From Azorhizobium caulinodans ORS 571 (GTDB lineage: Bacteria; Pseudomonadota; Alphaproteobacteria; Rhizobiales; Xanthobacteraceae), in assembly GCF_000010525.1 (NCBI RefSeq), contig NC_009937.1, positions 4,655,501-4,719,500 of the forward strand: 64,000 nt of DNA. The letters are read 5' to 3'. Of this stretch, positions 1 through 64,000 are shown in pieces. Under the pieces are notes generated by a model, which ran no database searches, was not told the DNA's origin, and saw only the letters and a program-made list of their open reading frames with translations. Within the stretch, counting starts at the first letter, position 1. The number at the start of each line of letters is the position of its first letter. The position numbers and the translations under genes are program-made.

Positions 1-544
1 CGACTGGGCGCAGGTGCAGGTCGCCTTTGTGGACATCACCGCCCGCAAGAAGGCCGAGGCCTATCTCGAATATCTCGGCAAGCACGACGTGCTCACCCGG
101 CTCTACAACCGCTCCTTCTATGTGGAAGAGCTGAACCGGCTGGACCGCAAGGGCCCCCGGCCGGTGAGCATCATCATGATCGACCTCGACGACCTGAAGC
201 TGGTGAACGACCAGCTCGGCCACAGCGCGGGCGACGACCTGCTGCGGCGGGCCGGCGAGGTGCTGTCGTCCCTCGTGGAGAAGCCCTGCCACGCAGCGCG
301 CATCGGCGGCGACGAATTCGTCATCCTCCTGCCCGGCATCGACGGCGAGGGTGCGCAGACGGTGCTCGACAATCTCGTGAAGCTGGTGGAACTGAACAAC
401 CAGTACAATTCCGCCAAGACGCCGCTGCGGCTCTCGGTGGGCGTTGCCACCAGCCGCATCGGTGAGCGGCTGGAAGCGACCATCAAGCGCGCCGATCTCG
501 ACATGTATGAGAAGAAGCGGGAAAAGGACGAAGCGGTCCACTGA
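1..544 (+). CDS. Diguanylate cyclase (PAS-GGDEF), 5' end outside the window
   Basis: This is the C-terminal part of a c-di-GMP synthase; the frame is open to the window edge, so the start lies upstream. The first residues (ending DITARKKAE) look like the end of a PAS/PAC sensor domain. A GGDEF domain follows, with the DxLTxLYNR-type entry, the DLDDLKLVND metal/substrate segment and an intact RIGGDEF active-site loop, so it should convert two GTP to c-di-GMP. The inhibitory RxxD I-site that normally sits nine residues before the first Gly is absent (it reads EKPC), so product inhibition through that site is not expected. The next gene starts 6 nt downstream. The domain call is certain; the input signal cannot be seen. 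Confidence 0.9.
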   Translation, partial: DWAQVQVAFVDITARKKAEAYLEYLGKHDVLTRLYNRSFYVEELNRLDRKGPRPVSIIMIDLDDLKLVNDQLGHSAGDDLLRRAGEVLSSLVEKPCHAARIGGDEFVILLPGIDGEGAQTVLDNLVKLVELNNQYNSAKTPLRLSVGVATSRIGERLEATIKRADLDMYEKKREKDEAVH

Positions 545-550
545 GGCCGC

Positions 551-1096
551 GTGCGGACTACCATGGGCCGCCTCGTCCTGATTTCCGGCTGCTCCGGCGG
601 CGGCAAGTCCACCCTGCTGGAAGCCCTGGCCGCCCTCGGCCATGAGGTGGTTCCTGAACCCGGCCGGCGGGTCATCGCCGCCTTTCACGCCGGGCAAGGC
701 GGCGCCCTCCCGTGGGACGATCTCGGTGCGTTTGCGCGCCACGCTCTGGCCCTCGCGCGCTCCGATCGTGCGGCGGCGCTCGCGCGGCCGGGCCTCGTCT
801 TCTTCGACCGCGGCACGATCGACGCGGCCGCCGCGCTGGCGCAGGCGGAAGGCGTGCCTTTACGGGACAGCCTCGGCCCGGAGCGGCACTACCACCGCCG
901 AGTTTTCCTCACCCCGCCCTGGCAGGAGATCTATGTGAGGGACGCCGAACGGCGCCATGATCTTGCGGCTGCCGAAGAGGAATACGAGCGGCTGCGCACC
1001 ATCCTCCCCGCCCTCGGCTATGAGGCCGTCATCCTGCCGCGCACCGATGTCGGCGCGCGGGTCCGCTTTGTGCTGGATACGCTCGCCGACGGCTGA
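551..1096 (+). CDS. P-loop ATPase/kinase-like protein (AAA_28 type)
   Basis: This 181-residue protein carries one clear nucleotide-binding motif, GCSGGGKST, at residues 13-21, and a short FFDRGTID segment that resembles the Walker B/DRG motif of small kinases. The size and the ...VVPEPGRRVI... segment fit the AAA_28 (NadR/Ttd14-like) P-loop family; the substrate is unknown. Start choice: GTG at 551 has a GAGG sequence a few bases upstream, whereas ATG at 563 does not, although an ATG start would still keep the P-loop. It sits 6 nt after the diguanylate cyclase and is probably co-transcribed with it. Confidence 0.7.
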   Translation: MRTTMGRLVLISGCSGGGKSTLLEALAALGHEVVPEPGRRVIAAFHAGQGGALPWDDLGAFARHALALARSDRAAALARPGLVFFDRGTIDAAAALAQAEGVPLRDSLGPERHYHRRVFLTPPWQEIYVRDAERRHDLAAAEEEYERLRTILPALGYEAVILPRTDVGARVRFVLDTLADG

Positions 1097-1134
1097 AGCG
1101 CCATCGGCCGGAGCGCTCGAGGTTCCGGCCGGCG

Positions 1135-2112
1135 CTAACTGCCGCCGATGAGGATGCCGGCCGCCAGCACCAGCGCGCCACCGACCACCACCTGGATGAC
1201 CGCCCGGAAGAAGGGCGTTTCCATGTAGCGGTTCTGGATCCAGGCGATCGCCCAGAGCTCGACGAAGACGACGATGCCGGCGAGCACGGTGGCGGTCCAG
1301 AAGTCCGGAATCAGATAGGGCAGCGCGTGGCCGAGGCCGCCCACCGCCGTCATCACGCCCGAGGCGAGGCCCCGCTTCAGCGGCGAGCCGCGGCCGGAGA
1401 TGACGCCATCGTCATGGGCGGCTTCCGTGAAGCCCATGGAGATGCCCGCGCCCACGGCGGCGGCGAGGCCCACGAGCAGGGTCGTATAGGAATTCTCGGT
1501 GGCGAAGGCGGTGGCGAAGATGGGCGCCAGCGTCGACACCGAGCCATCCATCAGGCCTGCCAGGCCCGGCTGCACCCAGGTGAGCACGAACTGGCGCCGC
1601 GCCTTGCCGTCCTCCTCCGCCTTGGCATCGGCGGGCAGGTTCTTGGCTTCCAGCCGGTCGGCCAGTTCCTCGTGCCGGCGCTCCTGCAGGGCGAGATCAC
1701 CGAGCAGGCGCCGGGTGCCGGCATCCGAGGTGCGCTTGGCCGCCTCAAGATAGAAATTGGCGCTGTCCTCTTCCATCTTGGCGATCTCGGCGCGGATGCG
1801 GTCGATGCCGAGATTCTTCACCAGCCACACCGGCCGGCGGGAATAGAAGCCCGCCACATGCTCGCGCCGGATGAGGGGAATGTGCGGGCCGAAGCGGCGC
1901 TCGTAATCGGCGATCAGCCGGCCGCGATGGGCATTCTCTTCCGCAGCCATGCCGTCGAACATCTTCGCGGTGTCGGGAAACTCCTCCCGCACCATGGCGG
2001 CATAGTCGCCATAGATACGCGCATCGTCCTCCTCGGACGAGATCGCCAGCGCCAGAACCTCCTGCTCGGACAGATCGGAGAAACGCCGACGCGAAGCCAA
2101 CAGGGCAACCAT
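1135..2112 (-). CDS. mbfA: Membrane-bound ferritin/VIT1-family iron exporter MbfA
   Basis: The protein has 325 residues in two parts. Residues about 10-170 form a rubrerythrin/ferritin-like four-helix domain with repeated ExxH-type iron ligands (EEDDAR..., AEENAHRG, EEDSANFY, LQERRHEE). Residues about 180-325 form a CCC1/VIT1-like membrane domain with about five hydrophobic segments (GLAGLMDGSVSTLAPIF is the family hallmark). In Bradyrhizobium and Agrobacterium, MbfA exports iron and protects against iron and peroxide stress, with the ferritin domain facing the cytoplasm. A Shine-Dalgarno-like AGAGG lies 9 nt before the ATG. A perfect Irr-type box lies 19 nt upstream of the start, so repression by Irr under low iron is expected. 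The closest alternative would be a generic VIT1 transporter, but the N-terminal ferritin domain is diagnostic. Confidence 0.92.
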   Translation of the reverse strand: MVALLASRRRFSDLSEQEVLALAISSEEDDARIYGDYAAMVREEFPDTAKMFDGMAAEENAHRGRLIADYERRFGPHIPLIRREHVAGFYSRRPVWLVKNLGIDRIRAEIAKMEEDSANFYLEAAKRTSDAGTRRLLGDLALQERRHEELADRLEAKNLPADAKAEEDGKARRQFVLTWVQPGLAGLMDGSVSTLAPIFATAFATENSYTTLLVGLAAAVGAGISMGFTEAAHDDGVISGRGSPLKRGLASGVMTAVGGLGHALPYLIPDFWTATVLAGIVVFVELWAIAWIQNRYMETPFFRAVIQVVVGGALVLAAGILIGGS

Positions 2113-2130
2113 TGGGCCAAGCCTCTATTT

Positions 2131-2145
2131 TTAGAACTCTTCTAA
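2131..2145 (-). promoter_or_regulatory. Irr box (ICE motif) upstream of mbfA
   Basis: A perfect inverted repeat, TTAGAA-N3-TTCTAA, sits in a short AT-rich stretch 19 nt upstream of the mbfA start codon. It matches the iron control element bound by Irr in rhizobia, and mbfA is an established Irr target. Its closeness to the start codon suggests that it overlaps the promoter or transcript start, which fits repression. Confidence 0.8.
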
Positions 2146-2286
2146 TTTAGATAGCAGTCGGCCGCGCGTGTTGCAATGCGACGCAGGCGCCCTGCCTGCC
2201 TGGAAACGCGCTGCCGCAAGGGCACGCGCGAACCGTGCGGGTGGGTTCCGCGTTGGGGGAGCAGAGGCAAACCGAAGGAGGATCAC

Positions 2287-2475
2287 ATGCCGGCCAAGTC
2301 AAAGGCACAGCAGATGGCGGCGGGGGCAGCGCTGGCCGCCAAGCGCGATCACAGCAAGGCGCAGGAGCTCAAGGGCGCCTCGAAATCCATGTACAAGTCC
2401 ATGGACAAGAAGGAACTGCACGATCTCGCGGCCACCCCGCGCAAGGGAAAGCCGAGGCATGCGGGCGAAGGCTGA
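2287..2475 (+). CDS. DUF3008 family small basic protein
   Basis: This 62-residue, lysine-rich protein begins MPAKSKAQQMAAGAALAAKR, the typical opening of the DUF3008 family in alphaproteobacteria; its function is unknown. The middle (SKSMYKSMDKKELHDLA) and the RKGKPRH tail are also typical. The start is well supported by AAGGAGG about 5 nt before the ATG. It stands alone between the mbfA promoter and the next, convergent gene. Small basic proteins of this kind are often stress-induced, but nothing here shows that. Confidence 0.82.
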   Translation: MPAKSKAQQMAAGAALAAKRDHSKAQELKGASKSMYKSMDKKELHDLAATPRKGKPRHAGEG

Positions 2476-2598
2476 GAACGGCGGCGTCTTTGGTCTCGGT
2501 CCTCGCGGCCACCATGTGGGTACGGCCATGGGTTCGCGGCCGCGAGGAACCGGACTTCGCCGCAGACACCTCCCGTCCGCGATGAAGAGGACGGCCGG

Positions 2599-3111
2599 TC
2601 AGACCGACGACGTGGACTTTTCCAGGCTTTCCGAGGCCGCCTGCTCGGCGGATGTCTCGCCCGACACATCAGCCGCGCCGGTCTTGTCCTCTCCCGAGGC
2701 CCTGACCCGTTCGGCGATGGCAGCCAGATCGAGCTTCATCACTGGCCGGTAGGGATTGCTCCCGCCTGTGGCGTTGCTTGAAGACGTGGCAGAGGACGAA
2801 GACGTGGTTGAGGTACCGGACGTTGCGGATGTGGCGTCTGTCCGGCCGGTGGCGGAGGTGCCCTGCGTCTGCTGGGCTGCCTGCGTCTGCTGCTGTTGCT
2901 GCTGCTCCAGTTGCTGGATCTGCTGCTGCAGAGCCGCAATGGTCTTCTGTTGAGCCGCGATCTCTTCCTGATCGTTGGCTTCCTGGGCCTCCTCCAGCGC
3001 CTGCTGGGCCTGCTCAAGCTGGTCCTGCAGCCTGGCCAGCCGCCCCGAGCCACCGGTGCTGGCGGTCAGGCCGGTGACGAGCGAGGAGGTTGTGGATGAA
3101 ACACTGGTCAT
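2599..3111 (-). CDS. Hypothetical Q-rich coiled-coil protein
   Basis: I do not recognise a defined family. The 170-residue protein has three parts: a Ser/Thr-rich N-terminus (1-25); a heptad-like coiled coil rich in Gln, Glu and Ala (about 25-80) ending in a run of Gln; and a Ser/Thr/Ala low-complexity linker (80-115) before a short conserved-looking segment, PVMKLDLAAIAERVRASGE (about 121-140). There is no signal peptide or membrane segment. The layout resembles FlxA-like or flagellar-accessory small proteins, but this is only a resemblance. AGGAG lies about 9-10 nt before the ATG. It is divergent from the PPK2 gene. Confidence 0.6.
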   Translation of the reverse strand: MTSVSSTTSSLVTGLTASTGGSGRLARLQDQLEQAQQALEEAQEANDQEEIAAQQKTIAALQQQIQQLEQQQQQQTQAAQQTQGTSATGRTDATSATSGTSTTSSSSATSSSNATGGSNPYRPVMKLDLAAIAERVRASGEDKTGAADVSGETSAEQAASESLEKSTSSV

Positions 3112-3270
3112 AGGACCATGCTCCTGTGGTCCCCACCACGCCGCGCACCCTGCTGGCGCAAGCTTGCCTGAAGCTGGGGCGATAATGCGCCCTTACTTTG
3201 CCGGACAAAATCCGCCGCCGCGGCGTCGCGGACAGTTAAAAAGCGCTGCGAAAGCAGGCACCATGGCGCC

Positions 3271-4116
3271 ATGGACTATCGCACCGCTTTCCTCGCCAAG
3301 CCCGGCGCCCCCTTCCGTCTCGCCGATTGCGACGCCGGCTTCCACAACGCCTTCTCCAGCCGCTCCGAAGCCCAACCGGAGATCGACGCCCAACTGAAGC
3401 GCATGGGCAATTTGCAGGAGAAACTCTATGCGGAGCGGCGCCATTCCCTGCTCATCGTGCTTCAGGGCATCGATGCCGCCGGCAAGGACGGCGTGTGCTG
3501 GCACGTTCTGAAGGGCATGGGGCCCCAGGGCTGCCACGTGCACGCGTTCAAGGTGCCCTCCGACGAGGAGAAGGCGCACGACTTTCTGTGGCGCATCCAT
3601 CCCCATACGCCGGCTCTGGGCTCCGTGGCGGTGTTCAACCGCTCCCATTACGAGGCCGTTCTGGTGGAGCGGGTCCATGACCTCGTGCCCGAGCAGGTCT
3701 GGAAGCACCGCTACGAGACCATCAACGATTTCGAGCGCGGGCTTGAACTCTCCGGCACCACGATCCTGAAGTTCTTCCTCTTCATCTCCAAGGACGAGCA
3801 ACTGAAGCGCTTCGGCGACCGGCTGGACGATCCGGACCGCCACTGGAAGATCAGCGAGAGCGACTATACCGAGCGCGCCCGCTGGGACGACTACATGGCC
3901 GCCTATGACGACATGATCGGCCGCTGCTCCACCGAACACGCCCCCTGGTATGTCATCCCCTCCAACCACAAGTGGTTCCGCGATCTCGCCATCTCGCAGA
4001 TCATCGCGAACACGTTGCAGGACATGGATCTGCGGCCGCCGGAGCCGAACGTGGACATTGCCGCGATCCGCAAGCTCTATGCGGCCGAGGTCGCCAAGGC
4101 GAAGAAAGACAAATAG
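3271..4116 (+). CDS. Polyphosphate kinase 2 (PPK2 family, class III-like)
   Basis: This 281-residue protein transfers phosphate between polyphosphate and nucleotides. Walker A reads GIDAAGKDG (about 66-74). The Walker B-like motif reads FNRSHYE (about 122-128), and VERVH follows. The lid region holds the KFFLFISKDEQLKRF segment typical of PPK2. The length matches single-domain PPK2 enzymes (about 270-300). FNRSHYE rather than FDRSWYN points to class III, whose members can phosphorylate AMP and ADP; the precise substrate preference is inferred. It is monocistronic, with a strong hairpin after the stop. Confidence 0.88.
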   Translation: MDYRTAFLAKPGAPFRLADCDAGFHNAFSSRSEAQPEIDAQLKRMGNLQEKLYAERRHSLLIVLQGIDAAGKDGVCWHVLKGMGPQGCHVHAFKVPSDEEKAHDFLWRIHPHTPALGSVAVFNRSHYEAVLVERVHDLVPEQVWKHRYETINDFERGLELSGTTILKFFLFISKDEQLKRFGDRLDDPDRHWKISESDYTERARWDDYMAAYDDMIGRCSTEHAPWYVIPSNHKWFRDLAISQIIANTLQDMDLRPPEPNVDIAAIRKLYAAEVAKAKKDK

Positions 4117-4144
4117 CTCCCGGCGCGGCCCCGCCTAAACGCAA

Positions 4145-4176
4145 AAGGCCGGCCCGGCATGCGCCGGACCGGCCTT
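4145..4176. terminator. Bidirectional terminator between ppk2 and wrbA
   Basis: A 14-bp stem with one mismatch and a 4-nt loop (arms 4145-4158 and 4163-4176, starting AAGGCCGG) lies between the two convergent genes. On the minus strand the stem is followed by TTTTGCG, so it works best as the wrbA terminator; it can also stop ppk2 transcription. Confidence 0.7.
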
Positions 4177-4198
4177 CAGTCATTCACTGAACGATCGA

Positions 4199-4798
4199 TC
4201 AGCCGAACAGCTTGGCGGCCGTCTTGGCGACCAGCTCGCCCTGGTGGCGGGCGCCGGCGAGATCGATCTCGCTCGGCTGGCGCGAACCGTCGCCGGCCGC
4301 GAGCGTCGTGGCGCCATAGGGCGCGCCGCCGACGATCTCGCTCATGCTCATCTGGCCCTGGTGGCTGTAGGGCAGGCCCACGATCACCATGCCGAAGTGC
4401 AGCAGGTTGGTGATGATGGAGAAGAGCGTGGTCTCCTGGCCGCCGTGCTGGGTGGCGGTGGAGGTGAAAGCCGCGCCGACCTTGCCGTTCAGCGCGCCGC
4501 GGAACCACAGGCCGCCGGCCTGATCGAGGAAGGCGGCCATCTGCGAGGCGATACGGCCGAAGCGGGTCGGGGCGCCGACGATGATCGCGTCGTAATGCTC
4601 GAGGTCCGCGATGGTGGCGACGGGCGCCGCCTGATCCAGCTTGAAGTGGGCGGCCTTCGCCACCTCGTCCGGAGCGGTCTCGGGGACGCGCTTCACGTCC
4701 ACCGTGGCGCCGGCAGCGCGCGCGCCTTCTGCCACCGCGTTCGCCATCGTCTCGAGGTGGCCGTAGGTGGAATAATAGAGGACCAGGACCTTCGCCAT
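4199..4798 (-). CDS. wrbA: NAD(P)H:quinone oxidoreductase WrbA
   Basis: This 199-residue flavodoxin-fold enzyme reduces quinones by two electrons with FMN and NAD(P)H and so avoids semiquinone radicals. The FMN phosphate loop reads [12 protein letters not shown] (about 8-19). The [19 protein letters not shown] and [11 protein letters not shown] segments are WrbA signatures, and the length is typical. The start at 4798 ([10 protein letters not shown]) is chosen because the family starts here and GGGAG precedes it; the frame extends upstream to 4900 without supporting signals. It follows rppH on the same strand after a 174-nt gap. Confidence 0.93.
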
Positions 4799-4940
4799 TT
4801 CACTCTCCCTGCCCCGGCGCCTTGCACCGGGAAATGCTGTGGCAGCGCCGCGGGACTTCTGCCGCGCCAACCGCCCTGAACTCGAGGCGGACATTGGCAC
4901 GGCAGAGAGAAACGAAATAGTCGAATAATCTTGTCTGTTA

Positions 4941-4959
4941 CGTTCTATTTTTCAGAACG
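4941..4959. promoter_or_regulatory. Inverted repeat CGTTCT-N7-AGAACG upstream of wrbA
   Basis: Perfect 6-bp arms around an A/T-rich 7-nt spacer, in an AT-rich stretch 143 bp upstream of the wrbA start and 14 bp past the rppH stop. No T-run follows on the minus strand, so an operator for wrbA is as likely as a weak rppH terminator. The regulator is unknown. Confidence 0.35.
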
Positions 4960-4972
4960 CACGCTGGCCCGT

Positions 4973-5479
4973 TCAGTCATGCGCGAAGCGGCGGAATTCG
5001 CGGGCCACGCGTTCGTACACCTGCCGCTTGAAGGGGATCACCAGTTCGGCTGCCCGGTCCAGCGCGTCCCAGCGCCAGTTGCAGAACTCGGCCTTGTGAG
5101 CGCCGCCACCGGGCTTGAGGATGTCGATCTCGCCTTCGTCGCCGGTGAAACGCAGCGCGAACCACTTCTGGGTCTGGCCACGATACTTGCCCTTCCAGGC
5201 CTCTCCCGCCACGCGGCCCGGCAGATCGTAGGACAGCCAGTCCTCCACCTCGCCCAGCTTCACCACGGAGCGGATCGAGGTCTCCTCATACAGCTCGCGG
5301 AGGGCCGCCTCATAGGGCTCCTCGCCCTTGTCGATGCCGCCCTGGGGCATCTGCCAGGAATGGGTGGCATCCACATGCTCGGGGCCGCTCAGGCGCTGGC
5401 CGAGGAACACCTGGCCTGCACGATTGAAGATGGCGAGGCCCACGCAGGGGCGATAGGGAAGATCCTCAAGACGTGTCAT
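4973..5479 (-). CDS. rppH: RNA pyrophosphohydrolase RppH (Nudix, IalA-like)
   Basis: This 168-residue Nudix hydrolase removes pyrophosphate from the 5' end of triphosphorylated mRNA and so triggers decay. The Nudix box is complete: [20 protein letters not shown] (about 47-66), preceded by WQMPQ. The N-terminus [11 protein letters not shown] and the C-terminal FCNWRW and VYERVAREF segments are RppH-typical. The start at 5479 ([11 protein letters not shown]) is chosen because AGGAAAAGG precedes it and the family starts there; the longer open frame to 5671 has no support. Its neighbours, a phosphoesterase upstream and wrbA downstream, are on the same strand. Confidence 0.92.
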
Positions 5480-5585
5480 CGCTGCCTTTTCCTCAGGGCG
5501 CCCCGATTCGCGTCCGTGGCCCCCACCTGTCCGGGCCACGGAAGCGCAGGCGCCGGGTGGAGGCAAGAGGATTTGCCCCTTCCCG

Positions 5586-6098
5586 TCAGGCGGGCGCGCG
5601 CTTTCCGGCCACCGCTTGCAAGAGGGCCGGCAGGGCCACGGGCGCATAGTTCCAGACATCCACGCCCACATCCACCTGCCGCCGCAGCGGCTTCAGCCGG
5701 CCATGGGAATGGCCGTGCAGATTGAGGGCGCCCTTCCCCTCCCCGTTCCATGAGCGGAAGGGATAATGGCACAGCACGAGACGTTGGCCGTCGAGGCTCA
5801 GTTCCGCATAAGGCTGGACGCTCGCCCAACCGGGAAGAGCAATCAGGGCTGGCGTGTCGATATTGCCGGTGACGAGGTGCTTGCAGCCGTTGAGCGCGCC
5901 AAGAATCGCGGCGAGGCGCTCCACCTTTCCCTTGCCGAAGTCGCCCAGATGCCAGACCTCGTCGTCGGGTGCGACGACGGCGTTCCAGCGTGCGATCAGC
6001 GCCGCATCATGTTCGGCGAGGGAGGCGAAGGGGCGGCGGCGGATATTGATCGCGCCGATGTCGCCGAAATGGGTATCGCTGGTGAAATGGAGGGCCAT
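5586..6098 (-). CDS. Calcineurin-like metallophosphoesterase
   Basis: This 170-residue protein has the ordered metal-binding motifs of the calcineurin-like phosphoesterase fold: SDTHFG (7-12), HLGDFG (about 50-55), GNID (about 78-81), CHYPF (about 109-113) and HGHSHG (about 128-133). It should bind two metal ions and cleave a phosphoester; the physiological substrate is not evident. It lacks a signal peptide, so it is cytoplasmic. It lies 106 nt upstream of rppH and 78 nt downstream of the GNAT gene on the same strand. Confidence 0.82.
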
Positions 6099-6176
6099 GC
6101 GGGGCCATCATAGACCTGAACGCACGCCCGCGCGTGAGGTCCGGGCGGCACTTGAGGCCGCCCGCCCTGTCCCTGT

Positions 6177-6809
6177 TCAGTGTGCCAGTTCCCGCCGCAT
6201 CGGCATGGCGGTGGAGCCCCAGGCGCGGAGCGAGGCCCAGGTCCGCCGCTCCAGCTGGAAGCGGTCCACCGGCACCGAGGCGGCGAGCGCGCGCACGCGG
6301 CACAGGCCGACGCCCGACCACTGGAAGGCGCACTTCTCCAGCACCCGGCGGGAGGCCGGATTCACCACGCGGGCGGCGCCGCCGATGATGTCGATGTCGG
6401 TCTCCGAGAAGATGTAGTCGATCATGGCACGCAGGGCTTCGGTCGCGATGCCGAGCCCCCAGAAGGGCTGGCCGAGCCAGTAGCCCACTTCGTGCATGGT
6501 CTCCGGCGGCTTGCGGCCATAGGCGCACATGCCGGCGAACACCTCCTCGTCCCCCGTTTTGAGGAAAATGGCGAAGGTTGCGGCGTCCGGCGTCTGCGCC
6601 AGCGTCTCCACGAAGGCGCGCGCATCGGACAGGCGATAGGGATAGGGCAGGTTCGCCGTCATCTCGGCGATGGTTCGATGGTTGGCAAGGGCCGCGATGG
6701 CCGGGATGTCCTCGATGCGCGGCGCGCGGAGCACGAGCCGTTCGGTTTCGAGGACGGGGATACAGCTCTCCGCGAGGGGGGCGCCGAAAGGCGGTTCGAC
6801 GAGGGTCAT
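6177..6809 (-). CDS. GNAT family N-acetyltransferase (RimJ/RimL-like)
   Basis: This 210-residue protein is an acetyl-CoA-dependent N-acetyltransferase. The opening LETERLVLRAPRIEDIPAIA is typical of RimJ/RimL-type enzymes. The acetyl-CoA site is at about residues 113-125 (GYWLGQPFWGLGIATEAL, with a GxGIA form of the Q/RxxGxG/A loop). NPASRRVLEKCAF is the usual motif B. AAGGAG lies 7 nt before the ATG. In many Hyphomicrobiales a GNAT gene of this type follows rpmA, which matches its position here. The acceptor substrate is unknown. Confidence 0.85.
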   Translation of the reverse strand: MTLVEPPFGAPLAESCIPVLETERLVLRAPRIEDIPAIAALANHRTIAEMTANLPYPYRLSDARAFVETLAQTPDAATFAIFLKTGDEEVFAGMCAYGRKPPETMHEVGYWLGQPFWGLGIATEALRAMIDYIFSETDIDIIGGAARVVNPASRRVLEKCAFQWSGVGLCRVRALAASVPVDRFQLERRTWASLRAWGSTAMPMRRELAH

Positions 6810-6843
6810 GGCGGGCTCCTTGGCCAGACGGTGGACAAAACGA

Positions 6844-6875
6844 AACCGGGGAGACGATTGCTCGTCTCCCCGGTT
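6844..6875 (-). terminator. Terminator of the rplU-rpmA operon
   Basis: A perfect 14-bp GC-rich stem with a 4-nt loop (arms 6844-6857 and 6862-6875). On the minus strand it is followed by TTCGTTTTG, so it is a good factor-independent terminator 85 nt past rpmA. It separates rpmA from the GNAT gene. Confidence 0.8.
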
Positions 6876-6960
6876 CGTATTGGAAGCCCAGATGATCCTG
6901 GATCAGGCTCCCACCGGCTCGACGAGCGCAGCGGGATCCTTCACGTCAGGGTCTCGCTGC

Positions 6961-7230
6961 TTATTCAGCCGCCTCAAGGGCGGGGACGACGGATACGTAA
7001 GTTCGGTCGTTGGCTTTGGTGCGGAACTCGACTCGGCCTTCCACGAGGGCGAACAGGGTATGATCCTTGCCCATGCCGACGTTGGTGCCGGGATGCCATT
7101 TGGTCCCGCGCTGACGCACAATAATGTTGCCGGAGACGACGGCCTGGCCGCCGAACTTCTTCACGCCAAGGCGGCGGCCGTCGGAATCGCGGCCGTTGCG
7201 GGACGAACCGCCTGCTTTTTTATGAGCCAT
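6961..7230 (-). CDS. rpmA: 50S ribosomal protein L27
   Basis: This 89-residue basic protein begins [18 protein letters not shown], the signature of bacterial L27. The N-terminus of L27 reaches the peptidyl-transferase centre and stabilises tRNA. The G-rich body ([31 protein letters not shown]) and length are typical. It lies 18 nt after rplU in the standard rplU-rpmA order. Confidence 0.98.
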
Positions 7231-7248
7231 TTTGCGTTCTCCGTCCTA

Positions 7249-7557
7249 TCAGGCCGTGGCGATTTCGGTGATGCGCACCACCGTCAGATCCTGACGGTGA
7301 CCGCGCTTGCGGCGGGAATTCTGCCGACGGCGCTTCTTGAAGGCAATCACCTTCTCACCCCGGGTCTGCTCCACCACCTCAGCGGTGACGGAAGCGCCTT
7401 CCACCAGCGGCGCGCCCACGAGGGTCGTCTCACCGGACAGGAGGAGGACGGGGAAGGTGACGCTCTCGCCAGCGGCGGCTTCGAGCTTCTCCACCGTGAT
7501 CACGTCATTGGTGGCAACGCGATACTGCTTGCCACCCGTCTTGATGACCGCGAACAT
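7249..7557 (-). CDS. rplU: 50S ribosomal protein L21
   Basis: This 102-residue protein begins [14 protein letters not shown], the L21 signature. It binds 23S rRNA and works with L20/L27 in 50S assembly. The basic segment [17 protein letters not shown] is typical of the family. It is first in the rplU-rpmA operon, with a consensus-like promoter about 100 nt upstream. Confidence 0.98.
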
Positions 7558-7655
7558 CTTGTCTCGCTTTCGTGTTCAGCCACGCCTCGAAGGGCAGGCT
7601 TCTTTCGGTCGCTACGGGAACCCCGATCCGCAGGAGCTTTTCGGGGAGGGTTCCC

Positions 7656-7682
7656 TTTATAGGCCGAACCAGCGCCTGTCAA
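7656..7682 (-). promoter_or_regulatory. Predicted promoter of rplU-rpmA
   Basis: On the minus strand, TTGACA (7677-7682) and TATAAA (7656-7661) are separated by 15 nt, a near-consensus housekeeping promoter with slightly short spacing. An 8-bp inverted repeat (GGGAACCC/GGGTTCCC, 7616-7623 and 7648-7655) begins immediately after the -10 element and overlaps the likely transcript start. It could form a leader hairpin or act as an operator. Confidence 0.6.
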
Positions 7683-7851
7683 TGGAAAGCGCTGCCCGGA
7701 ACGCTTCCAGAGAGCGCTTGCGCCGCAAGGCCCGCGATGGCATCGAGCCTTCAGGAAGGCTTGGCCTTCACCGCCGGCTCCCCGCGAGCCTCCCCTCCCG
7801 ATCGTTGCGGCCCCAGCCGCGATGCGATGAGCCCGCCTTAAGGACGCGCTT

Positions 7852-8247
7852 ATGCACCCGCCCTCCGCCCAGATGCCAGACGGAATGCCCGTCATCCGTA
7901 CCATCGCCATGCCCGCCGACACCAATCCCGCCGGCGATATCTTCGGCGGCTGGCTGATGTCGCAGATGGACCTTGCCGCCGGCAATGTGGCCGCCCGCCG
8001 CTCGCGCGGCCGCGCCGCCACCATCGCGGTCGAGGCCATCACCTTCCATTCGCCCGTTTATGTGGGCGACGAGGTGAGCCTGTTCGCCACCCTGCTGAGC
8101 GTGGGGCGCACCTCCATGCGCATCGAGGTGGAAGCCTGGCGCCGTGCCCGCGAAGGCGAGGAAACGCACAAGGTGACGGAAGCCATCTTCACCTTCGTGG
8201 CCATCGACGCCGACCGCAAGGCCCGCCCCGTCCCGCCTGAACTCTGA
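7852..8247 (+). CDS. Acyl-CoA thioesterase (YciA-like, hotdog fold)
   Basis: This 131-residue single hotdog-domain protein hydrolyses acyl-CoA thioesters in the cytoplasm. The segment MPADTNPAGDIFGGWLMSQMD contains the N-P-GDIFGGWL core with the catalytic Asp of YciA/BFIT-type thioesterases. HSPVYVGDEVSLFA and VTEAIFTFVAID are the expected strands. AAGGACG precedes the ATG by about 6 nt. It is divergent from rplU and monocistronic. Confidence 0.88.
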   Translation: MHPPSAQMPDGMPVIRTIAMPADTNPAGDIFGGWLMSQMDLAAGNVAARRSRGRAATIAVEAITFHSPVYVGDEVSLFATLLSVGRTSMRIEVEAWRRAREGEETHKVTEAIFTFVAIDADRKARPVPPEL

Positions 8248-8411
8248 ACGCGGGGACACCCGGCCGCGCTTGGCCGAAAGGCGCCTGTGTCTCGCATCAC
8301 ACGAGGCAGCCGGGCGAAATCCCTTCGGGTGCGGGCGGACCTGCAACGGCCCGGCCGGCGGCCGACGGCGGGGGCGGATTGCGTGGGCCTTGCGTTGCCC
8401 ACAAGCCTCTC

Positions 8412-8440
8412 TTGTCTCGACGCAAGCTCTCGGCTAGAAG
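8412..8440 (+). promoter_or_regulatory. Predicted promoter of tRNA-Ser
   Basis: TTGTCT (8412-8417) and TAGAAG (8435-8440) with exactly 17 nt between them lie about 48 nt upstream of the tRNA. Each hexamer matches the consensus at four of six positions. Confidence 0.45.
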
Positions 8441-8487
8441 CGCCGGGCAACCACGCCGGATCGCTTCTGCGGCCCGTGCCCTCGGAT

Positions 8488-8577
8488 GGAGAGGTGGCAG
8501 AGTGGTTGAATGCACCGCACTCGAAATGCGGCATACGGGCAACCGTATCGGGGGTTCGAATCCCCCCCTCTCCGCCA
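8488..8577 (+). tRNA. tRNA-Ser (anticodon CGA)
   Basis: A 90-nt class II tRNA with encoded CCA. The acceptor stem GGAGAGG (8488-8494) pairs with CCTCTCC (8567-8573), followed by G and CCA. The anticodon stem CCGCA/TGCGG surrounds the loop CTCGAAA, giving anticodon CGA (8522-8524), which reads UCG serine codons. A long variable arm (ATACGG-GCAA-CCGTAT), as expected for tRNA-Ser, and a TTCGAAT T-loop are visible. Confidence 0.97.
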
Positions 8578-8645
8578 GTCTCCTTTCCTGATCGAGCAGC
8601 ATACCCGCGCAAATCACCCCGTTCGCGCGGCGGCGGCTTCGCGCG

Positions 8646-10505
8646 TCAGACGCCGCCGACGGGCTCGTGGACGCGGACGGCGTTCCGGGCTTCGGTCTTG
8701 GCGCGATAGAGGGCGCGGTCGGCGAGGACCACAAGTTCGTTGGCCTCGCGCAAAATGGTGCCATCGAAGGTGGCGCAGCCGATGCTCACCGTGACGCGTC
8801 CCCAGGGCACGTTGGCGCGGTGCTCGATGCCGAGGTCGAAAACGGCCGCGCGGACCTTCTCGGCAATGTCGGCCGCCCGTTCGGGGCCGACGTCCGGCAG
8901 CAGGAGCGCAAATTCCTCGCCGCCGTAGCGCGCCACGACATCCTGGCTCGCACGGACCGCCGACGCAATCGCCGTCGCGATGCGCCGCAGGCAGGCGTCG
9001 CCCGGCACGTGGCCGTAGGTGTCGTTGAACATCTTGAAGCGATCGACATCGACGATGAGCAGCGAGAAGGGCCGCCCGCCCGGCGCCAGCGCGGCCGAGG
9101 TGAGGGACTGAAGCGCGGCGTTGAAATGACGCTTGTTGAAGACCCGGGTCAGTTCGTCGATCTTCGTCTGCGCGTCGAGTTTCTCCTGCAGCATCTTCTG
9201 ACCGGTGATGTTGCGCGTCACCACCACCATGCCGCCCGTATCCGCCGCCTTGGTGATGAGGCTTTCCAGCCAGATCGTCCCGCCATCCACCGCCGTCTTG
9301 GAAAAGATCAGCCGCTCGACCGAGGACCCGCCGCGGATGCGGGACAGCGCGGCGCGCCAGTCGGCCTCCGCCTCGGGGCCGTAACCGAAGAAGATCGGGT
9401 GCCCGATCAGATCCTCCGGCTCGCGCCCCAGCAGGTCCCGCGCGGACGGTGAGACATATTCGCGGGTGCCCGCGTGATCGAGCTTCTCGATGAGGTCCGA
9501 CGAGGCATTGGCGATGACACGGAATTCCGCCACCCGCGCCGCCGTCTCCGCCTCCGAACGCTCCCGCATCCAGGACTGCCGCTGCCAGCGGATTCCGAGA
9601 AAGACCGCCCCCATCACGGCCATCAGCGCGAAAGCCCAGCGCATGGCCACCTGCCGCACCCAATCGGCAAAGAGCGTCGACGTCGCGACGCCGACGGTCG
9701 AGGTGATCCCCGAGGCGGCGCTCCTGAAGTAGCCGCCGACCCGTCGCTCCCCGTCAAACGGTGACGTGTATTCGGCGGTCCCGAACGGCTCCACCACCAG
9801 CCGCTCGCGGAAAAACTTCGTCTGGGCGAGGGAAACGACGGAAGACGACGCCTCAACGGGCAGGCGCAGCAACACCCGTCCATCCGTGCCGATCAGCAGC
9901 AGGGTGCGCCCCTCGCCCAGTGCATAACCATCGAAGAACTTCGCGAAATGATCGATGCTCACCGTCGCCAGCAGGACGCCGGCAAAGGTGCCGTCGGGGC
10001 GGTTGACGCGCCGCGATATGGTGATGAACCAGTCCCGGATGACCGGGCCGAAGGCGGGGTTTCCGATGTGAGGTTCGAGGCTCGGCGATGTCTTGTGATG
10101 CTCGAAATAGTCCCGGTGGCCGAGATTGAGACCGGGGCTCAAGGGGGACAGGGTGGACTCCACCAGGTAGCCGTCGGCACGCACGAAGGCGAGGCTGCGC
10201 ACGAAGCGAGACTGTTCAGCCAGCGTGCGCATGGTGGAAATGAAGTGGAGCCCGCCAAGGGCTGTTGCCCAATCGCGATCCAGATCAAGCGCCAGCGCCC
10301 CCAGAGGCTGCTTGGCCACTTCGATGACATCGTCCACGTGGTTGCCCACGGCCCGCGCGGTTTCGGCCAACTGGGAGGACACGCGCTCGCGATAGGCGTT
10401 CCAGCTGGTGACCTCGCTCCAGACGCCGAAAGCGAGGAAGACCGCGATCCCGTAGAGGACCGCCATCAGATGGCGGGCGCCTCTAGCTTTGCGGATAACG
10501 GACAT
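8646..10505 (-). CDS. Membrane diguanylate cyclase with periplasmic Cache-like sensor, PAS and GGDEF domains
   Basis: This 619-residue protein is anchored by transmembrane segments at about 14-32 and 285-305. The periplasmic loop between them (about 35-280) resembles a double Cache/PDC ligand-binding domain (VRADGYLVESTLSPLSPGLNLGHRDYF, IGTDGRVLLRLP). A PAS domain (about 325-440, ending VVVTRNITGQK) precedes the GGDEF domain (about 455-610). The active loop is RYGGEEF, so the cyclase should be active. The I-site is degenerate: the Asp is present but the Arg is displaced by one residue (RxxxD). A perfect FNR/FixK box lies about 250 bp upstream, suggesting oxygen-linked expression. The ligand is unknown. 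Confidence 0.9.
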   Translation of the reverse strand: MSVIRKARGARHLMAVLYGIAVFLAFGVWSEVTSWNAYRERVSSQLAETARAVGNHVDDVIEVAKQPLGALALDLDRDWATALGGLHFISTMRTLAEQSRFVRSLAFVRADGYLVESTLSPLSPGLNLGHRDYFEHHKTSPSLEPHIGNPAFGPVIRDWFITISRRVNRPDGTFAGVLLATVSIDHFAKFFDGYALGEGRTLLLIGTDGRVLLRLPVEASSSVVSLAQTKFFRERLVVEPFGTAEYTSPFDGERRVGGYFRSAASGITSTVGVATSTLFADWVRQVAMRWAFALMAVMGAVFLGIRWQRQSWMRERSEAETAARVAEFRVIANASSDLIEKLDHAGTREYVSPSARDLLGREPEDLIGHPIFFGYGPEAEADWRAALSRIRGGSSVERLIFSKTAVDGGTIWLESLITKAADTGGMVVVTRNITGQKMLQEKLDAQTKIDELTRVFNKRHFNAALQSLTSAALAPGGRPFSLLIVDVDRFKMFNDTYGHVPGDACLRRIATAIASAVRASQDVVARYGGEEFALLLPDVGPERAADIAEKVRAAVFDLGIEHRANVPWGRVTVSIGCATFDGTILREANELVVLADRALYRAKTEARNAVRVHEPVGGV

Positions 10506-10752
10506 CTGCGGACATCGGGCCAGAACTCACGCGGCGGGGCGCTCGAAACAGAACGCCCACCGCCCCGCTCCACGCCAGCATCTTACCGCCCAGATACCAC
10601 TGCGCGATTGCGTGAAACTGACTTAGCGCAGCAAAAACAAACACGCCAACCTTTTTCCGCACCAACCAGCGGTCGAGGGCGGCCCGCTGGAGACACGAAG
10701 GTCCGGCGAACGAAACCCGCGCGAACGGGGGCGGCGATCTGAGCGTCAAACA

Positions 10753-10768
10753 CTTGATAAAGATCAAG
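10753..10768 (-). promoter_or_regulatory. FNR/FixK-type box
   Basis: The sequence contains TTGAT-N4-ATCAA, a perfect match to the FNR/FixK/Anr consensus, extended by one more base pair on each side (CTTGATAAAGATCAAG). Its centre is 255 nt upstream of the diguanylate cyclase start. If a class II activator site, transcription would start near 10719 and leave a leader of about 210 nt. Confidence 0.55.
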
Positions 10769-10772
10769 CTTC

Positions 10773-10810
10773 CGGATCGCCGGACGCGGCGGGCCGCTCC
10801 CGGCGATCCG
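10773..10810 (-). terminator. Hairpin after the chemoreceptor gene
   Basis: A perfect 11-bp stem (CGGATCGCCGG at 10773-10783, its complement at 10800-10810) lies 8 nt past the chemoreceptor stop on the minus strand. It lacks a clean T-run, so termination may be partial. Confidence 0.45.
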
Positions 10811-10818
10811 CTGCTGCT

Positions 10819-12513
10819 TTACGCAGCGCGCAGGTCGAGCACGAAGGCCTCAACCACGCGTTTCAGATCCGAGGCCTGGCCGGACAACCCCTCGGACAGG
10901 GCCAGAAGCTCGGTCGAGGCCGAGCCGGTGAGTTCCGCTGCCTGGCCGACGCCGGTGATGTTCTGCGTGACCTTCTGCGTGCCGTCGGCGGCGCGCTGGC
11001 AGTTCTGGGCGATTTCGCCCGTCGCGGCGCCCTGCTCCTCCACCGCGCCGGCGATGGAGGACGAGATCTGCTTCATGCTGGCAATCACGCGCATGATCTC
11101 GGCCATGGAGCTCACCGTGCCCTGCGTGGACTGCTGGATTTCTGAGATCTTCGCCGCAATCTCGTCGGTGGCGCGGGCGGTCTGGGAGGCCAGCTCCTTC
11201 ACCTCGGAGGCCACCACCGCGAAGCCCTTGCCCGCCTCGCCCGCACGGGCGGATTCGATGGTGGCGTTGAGCGCGAGAAGGTTGGTCTGGTCCGCGATGC
11301 CCTTGATGAGCGAGATCACGTCGCCGATGGCGGTGGCGGCAGTCGCCAGCTCGCCGATCCGGCTGTTGGAGGTCTCCGCCTCATTGAAGGCCACATCCGC
11401 CACCTGCGCCGAATGGCTCACCTGCCCGGTGATCTCGCGCACGGAGGCCGCAAGCTGCTCTGAGGAAGCCGCAACCGTCTGCACGTTGACGGCGGCCTCT
11501 TCGGCCGCTTCAGCCACGGCCTGCGCCTGACGGGAGGTCTGCTCGGCGGTCGCAGAGAGGTTGCGGGCCGAACCCGCCACCTGATCGGACGAGGCGGCAA
11601 AGGCCGAGGACAGCTCAGTCATGCGCGCCACGAAATCCTCCGCCAGCGTGTTGCGGCGGTCGAGCACACGGCGCTCCTCGGCCTCGCGCGCCGCCTGCGC
11701 CTGCCGCACGGTCTCCGCATCGGAAAGCTGGCCGCGCAGCACTTCGAGCGCGCCGGCCATGGCACCGACCTCATCCTTGCGATCGGTGCCGGCCACAGCC
11801 TGCGCCAGCCGGCCCTCGCCGAGCCCCTTCATCACCTCGATCATGGCGCGGATCGGGGCGACGATCTTCTGCCGGACGAGAACCGCCGCTGCGGCCAGCA
11901 ACAGGAGCGTGGCGAGACAGATTACCACCAGGACGAGAACGCTGCTGCGCTCGGCCTTGGCGGAAGTCTGGCGGCCGGCCTCGGTGGCGGCCTTGACCAG
12001 ATCGCCATTGAGCGCGAACAGCCCCTCGATGAGGGTGCGGAATGCGGGTTCGCACGTCTTGTTCATCTCGGCCATGGTGCGCGCATTGCCGTCGCCGTCG
12101 GAACTGGCATTGGCGAGGCGGATGGTCTCCGCGCAGCTCTTGTCCACCACGGACTGGAAGCGATCGCTGACATCCTGAAAGCGCGGGGCGAACTGCGGGG
12201 AGAGCCGCGCTGCCTCCGCCAGGCGGGTCAAGGTGCCTTCGCGCGCCTTGACGATCGCCGCCTTGGCGCGGGCGTTGTCCTCCGGCGAGATGGACGCGAT
12301 GTTCTGATAGAGCGCGCCGAGCGTGTCTGAGACGAGGCGGTTGGCACGGGCGCCCGCCACCGCCGCGGCGCTCGGCCCTTCAAGGACGCTCATGTAGGAG
12401 GCGTTCACCTCGCGCAGGGCATAGTCTGAATAGGTGGCGCCGGCGATGCTCACGAGCCCGAGGGCGAGAAGCAGCGAAACGACTTTCCAGATCAAAGACA
12501 GGTTCGTGTACAT
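10819..12513 (-). CDS. Methyl-accepting chemotaxis protein
   Basis: This 564-residue chemoreceptor senses a ligand outside the cell and controls CheA through CheW. It has an N-terminal transmembrane segment (about 8-28), a periplasmic domain of about 155 residues with a four-helix-bundle look, a second transmembrane segment (about 190-212), a HAMP domain (about 213-265) and a signalling domain with the highly conserved hairpin tip [20 protein letters not shown]. It lacks a C-terminal NWETF-type CheR tether. The start at 12513 ([10 protein letters not shown]) is chosen because GAGG precedes it; the frame extends to 12591 without support. Ligand unknown. Confidence 0.92.
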
Positions 12514-12755
12514 CACACCCTCGGAAGCACATCGGCTTGTTGTGGAGGCGGGGCCGGCGGCTGGGGGCGCAACGGCGGTAACCTGGTCCACAGGAAGTTC
12601 ACCGATGCTTGCACCGAGCTTGCTTGGTTAACTTAAGGGTTGTGAGACTTAGTTGTTTGCACCTGTCATTTTTTCAAGTTCGGCAAAGCCTTGCGCAGAA
12701 TTCCCCCGCGACAGGTGACGCAGTGACATGCACCCAACGCATGCAATGCAAGCAA

Positions 12756-13532
12756 TCATATCGTCGCGACATAGAGCCGAAGCGAGCCTTCATAGCTCGG
12801 CTGTTGCCGCAGGTCGCCGTACCGGGCATCCCAGACGCCTTGTTTGAGATCATCTGCCAGACGGGCCACGGCCACCTCCGCCGCGGCCGGTTCGATGAAG
12901 CTCCACGCGGAGCAGGACAGGCGGGCACCGGGATCGAGAAACATCTCCGGACGGCCGTAATAGGCCTCGTTGAAGCCATCCACGCAATCGAAGGGGATCG
13001 GCACCCGCCGCGCCTCCACGTCCGTCCCCAGAGCCTCGGCAATGGTCACGTGTGACGGATAGCGCCGCGCCTCGGCCTCCAGAACGCCGGGGGCATAATC
13101 CGACAGCCAGAAGCGCTCCACCTCCCCCGGCTCGCAGGACAGGAGCACGATCGCCCCGCGTGTCACGCGCTGCAACTCGCGCAAGCCAGCTCGCAGGTCG
13201 CTCCACTGGTGAATGCTGAAGGTGGACATGGCGGCATCGAAGGTGCCGTCATCGAAAGGCAAAGCCTCGGCCACGGCGTCGATGGCGGCGGAGAGGTGCG
13301 CGGGACGCTGGGCGCGCATGGTGGCGGAGGGCTCCACCGCCGTGATGCGGCGGTCCGTCGGCTCATAAGAGCCCGCGCCCGCCCCCACATTGAGCACACG
13401 CTCTGCGGTGCCGAGCGCGGCGAGGATGATGGCGGCGATGCGGGGATCGGGCTGCCGGTAGCGGCTATAGTGGCCTCCGATGCGGCCATAGTCCGCATCG
13501 CCCGCACTGCCGTCCCGCCGCCGCCCGTCCAT
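12756..13532 (-). CDS. Class I SAM-dependent methyltransferase (UbiE-like)
   Basis: This roughly 258-residue protein has the class I methyltransferase core: the SAM-binding motif I VLNVGAGAGSYEP, the acidic motif TAVEPS and motif LPFDDGTFDAAMSTFSIHQW. A YDR/Y-type opening (YGRIGGHYSRYRQPDPRI) is common in small-molecule methyltransferases of this group. The substrate cannot be read from the sequence. The start at 13532 (MDGRRR) is favoured by AAGGG 7 nt upstream; 13547 (MKGITM) is the alternative. It is divergent from the esterase gene. Confidence 0.82.
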   Translation of the reverse strand: MDGRRRDGSAGDADYGRIGGHYSRYRQPDPRIAAIILAALGTAERVLNVGAGAGSYEPTDRRITAVEPSATMRAQRPAHLSAAIDAVAEALPFDDGTFDAAMSTFSIHQWSDLRAGLRELQRVTRGAIVLLSCEPGEVERFWLSDYAPGVLEAEARRYPSHVTIAEALGTDVEARRVPIPFDCVDGFNEAYYGRPEMFLDPGARLSCSAWSFIEPAAAEVAVARLADDLKQGVWDARYGDLRQQPSYEGSLRLYVATI

Positions 13533-13671
13533 CGTGATGCCCTTCATCGGTTTCGGGCGTTGTGCGACCGATCCATGACAGTGCCATGACGAACCTTGAC
13601 CGTTGACGCCGGAGCCGCAACGGGCCTTCATCCGCCTTCCATCCTCCCGAGACGGAAAGCGGACATTCCAG

Positions 13672-14649
13672 ATGACCAACGGCAGCGGCCTCGCCTCCCG
13701 GCCTCTTGATCCGGCCCTGCGTGCCTATCTGGACAGCCTGGCGCCCCCGCCCGGCACACCCGTGCCGCAGACCGACGCGGAGATCCTCATCGCCCGGCGC
13801 ACGGCGCTTGAGACGGCCCGCGCCGTGCGCACAACCATCCCGGGTCTGCCCAACGGCGTCGAGACCGCCGATATCCGCATCGACGATGACCTACGCGGGC
13901 GGCTCTACCAGCCCGGCCGGGATGGCCCGCATCCGTTGCTCATCTATTTTCATGGCGGCGGCTGGGCCGCCGGCTCGCTGGAGACGCACGATCCCTTCTG
14001 CCGCCTGCTCAGCGCGGCGGCGGACGTGCTCATCCTCTCGGTAGATTATCGCCTCGCGCCGGAGCACCCCTTTCCGGCCGGACTGGAGGATGCGATGACG
14101 GCCGCCCGCTTCGTGCTGCGCGAAGCCGATCATCTGGGCGGCGACCGCATGCGCCTTGCCATCGGCGGCGACAGCGCTGGCGGCAATCTCGCGGCAGCCG
14201 CACTCAACCGGCTGGCGACCGCAGGCCTTGGGTCGGGTTTCCGCGCCCAGATGCTGCTCTATCCCGTGACCGATCTGCCCGATGCGGGGCACCCCTCCTA
14301 TGAGGAGAATGCGCGCGGCTATGGTCTCGAAGCGGACCTGATGCGCTGGTTCTGGCGCATCTATGCGCCGGGCGTGAGCGGGGCCGATTTCGATGCCGCG
14401 CCGCTGCGCCACCCCAATCTGCCGCCGCTGCCGCCGACCCTCATCACCACGGCGCAATATGACGTGTTGCGGGATGAGGCGGTCGTCTATGCGCACAAGC
14501 TTCAGGCCGCAGGCGTGACCGTCACGCACCTCCACGCCCCCGACATGCACCATGACTTCGCCGTGGGCGGCGGCACGGTTGCGCGCTTCCCGCAATGCGT
14601 GGCGACGCTGAGGGACATCGCCGGCTGGCTGAAGGCGGCGCTGGGCTAA
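13672..14649 (+). CDS. Alpha/beta hydrolase, bacterial hormone-sensitive-lipase family esterase
   Basis: This roughly 325-residue esterase has the HSL-family oxyanion motif HGGGW (about residues 96-100) and the nucleophile elbow GDSAGGN with the catalytic Ser. The likely triad partners are the Asp in AQYDVLRDE and the His in MHHDF near the C-terminus. VDYRLAPEHPFPAGLED is a family signature. It should hydrolyse short- to medium-chain esters in the cytoplasm. The start at 13672 (MTNGSG) fits the conserved region; the frame runs back to 13603 with no clear ribosome site for either. Confidence 0.88.
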   Translation: MTNGSGLASRPLDPALRAYLDSLAPPPGTPVPQTDAEILIARRTALETARAVRTTIPGLPNGVETADIRIDDDLRGRLYQPGRDGPHPLLIYFHGGGWAAGSLETHDPFCRLLSAAADVLILSVDYRLAPEHPFPAGLEDAMTAARFVLREADHLGGDRMRLAIGGDSAGGNLAAAALNRLATAGLGSGFRAQMLLYPVTDLPDAGHPSYEENARGYGLEADLMRWFWRIYAPGVSGADFDAAPLRHPNLPPLPPTLITTAQYDVLRDEAVVYAHKLQAAGVTVTHLHAPDMHHDFAVGGGTVARFPQCVATLRDIAGWLKAALG

Positions 14650-14671
14650 GCTTCGCGCCGGCGGCCTCGCG

Positions 14672-15025
14672 TCAATGGCTGATCATCCACGGCCGGGCCG
14701 AGGGGAAGCTCTTGGCCCCCGAGGGCGCGGTGGCGGTGCGGCTCTTCTTGGAGCGGCTCTGCATGCCGGAGCAACAAGAGCAGCCCGCGCCATGCTTCTT
14801 CGCCGCGAATTCAGAAGACGTCATGGGCGCGTTGGCGCTGCGCTCGTTGGTGGCGATGGCGGTGCGGCGGGCACTGTCCATGCCTGCGAAATAGGGCGCG
14901 GAGAGAAAGGCGCGGGGCGCCAGCAGCCCGCAGTCCGGGCAGGACTGCGGATCTGCGCACGCGCTCATGGGGTGCATCTGCGTGAAGGGGCCGCAGTCCT
15001 CGCACATGTAGTCATAGACCGGCAT
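14672..15025 (-). CDS. fmdB: FmdB-family zinc-ribbon protein
   Basis: This 117-residue protein begins MPVYDYMCEDCG, the FmdB zinc-ribbon opening, with CxxC pairs at about 8-11 and 29-32 and an unusual CSCC motif near residue 82. FmdB was named as a putative regulator of formamidase expression in Methylophilus. The start at 15025 follows GGGAGA. It is the last gene of the urt-fmdA-fmdB unit, 61 nt after fmdA. The length beyond the ribbon is low-complexity and of unknown role. A direct DNA-binding role is not shown. Confidence 0.85.
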   Translation of the reverse strand: MPVYDYMCEDCGPFTQMHPMSACADPQSCPDCGLLAPRAFLSAPYFAGMDSARRTAIATNERSANAPMTSSEFAAKKHGAGCSCCSGMQSRSKKSRTATAPSGAKSFPSARPWMISH

Positions 15026-15086
15026 GGGGCTCTCCCGAGATGGGCCGGCAGACCGGTTGACCCGGCCTGCCATTGAAGGGTGACGC

Positions 15087-16319
15087 TCAGACGAGATCGG
15101 GCGACAGCGGCATGTCCACGGAGCCGTCGAGGAACCTGGTCGGCCCCGCCGCGCTGGGATTGATGTCGAAATCGAAGATCTCGGTGGGCAGCCAGAGCGT
15201 GGCGCAGGCGTTCGGCACGTCCACGACGCCCGAGATATGGCCCTGCACCGGAGCGGTGCCGAGGATGGAATAGGCCTGCGCGCCCGAATAGCCGAACTTC
15301 TTCAGATACTCGATGGCATTGAGGCAGGCCTGCCGGTAGGCAATGTGCACGTCGAGATAATGCTGCTTGCCCGCCTCATCCACCGAGATGCCCTCGAAGA
15401 TGAGATAGTCCTTGTAGTTGGGCGTGATGGGCGAGGGCTTGAAGATGGGATTCTTGATCCCGTACTTCGCCATGCCGCCCTTCAGCACGTCCACCTTGAG
15501 ATGCACCCAGCCAGCCATCTCGATGGCGCCGCAGAAGGTGATCTCGCCATCGCCCTGGCTGAAGTGCAGGTCGCCCATGGAGAGGCCGCCGCCTTCCACA
15601 TAGACCGGGAAATAGATCTTGGAGCCGCGCGACAGATCCTTGATGTCGCAATTGCCGCCATGCTCGCGCGGCGGCACGGTGCGCGCCCCTTCCGCCGCCG
15701 CCTTGTCGCGGGCCTCGCCGGTGAGGCGGCCCATGTGGGCGGTGGGGCCGAAGGGCGGGTTGGCAAGGCCGGGCACGCGGTTGGGATCGGTGGCGATGAA
15801 ATCCACCTCGCGCTTGTTCCAGGTCTCCAGCAGCTTCGGATCCGGCAGGCAGCCGATGAGGCCGGGGTGGATGAGGCCGGCGAAGTTCACGCCCGGCACG
15901 TGGCGGGAAGACGTGAACATGCCCTTGAAGTCCCAGATGGACTTCTGCGCCTGCGGGAAGTGGTCGGTCAGGAAGCCGCCGCCATTCTTCTTGGAGAAGA
16001 AGCCGTTGAAGCCCCACTGGCTGTCCGGCATGGCGCCGATGTCCAGGAGGTCCACCACCAGCAGGTCGCCGGGCTCGGCGCCCTTCACGCCGATGGGGCC
16101 GGAGAGGAAGTGAACGATGGAGAGGTCGATGTCGCGCACGTCGTCGGCGCTGTCGTTGTTCTTGATGAAGCCACCGGTCCAGTCATAGGTCTCGACGATG
16201 AAATCGTCGCCCGGCTTGACCCAAGCCACCATGGGAATGTCCGGGTGCCAGCGGTTGTGCACCATGTCGTTGTCATAGGCGGACTGGCTGAGATCCACCT
16301 TGATGAGCGTATCAGTCAT
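15087..16319 (-). CDS. fmdA: Formamidase (acetamidase/formamidase family)
   Basis: This 410-residue enzyme hydrolyses formamide (and possibly other short amides) to formate and ammonia. It matches FmdA over its whole length: the opening MTDTLIKVDLSQSAYDNDMVHNRWHP-type region, GAEPGDLLVVDLLDIG, NFAGLIHPGLIGCLPD, EHGGNCDIKDLSRGSK and MGDLHFSQGDGEITFCGAIE. The start at 16319 is the family start; the frame extends 27 nt upstream. It lies 78 nt after urtE on the same strand, followed by fmdB. The operon links import of a urea/amide-like solute to its hydrolysis, so ammonia supply is the probable purpose. Confidence 0.93.
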   Translation of the reverse strand: MTDTLIKVDLSQSAYDNDMVHNRWHPDIPMVAWVKPGDDFIVETYDWTGGFIKNNDSADDVRDIDLSIVHFLSGPIGVKGAEPGDLLVVDLLDIGAMPDSQWGFNGFFSKKNGGGFLTDHFPQAQKSIWDFKGMFTSSRHVPGVNFAGLIHPGLIGCLPDPKLLETWNKREVDFIATDPNRVPGLANPPFGPTAHMGRLTGEARDKAAAEGARTVPPREHGGNCDIKDLSRGSKIYFPVYVEGGGLSMGDLHFSQGDGEITFCGAIEMAGWVHLKVDVLKGGMAKYGIKNPIFKPSPITPNYKDYLIFEGISVDEAGKQHYLDVHIAYRQACLNAIEYLKKFGYSGAQAYSILGTAPVQGHISGVVDVPNACATLWLPTEIFDFDINPSAAGPTRFLDGSVDMPLSPDLV

Positions 16320-16397
16320 GGACGGCTCCGTTTCCTTGGGACGCAAAGACGAAGGACGGCGTGAAACCGCGCGGGAGCGCCGCGCGGCGCGGGCGGA

Positions 16398-17087
16398 TCA
16401 GACGGAGAGGAATTTCGAGACCTTGGCCTCGTCGATATCGGCGCGAGCATCCTCATGGACGATCTCGCCGTTCTCCAGCACCAGCACCCGGTCCGCGATA
16501 TCGAGCGCGAAGGAGAGCACCTGCTCGGACACCACGATGGAAAGCCCGCGCTCATCACGAATGCGCTTCAGGGTGCGGGCCATGTCGCGGATGATGCTGG
16601 GCTGGATGCCCTCCGTGGGCTCATCCAGCAGCAGCACCTTCGGCTTGGTGGCGAGCGCGCGGGCGATGGCGAGCTGCTGCTGTTGGCCGCCGGAAAGATT
16701 GCCGCCGCGCCGCTTCTTCATCTCCAGCAGCACGGGGAACAGCTCGTAAATGTCGCCCGGCACCTTGCTCTCGCCATGGGCGACGAGGCCGGTCTCGATA
16801 TTTTCCTCAACCGACATGGTGGAGAAGATCATGCGCCCCTGCGGCACGTAGGCGATGCCCTTGGCCACCCGCTGATGGCTCTTCATTGCGGTGATATCCC
16901 CCTCGCCCAGCGAGACCTTGCCGGAGCGGGTGGGCACCACGCCCATGAGCGACTTCATGAGCGTGGTCTTGCCCATGCCGTTGCGCCCCATGATGGCGAC
17001 GATCTCGCCGGGTGCGACGGAGAAGTTCAGGCCGTGCAGCACTTCGCTCTGGCCGTAGGAGACGACGAGATTCTCGACGTTCAGCAT
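16398..17087 (-). CDS. urtE: Urea/amide ABC transporter ATP-binding protein UrtE
   Basis: This 229-residue LivF-like ATPase has Walker A GRNGMGKTT, signature LSGGQQQQLAIARAL and Walker B LLLDEPTEGIQPSI. It energises uptake together with UrtD. The start at 17087 (MLNVENLVV) is supported by GAGGAGG just upstream. It begins 11 nt after the urtD stop. Whether the cargo is urea (Urt) or short-chain amides (Fmd) is not decided by the ATPase. Confidence 0.9.
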   Translation of the reverse strand: MLNVENLVVSYGQSEVLHGLNFSVAPGEIVAIMGRNGMGKTTLMKSLMGVVPTRSGKVSLGEGDITAMKSHQRVAKGIAYVPQGRMIFSTMSVEENIETGLVAHGESKVPGDIYELFPVLLEMKKRRGGNLSGGQQQQLAIARALATKPKVLLLDEPTEGIQPSIIRDMARTLKRIRDERGLSIVVSEQVLSFALDIADRVLVLENGEIVHEDARADIDEAKVSKFLSV

Positions 17088-17098
17088 GGCGCGCCTCC

Positions 17099-17866
<768 letters not shown>

Positions 17867-17878
17867 GGGGTTTCCTCC

Positions 17879-18994
17879 TCATTCGGCCGGGGCGGGAGCG
17901 GCCTTGGGCTCAGCGCCCTTTCGGCCAAGGAGCGCGCCGAGGCGCGGTTCCACATAGGTGCGGTAGAGGCCGGCCAAGCCATTCGGGAACAGCAGCACCA
18001 CGGCGATGAAGAGGCCGCCGAGGCCGAACAGCCACAGCTCCGGGAAGCTCTCGGAGAAGGAGGTCTTGGCCCAGTTCACCAGGAGCGTGCCGTACACCGC
18101 GCCGAGCAGCGACAGACGCCCACCCACGGCGGTGTAGATGACCATCTCGATAGAGGGCGTGATGCCCACGAAGGAAGGCGACATGAAGCCCACCTGGAGC
18201 GTGAACATGGCCCCGCCGATGCCCGCGAGCGCGGCGGCGAAGCAGAAGACAAAGATCTTGAAGCTCGCCACGTCATAGCCGGAGAAGCGCACCCGGTCCT
18301 CCTTGTCGCGCATGGCGACGAGGATGCGGCCGAGCTTGGAGCGCTGCACGAACTGGCACAGCAGGATGACGCCGATGAGCAGGCCCACATTGACGAAATA
18401 GAGGATGAACTTGGCGCTGTCGGTGCGGATGTCCCAGCCGTGCAGCGTGCGCAGATCGGTGATGCCGTTGACACCGCCGGTGTAGCCCTGCTGGCCAATG
18501 ATGAGGATGCTCATGATCGCCGCCAGCGCCTGCGTGATGATCGCGAAGTAGACGCCGCCCACCCGCCGCTTGAAGAGCGCGAAGGCAAGGACGAGGGCGA
18601 ACACCGCCGGCACCAGCATCACCGCGATGACGGAGAAGCCCAGCGACTTGAACGGCACCCAGAAGAAGGGCAGCGAGGTGAGCTGGTTCCAGTCCATGAA
18701 ATCCGGAATGCCGGGCGTGGACTGGATCTTGGTGGCCTCGGGGGTGGAGGCCTCCAGCTTCAGATACATGGCCATGCAATAGCCGCCGAGGCCGAAGAAC
18801 ACACCCTGGCCGAGGGAGAGAATGCCCGCATTGCCCCAGCACAGCACGAGGCCGACGGCGACGAAGGCATAGGTGAGATATTTGCCCACCATGTTGAGCC
18901 GGAACGGCTCCAGCACCAGCGGCAGCACCACCACCAGCAGCACGGCGAGGAGGAGGACGCCGAGGAGATCCTTGGAACGCAGCGAGAATGACAT
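17879..18994 (-). CDS. urtC: Urea/amide ABC transporter permease UrtC
   Basis: This 371-residue inner-membrane permease of the LivM type has about nine to ten hydrophobic segments. Features typical of UrtC are YAFVAVGLVLCWGNAGILSLGQGVFFGLGGYCMAMYL-like topology near residues 40-75 and the loop YTGGVNGITDLRTL, with the EAA-like contact region around RILVAMRDKEDRVRFSGYDV. It lies 12 nt after urtB. Confidence 0.92.
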   Translation of the reverse strand: MSFSLRSKDLLGVLLLAVLLVVVLPLVLEPFRLNMVGKYLTYAFVAVGLVLCWGNAGILSLGQGVFFGLGGYCMAMYLKLEASTPEATKIQSTPGIPDFMDWNQLTSLPFFWVPFKSLGFSVIAVMLVPAVFALVLAFALFKRRVGGVYFAIITQALAAIMSILIIGQQGYTGGVNGITDLRTLHGWDIRTDSAKFILYFVNVGLLIGVILLCQFVQRSKLGRILVAMRDKEDRVRFSGYDVASFKIFVFCFAAALAGIGGAMFTLQVGFMSPSFVGITPSIEMVIYTAVGGRLSLLGAVYGTLLVNWAKTSFSESFPELWLFGLGGLFIAVVLLFPNGLAGLYRTYVEPRLGALLGRKGAEPKAAPAPAE

Positions 18995-19006
18995 GGGTCG
19001 GGCTCC

Positions 19007-19933
19007 TCAGCGACGGACCTTGAGGACGAAGAGGCCTTCGGGGCGCAGCATCAGGATGCCGACCACCACCAGCAGCGTGAGCACCTTGGCCATGGAGCCG
19101 GACATGAAGAATTCCATGGTCGACTGCGCCTGCGAGATGGTGAAGGCCGAGGCGATGGTGCCCGCGAGCGAGGCCGCCCCGCCGAAGACCACCACGAGGA
19201 AGGTATCCACGATGTAGAGCTGGCCGGCGGTCGGCCCGGTGGAGCCGATCATGGTGAAGGCGGAGCCCGCCACCCCCGCGATGCCGCAGCCGATGCCGAA
19301 AGTCATGCGGTCCACCCGCTCGGTGGAAATGCCCACCGCCCCGGCCATGGTGCGGTTGAGCACAACGGCGCGCACCTGAAGGCCCCAGCGGGAGCGGAAC
19401 ATCAGCAGATAGACGGCGACGGCAATGAGCGTGGTGAGGCCCATGACGAACAGGCCGTTGATCTGCACCTCAATGGTGTCGGTGACGGCAAGCGAGCCCA
19501 TCATCCATTCGGGCAGTTCGACACCCACCTCGCGCGCGCCGAAGATGGAGCGGAAGGCCTGCTGCATGATGAGCGAAAGGCCCCAGGTGGCGAGCAGTGT
19601 GTCCAGCGGCCGCTTGTAGAGGAAGCGGATGAGCCCCCATTCCACCAGCATTCCGAGGCCGCCGGAGACGACGAAGGCCACCGCCATGGCGACAAAGAAG
19701 TAGATGCCGTAAAGGCCGGGCGCGTATGCCTGGAAGAGCTGGGAGGTCAGATAGGTCATGTAGGCGCCGAGGATCATGAACTCGCCGTGCGCCATGTTGA
19801 TCACGCCCATCTGGCCGAAGATGATGGCAAGGCCGAGGGACATCAGCACGAAGACCGAGAACAGGATCAGGCCCGCGAAGGCCTGCATGGCAAAGATCGA
19901 GCCGAGCTCGCCGAGCGAATATCCCATGAACAT
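19007..19933 (-). CDS. urtB: Urea/amide ABC transporter permease UrtB
   Basis: This roughly 308-residue LivH-type inner-membrane permease contains the family hallmark GLAIIFGQMGVINMAHGE near the N-terminus, and EAA-like and C-terminal segments (VVVVFGGAASLAGTI). The start at 19933 (MFMGYSLGEL) lies just before the first membrane segment; an upstream in-frame start at 19999 would add 22 residues that look non-homologous. The 268-nt gap between urtA and urtB is filled by palindromic repeats. Confidence 0.9.
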   Translation of the reverse strand: MFMGYSLGELGSIFAMQAFAGLILFSVFVLMSLGLAIIFGQMGVINMAHGEFMILGAYMTYLTSQLFQAYAPGLYGIYFFVAMAVAFVVSGGLGMLVEWGLIRFLYKRPLDTLLATWGLSLIMQQAFRSIFGAREVGVELPEWMMGSLAVTDTIEVQINGLFVMGLTTLIAVAVYLLMFRSRWGLQVRAVVLNRTMAGAVGISTERVDRMTFGIGCGIAGVAGSAFTMIGSTGPTAGQLYIVDTFLVVVFGGAASLAGTIASAFTISQAQSTMEFFMSGSMAKVLTLLVVVGILMLRPEGLFVLKVRR

Positions 19934-20035
19934 GCGATGGTTCCCGGTTCCGGTTTCTGGGTGGTCGGCTTCAGAAACTGCGGGGGCGTCTGCAAGCACG
20001 CCCCATGGTGCGAATGGCCCGCTGAGCGTTCAAAG

Positions 20036-20170
20036 CCCTCCCCCCTTGCGGGGGAGGGTTAGGAGGGGGGTAACGCGGTTACGTCTGTCGTGCCCCTGCT
20101 CTCGGCTGAGCCCGCTCCGGCGGAGAGGGCATTACCCCTCTCCCCAGCCCTCCCCCTCAAGGGGGGAGGG
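20036..20170. repeat. Palindromic GC-rich repeat cluster between urtA and urtB
   Basis: Three hairpins lie in tandem: CCCTCCCCC/GGGGGAGGG at 20036-20058, GGAGAGGG/CCCTCTCC at 20122-20143, and a second copy of CCCTCCCCC/GGGGGAGGG at 20148-20170. The repeated C-run/G-run unit resembles the mobile intergenic palindromes common in alphaproteobacterial genomes. Between the binding-protein gene and its permease genes such hairpins usually protect the upstream mRNA and lower downstream expression. Confidence 0.7.
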
Positions 20171-20201
20171 AGCATCTCCAGCAGAGGCCCTGTTCAGTCG
20201 C

Positions 20202-21482
20202 TCACTGATAGCCCTTCGGGAACGGATCGGGCTCGACCAGCTCGGAGGTCTCGTAGACCACGTCATACTGGCCATCGACGCGTGCCTTGCCGACGCGGGT
20301 CTTGCTCCAGAGATGGTGGTTCTCGTGGATTCGCACGTAGCCTTCCGGCGCCTTGTCGAAGGCAACGCCCGGCGAGGCCGCGGCCACCTTGTCGATGTCG
20401 AAGGAGCCGGCCTTTTCCACCGTCAGTTTCCAGAGCCACGGGCCGAGATAAGCGGCCTGCGTCACGTCGCCGATGACGATCTTGTCGCCATAGGTCTTCT
20501 TGAACGCCTCGACGAACGCCTTGTTGTTGGGATTGTTGAGCGACTGGAAATACTTCATGCAGGCAAAGGCGCCAGCGATATTCTCGCCGCCGATGCCGAG
20601 GATCTCGTCTTCCGTCACCGAGATGGTGAGCAGGGTCTGCTTGGAGAGGTCGATGCCCGCCGCCTTGAGCTGCTTGTAGAAGGCGACGTTCGAGCCGCCG
20701 ACGATGATGGCGTAGATCACATCAGGCTTGGTCAGCTTGATCTTGTTGATCGCCGAATTGAACTGGGTGTGGCCAAGCGGGAAGTACTCCTCGCCCACCA
20801 CCTTGAGCTTCAGGAAATTCTCGATGTGCTTACGGGCGATCTTGTTGGAGGTGCGCGGCCAGATATAGTCCGAGCCGAGCAGGTAGAAGGTCTGCGCCCC
20901 GCGCTCCTTCACCACCCAGTTGAGGCCGGCGATGATCTGCTGGGTGGCCTCCTGGCCGGTGTAGATCACGTTCTTGGACTGCTCCAGGCCTTCATAGAAG
21001 GTGGGATAATACAGCATGCCGTTATACTGCTCGAACACCGGCAGCACCGCCTTGCGGGACGCAGAGGTCCAGCAACCGAACACAGAGGCGCACTTGTCCT
21101 GCACCAGCAGCTTCTTGGCCTTCTCCGCGAAGGTCGGCCAATCGGAGGCGCCATCCTCCTGAATGAACTTGATCTTGCGGCCGAGGATGCCGCCGGCGGC
21201 GTTGATCTGGTCGATGGCGAGCTTCTCGGCCTGCACCGAGCCGGTCTCTGAAATGGCCATGGTGCCGGTGACGGAGTGCAGGATGCCGACCGTGACTTCC
21301 GTATCGGTCACGGCGAGACCGGTCGTATTCACGGCAGAAGTCGGCGGAACATCAGCGCGGGCCGGCGTCGAGAGAAAAGAGGCGGCAGGAACAGCCGAAG
21401 CAATCGGCAGTGCGGCAAGCCCCTTCAATACGCCACGGCGCGTGGCGCTCATCTTGTCCTGACGGTCGTCACTGGATGACAT
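20202..21482 (-). CDS. urtA: Urea/amide ABC transporter substrate-binding protein UrtA
   Basis: This 426-residue periplasmic binding protein has a Tat-type signal (TRRGVLKGLAAL, about residues 14-25, cleavage after PARA). The mature part is UrtA/FmdD-like: VGILHSVTGTMAISE, AIDQINAAGGILGRK, FGCWTSASRKAVLPVFE, LLYYPTFYEGLEQS-like and NVIYTGQEATQQI. These are branched-chain/amide-binding folds that bind urea or short amides. The start at 21482 is favoured by GGAGG 8 nt upstream; ATG at 21488 is an alternative with too short a spacer. It is the first gene of the operon, with an 18-bp palindrome about 106 nt upstream. Confidence 0.92.
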   Translation of the reverse strand: MSSSDDRQDKMSATRRGVLKGLAALPIASAVPAASFLSTPARADVPPTSAVNTTGLAVTDTEVTVGILHSVTGTMAISETGSVQAEKLAIDQINAAGGILGRKIKFIQEDGASDWPTFAEKAKKLLVQDKCASVFGCWTSASRKAVLPVFEQYNGMLYYPTFYEGLEQSKNVIYTGQEATQQIIAGLNWVVKERGAQTFYLLGSDYIWPRTSNKIARKHIENFLKLKVVGEEYFPLGHTQFNSAINKIKLTKPDVIYAIIVGGSNVAFYKQLKAAGIDLSKQTLLTISVTEDEILGIGGENIAGAFACMKYFQSLNNPNNKAFVEAFKKTYGDKIVIGDVTQAAYLGPWLWKLTVEKAGSFDIDKVAAASPGVAFDKAPEGYVRIHENHHLWSKTRVGKARVDGQYDVVYETSELVEPDPFPKGYQ

Positions 21483-21587
21483 GCCCATTCCCTCCACGGA
21501 AAATCGTGGCCCGAACTTCGGCCCCAGCAGATTCACGAGCGAAGCTGCCATGGACCTCATGCTTCCCGTGAGTGCCGCAGCGCAGCA

Positions 21588-21605
21588 ATACGTCGATTGA
21601 CGTAT
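21588..21605. promoter_or_regulatory. Palindromic candidate operator ATACGTC-N4-GACGTAT
   Basis: Perfect 7-bp arms around GATT, centred about 114 nt upstream of the urtA start. Symmetric sites of this size are typical for dimers of LuxR-type response regulators, and such a regulator is encoded nearby (25453-26385). The link is an inference. Confidence 0.5.
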
Positions 21606-21713
21606 ATGCCCCCGCCCGGCCGACGCTATGCTGTGCTTGATCGAGCGGCTTGTCCGTGCGCGATGTGTTTCGCGCGTGCGCGAAGCGAGGGGGAGTGTAA
21701 TTCGTGAGCAGTG

Positions 21714-21740
21714 CCTGCCGCGTTGCTAAGCAGCGGCAGG
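21714..21740. other. Stem-loop in the urtA/sensor-kinase intergenic region
   Basis: An 8-bp stem (CCTGCCGC at 21714-21721, complement at 21733-21740) with an inner TGCT/AGCA pairing and a small bulge. It could be part of a leader of the sensor gene or a terminator of neighbouring transcripts. No T-run follows. Confidence 0.35.
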
Positions 21741-22049
21741 ACGGTCGCATGAGGGCTTCATGGAAGCAGGCGGAAAGCTGCGGAGACATCAGCAGAAAAA
21801 GAACGGAGCGGCTGAAAATGCAGCACGAATTCTGCTTGTGGAAAGCCGGGCAACGGCCGTAGTCTCCCGCAGGCTGGATTATGCCGCGTCGCGGGACGGA
21901 CTGACTCATCGCTCAGGTTGATGCGACCGGAGCGGAACGGCCTCTGGAGCGCGGTCCCTCAGGGTCGGAGCGCGCCAGCACGGAATTCTTCAGGGCCCGG
22001 AACAGTCACGGTTCCGGAAAGGGACATAATCAAAAATCCACGGGGAGCG

Positions 22050-25000
22050 ATGCAGCACGGAGGCCCTTCACCCCATCTGGAGGCGGGGCGCACGTCCATG
22101 GCGGCGGAACAGCGTATCGTCCGGGTCAGACGCCAGTACAACCAATGGGTCGTCAACGAGACCCTGGAAGACTACGCCCTGCGCTTCACCGCCAAGAGCG
22201 CGCGACGCTGGTCGCCCTTCCGCGTGGCGAACACCGCGCTCGGCGCCATCTCCTTCCTCGCGCTGGAAGCCATTGGCGGGGCGGTCACGCTCTCCTACGG
22301 CTTCACCAATGCCGCTGCCGGCATTCTGGCGGTGAGCCTCATCATCTTCCTCACCGGCCTGCCCATCTCCTATTATGCCGCGAAATTCGGCGTCGACATC
22401 GACCTGCTCACGCGGGGCGCCGGCTTCGGCTATATCGGTTCCACGGTCACCTCGCTCATCTACGCCTCCTTCACCTTCATCTTCTTCGCGCTAGAGGCGG
22501 CCATCCTCGCGCTGGCGCTGGAGATGTGCCTCGGCCTGCCGCTGGCGGCGGGCTATGTGCTGAGCGCGCTGGTGGTGATCCCGCTCGTCACCCACGGCAT
22601 CACCTTCATCAGCCGGTTCCAGACGTGGACGCAGCCGCTGTGGCTCGCCCTCCACATCGTGCCGCTGGTCTGGCTTCTGGCCCATCGGGGCGAGGAACTG
22701 ACCCACTGGATGGATTTCACCGGCCTCGCCGGCCCGAGGGATGGCGCCTTCAGCCTCATCGCCTTCGGCGGCGCCGCCACCGTGGTCTTCGCACTCGTGG
22801 CGCAGATCGGCGAGCAGGTGGACTATCTGCGCTTCCTCCCCCGCGAGGCTTCGGGGCGCAACATCAAGTGGTGGTGCGGCATGCTCGCGGCGGGGCCGGG
22901 CTGGATCATCCCCGGCGCGCTGAAAATGCTGGTCGGCTCCTTTCTCGCCTATCTGGCGCTGGAGAGCGGCGTGCCGCTCGACAAGGCGGCCGAGCCCACG
23001 CAGATGTATCTGGTCGCCTTCGGCGCCATGATCCCCTCCCATCAGGCGGCGCTGTGGCTGATGGGCGTGTTCGTCATCGTCTCGCAGTTGAAAATCAATG
23101 TGACGAACGCCTATGCGGGCTCCATCGCCTGGTCCAATTTCTTCTCCCGCCTCACCCATTCCCATCCCGGCCGTGTGGTGTGGCTGGTGTTCAACGTCAC
23201 CATCGCCCTGCTTCTCATGGAGCTCGGCATCTATCGGGTGCTGAACGAGACGCTGGGCATCTATGCCATCGTCGCCATCGCTTGGGTGGCAGCGCTGGTG
23301 GCGGACCTCGTGGTCAACAAGCCCCTCGGCCTCTCCCCACCGACCATCGAATTCAAGCGGGCGCATCTTTATGATGTGAACCCGGTGGGCGTCGGCGCGG
23401 TGCTGGCCGGCACGGGCGCGGCCATCCTCGCCTATACGGGGGCATTCGGCCCGCTGCCGCAGGCGTTCGCGCCCTTCATCGCGCTGGTGGTCTCCTTCCT
23501 CACCGCGCCGGTCATCGCGTTCGGCACGGGCGGGCGCTACTACACCGCCCGCAAGCCCAAGACCGAGTGGCGCAAGGGCATCGTGCGCTGCTGCATCTGC
23601 GAGCATAAATACGAGCCGGAGGACATGGCCCATTGCCCCGTCTATGCCGGCCCCATCTGCTCGCTCTGCTGCACGCTGGATGCCCGCTGCCACGACCGCT
23701 GCAAGACGGACGCGCGCGTCGCCGACCAGATCCTCGCCCTGCTCGGCTCGGCTTTGCCGGCCTGGGTGGTGGCGAAGCTCAATTCCCGCGTCGGGCATTA
23801 TCTCGCCATTCAGGCCATGCTGGCCTCGGTCATCGGCGGCATCCTCGCCATCATCTATTTCCACGCCCGCTTTGAGAGCCCGTCCCATGGCGAAGCGATC
23901 CGGGGTACGTTGTGGACGCTCTATTTCGTGCTGATGATCATCGTCGGCGTGGTGGCCTGGCTGTTCGTGCTGGCGCAGGAGAGCCGCCGGGTCGCGCAAG
24001 AGGAGAGCCAGCGCCAGACCACCCTCCTCATGCGCGAGATCGAAGCCCACAAGCGCACAGACGCCAAGCTCCAGAAGGCGAAGGAAGTGGCGGAGGCGGC
24101 GAACCTCGCCAAGAGCCGTTACGTGGTGGGCATCAGCCACGAACTGCGCACGCCGCTGAACGCCATCCTCGGCTATGCCCAGCTTCTGGAGCGCGACACC
24201 TCCATTCCCGCCCACCGGCGGGACGCCATCCGCGTGGTGCGCCGCTCCTCGGAGCATCTGTCGGGCCTCATCGACGGCCTGCTCGACATCTCCAAAATCG
24301 AGGCCGGGCGCCTGCACCTCTATCGCGACGAGGTGCGCATCCGCGACCTGCTGGACCAGCTGGTGGACATGTTCCGCCTCCAGGCCTCGGCGCGTGGCAT
24401 CGAGTTCATCCACATGCGCTCCGAGCGCCTGCCGGCGGTAGTCTTTACCGATGAGAAGCGCCTGCGGCAGATCCTCATCAATCTCCTGTCCAATGCCATC
24501 AAGTTCACAGCCAAGGGGCACGTGGCGCTGCGCGTGACCTATCGCAATCAGGTGGCGGAGTTCGAAGTCGAGGATACCGGCATCGGCATCGCGCCGGAGG
24601 AACGCGGCCGCATCTTCGAGCCCTTCGAGCGCGGCTCGCGCGGCGGGGCGTTCAACGCCATCGGCATCGGCCTCGGGCTCACCATCACCAAGCTCCTCAC
24701 CGAGATCATGGGCGGGGAGATCTCGCTGAAGAGCGAACTCGACAAGGGCAGCACCTTCAAGGTGCGCCTGCTGCTCTCGGAAGCGCCGGGTCGGGAGGCT
24801 GCGCCACCCGAGCAGCGCATCGTCGCCTATGCCGGCGCCGCCCGCACGGTGCTGGTGGCCGACGACGACGACGCCCACCGCGATCTCATGTGCGAGATGC
24901 TGCGCCCGCTCGGCTTCATCGTCTTCACCGCCGCAGATGGCCTCGCCTGCCTCGAGATGGCGGGCCAGACCGATCCCGATCTCGTGCTGCTCGATGTCTC

Positions 25001-25463
25001 CATGCCCCGCCTCACGGGCTGGGAGACGGCGACCGCCCTGCGCACCCGCGTCGCGCCGCGCGCCCGCATCATCATGGTCTCGGCCAATGCGCAGGAAATG
25101 GGCCGCCGGCCCGCCGAGCCGCGCCACCATGACGACCAGTGCGTGAAGCCGGTGGACCTGCGCATGCTGCTGGAGAAGATCCGCGCCCAGCTCGGCCTCG
25201 ACTGGGTCTATCAGTCGGACACGCCGGACCAGCCCGCCGCCATCGCCCCGCCGGTGGTCCCGCCGTCCGCCGGCCATATCGAGGAACTGCTGAAGCTCGG
25301 GCGCATCGGCTATGTGCGCGGCATCCAGGCCAAGCTTCAGTCTCTCGCCGCCGAATCCCCGGAGCACGAGCCGTTCGTCAAGGAGATGAGCGACATCGTA
25401 CGCACCTTCGATCTCAACCGCTACATGTCCGTTCTGGAGGCTCTGCGCACCCATGATGCATAG
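22050..25463 (+). CDS. Hybrid histidine kinase with NCS1-transporter-like sensor domain and cysteine-rich module
   Basis: Roughly 1137 residues. Residues about 30-495 are an NCS1 (purine/cytosine/allantoin permease-type) transporter-like region with 10-12 membrane segments (VNETLEDYALRF, EAIGGAVTLSYGF). Residues 513-551 form a Cys/His-rich module (C514, C515, C517, C529, C537, C540, C541, C547, C551), probably metal-binding. Two more membrane segments (about 585-605, 620-642) lead to a coiled coil, then HisKA with SHELRTPLN (H697), a HATPase with NLLSNAIKFT (N box), VEDTGIGIA (G1) and GIGLGLTITK (G2), and a receiver (933-1050; DDDD, phospho-Asp D982, K1033). This is a transporter-shaped sensor relaying to its own receiver and, by inference, the adjacent LuxR regulator; the ligand is unknown. 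Start 22050 is chosen by similarity and GGGGAG upstream; 21918 and 22098 are alternatives. Confidence 0.88.
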   Translation: MQHGGPSPHLEAGRTSMAAEQRIVRVRRQYNQWVVNETLEDYALRFTAKSARRWSPFRVANTALGAISFLALEAIGGAVTLSYGFTNAAAGILAVSLIIFLTGLPISYYAAKFGVDIDLLTRGAGFGYIGSTVTSLIYASFTFIFFALEAAILALALEMCLGLPLAAGYVLSALVVIPLVTHGITFISRFQTWTQPLWLALHIVPLVWLLAHRGEELTHWMDFTGLAGPRDGAFSLIAFGGAATVVFALVAQIGEQVDYLRFLPREASGRNIKWWCGMLAAGPGWIIPGALKMLVGSFLAYLALESGVPLDKAAEPTQMYLVAFGAMIPSHQAALWLMGVFVIVSQLKINVTNAYAGSIAWSNFFSRLTHSHPGRVVWLVFNVTIALLLMELGIYRVLNETLGIYAIVAIAWVAALVADLVVNKPLGLSPPTIEFKRAHLYDVNPVGVGAVLAGTGAAILAYTGAFGPLPQAFAPFIALVVSFLTAPVIAFGTGGRYYTARKPKTEWRKGIVRCCICEHKYEPEDMAHCPVYAGPICSLCCTLDARCHDRCKTDARVADQILALLGSALPAWVVAKLNSRVGHYLAIQAMLASVIGGILAIIYFHARFESPSHGEAIRGTLWTLYFVLMIIVGVVAWLFVLAQESRRVAQEESQRQTTLLMREIEAHKRTDAKLQKAKEVAEAANLAKSRYVVGISHELRTPLNAILGYAQLLERDTSIPAHRRDAIRVVRRSSEHLSGLIDGLLDISKIEAGRLHLYRDEVRIRDLLDQLVDMFRLQASARGIEFIHMRSERLPAVVFTDEKRLRQILINLLSNAIKFTAKGHVALRVTYRNQVAEFEVEDTGIGIAPEERGRIFEPFERGSRGGAFNAIGIGLGLTITKLLTEIMGGEISLKSELDKGSTFKVRLLLSEAPGREAAPPEQRIVAYAGAARTVLVADDDDAHRDLMCEMLRPLGFIVFTAADGLACLEMAGQTDPDLVLLDVSMPRLTGWETATALRTRVAPRARIIMVSANAQEMGRRPAEPRHHDDQCVKPVDLRMLLEKIRAQLGLDWVYQSDTPDQPAAIAPPVVPPSAGHIEELLKLGRIGYVRGIQAKLQSLAAESPEHEPFVKEMSDIVRTFDLNRYMSVLEALRTHDA

Positions 25464-26385
25464 TGCCAAACGCCGCGACATCGTCCTCGTGGTGGACGAC
25501 AGCCCCGAAACCCTGAGCCTGCTCACCGATGCGCTGGAGGATGCGGGTGTCACCGTCCTCGTGGCGGTGGAGGGGGCCAATGCGCTGACCCTCGTGGAGC
25601 AGATCACGCCGGACGTGATCCTGCTCGATGCCATCATGCCCGGCATGGACGGCTTCGAGACCTGCCGCCGGCTGAAGGCGCTGAAAGCCCTCGCCCATGT
25701 GCCGGTCATCTTCATGACCGGCCTCTCGGAGACCGAGCACATCGTGAAGGGGCTCGACGCGGGCGGCGTGGACTATGTGACCAAGCCCGTGGTGCCGAAC
25801 GAGATCATCGCCCGGATGCGCGTGCATCTGGCCAATGCCCGGCAAACCCAGAGTGCGCAGGTGGCGCTGGATGCGGCGGGGCGCTTTCTCATGTCCGCCA
25901 GCCTCGACGGGCGTGTGCTGTGGAGCACCCCGCAGGCCACCCGCCTCATCGGCGCCCAGTTCACCGCCTTGCCGGGCGAGGGCTATCTGCTGCCGGACGC
26001 CGCCCTCTCGTGGCTGCGCGCGCGCCATGCGGCCCTCGGCACCCCGCCGGAGAGCGTGGAGCTGCCCGATCCCAATGGCGGGCGTAGCCTCAAGCTCTCC
26101 TACGTGGGCCAGATCGGCGAGCAGGAAGTGCTGCTGCGTGTTACCGACGAGGTGCGCGTCCGCGACGAGGACATTTTGCGGACGGCGCTCGGCATCACGC
26201 AGCGGGAGGCGGAAGTCCTGCTGTGGATCGCCCGCGGCAAGCCCAACCGCGACATCGCCGAAATCCTCGGCCTCTCGCCCCGCACCGTGAACAAGCATCT
26301 GGAGCAGATCTACGCCAAGATCGGCGTCGAGAACCGCGCCGCCGCCGCCGCCATGGCCGTTAAGGCGCTTTCCGGTCCGCAGTAG
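25453..26385 (+). CDS. LuxR/FixJ-type response regulator
   Basis: This 310-residue protein has a receiver domain (about 8-125; acidic pair D15/D16, phospho-acceptor D59, T89, K111), a long unassigned middle (about 130-235) and a C-terminal LuxR-type helix-turn-helix (about 240-305; LGITQREAEVLLWIARGKPN, LGLSPRTVNKHLEQIYAKIG). It is a transcription factor, presumably phosphorylated by the hybrid kinase; its start overlaps the kinase stop by 11 nt, so the pair is translationally coupled. The middle segment resembles a degenerate PAS-like linker. Likely targets are the divergent urt-fmd genes; this is inferred from position. Confidence 0.9.
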   Translation: MMHSAKRRDIVLVVDDSPETLSLLTDALEDAGVTVLVAVEGANALTLVEQITPDVILLDAIMPGMDGFETCRRLKALKALAHVPVIFMTGLSETEHIVKGLDAGGVDYVTKPVVPNEIIARMRVHLANARQTQSAQVALDAAGRFLMSASLDGRVLWSTPQATRLIGAQFTALPGEGYLLPDAALSWLRARHAALGTPPESVELPDPNGGRSLKLSYVGQIGEQEVLLRVTDEVRVRDEDILRTALGITQREAEVLLWIARGKPNRDIAEILGLSPRTVNKHLEQIYAKIGVENRAAAAAMAVKALSGPQ

Positions 26386-26638
26386 ATCGGCCCGCCCCTT
26401 GCGAATGACTGGCGTTCGCGCGGCGCATGGACAAAGCCGCCGTCTCGCCTATTCTAGCGCCGCCGACCGGCCGCGGCGGCAGGCATGCCTGCGCGCGTTT
26501 ATGGGATGCGTCGGTCAAAGGCGAGGATGGAATGTCGATCCGGATGTGGGGGCGCCAGAACCAAGCGCTCGCAGGCGCTCAGGGCGGAACGGCCGCCACC
26601 GGTCCAGCGCCCGGATCGTGCCCCCGGAACGGCGCATC

Positions 26639-27247
26639 ATGAGCGAACCCCTGTCGGCACGGGACGACGGCGTGGCACCCAATGCCTCGCCAACGACGGA
26701 CGAGCGCGCCGCCCACAACGCCATGATCCTCGCCATTGCGGAGCGGCAGGACCGGGCCGCCTTCGCCGCCCTGTTCAAGCACTTCGCCCCGCGCCTCAAG
26801 ACCTTCCTCATGCGCTCCGGCCTCTCCGCCACGGCGGCGGAGGAGATCGCGCAGGAGACCATGCTCTCGGTCTGGCGCAAGGCCGGCTATTTCGACCCCG
26901 CCAAGGCCGGCGCGGCGACCTGGATCTTCACCATCGCCCGGAATCTCAAGATCGACGCCCTGCGCCGTGAACGCCCGGTGGCGCAGTTGCCCACGGAAGC
27001 GGAAGACACGCCGGACGAGGCTCCCAATGGGGAAGCGCTCGTTCTGGCGCAGGAGCGGGAGGACAAGGTGCGCGCCGCCCTCTCCCGTCTCTCGGCCGAC
27101 CAGGCCAATATCGTTCGCCTGTCCTTCTTTCAGGACAAGCCCCACGCCCAGATCGCAAAGGAACTCGGCATTCCGCTCGGAACCGCGAAATCGCGGGTGC
27201 GGCTTGCCCTTGCACGCTTGCGCGCGCTGCTGGAAGACATCGGATGA
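26639..27247 (+). CDS. ECF sigma factor (ECF11/RpoE-ChrR type)
   Basis: This 202-residue sigma factor has a region 2 (about 36-115: AFAALFKHFAPRLKTFL, QETMLSVWRKAGYFDP, WIFTIARNLKIDALRR) and a region 4 (about 145-200: LSADQANIVRLSFFQDKPHAQIA, LGIPLGTAKSRVRLAL). No region 3 is present, as in ECF factors. The start at 26639 (MSEPLSARD) is chosen as the family start; the frame is open upstream to 26399. Its stop overlaps the next gene by ATGA. The pairing with a cupin-type anti-sigma factor is that of RpoE/ChrR (singlet-oxygen response) systems. No -35 TGATCC-like site was seen upstream. Confidence 0.88.
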   Translation: MSEPLSARDDGVAPNASPTTDERAAHNAMILAIAERQDRAAFAALFKHFAPRLKTFLMRSGLSATAAEEIAQETMLSVWRKAGYFDPAKAGAATWIFTIARNLKIDALRRERPVAQLPTEAEDTPDEAPNGEALVLAQEREDKVRAALSRLSADQANIVRLSFFQDKPHAQIAKELGIPLGTAKSRVRLALARLRALLEDIG

Positions 27248-27885
27248 CGACCCCGCACGACGAAACGCTCGCCAGTTACGCCGCCGGCACGCTCGACGCC
27301 GGCATCCGCCTCGCGGTCGCGGCCCATCTGGAGGCCGCGCCGAAGAGCCGTGCCCGCCTCGCCCATTTCGAGGCCGCCGCCGGCGCCGTGCTGGATGACC
27401 TGCCGCCAACGGATCTGGCGAGCGACGCCCTCGACCGCCTGCTGGCCCGCCTCGACGAGCCGGAACCGCCGCCGCCCGCGCCTATCCCCGTGCGCCACGC
27501 CGCCCGCATGCCGACCGATGTCCGGCTGCCGAAGGCGCTGGAAGGCTGCTCCATCGGCCGCTGGATCTGGATCGGCCCCGGCGTGCGCTACAGTGCCATC
27601 TCCATTCCCGGCGCCCCGAAGGCCAATGTCGGCCTCGTGGAAGTGGGCCCCGGCCGGCGCATGCCCGACCACGGACACGGCGGCAACGAGATCACCTATG
27701 TGATCTCCGGCGGCTTCTCCGACGAGAACGGCCATTACGAAGCCGGCGACGTGTGCGAGGCGGACGAGAGCCTGGAGCACCAGCCAGTGGCCGATCCGGA
27801 AGGCTGCCTGTGCATCATCGCCATGGACGCGCCCATGCGCTTCAAGGGCCTGCTGGGCGCCGTGCTGAAGCCCTTCACCGGCTGA
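27244..27885 (+). CDS. ChrR-like anti-sigma factor with cupin domain, zinc cysteines replaced
   Basis: This 213-residue protein holds an N-terminal anti-sigma region and a C-terminal cupin domain (about 100-200), the ChrR layout. In ChrR the N-terminal zinc site is H-x25-H-x3-C-x2-C. Here H5 and H28 remain but the two cysteines are A32 and S35 (HLEAAPKSR), so the zinc site is incomplete. The cupin metal motif appears intact (RMPDHGHGGNE with later H in LEHQP). It overlaps the ECF gene by 4 nt and is co-transcribed. It probably binds and inhibits the sigma factor; how it senses without the cysteines is unclear. Confidence 0.85.
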   Translation: MTTPHDETLASYAAGTLDAGIRLAVAAHLEAAPKSRARLAHFEAAAGAVLDDLPPTDLASDALDRLLARLDEPEPPPPAPIPVRHAARMPTDVRLPKALEGCSIGRWIWIGPGVRYSAISIPGAPKANVGLVEVGPGRRMPDHGHGGNEITYVISGGFSDENGHYEAGDVCEADESLEHQPVADPEGCLCIIAMDAPMRFKGLLGAVLKPFTG

Positions 27886-28059
27886 CGCCCCTCCCCTCTA
27901 CCACATCCCGCCCCACGGCATCTTCCCGCAAGCCATTCGGGCTAGACCTCTGCGGAGGCGGCTGTCGGCCCCTGCGGCGCGTCCGTCGCCGGCGGGTACA
28001 CAGCCCCTTTTCTGACCGGCCAGCCGTCTCAGGCGGCGCACATCCCTGTGGAGACACCC

Positions 28060-29517
28060 ATGCGCGAGCCCACCCTCGATCCGGCGGACTGGAGCGCGCT
28101 GCGCGCGGTCTTCCATCAGGCGGTGGATGACGGTCTCGCGCATCTTCAAGGTGCACTCGACACCCCCGTCTGGGTGGCGCCGCCGGGCAGCTCCAAGAGC
28201 GCGCTCTACGAGCCCCTCCCCCGCACCGCAACGCCCGCCGCAGAAGTCTATGAGACCTTCCGCAACCATGTGCTGCCCTATGGGGTCGGCAATGTGCGGC
28301 CGGCCTTCTATGGCTGGGTCCATGGCGCGGGCAATGCGGAAGGCGTGCTGGGCGAGCTGATGGCCGCCTTCATGAATTGCAACGTGGGCGGCCGCGCCCA
28401 CATGGCGAACGAACTGGAGCGGGTGGTCGTCGACTGGTGCAAGGACTTCACCGGCCTGCCCGCCGAGGCCAGCGGCCTGCTCACCTCCGGCACCTCCATG
28501 GCGACCGTGCTCGCCATCGCCACCGCCCGCCACGTCCATGCGGACGGCGACGTCGGCCGCGAGGGTGTTGCCGTCGCCGGGCGCGGCCTCGTGGGCTATG
28601 CCTCCACCGAGGCCCATTCCTGCATCGCCAAGGCCTTCGACCTGCTCGGCCTCGGCCGCAATGCCCTGCGCGCCGTACCGGTGAATACAGCGCGGGAGAT
28701 GGACAGCGCCGCCCTCGAAGCCATGATCGCCACCGACCGCGCCGCCGGCCTCAAGCCCTTCATGGTCGCCGCCACCGTCGGCACCGTGAACACGGGGGCC
28801 ATCGATGACATCGCCGGCATCGGCGCCATCGCCCATCGTGAAGGCCTGTGGTTCCATGTGGATGCCGCCTTCGGCATCGGCGCCCTGTTCAGCGACGCCC
28901 ACAAGGCCAAGGCCGCCCCCATGGCGCGGGCGGAGTCCATCGCCTTCGACTTCCACAAGTGGTTTCAGGTGCCCTATGACGCGGGCATCGTGCTGATCCG
29001 CGATGCCAAGGCGCATTACGAGACCTTCGCGGGCCGGAAGGAATATCTCGCCAGTTCGGAACGCGGCCTGGCCGCGGGCGAACCCTGGTATTGCGATTAC
29101 GGTCCGGAACTCTCGCGCACCTTCCGCGCGCTGAAGGTCTGGTTCACGCTGAAGAGCCACGGCGTCGACGGCATCAGCGCCATCATCGCCAAGAACATCG
29201 CGCAAGCGCGCTATCTCGAAGACAAGGTGGCCGCGGAGCCGCGCCTTGAGCTGCTCTCACCGGCCAGCCTCAACATCGTGTGCTTCCGCTATGTCGCGCC
29301 CTGCGACACAGCCGCGCTGAATCAGCTCAACAAGGACATCGTGGCGGACCTTCAGGAGGCCGGCATCGCTGCCCCCTCCACCACCACGCTGAACGGCCGC
29401 ACGGCCATCCGGGTCTGTCTCGCCAACCACCGCACCCGCCGTCAGGATCTCGACGCGCTGCTGGCCGGCGTGCTGGAGCTGGGCGCGCGGCGCACCGCCG
29501 GCTCAGTGGCCGCCTGA
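28060..29517 (+). CDS. Group II PLP-dependent decarboxylase
   Basis: This 485-residue enzyme belongs to the group II (glutamate/aromatic amino acid) decarboxylases. The PLP lysine is K300 in FDFHKW. H186 (STEAHS) stacks on the cofactor and D268 (WFHVDAAFG) binds the pyridine nitrogen. The conserved TSGTSMATVLAIATAR region binds phosphate. Substrate is not evident; the Y/W-type loop is that of DOPA or tyrosine-like enzymes rather than glutamate decarboxylase. The start at 28060 follows GTGGAG by about 6 nt; GTG at 28048 is an in-frame alternative. It stands 174 nt after the anti-sigma gene. Confidence 0.87.
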   Translation: MREPTLDPADWSALRAVFHQAVDDGLAHLQGALDTPVWVAPPGSSKSALYEPLPRTATPAAEVYETFRNHVLPYGVGNVRPAFYGWVHGAGNAEGVLGELMAAFMNCNVGGRAHMANELERVVVDWCKDFTGLPAEASGLLTSGTSMATVLAIATARHVHADGDVGREGVAVAGRGLVGYASTEAHSCIAKAFDLLGLGRNALRAVPVNTAREMDSAALEAMIATDRAAGLKPFMVAATVGTVNTGAIDDIAGIGAIAHREGLWFHVDAAFGIGALFSDAHKAKAAPMARAESIAFDFHKWFQVPYDAGIVLIRDAKAHYETFAGRKEYLASSERGLAAGEPWYCDYGPELSRTFRALKVWFTLKSHGVDGISAIIAKNIAQARYLEDKVAAEPRLELLSPASLNIVCFRYVAPCDTAALNQLNKDIVADLQEAGIAAPSTTTLNGRTAIRVCLANHRTRRQDLDALLAGVLELGARRTAGSVAA

Positions 29518-29578
29518 CGCGGCAGGGCCGCGCGTCGGCCTTGCCCTTGGCGCCCGTGCCTGCGACAAGGGCGCCATC

Positions 29579-31444
29579 ATGATCGTGCTCGACGACATTT
29601 CCCTGCGCATCGCAGGCCGCCTGCTGCTGGACCATGCCTCGGTTGCCTTGCCCGAGAACGCCCATGTGGGCGTGGTGGGGCGCAACGGCGCCGGCAAGAC
29701 CACGCTGTTCAAGGCGCTGATGGGCGAGCTCGAGCTCGAAAGCGGCGCCGTGCGCCTGCCGAACCGCACCCGCATCGGCCGGGTGGCGCAGGAGGCCCCC
29801 GCCGGGCCGGATAGCCTGCTGGAGCGCGTGCTCGCCGCCGACACCGAGCGGGCGGCTCTGCTCAAGGAAAAGGAAACCGCCACCGATCCCCACCGCATCG
29901 CGGAGATCGAGATCCGGCTGGTGGACATCGACGCTCATTCCGCCCCCGCCCGGGCGGCGCGCATTCTCTCGGGCCTCGGCTTCGATGAGGCGGCGCAGGC
30001 GCGCGCCTGCTCGGAATTCTCCGGCGGCTGGCGCATGCGCGTGGCGCTCGCGGCCCTGCTCTTCACCGAGCCGGACCTGCTGCTGCTCGACGAGCCCACC
30101 AACTATCTCGACCTTGAAGGCACGCTCTGGCTTCAGGATTATCTCGCGCATTATCCGCGCACGGTCATCCTCATCAGCCATGACCGCGACCTGCTCGACA
30201 CGTCGGTGGACCACATCCTCCACGTCTTCAACAACAAGCTGACGCTCTATCGCGGCGGCTACAGCCAGTTCGACCGCCAGCGGCGCGAGCGCCTGCTGCA
30301 GGACCAGAAGGCGCGCAAGAAGCAGGAAGCCCAGCGCGCCCACATGGAAGCCTTCGTCGCCCGCTTCCGCGCCAAGGCCACCAAGGCCAAGCAGGCGCAA
30401 TCGCGCCTCAAGGCGCTGGCCCGTATGGAGCCGCTGGCGGACGAGATTTCCGAGGCACCGGCCCACATCTCCATCCGCCATCCGGAAAAGCTGCTCTCCC
30501 CGCCCATCGTCGTCTTCAACGACGTGAACGTGGGCTATGAGCCGGACAAGCCCATCCTCAAGAAGCTCAATCTGCGCATCGACGAGGACGACCGCATCGC
30601 CCTCCTCGGGCCGAACGGCAACGGCAAGTCCACCTTCGCCAAGCTGCTGGCCGACCGGCTCGCGCCCCAGAAGGGCAGCGTGGTGCGGGCGGACAAGCTG
30701 GAAATCGCCTATCTCGCCCAGCACCAGATCGACGAACTGCGCCCCGGCGACAGCCCGGTAGAGCACGTGCGCCGCCTGATGCCCGATGCGCCGGAAGCCC
30801 GCGTGCGCGCCCGCGCCGCCGAGATGGGCTTCTCCTCCGCCGCCGGCGACACGAAAGTCTCTCAGCTCTCCGGCGGCGAGAAGGCCCGCCTGCTGCTGGG
30901 CCTTGCCGCCTTCCACGGGCCGCATCTGCTCATCCTCGACGAGCCGACCAACCATCTGGACATCGAGGCGCGCGCGGCCCTCATCACCGCCATCAACGAT
31001 TTTCCCGGCGCCATCGTCCTCGTCTCGCACGACCGGCACCTGCTGGAAGCTTGCGCCGAGCGGCTGTGGGTGGTGGGCAATGGCACGGTGAAGCCCTATG
31101 AGGGCGACCTCGACCAGTATCGCTCCGAGGTGCTGAGCCGCACGGGCCGCATGACCGGCGACGGGCGCAAGGACAAGGCGTCGGATGTCTCCGATGAGAT
31201 CCCGTCGGAGAGTGACGCGGCCGCCGCTCTGCGCCGGCGGGTGCGCGACATGGAAGCGCTGATGGCCAAGTGCGAGAAGGACATCGCCACCATCGACAAG
31301 CGCCTCGCCGACCCGAAGATCGAAAAATTCCCCAACGACGCCGCCCGCCTGCAACGCCAGCGCGAAGAGGCCCTCGCCGCCATGGCGAAGGCCGAGGAAG
31401 ACTGGCTGGAAGCCAGCGCGGAACTGGAGGGGCTGGAGGCGTAA
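29579..31444 (+). CDS. ABC-F family ATPase (Uup/YbiT-like)
   Basis: This 621-residue cytoplasmic protein has two ATP-binding cassettes and no membrane segments, the ABC-F layout. Cassette 1: GRNGAGKTT, FSGGWRMRVALA, LLLLDEPTNYLD. Cassette 2: GPNGNGKST, LSGGEKARLLLG, LLILDEPTNHLD. A linker of about 80 residues joins them (the P-site tRNA interaction motif region) and a C-terminal coiled coil (about 540-615) follows. Such proteins act on the ribosome during stalled translation or antibiotic stress; the FSGGWRMR form and coiled coil favour the Uup/ABCF3-like group over EttA. Confidence 0.92.
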   Translation: MIVLDDISLRIAGRLLLDHASVALPENAHVGVVGRNGAGKTTLFKALMGELELESGAVRLPNRTRIGRVAQEAPAGPDSLLERVLAADTERAALLKEKETATDPHRIAEIEIRLVDIDAHSAPARAARILSGLGFDEAAQARACSEFSGGWRMRVALAALLFTEPDLLLLDEPTNYLDLEGTLWLQDYLAHYPRTVILISHDRDLLDTSVDHILHVFNNKLTLYRGGYSQFDRQRRERLLQDQKARKKQEAQRAHMEAFVARFRAKATKAKQAQSRLKALARMEPLADEISEAPAHISIRHPEKLLSPPIVVFNDVNVGYEPDKPILKKLNLRIDEDDRIALLGPNGNGKSTFAKLLADRLAPQKGSVVRADKLEIAYLAQHQIDELRPGDSPVEHVRRLMPDAPEARVRARAAEMGFSSAAGDTKVSQLSGGEKARLLLGLAAFHGPHLLILDEPTNHLDIEARAALITAINDFPGAIVLVSHDRHLLEACAERLWVVGNGTVKPYEGDLDQYRSEVLSRTGRMTGDGRKDKASDVSDEIPSESDAAAALRRRVRDMEALMAKCEKDIATIDKRLADPKIEKFPNDAARLQRQREEALAAMAKAEEDWLEASAELEGLEA

Positions 31445-31620
31445 GGAACGCTTGCTCATTCCTCTGACGCCGGCTTGACCCGAACGCCCATTCGGGCCGG
31501 CAGGCCGTCGCCGAATCCACCCAGATTTCGTCCAGCTGCGGCGGATCTTGCCTTCTATTATCCGGCACACCTCCTGGCATTCAAGCTAGGAGGAGCGGGT
31601 GAGGCAGGAGCGCGCGAAGC

Positions 31621-32922
31621 ATGGAATTCGTTGTGGGCCTCTGGTCGGTCGATACGCTGCAAAGTTCATTTACTCTCGCGGACGTCAACCAGCGGATCGA
31701 ATGGCTCGCAAAGGCTCTCAAGGCGCTGAACGACAGGGTTTCGAGGGAAAAATTCCCCAAGGCACAAACCGTGCGCGGAATATTCCTCGCGCCTGAATAT
31801 TTTCTTGCTCACAAAAAGAAAAAATCAGGCGATGCAACCCAATGGGATGCTGAGAGAACCATCAGTGCAGTTCAACGCGACAGCTGCGTGCAGAGGATAT
31901 GCAAACTCAGCAAAAACTATCCAAATATCCTAATTATTCCTGGATCCATCGCGTGGAAGAAGACCTTTGAGCGCGACGCAAGAGACAAGAAGACCATAGA
32001 CCGACGACTACGCGGTATCGGTCACATAGAACATTATATAAATCTCGATAATAATTACCATATTGGCGGAACAACAGCGCGAAAATTGGATATCGACGGA
32101 ACCATCACATATCGACCGAGCATGGCCGCAAAAAAAGAAATAGTAAGAGGAAATTCATTTACCGAGAATGTGAAAGGAAAAATATTTCACACCGAAAAAA
32201 TGATTAAATACTACATGAGAAACACGGCGTATGTTTTTCATAACGGAAATATAATATATAAATACCATAAGCTTGGTGATTTTTTTGAATCCATAAACAC
32301 AAGTGATACGGTTTTCATCCCGAGCCAGAGAAGCCCTATTGTTTCTATTCAGGTTACTGCATCACAGAAAATGACATTCGGATTCGAGATCTGCCTGGAT
32401 CACAACCTCGGCACGCTGAACGCCATCTCGAAGGACACCGGCGCGGCTCCCCTTGATTTTCATACCATCTGCTCCGCCAGCGTGGAAAACGAGATAAACA
32501 ACATGTGTATGCGCGATGGCGGCTACATGCTGCACGCCTCATCCGAGCAGCAAAGCACTGCGATCTACGAACGAGTCGGTAGCGATAAAAGGCCTGTTCT
32601 CACCATTGAAAATTCGTATCCATCAGGTTTTAAGCTTGAGTTTAAAAAAATTTTCTTCCCGGCCAACGCAGACACATTTATTCGAAATCTCTACCGCGCC
32701 TTGGTCGCATACGAGATTGAGCGTAGCATCATGGGCAGCAAGGAAAGCCTGAATGCTCTCAACAAGCTGATGTCCCTCATCACGAAGGGAGAATATGCCA
32801 GCGCTCGAGCTCATCTTGACTGGTATATGGGCAACGATAAAGCAACACAGCCAACGGGGGCTGGTGCGCAGATTCCCAAGGACAAACGCTTCTACAATCT
32901 CCTTAAAGAGGTCAAAGTATAA
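31621..32922 (+). CDS. Nitrilase-superfamily-like protein in an AT-rich island
   Basis: This 433-residue orphan protein has a carbon-nitrogen hydrolase-like order of catalytic residues: Glu59 in LAPEYFLA, Lys217 in YKYHKLGD and Cys258 in FGFEICLDH, the Glu-Lys-Cys triad of the nitrilase superfamily (amide-bond hydrolysis). The rest is divergent and longer than usual (about 270-330). It also has a basic, charged middle (about 65-200) and an extended C-terminal tail. Base composition is clearly lower in G+C, especially 31780-32380, than its neighbours, so horizontal transfer is likely. The ribosome site is weak: AGGAG 10 nt upstream; a stronger AGGAGGAG at 31588-31595 precedes an out-of-frame GTG at 31599. 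Function unknown; no membrane or signal sequence. Confidence 0.65.
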   Translation: MEFVVGLWSVDTLQSSFTLADVNQRIEWLAKALKALNDRVSREKFPKAQTVRGIFLAPEYFLAHKKKKSGDATQWDAERTISAVQRDSCVQRICKLSKNYPNILIIPGSIAWKKTFERDARDKKTIDRRLRGIGHIEHYINLDNNYHIGGTTARKLDIDGTITYRPSMAAKKEIVRGNSFTENVKGKIFHTEKMIKYYMRNTAYVFHNGNIIYKYHKLGDFFESINTSDTVFIPSQRSPIVSIQVTASQKMTFGFEICLDHNLGTLNAISKDTGAAPLDFHTICSASVENEINNMCMRDGGYMLHASSEQQSTAIYERVGSDKRPVLTIENSYPSGFKLEFKKIFFPANADTFIRNLYRALVAYEIERSIMGSKESLNALNKLMSLITKGEYASARAHLDWYMGNDKATQPTGAGAQIPKDKRFYNLLKEVKV

Positions 32923-32976
32923 GGCTCTGAACAGAAAAGGCTGCGACTGGCAGAGTTTATCTTGAAGAGCGACCTT

Positions 32977-34617
32977 TTATCTGGCGTGCGATACTGAATC
33001 ATGCTTATCGAGCAACACGACAATACCCTCATTCGGACGCAGCGCGACCTCCCCAGCCACTCGGTCATCGGTCCGGTCCCCGAGCGTAGATACCGCTACA
33101 TGCCCCAGAAACTCGGCGCCGATGGAAGCAATTGCCGGGTCATCGCCCACGTTCAGGGCAACCAGGAAGCATTCTCCGGCGTGCTCTCGGCCATAGAGCA
33201 GCAAGTCGCCGCTCGCCGCCACTGGCACGTAGGCTCCAATCGACAAGGCGGCATGCGCTCGCCGCAGGCGTAGCAGTTCGCGATGAAGCTCGAGCATGGA
33301 GTGTGGTTCCGCGCGCTGCTGGGCTACGTTCACCTCAGAGAAGGCTTCATCAACCGGCAACCAGGGCTCCACATCCGAGAAGCCCGCATGCGGCGAGCCA
33401 TCCCACTGCATGGGCGTGCGGACACCGTCGCGGCCGAGGCCGAGGCCGGGCACGTTCTTCTCCCAGGGGTCCTGCACCCGTTCGGGCGGGATGGACACAT
33501 TGGTCATGCCGATCTCGTCGCCATAATAGAGCGTCGGCGTTCCGCGCAGGGTGAGGAGCAGCATGGCCGCCACCCGCGCCTGATCGGGGCCGAGGCGGGT
33601 GGCCACGCGCGGGCGGTCGTGATTGCCCAGCACCCAGTTGGGCCAGCCGCCTTCGGGCAGGGAACCTTCATAACGGGCGATGAGATCCGCGAGCGCTCGC
33701 GCGTTCCACTCGGCTTCCAGCAGGGCGAAATTAAACGGCAGATGCGCGCCGTCGAGGTTCGCCCCGTAATAAGCGGCGAGCCGCTCCACGGGCAGGTAGA
33801 TCTCGCCGATGAGCACGCGGTCATCATAAGCGTCCATCACCTGCCGCAGCCCAGCGATGACGCCATGCACCTCCTCAAGATCGGTGGTGTGGACGGGCTT
33901 GAGGCGCCGATAGGGGTTCATGCCCTCGCGCCAGTCCTCATCCGGCGGATTGTCGCGGAAGGCGGCGTCCTTCATGAGGTGCCAGATCACATCCACGCGA
34001 AAGCCGTCCACGCCGCGATCAAGCCAGAAGCGCATGACCGCGTGGATAGCCTCGGCCACCTGCGGATTGCGCCAGTTGAGGTCCGGCTGCCGGTCAAGGA
34101 AGGCGTGGTAATAATATCGCCCCGTCGCCGGATCGAAGGCCCAGGCGCTGCCGCCGAATTCCGAAAGCCAGTTGTTCGGCGGCCCGCCATCCGGCGCGGG
34201 ATCGCGCCAGATGTACCAGTCCCGCTTCGGGCTCGTGCGGGACGAGCGCGCCTCTCGGAACCAGGGATGTTCGTCCGACGTGTGGTTGGGCACGAGGTCG
34301 AGGATGACCCTGAGGCCCAGCCGGTGGGCATCGGCCACCAGCCGGTCGAAATCCTCCATCGTTCCGAAGAGAGGATGGATGCCGGTATAATCCGCCACGT
34401 CATAGCCGAAGTCTGCCATGGGCGAGGGATAGATGGGGGAGATCCAGAGCGCGTCCACGCCGAGGTCCACGAGATGGTCGAGCCGCCGGCGGATGCCTTC
34501 GAGATCGCCGATGCCGTCGCCATCGCTGTCCTGAAAGCTGCGCGGATAGACCTGGTAGATCACGCCGCTCTGCCACCACAGCGGCGCCGCGTCCCGTTCC
34601 GCTTGCCCTTCCCTCAC
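32977..34617 (-). CDS. GH13 alpha-glucosidase / oligo-1,6-glucosidase-like enzyme
   Basis: This 546-residue GH13 enzyme has conserved regions DLVPNHTSDEHPWF, GFRVDVIWH (nucleophile Asp), GEIYLP (acid/base Glu) and VLGNHDRPR (third Asp). The opening WWQSGVIYQVYPRSFQDSDGDGIGDLEGI is typical of oligo-1,6-glucosidases and sucrose/trehalulose hydrolases. It should hydrolyse alpha-glucosides in the cytoplasm. It is divergent from the TreS-maltokinase gene. The start GTG at 34617 is favoured by GGGAG 6 nt upstream; the open frame extends to 34683. It is not GlgE, whose maltosyltransferase features are absent. Confidence 0.88.
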   Translation of the reverse strand: MREGQAERDAAPLWWQSGVIYQVYPRSFQDSDGDGIGDLEGIRRRLDHLVDLGVDALWISPIYPSPMADFGYDVADYTGIHPLFGTMEDFDRLVADAHRLGLRVILDLVPNHTSDEHPWFREARSSRTSPKRDWYIWRDPAPDGGPPNNWLSEFGGSAWAFDPATGRYYYHAFLDRQPDLNWRNPQVAEAIHAVMRFWLDRGVDGFRVDVIWHLMKDAAFRDNPPDEDWREGMNPYRRLKPVHTTDLEEVHGVIAGLRQVMDAYDDRVLIGEIYLPVERLAAYYGANLDGAHLPFNFALLEAEWNARALADLIARYEGSLPEGGWPNWVLGNHDRPRVATRLGPDQARVAAMLLLTLRGTPTLYYGDEIGMTNVSIPPERVQDPWEKNVPGLGLGRDGVRTPMQWDGSPHAGFSDVEPWLPVDEAFSEVNVAQQRAEPHSMLELHRELLRLRRAHAALSIGAYVPVAASGDLLLYGREHAGECFLVALNVGDDPAIASIGAEFLGHVAVSTLGDRTDDRVAGEVALRPNEGIVVLLDKHDSVSHAR

Positions 34618-34910
34618 GTCCGTCTCCCTCAAGGCTCGCGCCGCACCGATACCACTCCCGTCCCACGCCGGCGGCAACGGCACGATGTCACAACGCGGCG
34701 CGCCCCCAGCGGGTCCGGTGGAACCCCCCAGCGGAATTGCGCGTTGTGGAACAGGCAGGACGCGCCCGTCGCCGGAAGGCGGGGGCGCGTCATTCTTGAT
34801 CCCGTTCGACGAGACCCATGCACATCCCGCGCGCGCCCCTCTCCCCGACCTCCGCCGCCGCTCCCTCGCCGTTCCAGCGGCGCGCCACCCAGACGCGGGG
34901 AGGCTGAGCC

Positions 34911-37900
34911 ATGGATGCTGCCGCGCGCCCTGACATGGACCCGCTCTGGTACAAGGATGCGGTCATCTACCAGCTCCATGTGAAGTCGTTCTTCGATTCC
35001 AACAATGACGGAATCGGCGACTTCCCCGGCCTCCTCGCCAAGCTGGACTACATCGCCGAACTCGGCGCCGACACAATCTGGCTCCTGCCCTTCTATCCCT
35101 CGCCCCGGCGGGACGACGGCTACGACATCTCCCTCTACGAAGGCGTGTCGCCCGACTATGGCACCATGGAGGACGCCCGGCGCTTCATCGAAGCCGCCCA
35201 TGCCCGCGGCCTTCGCGTCATCACCGAACTCGTCATCAATCATACGTCGGACCAGCATCCCTGGTTCCAGCGCGCCCGCCAGGCCCCGAAGGGCTCGCCC
35301 GAGCGGAACTTCTACGTCTGGGCCGATGACGACCAGGGCTATTGCGGCACGCGCATCATCTTCCTCGATACGGAGAAGTCCAACTGGACCTATGATCCGG
35401 TCGCGGGCCAGTATTTCTGGCACCGTTTCTATTCCCACCAGCCGGACCTCAACTTCGACAATCCGGAGGTGCTGGAGCGCGTGCTCTCGGTCATGCGCTT
35501 CTGGCTGGATATCGGCGTCGATGGCCTGCGGCTCGATGCGGTGCCCTATCTGATCGAGCGCGAAGGCACCTCCAACGAGAACCTGCCCGAGACCCACGAG
35601 ATCCTGCGCAAGATCCGCACCCATCTCGATGCCAATTATCAGGGCCGCATGCTGCTGGCCGAGGCCAACATGTGGCCGGAGGACACGCAGCAATACTTCG
35701 GGCTGAATGCGGACGAATGCCACATGGCGTTCCACTTCCCGCTGATGCCGCGCATGTACATGGCCATCGCCAAGGAAGACCGCTTCCCCATCACCGACAT
35801 CCTGCGCCAGACGCCGGAAATCCCCGAGACCTGCCAGTGGGCCATCTTCCTGCGCAACCATGATGAGCTGACGCTCGAAATGGTGACGGATTCCGAGCGC
35901 GACTATCTCTGGAGCGTCTATGCGGCGGACCGGAGGGCGCGGCTCAATCTCGGCATCCGCCGCCGCCTCGCCCCTCTGCTGGCGCGCGACCGCCGTCGCA
36001 TCGAATTGATGAACGGCCTCCTCCTCACCATGCCCGGCACGCCCGTCATCTATTATGGCGACGAGATCGGCATGGGGGACAACATCCATCTGGGCGATCG
36101 CGACGGCGTGCGCACCCCCATGCAATGGTCGCCGGACCGCAATGGCGGTTTCTCCCGCGCCGACCCCGAGCAACTGGTCCTGCCGCCCATTCAGGATCCG
36201 CTCTATGGCTACAATGCCCTGAATGTGGAGGCGCAGACCCGCGACCCGCATTCGCTGCTGAACTGGATGCGCCAGATGCTGGCGATCCGCCGCCGCTCGC
36301 GGGCCTTCGGGCGCGGCAGCTTCCGCCTGCTTTATCCCGGCAACCGCAAGATCCTCGCCTATCTACGCGAATATGAGGGCGAGACCATCCTGTGTGTCGC
36401 CAACCTCTCCCACACGCTGCAGGCAGTGGAGCTGGACCTTCAGGAATTCGAGCATCGCGTGCCCGTCTCCATGGCGGGCGGAACGCCCTTCCCGCCGGTC
36501 GGGCGGCTGCCGTATCTGCTGACCATTCCGCCGTACGGCATGTACGCCTTCCAACTCTCCAAGGACGTGGCGGAGCCATCCTGGCACACCATCCCGCCGG
36601 AACAGCTGCCGGAATTCACGACGCTGGTGGTGAAGGAAGGACTGTCGGACGCGCTCGCGGGCCGGAACCTTGCCGTCATCGAGCGCGACGCGCTGCCCGC
36701 CTATCTTGACCGGCGCCGCTGGTTCGGCGGACGCAACGAGACCATCACGGGCGCGCGCCTTGCCCTCACCGCGGCGTTGCCGGGCAAGGAGAACGATTTC
36801 CAGTTCGCGGACATCGTGGTCGAGCATGGCGGGTCCATCGAGCATTACGCTTTGCCGCTCACCATCGTCTGGGAGGACCAGAACCCGCCTGCCCTTGTTG
36901 CCCAGCTGGCCCTGACGCGCGTGCGCAAGGGGCGGCGCGTGGGCTATCTCACCGATGCGCTCACCTCGGACGCTCTGCCCCATGCGCTCGGCCGGGCCCT
37001 GCGGCGCAAGGCGGTGATGCCGCTGCCCGACGGCGGCGAACTGCGCTTCGTGCCCACGCGGGCGCTGGGCGAGATCGACATCCCGCCGGACGCGCCCATC
37101 GAGCGCAGCGCCGCCGAACGGGCGAATTCCACCATCACCATCGGCACCTCCGCGGTCATCAAGGTCGTCCGCCGCACGGTCTATGGCGGGCATCCCGAGA
37201 GCGAGGTGGCCCGCTATCTCACCGAGCGCGGCTATGCCAATACCCCGCCCCTGCTGGGTGAATTGCTGCGGGTCTCGCCGCAGGGCGAAACCGCCCTCCT
37301 CGGTCTGATGATGGGTTTCGTCGCCCATCAGGGCGACGGCTGGTCTTGGACGCTCGACCAGTTGCGCCGGGCGCTCGACGAGACCACCGCCACGCCGCAG
37401 GACCGGGACGCGCGCTTCGAAGAGCATGTGTCGAGCCTCACGCCCTTCCTGCGCGCCATCGGCCGGCGCCTCGCGGAATTCCACGCCCTGCTCGCCACCG
37501 AGAGCGTGTATGAGGCCTTCCTGCCCGCAACCGCCGGGGAAGCGGAGACCGCCGCCTGGGCGGAAGCCGGCTGCCGCGAGATGGGCGAGGCGCTCGATGC
37601 CCTGGCCGGGCTACCGGCAGGAGCGGACCGGGAAACACAGGATCTCGCGGCCACCATCCTGGCCGTCCGTGAGCCGCTGATGGCCGCCATCCGGCGCCTC
37701 TCGGCGTCGGCGGACGGGGCGCTCCTCATCCGCACCCATGGCGACTTCCACCTCGGCCACGTGCTGGCGGTGGCGGGCGATGCCTATATCGTCGCCTTCG
37801 AGGCGGAGCCCTCCCGCCCGCTCGCCGAGCGGCGGGCGAAGAGCAGCCCGTGGCGCGATGTCGCCGATCTCCTGCATTCGCTGGATTTCGCTGCCAGCAC

Positions 37901-38219
37901 GCTGGCCTCCGCATCTTACGAGAATACGGGTGTAGGCGACGGGGGCGAGCGGCTCGGCCTGATCCGCCGGGTGCGCGCGCGGGCGGAACGCGCCTTCCTC
38001 AACGGTTATTTTGAAGCGGCTCCCCCCGCCGTGACGCGGGACCGGGCTCTGCTCGATCTCTTCCTGCTCTCGGAAGTGGCCCGCGACATCCGCCGGGAGG
38101 CGGCCGAACGGCCGTCCTGGCTCGCGGGTCCGGTCCGGCGCCTGCATGCGCTCGCCGTTCGCCTTGCCGGATGTGAGGACGTGGACACCGAAGCGCCCGT
38201 CGCCGGCCAGCCCGCATGA
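34911..38219 (+). CDS. treS: Trehalose synthase-maltokinase fusion protein (TreS-Pep2/Mak)
   Basis: This 1102-residue fusion has an N-terminal GH13 trehalose synthase (about 10-545: [20 protein letters not shown], nucleophile Asp in [10 protein letters not shown], acid/base Glu in LLAEANMWP, Asp in LRNHDEL) and a C-terminal maltokinase (about 590-1090) of aminoglycoside-phosphotransferase fold. TreS interconverts maltose and trehalose; the kinase makes maltose-1-phosphate. The catalytic HGD is present (H943-G-D945). The usual metal-binding Asp of IDFEGEP is an Ala (A962; VAFEAEP), confirmed in the codons, so the kinase half may be weak or inactive. GAGG lies 7 nt before the ATG. glgB follows after 76 nt. 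Confidence 0.93.
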
Positions 38220-38295
38220 GCGCGGCTGCCGCCCCGGCTCCCTTTCCCGACGCGGCCGCGTGCCGCGTCGGCCCCACATCCATTGGAGAGTGCTC

Positions 38296-40509
38296 ATGAC
38301 CCTCGCGGACCCCATCGACCGCACGCTTGCGCCCGAAGCCGGCGCCCTCGCGGCGCTGGTCGAGGGCCGCCATGGCGACCCCTTCAGCCTGCTCGGCCGG
38401 CACATGGTGGATGGCACGCCCGTCGTGCGCACTTTTCAGCCCGGCGCCGCCGCCGTGGAGGCGCGCGTGGGGCCAGCCGGAATAACCGTGCAACTGGCAA
38501 AGATCCACCCCGCCGGCCTGTTCGCCGGCCGGCTGCCGGAGGGCGCAGGCCCCTATCTCCTGCGCATCACCTGGCCGGACGGCACCGTGGAGGAGACCGA
38601 GGACCCTTACGCCTTCGGCCCACTGCTGGGCGATCTCGACCTCTATCTGATCGCTGAGGGCACCCATCTCGACCTTTCGGAGACGCTCGGCGCCCATGTG
38701 GTGCGGGTCGGAGACGTGGAGGGTGTGCGCTTCGCGCTTTGGGCGCCGAACGCCCGGCGCGTTTCCGTGGTGGGCGATTTCAACTTATGGGACGGCCGCC
38801 GCCATCCCATGCGGCTGCGCCAATCGGGCGTGTGGGAAATCTTCCTGCCCGGCGTGCGGGCCGGCGCGCGTTACAAGTTCGAGCTGCTGGGTCCGGACGG
38901 CACGCTGCTGCCGCTGAAGGCGGACCCTCTCGCCCGCGCGGCAGAGCTGCCGCCCGCCACCGCCTCCATCGTCAGCAGTCCCGCGCCGTTCCACTGGAGC
39001 GACGCGGCATGGATGGCTGGCCGCGCCGGCCGGCAGGGGCCTGAGGCGCCCATCTCCATCTATGAGGTGCATCCCGGCTCCTGGATCCGCATCGAGGCGG
39101 ACGGCCACCGCAGCCCGAACTGGGATGAACTCGCCGACCGGCTGCTCCCCTATGTGCAGCGGATGGGCTTCACCCACGTGGAGTTCCTGCCCATCATGGA
39201 GCACCCCTTCGGTGGCTCCTGGGGCTATCAGCCGCTCGGCCTGTTCGCGCCCACCGCCCGCTTCGGTCCGCCGGAGGCCTTTGCCCGTTTCGTGGACCGC
39301 TGCCATGCCGCCGGCATCGGCGTGATCCTCGACTGGGTGCCGGCGCACTTTCCCAATGACGCCCACGGCCTCGGCCATTTCGACGGCACGGCGCTTTATG
39401 AGCATGCTGATCCGCGGGAGGGCTTCCACCCCGACTGGAACACGCTGATCTACAATTTCGGGCGGCGCGAGGTGTCCGGCTTCCTCATCGCCTCGGCCCT
39501 GGAATGGCTGCGGCGCTTCCATGTGGACGGGCTACGCGTCGATGCGGTGGCCTCGATGCTCTACCGCGACTATTCCCGAAAGCCCGGCGAGTGGGTCCCG
39601 AACATCCATGGCGGGCGCGAGAATCTGGAGGCGGTCGCCTTCCTCCAGCGGCTCAACGCCATGGTCGCGGAACAGGCACCGGGCGCGATCGTCATAGCGG
39701 AGGAAAGCACCGCGTGGCCCGGCGTCACGGCGCCGGTGAGCGAGGGCGGGCTCGGCTTTTCCTTCAAGTGGAACATGGGCTGGATGCACGACACGCTGCG
39801 CTACATCGAGCACGACAGTATCCACCGCCGCCATCACCACGACGACATCACCTTCGGCCTCGTCTACGCTTTCTCCGAGCGCTTCATCCTGCCCATCTCC
39901 CACGACGAGGTGGTACACGGCAAAGGCTCGTTGCTGGCCCGCATGCCCGGCGACGACTGGCAGCGCATGGCGAACCTGCGCGCCTATCTCGGGCTCATGT
40001 GGGGCCATCCGGGCAAGAAGCTGCTGTTCATGGGCTGCGAGATCGCCCAGCCGGACGAGTGGAACCACGACGGCGTCGTTCCGTGGCATCTGCTGGAGCA
40101 GCCTGCCCATGCGGGCATTCAGAAGCTGGTGGCCGACCTCAACGCCACCTATGCGGACCTGCCGGCCCTCCATGCCCGCGACGCGACGCCGGACGGCTTC
40201 TCCTGGATCATCGGGGACGACAGCGCCAATTCCGTCTTCGCCTTCTTCCGTCACGCGCCCGGCGCGCCGCCGGTGCTGGTGGTCGCCAACATGACGCCGG
40301 TGCCGCGCGAGGCCTATCGCATCGGCGTGCCGGACGGCGGCCCGTGGCGCGAGGCGGTCAATACGGACGCCGCGGCCTATGCTGGCTCGGGCGTGGGCAA
40401 TGGCGGCACGCTAGAGGCGGAGGCCATCGAGAGCCACGGCCTGCCCTTCAGCCTGTCCCTCACCCTGCCGCCGCTTGCCACCCTCTTCCTGACGCCGCGC
40501 CAAGGCTGA
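38296..40509 (+). CDS. glgB: 1,4-alpha-glucan branching enzyme GlgB
   Basis: This 737-residue enzyme makes alpha-1,6 branches in glycogen. It has an N-terminal GlgB-type domain (about 1-110) and a CBM48 domain (about 115-210; [26 protein letters not shown]), then a GH13 barrel with [12 protein letters not shown] (nucleophile Asp), IAEESTAWP (acid/base Glu) and [11 protein letters not shown] (Asp). The C-terminal domain ends in a typical beta-sandwich. The start at 38296 follows GGAGAG; the open frame continues upstream to 38146, inside treS. It forms an operon with treS and malQ (8-nt gap). Confidence 0.95.
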
Positions 40510-40517
40510 CCCGACCC

Positions 40518-42578
40518 ATGGACGATACCCTCCACGACCTCGCGCGCGCGGCCGGCGTCTCGCCGCACTGGCACGATGCCTTCGGCCGCCCGCAGACGGT
40601 GCCGCCCCATGCCCTGCGCGCCATCCTCGGTGCGCTCGGCTTGCCGGCCAAGACCGATGCGCTGGCGCGCGAGAGCCTTGACGGCCTCCGGCACACGGCG
40701 GTCCCCACCCCGCCGCTCGTGACCGGCGACGTGGGCGCGCCCCTGCGCGTGCCCCTGCCCGGCAGCGGGCCGCTGCGCTGGCGCATCACGCTGGAAGATG
40801 GTGGGCTGGTGGAGGGCGAGAGCCAAGGCGGCGGGCTCGACCTGCCCGCGCTCAACGTGCCCGGCTATCACAGGCTGGAGGCGGGCGGACTGGACGTGAC
40901 GCTCGCCATCGCGCCGGAGCGGTGCTCTTCCATCGCCGACGCCACCGGAGACGAACGGGCCCGGCTTTGGGGACTGGGGATCCAGCTCTATGGACTGAAG
41001 CGGCCGGGCGACGGCGGCATCGGCGACTTCACCGCCCTGTCCGATTTCGTGCGCCACGCCGCGGGCACCGGTGCCTCGGCCACGGTGCTGAGCCCGGTGC
41101 ATGCGGCCTTCTCGGCCGATCCGCATCACTTCAGCCCCTATGCACCATCGAGCCGGCTCTTCCTCAACGTGCTGCATGTGGACCCCGCCGGCCTGTTCGG
41201 CACCGATGCCGTGCGGCAGGCCGCGGACGCTCTCGCCCTCGGCGGCATACTCTCCGCCTGCGAGAGCGCTCCGCTGGTGGATTGGGTGCGCGCCGGCCCG
41301 GCGCGCCTCGCCCTGTTGCGCCGCCTGTTCGACACCGAACTGCCGGCGCGCCCGGATCTCGTTGCCTCCTATGCGGACTTCCGCCGCGCCCAGGGCCAGG
41401 CCCTCGAGGACCACGCGCGCTTCGAGGCGCTGCATGCTCATATCTGGGGCTCGGACCTTCACCGCTGGAACTGGCGCACCTGGCCCGGCGAGTACCGCGA
41501 TGCGACGAGCCCGGCGGTAGCGGCCTTTGCCCGCGAGCACGGATCGGAGGTGGAATTCCACGCCTTCCTGCAATGGGCGGCGGCGCGTGGCCTGGCGAGC
41601 GCGCAGGCGGCCGCCCGCGCGGCCGGCATGCCCGTGGGCCTCATCGGCGATCTGGCGGTGGGCTGCGACGGCGGCGGCAGCCAGTGCTGGAGCGCGCCGG
41701 ACGACATGCTGATCGGCCTCTCCATCGGCGCACCGCCGGACCTGCTCAACTCGCTCGGGCAGGCCTGGGGGCTCGCCGCCTTTTCCCCGCGCGCCCTCGT
41801 TGCCTCGGGTTTCCGCTCCTTCATCGCCATGCTGCGCGCCAGCATGGCCCATGTGGGTGGGGTGCGGATCGACCATGTGATGGGCCTGCTGCGCCTGTGG
41901 ATGGTGCCGGACGGGGCCGATCCGAAGGACGGGGCCTATCTCGCCTACCCCTTCGAGGATCTGATCCGGCTGGTGGCGCTGGAATCCCAGCGCCACCGCA
42001 CCATCGTGACCGGCGAAGATCTTGGCACCGTGCCCGATGGCTTCCGCGAGACGCTCGCCCGCCGGCAGATCCTCGGCATGCAGGTGCTGTGGTTCGAGCG
42101 CGAGGGGCCGCGCTTCAAGACGGCGGGCGAATATCTGCCCACCGCCATGGCGGTCACCGGCACGCACGATTTGCCCACCGTCGCCGGCTGGTGGCGCGGG
42201 CGCGACATCGACTGGCGCGCGCCCCTCGGCCTGCTCGGCGAGGGCATAGACGAGCCGGCCGCGCGGGCCGAGCGCGAAGCGGACCGTCACGCCTTGTGGT
42301 CGACCATCGGCGACGGCACGCCGCCACCCGCCGCCACCGAGCCGGATGCCGCGGTCGATGCCGCCCTCGGCTTCGTCGGGCGCACGACCGCGCCGCTGGT
42401 CATCATCCCGCTGGAGGACGTTCTGGGCGAGAGCGAGCAGCCCAACCTGCCGGGCACCGTGGACGACCATCCCAACTGGCGGCGGCGCCAGCCGGAGGCG
42501 ACGGCCCAGCTCCTCGACCGGCCGGAGGTGAAACGGCGCGTCGCTTTGCTCGACCAGGCCCGCCAGCCGCTCGCCTGA
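40518..42578 (+). CDS. malQ: 4-alpha-glucanotransferase MalQ
   Basis: This 686-residue GH77 amylomaltase transfers maltodextrin segments. Catalytic motifs: VRIDHVMGL (nucleophile Asp), VTGEDLGTVP (Glu) and TGTHDLPT (Asp). The N-terminal domain of about 130 residues precedes the barrel and is typical of the longer proteobacterial MalQ. It starts 8 nt after glgB. In this cluster it would recycle short glucans between the branching enzyme and the glucosidase. Confidence 0.94.
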   Translation: MDDTLHDLARAAGVSPHWHDAFGRPQTVPPHALRAILGALGLPAKTDALARESLDGLRHTAVPTPPLVTGDVGAPLRVPLPGSGPLRWRITLEDGGLVEGESQGGGLDLPALNVPGYHRLEAGGLDVTLAIAPERCSSIADATGDERARLWGLGIQLYGLKRPGDGGIGDFTALSDFVRHAAGTGASATVLSPVHAAFSADPHHFSPYAPSSRLFLNVLHVDPAGLFGTDAVRQAADALALGGILSACESAPLVDWVRAGPARLALLRRLFDTELPARPDLVASYADFRRAQGQALEDHARFEALHAHIWGSDLHRWNWRTWPGEYRDATSPAVAAFAREHGSEVEFHAFLQWAAARGLASAQAAARAAGMPVGLIGDLAVGCDGGGSQCWSAPDDMLIGLSIGAPPDLLNSLGQAWGLAAFSPRALVASGFRSFIAMLRASMAHVGGVRIDHVMGLLRLWMVPDGADPKDGAYLAYPFEDLIRLVALESQRHRTIVTGEDLGTVPDGFRETLARRQILGMQVLWFEREGPRFKTAGEYLPTAMAVTGTHDLPTVAGWWRGRDIDWRAPLGLLGEGIDEPAARAEREADRHALWSTIGDGTPPPAATEPDAAVDAALGFVGRTTAPLVIIPLEDVLGESEQPNLPGTVDDHPNWRRRQPEATAQLLDRPEVKRRVALLDQARQPLA

Positions 42579-42730
42579 CCCCTCGCGCGCAAGCTTGGCT
42601 GAAACCGATCCCGCTGCGGCAGCGTTGTCTTTTGTGAAGGCCGCCTGCCCGCGCTTTCCGGCAAGACGCGCGGGCAGGGACAGGCGACAATGCGGAGGCA
42701 GAGCGCCTTCGCGCAGACAAGAGGATGGCC

Positions 42731-42991
42731 ATGACCGCACACGCCACACCGCGCAAGCCGGAACGGGCGCTGGACGAGACGCTGAAGGAAACCTTCCCCG
42801 CGAGCGATCCGCCGGCCCCCGGCCACTTCACCGGCGCGGAAGACACACCTGACACGAAGCCTGCGGCCTCCGCCGACAAGGAAGCGGAATCCGACCTGCT
42901 GGACGAGGCGCTGGAGGACACGTTTCCCGCCAGCGATCCGCCGGCAATCACGATCAAGCATGGCAAGGACGACGCTGATCCGCGCGACTGA
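42731..42991 (+). CDS. Small acidic protein with duplicated TFPASDPPA motif
   Basis: This 86-residue protein contains the same 16-residue unit twice: LDETLKETFPASDPPA at 14-29 and LDEALEDTFPASDPPA at 57-72, joined by an acidic linker. Single-copy versions of the TFPASDPPA motif occur in short uncharacterised alphaproteobacterial proteins; the function is unknown. The start at 42731 has AGAGG 6 nt upstream; an in-frame ATG at 42725 is too close to it. It lies 152 nt after malQ and ends before a bidirectional terminator. Confidence 0.75.
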   Translation: MTAHATPRKPERALDETLKETFPASDPPAPGHFTGAEDTPDTKPAASADKEAESDLLDEALEDTFPASDPPAITIKHGKDDADPRD

Positions 42992-43013
42992 CCTTCCGCC
43001 CCCGGTTCAATGA

Positions 43014-43046
43014 AAAAGGCCCCCGCCATGACGACGGGGGCCTTTT
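43014..43046. terminator. Bidirectional terminator between the small repeat protein and mmsA
   Basis: A 12-bp stem (AAAAGGCCCCCG at 43014-43025, complement at 43035-43046) with a 9-nt loop, with a T-run on each strand. It separates two convergent genes. Confidence 0.85.
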
Positions 43047-43069
43047 CTTGTTTGGTGACCCGATGACCG

Positions 43070-44566
<1,497 letters not shown>

Positions 44567-44629
44567 GCCCGCCGTTCCTTCAGGAATCTGGGTTGAGGGG
44601 TGAAGGGTCGGGCGCACTGTCGGTCTGGC

Positions 44630-44641
44630 ATCCGCGCGGAT
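44630..44641. promoter_or_regulatory. 12-bp perfect palindrome between mmsA and its LysR-family regulator gene
   Basis: ATCCGCGCGGAT lies midway in the 121-bp divergent region. LysR proteins usually bind dyad sites of this sort, with a T-N11-A core; the core is not evident here, so the assignment is tentative. Confidence 0.3.
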
Positions 44642-44687
44642 CAACGGGTAAGACAGCCCAACAATTATGCGGATATAGGCGTACCCC

Positions 44688-45575
44688 ATGAACTGGGACC
44701 ATGCCCGCGTCTTCCTCGCCGTGGCGCGGGAGGGGCAGATGCTGGGGGCGGCACGCAAGCTCGGCCTCGACCACGCCACCGTCACCCGTCGGCTGAACGC
44801 GCTGGAGGCGGAGCTCGGCGCCAAGGTGTTCGAGCGCAGCCCAACCGGCTGCGCTCCGACACCGGCGGGCGAGCAGTTGCTTGCCATTGCCGAGCGGGTG
44901 GAAAGCGAGATGGTGAAAGCCCAGTCGCTGCTGGGCAATGCGGACCTCACCCTCTCCGGCACGGTGCGCATCGGCGCGCCGGACGGCTTCGGCACCTATT
45001 TCCTGGCCGCCCGCCTTGCCGCCTTCGCGACCCTCCATCCCGATCTCGTCATCCAGCTGGTGCCCCTGCCCCGCACCTTCTCCTTGTCCCGGCGCGAGGC
45101 GGACATTGCGGTGGTGCTGGACCGGCCGCGCACGGGGCGGCTCGTGGGGCGCAAGCTCACCGGCTATTCGCTCAGCCTCTATGCCGCGCGCGCGCACCTC
45201 GACCGCTTCGGCCCCATCGAGACGCCGGAGGATCTGAAGGACCGGATGGCGGTGACCTATGTGCAGGATCTCACCTACAGCCCCGGCCTCGATTATATGG
45301 AGGCACTGACTGGCCTCTGCGCCCGGCGCTTCGAATGTGCCAGCGTCGCCGGCCAGATGGAGGCGGTGCGCGCGGGCGTCGGCATCGGCATCCTGCACGA
45401 TTATGCGGCCGCCCCGGACGCGGACCTCGTGCCCGTGCTCCCCCAGATGCGCTTCGAGCGCGCCTACTGGCTGGCGGTCCATGCGGACATGCGCGGGCTC
45501 AAGCGTATCGAGGAGGTCGAGCGCTTCATCACGACCGAGGTTCAGGCGGCGCGGCGGACCTTTCTCGCCCGCTGA
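44688..45575 (+). CDS. LysR-family transcriptional regulator, divergent from mmsA
   Basis: This 295-residue protein has the N-terminal LysR helix-turn-helix (about 3-62: ARVFLAVAREGQMLGAARKLGL, ATVTRRLNALEAELG) and a C-terminal substrate-binding domain (about 92-290). Divergent placement next to mmsA suggests local control. The effector is unknown. Confidence 0.9.
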   Translation: MNWDHARVFLAVAREGQMLGAARKLGLDHATVTRRLNALEAELGAKVFERSPTGCAPTPAGEQLLAIAERVESEMVKAQSLLGNADLTLSGTVRIGAPDGFGTYFLAARLAAFATLHPDLVIQLVPLPRTFSLSRREADIAVVLDRPRTGRLVGRKLTGYSLSLYAARAHLDRFGPIETPEDLKDRMAVTYVQDLTYSPGLDYMEALTGLCARRFECASVAGQMEAVRAGVGIGILHDYAAAPDADLVPVLPQMRFERAYWLAVHADMRGLKRIEEVERFITTEVQAARRTFLAR

Positions 45576-45718
45576 GCGCAGAGCGCACGGCCCCGCGGCA
45601 AGGAATGCTGCGATCGAACAATATTGCTCCGCTGACGTTCTCTAGGGTCGTAACCGGACCGGTTCACGGAGCCCGCCCGCCGGCGGCGCTCCGCGCGCTT
45701 GCCTCAGGAGACATTGCC

Positions 45719-46252
45719 ATGCCCGCGACCAAAGCCGCGCCGAAGTCCCGCCAGACGGCGGCACTCCAGACGCCTTCCAACCTGCCCACCAACGCCACCA
45801 AGGACATCGCCGCCGCGCTCACCACGCTGCTGGCCGACACCTTCGCCCTCTATCTGAAGACGAAGAACTTCCACTGGCATATGTCCGGCCCGCATTTCCG
45901 CGACTATCACCTGCTGCTGGACGAGCAGGCGGACCAGATCTTCGCCATGACCGATGACGTGGCCGAGCGCGCGCGCAAGATCGGCGGCACCACGCTGCGC
46001 TCGCTGGGTCATGCCACCCGCCTCCAGCGCATCGAGGACAATGATGCGGAGTATGTGACGCCCCTCGACATGCTGGCCGAGCTGCGCGACGACAATCTCC
46101 AGTTCACCGCCTTCCTGCGCGAGACCCACGACCTGTGCGACGAACACAATGACGTCGCGACGGCGAGCCTGATCGAAAACTGGATCGACGAGGCGGAGCG
46201 CCGCACGTGGTTCCTCTACGAGACCACCCGCACCCACTCCGAGCCGGCCTGA
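45719..46252 (+). CDS. dps: Dps family DNA-binding ferritin
   Basis: This 177-residue protein forms dodecamers that store iron and protect DNA. The ferroxidase-site segment FHWHMSGPHFRDYHLLLDEQAD (H and D/E ligands across subunit interfaces) is the Dps hallmark. The N-terminal tail, rich in Lys and Ala (1-20), could bind DNA. AGGAG is 10 nt before the ATG. It is followed by a strong hairpin. It may be controlled by oxidative stress or iron; no clear box was found. Confidence 0.92.
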   Translation: MPATKAAPKSRQTAALQTPSNLPTNATKDIAAALTTLLADTFALYLKTKNFHWHMSGPHFRDYHLLLDEQADQIFAMTDDVAERARKIGGTTLRSLGHATRLQRIEDNDAEYVTPLDMLAELRDDNLQFTAFLRETHDLCDEHNDVATASLIENWIDEAERRTWFLYETTRTHSEPA

Positions 46253-46282
46253 TCTCAGGCTCTCGAAGACCCCAGCATGCAC

Positions 46283-46309
46283 CGCCGGCAGGTCATCCTG
46301 CCGGCGTTT
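46283..46309 (+). terminator. Terminator of dps
   Basis: A perfect 10-bp stem with a TCAT loop (arms 46283-46292 and 46297-46306) followed by TTT, 30 nt past the dps stop. Confidence 0.75.
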
Positions 46310-46314
46310 CCATG

Positions 46315-47232
46315 TCAGGCGCGCGCCCGTGACAGCGCGCCGCTCGCGGCGACGACGCCGGCGACGATGAAGCCGCAGCCGACCAGTTCCTCCAGCTGCG
46401 GATGCTCGCCGAGCAGCAGCGTTGCTGTCAGAAGCGCCGCCGGCGGGGTGAGTGCGGTCAGGGCCGTCGCCCGTGCCGGCCCGAGATGCCGGACGGCGGT
46501 CGTATAGGTGAGCAGCGAGACCACGCCCGCCAGCAGGCCTTGTGTGACCAGTTGCTGCGCCAGCAGCGTCACCGGCGTCGCCTGCACGGCGGTCCAGATG
46601 TTGCCGGCCTCGAACGGCAGCAGGACCACCAGCGACCAGACCCCCACGAAGGCCGCCGCCTCGATGCCGCTGAGGCGGCTGTAGCGGAAGGCGACCGTAT
46701 AGAGCGACCAGGCGAAGGCGGCGCCGAGAATGGCGAGGGCGCCCCGCCATGTGTCCCCCGTCAGCGAGGCGATGCCCTCACCGCTGATGGCGAGCACACC
46801 GAGCGTGATGAGGGCGATACCGAGGATGCGCAGCGGCGTGAGCCGCTCCCGGAGCACCACGGCCGAAAGAATGCCGATAAAGAGCGGCAGCGTGCCCGCC
46901 AGCAGCGGCCCGGCGGTGGAGACCGGCGCAAAATGCAGCCCCCAGAGCACGAGGAACTGATAGGGCAGCCCCGCCGCCATGAGGCCAAGCAAGGCCAGCG
47001 GCGGTGACTGGCGCGGAAACAGGCGGAAGCGCCACCAGAAGGGGGCGAGCAGCAGCGTCGCCGTACCGAAGCGGATGAAGGCCAGAAGTTCTGGTGCCAA
47101 GGGCGTGCGCCCATGCATGGCGACGCGGGTGGTGGTGATCCAGGTGGTCCAGATGGCCACGGTGACGAGCGCGCCGAGAAGCCCCAGGCGGAACGAGGGC
47201 GCCGGGCCGGCGGATGGGGCGGAAAGGCGCAT
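46315..47232 (-). CDS. EamA/DMT-family transporter
   Basis: This 305-residue inner-membrane protein has ten predicted hydrophobic segments in two EamA repeats (first about 15-140, second about 155-295). Motifs such as PLLAGTLPLFIGILSAVVLRERL and TPPAALLTATLLLGEHP are family hallmarks of drug/metabolite exporters. The start at 47232 (MRLSAPSAGP) fits the first membrane segment; the frame is open upstream to 47352. The LysR gene upstream on the same strand is probably its regulator. Substrate unknown. Confidence 0.87.
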   Translation of the reverse strand: MRLSAPSAGPAPSFRLGLLGALVTVAIWTTWITTTRVAMHGRTPLAPELLAFIRFGTATLLLAPFWWRFRLFPRQSPPLALLGLMAAGLPYQFLVLWGLHFAPVSTAGPLLAGTLPLFIGILSAVVLRERLTPLRILGIALITLGVLAISGEGIASLTGDTWRGALAILGAAFAWSLYTVAFRYSRLSGIEAAAFVGVWSLVVLLPFEAGNIWTAVQATPVTLLAQQLVTQGLLAGVVSLLTYTTAVRHLGPARATALTALTPPAALLTATLLLGEHPQLEELVGCGFIVAGVVAASGALSRARA

Positions 47233-47379
47233 GATGCAACTTTCGGGGAGGGCGGGCCGCGCCACGATTCGCGCGGCCGTGTTGCACCGCAACTTGGTGG
47301 CTTCCGCCGGTGGGCACCACCGACGCTGCGGCATTGCTCGGGCTTGCGCCATGCGCCCGGCGCTGGAGCGGTAAGCCGT

Positions 47380-48300
47380 TCAGGCCCCTGCCGTTTTCGC
47401 TTCCTTGCATGCCTGCGCCTGAAAGCGGCGGATGAGCCAGCTTCCGGCCGGGCCGGGAGGGGCTCCGCTGCGGTGGATGGCCTGGAGCGGATAGGAGATC
47501 GCCCGCATGTCCGGCAGGTCGAGCCGCACCAGGCGGCCGGCGGCGAGATCCTCGCGGATCATCGGCTCCGGCATGTTGCCCCAGCCGACCCCCTCGCGCA
47601 GCAGCATGTGCTTGGAGCCGAGATCCGCGAGCCGCCATGTGCGGGTGCCGAGCACGGCGAACTCCTGGCCTTCGGTGAGGCGCGAGCGGTCGGTGAGGAC
47701 AAGCTGTACGTGGTCGCGCCCGGCGCCGGGCGCATTGTGGGCCGCTCGGGCCAGCGGATGGTCCGGGGCCGCCACAGGCACCAGTTCCACCGCCCCGATG
47801 GAGATGCGCTCGACATTGTCGGGCAGCGCCAGCACGGCGCCGGAGACGCCGAGGCTGGCCCGGCCGCTCACTACCATCTCGCCCACCGCGCCGAGAGCCT
47901 CCACATAGAGGCGTAGCGTCACCGTTGGAAAGGCCTCCGCGAAGCCTTTCAGGGCATCGACGACGCGGGCGGCGGGCAGCATGACGTCGAGGGCGAGATG
48001 CACCTCCGGCTCAAGGCCCTCCAGCAGTCCCTTCACCTTGGCGCGCAGGCCGTCCATCCCATTGGCGACGGTGCGCGCCTCCACCAGCACCGCCCGGCCC
48101 GCCTCGGTGAGTTCCGGCGTCTTGGCATGGGTGCGGTCGAAGAGGGCGACGCCGAGCTGGGTCTCCAGATTGGTGATGGCGTAGCTGACCACCGACGTCG
48201 CGCGGCCGAGGCGACGGGCCGCCGCCGTGAAGCTGCCGGCATCCACCACCGCGAGGAACACGCGGAGCTGGTCGAAGGTGGGCGTGCCGGTCTGGGTCAT
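47380..48300 (-). CDS. LysR-family transcriptional regulator next to the EamA exporter gene
   Basis: This 306-residue regulator has an N-terminal helix-turn-helix (about 7-66: DQLRVFLAVVDAGSFTAAARRLG, SVVSYAITNLETQLG) and a substrate-binding domain (about 92-295). It lies directly upstream of the EamA exporter gene on the same strand (147-nt gap). It may control that exporter. Confidence 0.88.
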   Translation of the reverse strand: MTQTGTPTFDQLRVFLAVVDAGSFTAAARRLGRATSVVSYAITNLETQLGVALFDRTHAKTPELTEAGRAVLVEARTVANGMDGLRAKVKGLLEGLEPEVHLALDVMLPAARVVDALKGFAEAFPTVTLRLYVEALGAVGEMVVSGRASLGVSGAVLALPDNVERISIGAVELVPVAAPDHPLARAAHNAPGAGRDHVQLVLTDRSRLTEGQEFAVLGTRTWRLADLGSKHMLLREGVGWGNMPEPMIREDLAAGRLVRLDLPDMRAISYPLQAIHRSGAPPGPAGSWLIRRFQAQACKEAKTAGA

Positions 48301-48381
48301 GGAAGCGTCCTCGAACGGCCGATCATAGCCGGCGACGAGCGCAAACGGACGGCCGTCCGCCGCGTCACCCGAAACGCAAAA

Positions 48382-48400
48382 CGGCCCCGCAAGGGGGCCG
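48382..48400 (-). terminator. Terminator of the atp operon
   Basis: A GC stem (CGGCCCC at 48382-48388, complement at 48394-48400) followed on the minus strand by TTTTGCGTTTC, 26 nt after the atpC stop. Confidence 0.8.
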
Positions 48401-48425
48401 CTTCACAAACGCCGGTGGCGGAAAA

Positions 48426-48842
48426 TCAGTGCGCGGTGGGCGCGGCGCCGTCGAGAAGGGCGGCCACCTGCTGGAGGTCGGCGAGGTTGCTCGCCGCCTT
48501 CTGGCGGGCTTCGTCCGACTTGGCATCCGCCACGTCTTCCTGCGCATTCTTGATGAGCTGCTGGAGCTCCGCGCGGTCGAAGCTCTCCACCGGGGTCGCC
48601 TGCTCGGCCAGGACCGTGAGGCCGGCCGGATTGGCCTCGGCGAAGCCGCCGCGCACGAACAGGCGCTTGTCGGCGCCCTCACCCTTGATGGTGAGGATGC
48701 CGGCGCTCAGCGTGGAGATGAACGGGGCATGGCCCGCCATCACGCCGAACTGGCCCTCGCTGCCGGGCACCACCACCTCGGTGACCTGCCCGGAGAACAC
48801 GAGCCGCTCCGGCGACACAAGCTCGAAAGAAAAGGTGGCCAT
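48426..48842 (-). CDS. atpC: F1 ATP synthase epsilon subunit
   Basis: This 138-residue epsilon subunit regulates the rotor. The N-terminal beta-sandwich contains ELVSPERLVFSGQVTEVVVPG and GHAPFISTLSAGILTIKG; the C-terminal helical hairpin is inhibitory. The start at 48842 (MATFSF) follows GGAG; the frame extends to 48878. It is the last gene of the F1 operon, after a 157-nt gap holding a hairpin. Confidence 0.95.
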   Translation of the reverse strand: MATFSFELVSPERLVFSGQVTEVVVPGSEGQFGVMAGHAPFISTLSAGILTIKGEGADKRLFVRGGFAEANPAGLTVLAEQATPVESFDRAELQQLIKNAQEDVADAKSDEARQKAASNLADLQQVAALLDGAAPTAH

Positions 48843-48932
48843 CTTCATTCTCCGACCTGAGCGATGCCGTCCATCCAACGACGGCGCCGGTCACCCGGTT
48901 TCGCCCCGCGGGGTCTCGCCCCTTTATGCCGC

Positions 48933-48959
48933 AACCGCCGGACACGAGGTCCGGCGGTT
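48933..48959 (-). other. Hairpin between atpD and atpC
   Basis: A perfect 11-bp stem (AACCGCCGGAC at 48933-48943, complement at 48949-48959) with a 5-nt loop lies 40 nt past the atpD stop. It has no T-run, so it probably acts by mRNA stability or attenuation rather than as a full terminator. Confidence 0.55.
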
Positions 48960-48999
48960 CAATCTCTCGGGCACCGAAAGGCGCCCCGAACCATCAGGC

Positions 49000-51343
<2,344 letters not shown>

Positions 51344-51381
51344 CGCACCCGTCCCTTTGCGTCAGAGGTCCAGAGAAACGA

Positions 51382-53465
<2,084 letters not shown>

Positions 53466-53902
53466 CAGCCGCACCTCTCTCGATCTGCCCGAACCGCGCG
53501 ACTTCATCGCGGAAGTCACCGGCCAAGCCCTTGATCTGTAGGGAAGATTTTTCTTGGCTCCAGAACCGCACTAAGTGCTGTGTCCCGAGCGTCGCGGGTT
53601 CCCTAACACACGCGCTTTCGTGCGGCAACACGGTCAAAATCTGGCAAGCCAGTGCTGCATTGACGCACCGCACGAGACATAGCCGCGCATTGGCAATTCC
53701 CATAGGGGATTTCCCCCCCGTCGCGCCAGAGGCAAATGCAACGTGTGATGTGGAGAGCCGCCCCCTCCGCCCCCTGTGTCAGGGGCACGAATGCCTTATC
53801 CTGCGGTCACTTAGCCGGCATCCGCGGGCACAGCACCGGGGTGCCGCTTGGGCACGGGCCATGGAACCCGCACGCCCGCTCGCCCGCCAACGGAGGAGCC
53901 CC
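53466..53902. other. 437-bp intergenic region upstream of atpH
   Basis: No gene is supported here. It must hold the atp promoter (minus strand) and the end of the amino-acid transporter operon. One weak stem (GTGCC/GGCAC at 53841-53855) lies about 50 nt past the ABC ATPase stop. I found no consensus promoter with good spacing. Confidence 0.4.
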
Positions 53903-54631
53903 TCAGGCGTTCATGCCGAGGAACTGCTGCAGCTCAGGCGTCTGTGGATTGCTGAACACCTCTTCCGGCGGGCCGATCTCGTGGACCCGCCCCTGGTGCA
54001 TGAAAACCACACGGTCGCACACCTCGCGCGCGAAGCGCATCTCATGCGTAACCATGAGGAGCGTCATGCCCTCCTGCGCCAGCTTGCCCACCACCTGGAG
54101 CACCTCGTTCACCAGTTCCGGGTCGAGGGCGGAGGTGATCTCGTCGCAGAGCAGCGCGAGCGGCTGCATGGCCAGCGCACGGGCGATCGCCACGCGCTGC
54201 TGCTGGCCGCCGGAGAGTTCGTCCGGATAGGCGTCGAACTTGTGGCCGAGGCCCACCTGTTCGAGTCGCAGACGCGCCTCCTTCTCCGCCTCGGCGGCGG
54301 AGACCTTCTTCACCACCATGGGCGAGAGCATCACGTTGCGCCCGGCGGTGAGGTGCGGGAACAGGTTGAACTGCTGGAAGATCATGCCGACCTTCAGCCG
54401 CAGCGCCCGCAGATGCGCGTCGTCGGGGGCGAGATGGGCGCCGGCCACGAGGATCGAGCCGGAATCGATGGATTCGAGGCCGTTGATGCAGCGCAGGAGC
54501 GTGGACTTGCCCGAGCCGCTCTTGCCGATGATGGCGATCACCTCGCCGGCCTGAACGTCGAGATTGATGCCCTTCAGCACCTCATTGTCGCCGAAGCGCT
54601 TGCGCACCTCAGTGATTGCGATGAGCGACAT
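53903..54631 (-). CDS. Polar amino-acid ABC transporter ATP-binding protein
   Basis: This 242-residue ATPase of the GlnQ/HisP type has Walker A GKSGSGKST, signature LSGGQQQRVAIARAL and Walker B LLCDEITSALDPE (Pro of the usual DEPTSALD is Ile). It powers the two permeases upstream. It overlaps the second permease gene by 23 nt. Amino-acid specificity is not evident. Confidence 0.92.
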   Translation of the reverse strand: MSLIAITEVRKRFGDNEVLKGINLDVQAGEVIAIIGKSGSGKSTLLRCINGLESIDSGSILVAGAHLAPDDAHLRALRLKVGMIFQQFNLFPHLTAGRNVMLSPMVVKKVSAAEAEKEARLRLEQVGLGHKFDAYPDELSGGQQQRVAIARALAMQPLALLCDEITSALDPELVNEVLQVVGKLAQEGMTLLMVTHEMRFAREVCDRVVFMHQGRVHEIGPPEEVFSNPQTPELQQFLGMNA

Positions 54632-55268
54632 TCAGCTTCCTTTCCAGGATCTGGCTGCTCTTGGACAAAGGCCAGCAGAGCGCGAAATAGATGAGGGCGG
54701 CGAGGCCGTAGACCACGAAGGGCTGGAAGGTGGCGTTGGTGATCATGGTGGAGGCCTTGGAGAGCTCCACGAAGCCGATGATCGAGGTGAGCGCCGTGCC
54801 CTTCACCACCTGCACCGAGAAGCCGACCGTCGGCGGCACGGCGATGCGCAGCGCCTGCGGCAGCACCACATGGCGCATCTGCTCGAAATAGGTCATGGCG
54901 AGGCTGGCGGAGGCCTCCCACTGGCCGCGCGGGACGGATTCCACACAGCCGCGCCAGATCTCGGCGAGGAAGGCCGAGGTCCAGAGCGTCAGCGACAGGC
55001 CGGCGGCGAACCAGGGCGGCACGTCGAAGCCCAGCAGCGACAGGCCGAAGAAGGAGAGGAAGAGCTGCATCAGCAGCGGCGTGCCCTGGATGAGCTCGAT
55101 ATAGAGCATGGCCGCGCGCCGCAGCCCACGGCTGCGGCCGGTGCGCAGGAACAGGATGGCGAGCCCCACGATGCCGCCGCCCACGAAGGCGACCAGCGAG
55201 AGCAGCACCGTCCATTCCGCCGCCAGCAGCAGGTTGCGCAGGATGTCCCAGGTGGTGAACTGGATCAT
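54609..55268 (-). CDS. Polar amino-acid ABC transporter permease (second)
   Basis: This 219-residue HisM/GlnP-type permease has about five membrane segments and the EAA loop ESVPRGQWEASASLAMT. The IQGTPLLMQLF segment is typical. It overlaps the first permease by 4 nt and the ATPase by 23 nt, so the three genes are coupled. Confidence 0.92.
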   Translation of the reverse strand: MIQFTTWDILRNLLLAAEWTVLLSLVAFVGGGIVGLAILFLRTGRSRGLRRAAMLYIELIQGTPLLMQLFLSFFGLSLLGFDVPPWFAAGLSLTLWTSAFLAEIWRGCVESVPRGQWEASASLAMTYFEQMRHVVLPQALRIAVPPTVGFSVQVVKGTALTSIIGFVELSKASTMITNATFQPFVVYGLAALIYFALCWPLSKSSQILERKLNVAHRNH

Positions 55269-55939
55269 CGGGCAGCCCTCCGGCGCGGGAAGAGAAGGGT
55301 GCCGAGCGCGCGCATCACCTGCCGCAGCACGAGGGCCAGCACCAGATAGAGGATGGTGGCGAGGATATAGACCTCGAAAGCGCGGAAGGTGCGCGACTGG
55401 ATGAACTGCGCAGCGAAGGTGATGTCCTCCACCGCGATCTGCGAGCACACCGCCGAGCCGAACATGACGATGACGATCTGCGAGGAGAGCGCCGGCCAGA
55501 TGCGCTGGAGCGCGGGCACCAGCACCACATGGCGGAAGGTCTGGATGCGCGTCATGGCCAGGCTTGCCCCCGCCTCGAACTGGCCGCGCGGGGTCGCCTC
55601 GATGCCGGCCCGGATGATCTCGCAGCCATAGGCACCGAGATTGATGACCATGGCGAAGATGGCCGCCTGCATCTCGGTCAGCGAGACGCCGAGCGAGGGC
55701 AGGCCGAAGAAGATGAAGAAGAGCTGGATCAGGAAGGGCGTGTTCCGGATCAGCTCCACATAAAGCACCACCGGCGGGCGCAGCCATTTCGGTCCGAGGC
55801 TGCGCGCCCAGGCGCAGACGATGCCGAACAGCACGCCGAGCACGCCGCCCACCACCGTCAGTTCGACGGTGATGCCGACACCCTTCGCGATGAGCGGCGT
55901 ATAGGGGACGATCGCCCCGTAATCGAAGGTATAGGCCAT
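55265..55939 (-). CDS. Polar amino-acid ABC transporter permease (first)
   Basis: This 224-residue HisQ/GlnP-type permease has about five membrane segments, the ELIRNTPFLIQLFFIFFGLP segment and the EAA loop EATPRGQFEAGASLAMT. It forms a heterodimer with the second permease. It starts 107 nt after the binding-protein gene. Confidence 0.92.
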   Translation of the reverse strand: MAYTFDYGAIVPYTPLIAKGVGITVELTVVGGVLGVLFGIVCAWARSLGPKWLRPPVVLYVELIRNTPFLIQLFFIFFGLPSLGVSLTEMQAAIFAMVINLGAYGCEIIRAGIEATPRGQFEAGASLAMTRIQTFRHVVLVPALQRIWPALSSQIVIVMFGSAVCSQIAVEDITFAAQFIQSRTFRAFEVYILATILYLVLALVLRQVMRALGTLLFPRRRAAR

Positions 55940-56046
55940 GCGTCAGCAACCTGCCGGGGCGGAGCCGCGCCGGGCGGAAGGACCGGCGCGCGGAGCTTCA
56001 GGGGAAGGCGGCCGGCGCGGACCACGGGTCCGAACCGGCCGGACGG

Positions 56047-56838
56047 TCAGAAGCCAGCAGGCAGCGGATAGCCGAGCCACTTCTGGGAGATGGCATTGAG
56101 CGCCCCGTCCGCCTTGGCGGCGGTGATGATGGCGTTCACCTTCTCCAGCAGCTTGGGCTCATCCTTGTTGAGGCCGACGTAGCAGGGCGAATCCTTGATG
56201 AGGAACTTCACCTCCGGCTTGCGCGGCGGGTTGCGCGCCAGGATGGCGGCGGCCGTCACGTTGCCGGTCACGATCACCTTCACCTGGCCGGAGAGAAAGG
56301 CGGAGATGGTGGCGTTGTTGTCCTCGAACCGCTTGATGTCGGCGGTGGCGGGGGCAATCTTCGAGAGCTCGATGTCCTCGTTGGCGCCGCGGGTGACGCC
56401 CACGGTGAGGCCCGCCAGTTCTTCCGGCTTCGTCACCTTCACGTCCGCCGGGGCGAAGGCGCCGTTGAAGAAGGGCGCATAGGCGACCGAGAAATCCATC
56501 ACCTTCTCGCGGTCCGGATTCTTGCCGAGGCTCGAGATGACGAGATCGACCTTCTTCGTCTGCAGATAGGGGATGCGGTTGGCGCTGGTCACCGGCACCA
56601 GTTCGGCCTTCACGCCCAGCTTCTGGGCGATGAGGTTGGCCATGTCGATGTCATAGCCCACCGGCTTCAGATCCGGCCCGACCGAACCGAAGGGCGGGAA
56701 ATCCTGCGGCACGGCAATCTTGATGACGCCGGCCTTCATGATGTCGTCCAGCGCGTCGGCACGGGCCGGCAGCGCGGTCAGGGAAACGGCCGCAAGGCCA
56801 AGGCCCGCAAGGACGAGGGTACGGCGGTCCAAACGCAT
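56047..56838 (-). CDS. Polar amino-acid ABC transporter substrate-binding protein
   Basis: This 263-residue periplasmic protein has a signal sequence with a twin-arginine-like opening (MRLDRRTLVLAGLGLAAVS; cleavage after PARA) and a SBP_bac_3 fold: VPQDFPPFGSVG, VGYDIDMANLIAQKLGVK, ANRIPYLQTKKVDLVISSLGKNPDREK. These bind polar amino acids. The start at 56838 follows GGGAGAG; the frame reaches 56961. It is the first gene of the binding protein-permease-permease-ATPase unit. Confidence 0.92.
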   Translation of the reverse strand: MRLDRRTLVLAGLGLAAVSLTALPARADALDDIMKAGVIKIAVPQDFPPFGSVGPDLKPVGYDIDMANLIAQKLGVKAELVPVTSANRIPYLQTKKVDLVISSLGKNPDREKVMDFSVAYAPFFNGAFAPADVKVTKPEELAGLTVGVTRGANEDIELSKIAPATADIKRFEDNNATISAFLSGQVKVIVTGNVTAAAILARNPPRKPEVKFLIKDSPCYVGLNKDEPKLLEKVNAIITAAKADGALNAISQKWLGYPLPAGF

Positions 56839-57152
56839 AAATCTCTCCCGATCTGATGCCTCATCGGGAGCAAGGGCCGTGCCAGCCCGTTTTCCACGCA
56901 TTCTCGTCCAAAAAACAGGCCCAAGCTCACGCATTGGGCAAAAAGCCCACCATCCACGCACCAGAATCCGGCAAGAGACATGGAAAATAGATCAATTCAT
57001 CTCTGTTTCTGACAGATCGCATTGGAATCTCTGGATTTCCCACCTGCTCCACCATTCCGCGCCTGCCCATTTGGCAGGCAGAAAGCGGGCAGACAAAAGA
57101 AAACCCCGCCGCGCAGGGCGCGGCGGGGTTCGGAACGGGAAACCCTGGAAGA
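56839..57152. other. 314-bp intergenic region between ctpA and the amino-acid transporter
   Basis: It holds the promoter of the transporter (minus strand, near 56840-57000; an AT-richer stretch at 56980-57010), a 7-bp hairpin GCCTGCC/GGCAGGC at 57061-57079 and the ctpA terminator at 57102-57130. No coding signal. Confidence 0.5.
57102..57130 (-). terminator. Terminator of the envC-ctpA unit
   Basis: A perfect 13-bp stem (AACCCCGCCGCGC at 57102-57114, complement at 57118-57130) with a 3-nt loop, followed on the minus strand by TTTCTTTTG, 23 nt past the ctpA stop. Confidence 0.9.
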
Positions 57153-58499
57153 TCAGTTCGACTGGCTGGTCTTGTTCGGGTTCGGCGGGAAGGCCGCGTT
57201 CTTCTGCGTGCCCTCAATGAGCTCCTTGGCCATCTTGAGCTGCGTGTCGTCCTTCGGATCCGGCGGCACGTAGGAGGGTGAACCCGTCTGCTCGTCGTCG
57301 CCGTTCTTCAGATGGCCCTTCAGCGAAGCTTCGCCGCGGGTGGTGTCGGCGCCGACGGCTTCCAGCTTCGCCTTCTGCTCGGCGGGCATGTCCTGGATGA
57401 GGACGATGTCCGGCTCGATGCCCTTGGCCTGGATGGAGCGGCCAGACGGCGTGTAGTAGCGCGCGGTGGTGAGGCGCAGGGCGCCGTTGCCGCCGAGCGG
57501 GATGATGGTCTGCACCGATCCCTTGCCGAAGGAACGCGAGCCGAGGATGGTCGCGCGCTTGTGGTCCTGCAGGGCACCGGCCACGATTTCGGAGGCCGAG
57601 GCCGAGCCGCCGTTCACCAGCACGATGATCGGCTTGCCCTTCACGAGGTCGCCGCCACGGGCCGAGAAGCGCTGGGTCTCATCCGCATTGCGGCCGCGGG
57701 TCGAGACGATCTCGCCGCGCTCCAGGAAGGCGTCCGACACCGCGATGGCCTGATCGAGCAGGCCGCCGGGGTTGTTGCGCAGGTCGATGATGTAGCCCTT
57801 GACCTTGTCCGGACCGATCTGGGCGGTCACGTCCTCGATGCCCTTCTTCAGGTTGTCGTAGGTCTGCTCGTTGAACGAGGTGATGCGCAGGTAGCCGATG
57901 TTGCCATCCTCGACGCGGGCGCGCACCGCCTTCACCTTGATGGTGTCGCGCACCACCTTGATCTCGATGGGCTTCTCGGCGCCCTTGCGGACGATGGTCA
58001 GGGTGATCGGCGTGTTCACCGCGCCGCGCATCTTCTCGACCGCCTGGTTCAGGGTCAGGCCCTGGACCTGATCGCCGTCGAGCTTGGTGATGATGTCGCC
58101 GGCCTGCACGCCGGCCTTGGCGGCCGGGGTGTCGTCGATGGGGGCGATGACCTTCACGAGGCCGTCTTCCATCGTCACCTCGATGCCGAGGCCGCCGAAC
58201 TCGCCGCGGGTCTGCACCTGCATGTCGCGGAAGCTCTTCGCGTCCATGTAGGAGGAGTGCGGGTCGAGGCTGGTGAGCATGCCGTTGATGGCCGCCTCGA
58301 TCAGCTTCGCATCGTCCGGCTTCTCCACATAGTCGGAGCGGACGCGCTCGAACACGTCACCGAAGAGGCTGAGCTGGCGATAGGTGTCGGAAGCCGCCGC
58401 TTCGGCGGCAGTTCCAAGGAAGAGGCGCGGTTGCACGGCGGCCACGGCCACCAGCGCACCGGCCGCAACGCCAAGGAGGAAGAGAGACGTACGACGCAT
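57153..58499 (-). CDS. ctpA: Carboxyl-terminal processing protease CtpA (S41)
   Basis: This 448-residue periplasmic serine protease has an N-terminal signal/anchor (1-33), a PDZ domain (about 95-180; GGLGIEVTMEDGLVKV, KAGVQAGDIITKLDG) and an S41 catalytic domain. The catalytic Ser lies in GGSASASEI (297-305) and the Lys in SFGKGSVQT (K326). It cleaves C-termini of cell-envelope or processing substrates. It overlaps or abuts envC upstream (1-nt overlap at 58499), so the two are co-expressed. Confidence 0.94.
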   Translation of the reverse strand: MRRTSLFLLGVAAGALVAVAAVQPRLFLGTAAEAAASDTYRQLSLFGDVFERVRSDYVEKPDDAKLIEAAINGMLTSLDPHSSYMDAKSFRDMQVQTRGEFGGLGIEVTMEDGLVKVIAPIDDTPAAKAGVQAGDIITKLDGDQVQGLTLNQAVEKMRGAVNTPITLTIVRKGAEKPIEIKVVRDTIKVKAVRARVEDGNIGYLRITSFNEQTYDNLKKGIEDVTAQIGPDKVKGYIIDLRNNPGGLLDQAIAVSDAFLERGEIVSTRGRNADETQRFSARGGDLVKGKPIIVLVNGGSASASEIVAGALQDHKRATILGSRSFGKGSVQTIIPLGGNGALRLTTARYYTPSGRSIQAKGIEPDIVLIQDMPAEQKAKLEAVGADTTRGEASLKGHLKNGDDEQTGSPSYVPPDPKDDTQLKMAKELIEGTQKNAAFPPNPNKTSQSN

Positions 58500-59788
58500 T
58501 ATCCGCGCACCTTCTGACTATCCGTTGCCGCCCACCAGGGGGCGGGGTCGATCGAGATTCCGTCCTTGCGGAATTCCACATACAATTGCGGCTGACCGGA
58601 GGCCGTACCTCCGGGCGTGGCCCGCGATACGCTCCCCATCACCGCGACAGGCTCACCAGCAAGGACAAACTGTCCCAGCTCAACGGTGATCCGCTCCATG
58701 CCCGCCAGCAGAATATGGTATCCGCCGCCCGCATTGATGATCAAGAGTTGTCCATAGGAGCGGAAGGGCCCCGCATAGACCACCCAGCCGTCCGCCGGAG
58801 CCGCCACGGGTGCGCCGGCGCGGGTGGCGAAGGTGATGCCCTTGTCGGTGCCGCCAAGCCCGTCCGAAGCGCCGAAATCCTTGAGCCGCACCCCGGCCAC
58901 GGGCAATGGCAGCAAGCCTTTGGCCTCGGCGAAGGGGCGCGCGGGCGCGATGCGGGCGGGGTTCAGGGCCGCCACCTCCGTCTTCGCCGGCGGCGCGGGC
59001 TTGGCCGCTTCGGAGGCCGCCTTGGCGGCGGGGGCCACCTCGCTTTCGAGCCGGGTCACAAGATCGTGCACATCGCCGGTTGACTTCGCGACGGCCTCCG
59101 CCTGCGCCTTCTCCTGCGGAAGCTCCTTATTGTCCTCGGCCACCCGGCGCTGGCGCTCGTCCACATAAGCGGTGAGGCGCCGTCGGTCCTCCTCCATGGA
59201 GGTGCGCAGTTCGGCCAACTGGTCGCGGGCCTTGGAGAGATCGCCCCGCAGGCGCGACAGGTCGGCAAGATCGGCCGCCAGCGTCTCCGCCTCCACCCGC
59301 ATTTCCGGCAGCAGTGCGCCGAGGAGGATGGCCGAGCGCACCGCATCCAGCGCATCGTCCGGCCGCATCAGCAGAGCGGGCGGCGGATTGCGCCCCATGC
59401 GCACCAGGGCACCGAGCACGTCCGCCAGCACATCCCGCCGCTTCAGGAGCGACGTGCGGATCTCGGCGGCATTGGTATCCAGCGTGGCGATGCGGCCTTC
59501 CAGCTCCGTGATCTTCTGCTCCACGGTGCGCAGGCGGGTGGTGGTGTCCACAAGGAGTTGGTTGAAGCGGGCCCGATCGCCTTTCACCGAATCAAGTTCG
59601 GAGCGCACCCGCGCCTGAAACTCGGCGGCACCCTTGATGTCCGCGTTGATGGCATTGGTGTCCACCTGCGGCAGCGGGCGGGGACGCGGCGCGGGCGGCG
59701 TCGCCTGCTGCGCGCGCAAGGGCACGCCCGCGACAAGGGTCGCGCAGACGGCAAGGGCGCAAAGAAGCGAGCCGGAACGGGCATCCAT
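58499..59788 (-). CDS. EnvC-like murein hydrolase activator (coiled coil plus LytM-like domain)
   Basis: This roughly 429-residue secreted protein has a signal peptide (about 1-28), a long coiled coil (about 45-250) and a C-terminal LytM/M23-like domain (about 300-425). The M23 zinc ligands are missing: the first His position is in TDKGITFA and the HxH is replaced in GYHILLAGM. It is therefore a non-enzymatic activator of amidases in cell division, as EnvC is. The start at 59788 (MDARSG) is the preferred ATG; GTG at 59797 is an alternative. It is next to ctpA. Confidence 0.85.
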   Translation of the reverse strand: MDARSGSLLCALAVCATLVAGVPLRAQQATPPAPRPRPLPQVDTNAINADIKGAAEFQARVRSELDSVKGDRARFNQLLVDTTTRLRTVEQKITELEGRIATLDTNAAEIRTSLLKRRDVLADVLGALVRMGRNPPPALLMRPDDALDAVRSAILLGALLPEMRVEAETLAADLADLSRLRGDLSKARDQLAELRTSMEEDRRRLTAYVDERQRRVAEDNKELPQEKAQAEAVAKSTGDVHDLVTRLESEVAPAAKAASEAAKPAPPAKTEVAALNPARIAPARPFAEAKGLLPLPVAGVRLKDFGASDGLGGTDKGITFATRAGAPVAAPADGWVVYAGPFRSYGQLLIINAGGGYHILLAGMERITVELGQFVLAGEPVAVMGSVSRATPGGTASGQPQLYVEFRKDGISIDPAPWWAATDSQKVRG

Positions 59789-59860
59789 GCGACACACTTA
59801 AGCGCCTGAAGTTGAGGATCTGTAAACCATATCCTGCCGCCGTCCCCTGCCCCGCTCGCC

Positions 59861-60343
59861 TCACGCCCGGTGGTAGGGGTGCCCGGCGAGAATGGTGGTG
59901 GCGCGATAGACCTGCTCGGCCAGCATGGCGCGGACGATCTGGTGGGGAAAGGTGGCGGCGCCGAAGGCCAGCATGAGGTCGCAGCGGGCGCGCACCGCCT
60001 CGCTCAGGCCATCTGCGCCCCCAATGAGGAAGGCGGCTGCCGGACGGCCGCCATCGCGCCCGGTGCGGACGCGTTCGGCAAAGGCTTCGCTGGTGAGATT
60101 CTTGCCTCGCGGATCGAGCGCGATCACGTCGGCGCCCTGCGGCAGCGCGCCAAGGATCGCCTGCCCCTCCTCCGCCATCCTGTCTTCGGGACGGCGCGCG
60201 GCGGATTCGGACAGTTCGATGGTGTCGAAGCCGGACAGGCCAAGGGCCCGCCCGCCCGCCTTGGCGCGGTCGAGATAGCGCGTCACGAGTTCCCGCTCGG
60301 CCCCGGCTTTCAGCCGGCCGACACAGATGAGGAGGACGCGCAC
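59861..60343 (-). CDS. rlmH: 23S rRNA pseudouridine(1915) N3-methyltransferase RlmH
   Basis: This 160-residue SPOUT methyltransferase modifies pseudouridine 1915 of 23S rRNA with SAM. The knot region contains [15 protein letters not shown] and [11 protein letters not shown], and the C-terminus [24 protein letters not shown] is the hallmark. It lies 42 nt after rsfS. Confidence 0.96.
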
Positions 60344-60385
60344 CTCAGGCCTGAAACCTTGGTGGCCGAAAACGAACGCGCGCCC

Positions 60386-60763
60386 TCAGGCGCGCGCGGT
60401 TCCGGACCACATCTTCTCGATATTGTAGAAGCTGCGGACTTCGGGCTGGAAGATGTGGACGATGACATCGCCGGCATCGATCAGCACCCAGTCACAGGCT
60501 GGCTGCCCTTCGACGCGGATCTGACGCACGCCCGCCGCCTTGAGCGCCTCGATGAGGTGCTCGGCCGTGGCGCCCACGTGCCGCTGGGAGCGGCCGGAGG
60601 CAACCACCATGAAGTCGGCGATGGAGGTCTTTCCGCGCAGGTCGATGGTGACGAGATCCTCGGCCTTGTCTTCGTCAAGCCGGGTCACGATGAGCGCGAG
60701 GATCTCCTCGGCGTCGAGTTGCGCCTGTGAGATCGGTGCGGCCGCCATAGTCTCTGCGGCCAA
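60386..60763 (-). CDS. rsfS: Ribosome silencing factor RsfS
   Basis: This 125-residue protein binds L14 on the 50S subunit and blocks subunit joining in starvation. Its hallmarks are DLRGKTSIADFMVVASGRSQRHV and CDWVLIDAGDVIVHIFQPEVRSFY. The start at 60763 may be replaced by M6 (60748). It sits between nadD and rlmH, as in other Hyphomicrobiales. Confidence 0.95.
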   Translation of the reverse strand: MAAETMAAAPISQAQLDAEEILALIVTRLDEDKAEDLVTIDLRGKTSIADFMVVASGRSQRHVGATAEHLIEALKAAGVRQIRVEGQPACDWVLIDAGDVIVHIFQPEVRSFYNIEKMWSGTARA

Positions 60764-60879
60764 GAGAGCCGTCGTGGACAGGGGTCCGGATCCTCTCGGT
60801 CAGTTAAACGATCCCCTCGGGCCGACGTGTGCCGAGCCTTGGAACCGCGCCATCAGAATGGCTGTGAATCAAGGAAATT

Positions 60880-61569
60880 TCAAGGGCGAGGGGGCACCGC
60901 CCCCGTGGCATCCGCTGCCGGCATCCGCCGCGCGGCCCTTATCTCCGTGGAGGATATAGGGGATTTCAGTCCGTGAAGGAAGGTCCATGCGGGCGGCGCC
61001 ATGTCGGCGAGGGCCGCCGCCTTCTCCTCCGGCACGCGGTAGGGCGCAAGCGCCTGCGCGGCGCGCGAGGAGGTCGCGCACAGGCTGTCGCCAAGGCGAT
61101 CCACAACCGCCATCGGAACGAGGCCCGCCAGCCCCCGCCAGCGCTGCCAGCGGGCGAAATGGGCGAGATTGTCCGCCCCCATGATCCAGACGAAGCGCAC
61201 CCGCGGCATCCGCTCCACGAGGCGGGAGACCGTCTCGTAGCTGTAGCGCGTACCGAGCGTAGTCTCGACGCCGGTGACGTCGATGAGGGGATGGTGGGCC
61301 ACATGACGCGCGAACGTCACGCGCTCCTGCACGGACGGCAGGTCCCAGTTGTCCTTGAGCGGATTGCCGGGCGTGACCAGCCACCAGATGCGGTCAAGCT
61401 GGAGGCGCTTCAGCGCCAGGAGGCTCGCCGCCCGGTGGGCCGCGTGGGCGGGATTGAAGGTGCCGCCGAACAGGCCGACGCGCAGCCCCGCCGGCGCCAT
61501 GGGCATGCTGACGGCGTCATGGGCGCTCACCGGTCTCATCGGCGTGCCGATCCGTGGTTCGCAGCTCAC
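60880..61569 (-). CDS. nadD: Nicotinate-nucleotide adenylyltransferase NadD
   Basis: This 229-residue enzyme adenylates nicotinate mononucleotide in NAD synthesis. It has the nucleotidyltransferase motif [15 protein letters not shown] (with FNPAH in place of FDPxH) and the ISSTEIRA motif near the C-terminus. The GTG start at 61569 overlaps the proA stop by 4 nt (GTGA), so coupling is likely; M11 (61539) is a shorter alternative. Confidence 0.94.
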
Positions 61570-62885
61570 GGGCGCGTCTGCCCGTTGCCGTGCACCCGAT
61601 ACTTGAAGGAGGTCAGCTGCTCCGCCCCCACGGGGCCGCGGGCATGCATGCGGCCGGTGGCGATGCCGATTTCAGCACCGAAACCGAACTCGCCGCCATC
61701 GGCGAACTGGGTGGAGGCATTGTGCATGACGATGGCCGAATCCACCTCGCGCAGGAAGCGCGCGGCGGCGGCTTCGTCCCTGGTGATGATCGAATCGGTG
61801 TGGTGGGAGCCGTGCGTCTCGATGTGATCAATGGCGGCGGCAAGGTCCGGCACCAGCTTCACGGAGATGATGGCGTCCTCATATTCCGTGTCCCAGTCCG
61901 CATCGACGGCGGGCTTCACGCGCGGGTCCACCGCCTGCGCCGCCGCATCGCCGCGCACCTCGCAGCCGGCGTCCAGCAGCATTTCCACCAGCGGCTTGAG
62001 CTGGGACGCGGCGACCTTCTCGTCCACCAGCAGCGTCTCGGCGGCGCCGCAGATGCCGGTGCGGCGCATCTTGGCGTTCAGGAGCACGGTCTTGGCCATG
62101 TCGAGATCGGCGGCGGCATGGACATAGACATGCACGATGCCGTCGAGATGGGCGAAGACGGGCACCCGTGCCTCGCTCTGCACGCGGGCGACGAGCCCCT
62201 TGCCGCCGCGCGGCACGATCACGTCGAGATTGCCGTCGAGGCCGCCCAGCATCAGGCCCACCGCCGTGCGATCCGAAAAGGGCACGAACTGCACGCAGTC
62301 GGCGGAAAGGCCCGCGTCCACGAGCCCGGCCACGAACGCCTTATGGATGGCTCCGGAGGAGCCGAGGCTGTCGGAGCCGCCGCGCAGGATCACCGCATTG
62401 CCGGCCCGCACACACAGCGCCGCCGCATCCGCCGTCACGTTCGGACGGCTCTCATAGATGACGCCGATGACGCCGAGCGGCGTGCGCACACGCTCGATCA
62501 CAAGACCGTTGGGCCGCGTCCAGCTTTCGGTGACGGCGCCCACGGGATCGGGCAGGCCGGCCACCATTTCGACGCCGGCGGCGATGGCCTCGATGCGGCT
62601 CTCGGTGAGGGCGAGGCGGTCCTGGAAGGCGCCGCTCATGCCGTCCGCCCTGGCGCGGGCCATGTCGTCGGCATTGGCGGCGAGAATCTCGGGGGTCGCG
62701 GCGCGGATGCGCGCGGCGGCGGCCTTCAGGGCCGCCGTCTTCTGCTCGGCCGGGGCCAAGGCCAGCGTGCGCGCAGCGGCGCGGGCGGCGCGCCCCATCT
62801 GCGACAGGACGGCCGGCACGTCCACGGGCGCGGCGCTTCCGGCGCTGGCGGCCACGGAGAGACGGGCGGCATGGGGCATGGCCAT
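61566..62885 (-). CDS. proA: Gamma-glutamyl phosphate reductase ProA
   Basis: This 439-residue aldehyde-dehydrogenase-fold enzyme reduces glutamyl-5-phosphate to the semialdehyde in proline synthesis. The catalytic Cys is in [35 protein letters not shown] and [28 protein letters not shown] are hallmarks. The N-terminus is extended by about 20 residues compared with many homologues. It starts 114 nt after proB and overlaps nadD by 4 nt. Confidence 0.96.
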
Positions 62886-62999
62886 GGCGAAACTCTCTAA
62901 CGTTCCCTCGACCCGGCCTGTGAACAGCCGGCTACGGCATCCTTAGCATGTGGGGCGCGACGCTCACAGGCCCGGAAAGCGATTGGAATTCTTATCGGT

Positions 63000-64000
63000 T
63001 CATTCCGCCCCGAGGGCCATGTCGTCGCGGTGGACCATCTCGGCCCGGCCGGGCAGGCCAAGCAGCGCCTCGATTTCCGCCGTCGAGCGTCCCCGGATGC
63101 GCTCGGCATGGTCGTGGTCATAGGCGACGAGACCCCGGCCGATCTCGCTGCCGTCCGGCCCGCGCAGCAGCACCGCATCGCCGCGCTCGAACTGGCCTTC
63201 CACCCGCACGACGCCCGCCGGCAGCAGGCTGGCGCCCCGGCGCAGCGCGGCCACCGCGCCGTCGTCCAGATGCAGCACGCCCCGCGCCTCCAGCGTGCCG
63301 GCGATCCATGCCTTGCGGGCGCGGGCGGGGGTGGCGCCGGCGAGGAACCAGGTGCAGCGCCCGCCTTCCGCGATGCGCTTCAGCGGGTTCTTCAGATGGC
63401 CGGAGGCGATCACCATGTGGGTGCCGGCGGAGGTGGCGATCTTGCCCGCCTCGATCTTGGTGCGCATGCCGCCGCGCGAGAGTTCCGAGCCCGCGGCACC
63501 CGCCATGCTCTCAATCTCGCCGGTGATGCGCGGCACCACGGGGATGTGGGTCGCGTTCGGATCCTGCGCCGGCGGCGCGGTGTAGAGGCCGTCGATGTCG
63601 GACAGGAGGATCAGCAGGTCGGCGCTCGCCATGGTGGCGACGCGGGCGGCCAAGCGGTCATTGTCGCCATAGCGGATCTCGCTGGTGGCCACCGTGTCAT
63701 TCTCGTTGATGACCGGCACGGCGCGATATTCCAGCAGCTTGGCGAGCGTCGAGCGGGCGTTGAGATAGCGCCGCCGCTCCTCCGTATCGCCCAGCGTGAG
63801 CAGCACCTGGCCGGCGGTGATGTCCTCATGGCCGAGGATTTCCGCCCAGGTGCGGGCCAGCGCGATCTGGCCCACGGCGGCGGCGGCCTGGCTGTCCTCC
63901 AGCTTCAGCGGCCCGCGCGGCAGGTGCAGCACCGTGCGCCCGAGCGCGATGGCACCGGAGGAGACCACCAGCACATCGGCGCCTCGCGCATGCAGTGTGC
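63000..64000 (-). CDS. proB: Glutamate 5-kinase ProB, 5' end beyond the window
   Basis: The visible part begins within the amino-acid-kinase core ([16 protein letters not shown], read from the window edge) and continues through [48 protein letters not shown] and a C-terminal PUA domain (about the last 75 residues). It phosphorylates glutamate as the first step of proline synthesis. The start codon is outside the window. It is upstream of proA. Confidence 0.96.

Follow-up and report, generated by a model that had tools for sequence, protein, structure and literature searches.

An NCS1-like membrane module fused to a hybrid histidine kinase beside a urea/amide transport and formamidase operon of Azorhizobium caulinodans

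The DNA analysed here, called the window in the following, is a stretch of 64,000 nt from Azorhizobium caulinodans ORS 571 (NC_009937.1, positions 4,655,501-4,719,500 of the forward strand; assembly GCF_000010525.1), and all positions given below are counted within it. It contains a gene for a hybrid histidine kinase which is divergent from the operon urtABCDE-fmdAB and whose 3' end overlaps the start of a gene for a LuxR-type regulator (25453 vs 25463) (Table 1). The kinase ORF is uninterrupted and comprises 1137 codons counted from ATG 22050. Because sequence conservation among the homologues starts at 22101, one codon after ATG 22098, the latter may be the true start. An antisense ORF of 1083 aa (22491-25742) was rejected as a high-GC shadow ORF, the plus frame having the codon-position pattern and the homologues. 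Rfam gave no match over 14000-27500, one weak sigma-70-like site lies within 21380-22120 and sigma-54-like sites were absent from the 28 intergenic regions scanned. The urease and the best-scoring UrtA of A. caulinodans are encoded together about 2.7 Mb from the kinase locus.

Table 1 Features of the kinase locus (positions in the window)
Feature	Position	Strand	Basis or remark
fmdB-type zinc ribbon protein	14672..15073	-	TIGR02605, NF053663
fmdA, formamidase	15087..16346	-	NF045496 equivalog, 775 bits (cut-off 500)
urtE, ATPase	16398..17102	-	TIGR03410
urtD, ATPase	17099..17866	-	TIGR03411
urtC, permease	17879..18994	-	TIGR03408
urtB, permease	19007..19999	-	TIGR03409
urtA-like substrate-binding protein (likely amide)	20202..21560	-	TIGR03407, 543.9 bits (cut-off 492.75)
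Palindromic operator candidate TACGTCGATTGACGTA	21589..21604	.	TACGTC-N4-GACGTA, between two transcription units
NCS1-type hybrid histidine kinase, 1137 aa	22050..25463	+	Alternative start ATG 22098
NCS1-like transporter module, about 12 TM segments	22152..23501	+	hhalign vs NCS1 profile; hydropathy
Eight-cysteine segment, probably cytoplasmic	23589..23702	+	CxxC-x11-C-x7-CxxCC-x5-CxxxC; alignment
Two extra TM stretches (TM13-14), between cysteine segment and kinase	23796..23975	+	Hydropathy, 57 homologues
HisKA with H697	24111..24308	+	Pfam, 63.1 bits
HATPase_c	24447..24776	+	Pfam, 90.2 bits
Receiver domain with D982	24849..25184	+	Pfam, 68.7 bits
Response regulator with LuxR/GerE DNA-binding domain	25453..26385	+	Pfam, Response_reg 98.1 and GerE 67 bits

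HisKA, HATPase_c and Response_reg all lie above the Pfam cut-offs in the kinase. In the translation from ATG 22050, H697 is situated in the motif SHELRTPLN and D982 in LLDVSMP, both where the first-pass annotation had placed them. The H-box histidine, the N-box asparagine and the G1-box aspartate are kept in 57 of 57 alignment rows and the receiver aspartate in all 54 rows possessing this domain; the other three have no receiver. Judged by its domains and phospho-acceptor residues, the protein belongs to the hybrid histidine kinases. The fusion of a transporter with a kinase, as initially proposed, is borne out by a single ORF joining an NCS1-type module, HisKA, HATPase_c and the receiver; neither stop nor frameshift separates the halves, and all near-complete sensor matches listed are free of stops. 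The partner protein, with Response_reg and GerE (Pfam), is a regulator of the LuxR/NarL type.

The N-terminal part had been described as NCS1-like with 10-12 membrane segments, and profile comparison agrees with this. A profile of 55 rows of the family matches the NCS1 profile with 99.5 % probability (hhalign, E 1.8e-22, 420 columns), the controls reaching 1.6 % (SSF), 0.8 % (APC) and 0.1 % (NCS2). The homology spans residues 18-467 of P0002, which are residues 35-484 of the 1137-residue protein. Eleven hydrophobic stretches were found in the first 470 P0002 residues (hydropathy averaged over 57 homologues), and since one of them (118-167) is long enough for two helices, the number of TM segments is probably about 12. 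Sequence searches of Pfam, NCBIfam and PDB, with the protein and with a first family profile of 14 rows, did not find NCS1. The Pfam family Transp_cyt_pur (PF02133), expected in the first-pass annotation together with the three kinase domains found above, is the one that failed to appear, with no match at E 10 in the protein and none across the whole genome. The module seems to be a divergent relative of NCS1 and not a Pfam-defined member, the PF02133 cut-off being a detection threshold.

The two Mhp1 residues that form hydrogen bonds to hydantoin align with conserved positions of the sensor (P0002 numbering): Asn318 with N336, kept in 57 of 57 rows, and Gln121 with E132, kept in all 56 filled rows. 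Trp117 and Trp220 of Mhp1 correspond to F128 and V233. K331 is invariant (57/57), and its counterpart in Mhp1 is one of two residues of TM8 which we take to be part of the sodium site; standalone relatives have K or R there. One standalone relative (L047) exceeds the Transp_cyt_pur cut-off (36.4 vs 23.5 bits) and adjoins a carbon-nitrogen hydrolase and an UrtA/AmiC-like protein. A five-sequence AlphaFold2 model, built with a view to an Mhp1-like fold, reached a pLDDT of only 40.6, and a scan of viral contigs for additional family sequences found none. A comparison of formamidase-type with urea-type copies for specificity-determining positions singled out 396 and 397, without a test of significance and perhaps as an effect of lineage.

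Between module and kinase lies a segment whose eight cysteines are all kept in 57 of 57 rows. It has no Pfam match, and a search of 398 genomes detected it nowhere but in these kinases and in a single remnant. In a standalone relative from Arthrobacter the membrane module is present and the matching segment has a single cysteine. Two further hydrophobic stretches at about 576 and 616 (P0002 numbering; 57 homologues) form TM13-14. The first-pass annotation was silent on the cysteine segment, on TM13-14 and on the divergent formamidase operon.

An NCS1-type input had been considered much rarer than other transporter-type inputs, which is not supported by its distribution: the sensor is matched in 55 of the 398 genomes sampled from the phylum, in 52 of them by a near-complete, kinase-fused form. 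Further matches were found on 531 of 72,556 plasmids, 342 of them from Klebsiella. The gene context was examined in 56 loci, a count which leaves out the remnant (L096), near which there are no amide genes. Genes for formamidase, for urease or for an ABC transporter of the urea/amide type lie in 54 of the loci (37 with fmdA, 11 with ureC, six with urtA and neither of these), and the other two are on contigs too short for a judgement. Four genomes carry two copies, the first in a formamidase cluster and the second next to urease. One copy without receiver (L063) is accompanied by a neighbouring partner that is a different kind of protein.

The palindrome in the intergenic region is the sole exact copy in the genome and recurs in other genomes before urtA and before fmdA. 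With at most one mismatch it is present in the 700 nt preceding the kinase gene in 22 of 56 loci vs 0 of 280 shuffles; in a relaxed form, near-copies included, it occurs in 31 of 40 urtA-kinase gaps vs 0.09 expected. In six loci it is located 53-103 bp upstream of fmdA (at most one mismatch). No palindrome with up to two mismatches exists anywhere in the stretch examined in 25 of the 56 loci, and among the 11 ureC loci none has it at one mismatch or fewer, while two have one at two mismatches.

The reading that we favour, with a probability of roughly 0.72, is that of an NCS1 'transceptor' kinase which senses formamide or a similar amide and controls urtABCDE-fmdAB via the LuxR-type regulator. 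In favour of it are the NCS1 profile match, the Pfam score and neighbours of L047, the gene context with its double copies, the palindrome and the conserved pocket positions; the Pfam and PDB searches that missed the module, the loci lacking a palindrome, the different partner of L063 and the remnant far from amide genes tell against it. The NCS1-family module would bind the small amide, and its conformational change would be relayed to the kinase by the eight-cysteine segment together with TM13-14. A phosphorelay through H697 and D982 would then reach the regulator encoded next door, which might bind TACGTC-N4-GACGTA between the transcription units and control urtABCDE-fmdA-fmdB, probably inducing it in response to formamide or urea; through this operon the amide would be taken up and split to ammonia and formate. 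As for the ligand class, a nucleobase-, urea- or amide-like solute had been suggested; the locus context speaks for urea or amide, and no identified neighbour in the window supports a nucleobase, which was set aside (a scan of 10 neighbouring genes revealed none for nucleobases). At the A. caulinodans locus formamide is a likelier ligand than urea, since formamidase is encoded in the divergent operon, and urease and the best-scoring UrtA are located elsewhere.

The invariant K331 at the presumed sodium-site position, with K or R in standalone relatives, would also suit a true bifunctional permease-kinase whose NCS1 module imports the amide and signals while cycling, as CbrA does with histidine. 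CbrA is described as transporting L-histidine (PMC7096432) and as carrying a lysine at its Na2 site (PMC13022988). Such a dual function is nevertheless rather unlikely, as an ABC transporter is already present at the locus, and Ks-Amt5, according to the accessible part of its description, binds ammonium without translocating it, so that transporter shape is no proof of transport. A module that binds no amide at all and reads the state of UrtABCDE or of liganded UrtA by contact would fit with the urtA homologue detectable in 45 of 56 loci, but nine loci with ureC or fmdA have no urtA in the stretch (three, L078, L087 and L090, with other urt genes and six without any), and the pocket positions are strongly conserved, which makes this improbable.

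The invariance of the cysteines and their confinement, in the genomes searched, to these kinases and the remnant could likewise mean that the segment is the real sensor, responding to a metal or to redox state, with the NCS1 part as a mere anchor or gate. However, retention of the transporter pocket positions would be unexpected in an anchor, and the Arthrobacter relative combines the membrane module with one cysteine; we regard this as quite improbable.

The transceptor reading, if correct, gives many Pseudomonadota a concrete candidate for the receptor of urea and small amides, and a 'urea transport' cluster of Klebsiella plasmids a likely regulator. We see an even chance that the kinases represent a widespread, unrecognised class of bacterial formamide/urea receptors with a new eight-cysteine relay domain, copies of which have moved about four times between formamidase and urease/urea-uptake clusters and which travels on Klebsiella plasmids. 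The NCS1 module was hidden because Pfam gives it no score. The predicted pocket residues, the predicted operator and the paired paralogues of presumed different specificity make transporter-fold signalling, with or without transport, testable.

The operon can be likened to the amide-urea ABC transporters UrtABCDE and, as we assume, FmdDEF with FmdA/FmdB, for which the literature, as far as available, describes no NCS1 sensor kinase. With Mhp1 and CodB, the latter only a weaker PDB match of the carrier profile, the module shares profile homology over the NCS1 core; the Asn318 position is kept and that of Gln121 is acidic. It differs from both in scoring below the Pfam cut-off, in missing the pocket tryptophan pair, in a lysine at the putative sodium-site position and in its fusion to a kinase. 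Kinase receptors that resemble transporters belong, in the accessible descriptions, to the SLC5, Amt and S-component types, to which NCS1 adds another family. In the SLC5/STAC kinases CbrA, CrbS (MxtR) and RpuS, so far as these sources go, a transporter domain is joined to a (hybrid) kinase via intervening domains as it is here, and the partners of CrbS and RpuS are regulators of the LuxR type, of which CrbR acts at an inverted repeat that is imperfect. However, the input of the present sensor is NCS1 and not SLC5 (hhalign 99.5 % vs 1.6 % for SSF), CbrA has STAC and PAS in place of the eight-cysteine segment and the two TM stretches, and the amide/urea gene context sets the present sensor apart. 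The ammonium sensor kinase Ks-Amt5, as partially available, likewise recruits a nutrient transporter module as receptor, but with an Amt module and ammonium as ligand. In the 5TMR kinases YpdA and BtsS the receptor is a transporter-like membrane fold as well, that of ECF S-components, which is another fold than here, and the ligand of BtsS is pyruvate (PMC11109136, accessible part).

The reading frame of the sensor comprises 1137 residues, and the motifs SHELRTPLN and LLDVSMP contain H697 and D982, respectively, just as reported in the first-pass annotation; a second ATG is an equally good start, because the alignment of homologues begins at 22101. Among the Pfam domains expected by that annotation, HisKA, HATPase_c and Response_reg are found over cut-off, but Transp_cyt_pur is absent even at E 10, and no over-cut-off match lies N-terminal to HisKA. 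Averaged hydropathy (57 rows) gives 11 hydrophobic stretches upstream of residue 470, which amount to about 12 transmembrane segments because one has double length, and two further stretches at about 576 and 616.

Locations of the sensor gene and of related features (window positions unless a locus, genome or protein is named)
Feature	Location	Strand	Remark
Sensor kinase ORF	22050..25463	+	
Alternative ATG	22098	+	
LuxR-type regulator	25453..26385	+	
ChrR-family anti-sigma factor gene	27244-27885		some 0.9 kb past the regulator gene
Exact palindrome	21589-21604		candidate operator
Second FmdA_AmdA-type match	G000:C1:4435988-4443588		beyond the window in the own genome; match split in two (75.7 and 46.1 bits); two UrtA-like proteins scoring about 252 bits lie a few kb away; possible further amide cluster
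Standalone NCS1-like relative	L047:2949-7373		next genes encode a carbon-nitrogen hydrolase and a binding protein of UrtA/AmiC type; could be an amide permease cluster
Standalone protein without kinase	L184:9881-11608		Arthrobacter plasmid NicSoilB11-1; 45.6 % identical to sensor residues 19-484, vestige of the Cys segment retained, no Pfam match at E 0.1
Kinase remnant	L096:9901-11700		lacks the NCS1 module and some of the Cys segment; regulator homologue on the opposite strand
Receiver-less kinase, then second protein	L063:7146-10956		fmdA nearby
Receiver-less kinase, then second protein	L084:6998-10947		fmdA nearby
Cluster of Klebsiella pKPN3-307	L185:5900-15372		conjugative plasmid, IS elements on both sides; formamidase annotated with 335 aa (window ORF 419 aa), adjoining an IS1 transposase
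Possible specificity position	P0002 396-397		residue 397 is G or A in 38/38 formamidase-type rows counted and M, C, S or T in 15/17 urea-type rows

The proposed NCS1 homology of the N-terminal half is borne out by profile comparison. Aligned by hhalign to profiles built from Pfam-identified NCS1, SSF, APC and NCS2 carriers, a profile made from 55 sensor halves reached 99.5 % with NCS1 (E 1.8e-22, 420 columns, residues 18-467 of the sensor in alignment numbering, P0002) versus 1.6 % with SSF, 0.8 % with APC and 0.1 % with NCS2. In this comparison the NCS1 profile itself scored 94.8 % against SSF and 93.4 % against APC. By this computation the module is classed as an NCS1 homologue. A standalone relative without kinase (L047) shows 29 % identity over 477 residues and exceeds the Transp_cyt_pur cut-off (36.4 vs 23.5 bits), below which two more standalone candidates remain (L048 with 19.5 bits, L049 without match). 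A PDB sequence search with the first 14-row family profile yielded no matches, and an AlphaFold2 model from five sequences had a pLDDT of 40.6, too low to judge the fold.

For the binding pocket, the hhalign alignment was combined with an alignment of NCS1 carriers to Mhp1. Asn318 of Mhp1 corresponds to N336 of the sensor (kept in 57/57 rows), Gln121 to E132 (56/56 filled rows), Trp117 to F128 (50 F, 6 L) and Trp220 to V233. In Mhp1, hydantoin is hydrogen-bonded by Asn318 and Gln121 and stacked by Trp117, Gln121 is poorly kept across the wider family ("not conserved"), and a change of Trp220 has little effect on uptake (PMC4195764). A kept polar pair together with a lost tryptophan pair would fit a small non-aromatic amide.

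Between the twelfth transmembrane segment and the two further stretches is a segment whose eight cysteines are all retained in 57/57 rows; this segment should be cytoplasmic since 12 membrane segments precede it and the kinase is cytoplasmic. A profile of this segment plus TM13-14, scored against up to nine candidates in each of 398 genomes, matched the same kinases, one shortened remnant (genome G327) and two marginal sequences (E near 1e-5) covering none of the cysteines. Within this sample the segment is taken to be confined to the NCS1-kinase family.

The divergent operon consists, in order, of urtA, urtB, urtC, urtD, urtE, fmdA and fmdB, and its fmdA is a formamidase equivalog (775 bits). 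It is probably an amide system, because the better-scoring UrtA of the genome (5,369,772 bases, one contig; 567.7 bits vs 544.5 for the window UrtA) lies 7 kb from the genome's urease, at 2.01 Mb and thus some 2.7 Mb from the window operon. Import of formamide has been proposed for urtABCDE adjoining formamidase (PMC13209695), and a genome paper draws a histidine kinase and a LuxR regulator beside urtABCDE, with fmdA next by locus number and without more comment in the part available (PMC13296017).

Fifty-six kinase loci were examined, 52 from the near-genome and phylum searches and 4 obtained separately, about a dozen phylum-search places, mostly same-genus near-copies, being left out. The formamidase gene fmdA occurs in 37, the urease marker ureC in 11 and urtA without either in 6; in the remaining two, short contigs (4.8 and 5.9 kb), these genes are all lacking. 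An additional locus (L096) carries a kinase remnant alone, without fmdA, ureC or urtA, which brings the count to 54/57. In four genomes (G197, G264, G285, G417) one copy accompanies a formamidase cluster and another urease; a fifth genome, G023, also has two full copies, of which one adjoins urtA and the other, lacking the receiver, is near fmdA. The receiver is absent in three copies (L063, L084, L099), and fmdA is near the first two; the second protein of L063 contains receiver and HATPase_c domains and a weak HisKA match. A quickly built tree of 58 sensor halves has 17/55 inner branches open, and its root lies on a very long branch. On this tree the formamidase/urea label requires 4 changes, or 5 with fmd rows counted as a group (at least 3 forced by starred branches), versus a shuffled mean of 16.2.

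Counting the own genome, the sensor matches in 11/41 near genomes and 55/398 phylum genomes. A near-complete, kinase-fused sensor is present in 52 of the latter, since genomes with standalone carrier-like matches alone (G233), a kinase remnant (G327) and a 50-residue fragment (G275) were removed; with up to three candidates scored per genome, the copy numbers are minimum values. A tblastn search of 72,556 plasmid records gave 531 matching records, of which 508 cover 80 % or more of the sensor and 342 come from Klebsiella. On pKPN3-307 the kinase, whose only annotation is 'ATP-binding protein', is transcribed divergently from formamidase-urtEDCBA. The ST307 paper describes a urea transport cluster of this plasmid, and the terms 'sensor', 'histidine kinase' and 'two-component' were not found in a search of its text (PMC5506382). 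Among 5,426 E. coli genomes, four give a DNA match, which spans 16 % of the query; one inspected match has the gene order of pKPN3-307.

A candidate operator emerged from 8-mer enrichment over 28 urtA-kinase gaps (12 near-copies dropped from 40). The 8-mer ATGACGTA occurs in 12/28 gaps versus 0.2 expected, the largest excess in 20 shuffled sets being 7.05, and is a portion of the palindrome TACGTC-N4-GACGTA. In the 700 nt preceding the kinase the palindrome, with at most one mismatch allowed, is found at 22/56 loci and in 0/280 shuffled regions. Across all 56 loci (1.06 Mb) there are 31 such sites, 29 of them at most 450 bp ahead of urtA, fmdA or the kinase gene and two (L059, L065) within extrapolated urtA starts. 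Six sites precede fmdA by 53-103 bp (L055, L061, L062, L067, L070, L071); in the first four of these loci fmdA is more than 2 kb away from urtE. The relaxed form TACG-N8-CGTA occurs in 31/40 gaps, near-copies counted, versus a shuffled mean of 0.09. The own genome has a single exact copy and one other place at one mismatch. At up to two mismatches the palindrome is missing from 25/56 loci, and at up to one mismatch from all 11 ureC loci. The adjoining LuxR-type regulator may bind this palindrome.

The best account is that of a receptor kinase of NCS1 type, which would recognize a small amide and act via the LuxR-type regulator on the genes of amide uptake and hydrolysis. The fusion, the NCS1 homology, the gene linkage and the palindrome are computed results; the ligand, the direction of regulation, transport and the role of the cysteines are inferred. 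No published description of an NCS1-kinase fusion was found among titles and abstract beginnings, a weak absence because most subscription journals are outside the coverage.

The invariant K331 of the sensor aligns at Ser312 or Thr313 of Mhp1, which we take to be part of the sodium site. A lysine at this putative cation position has its likeness in CbrA, whose Na2 site also contains a lysine (PMC13022988). The proposed output has a precedent in CrbS/CrbR, where a LuxR-type regulator acts at an imperfect inverted repeat (PMC5715377), as would the regulator of the window.
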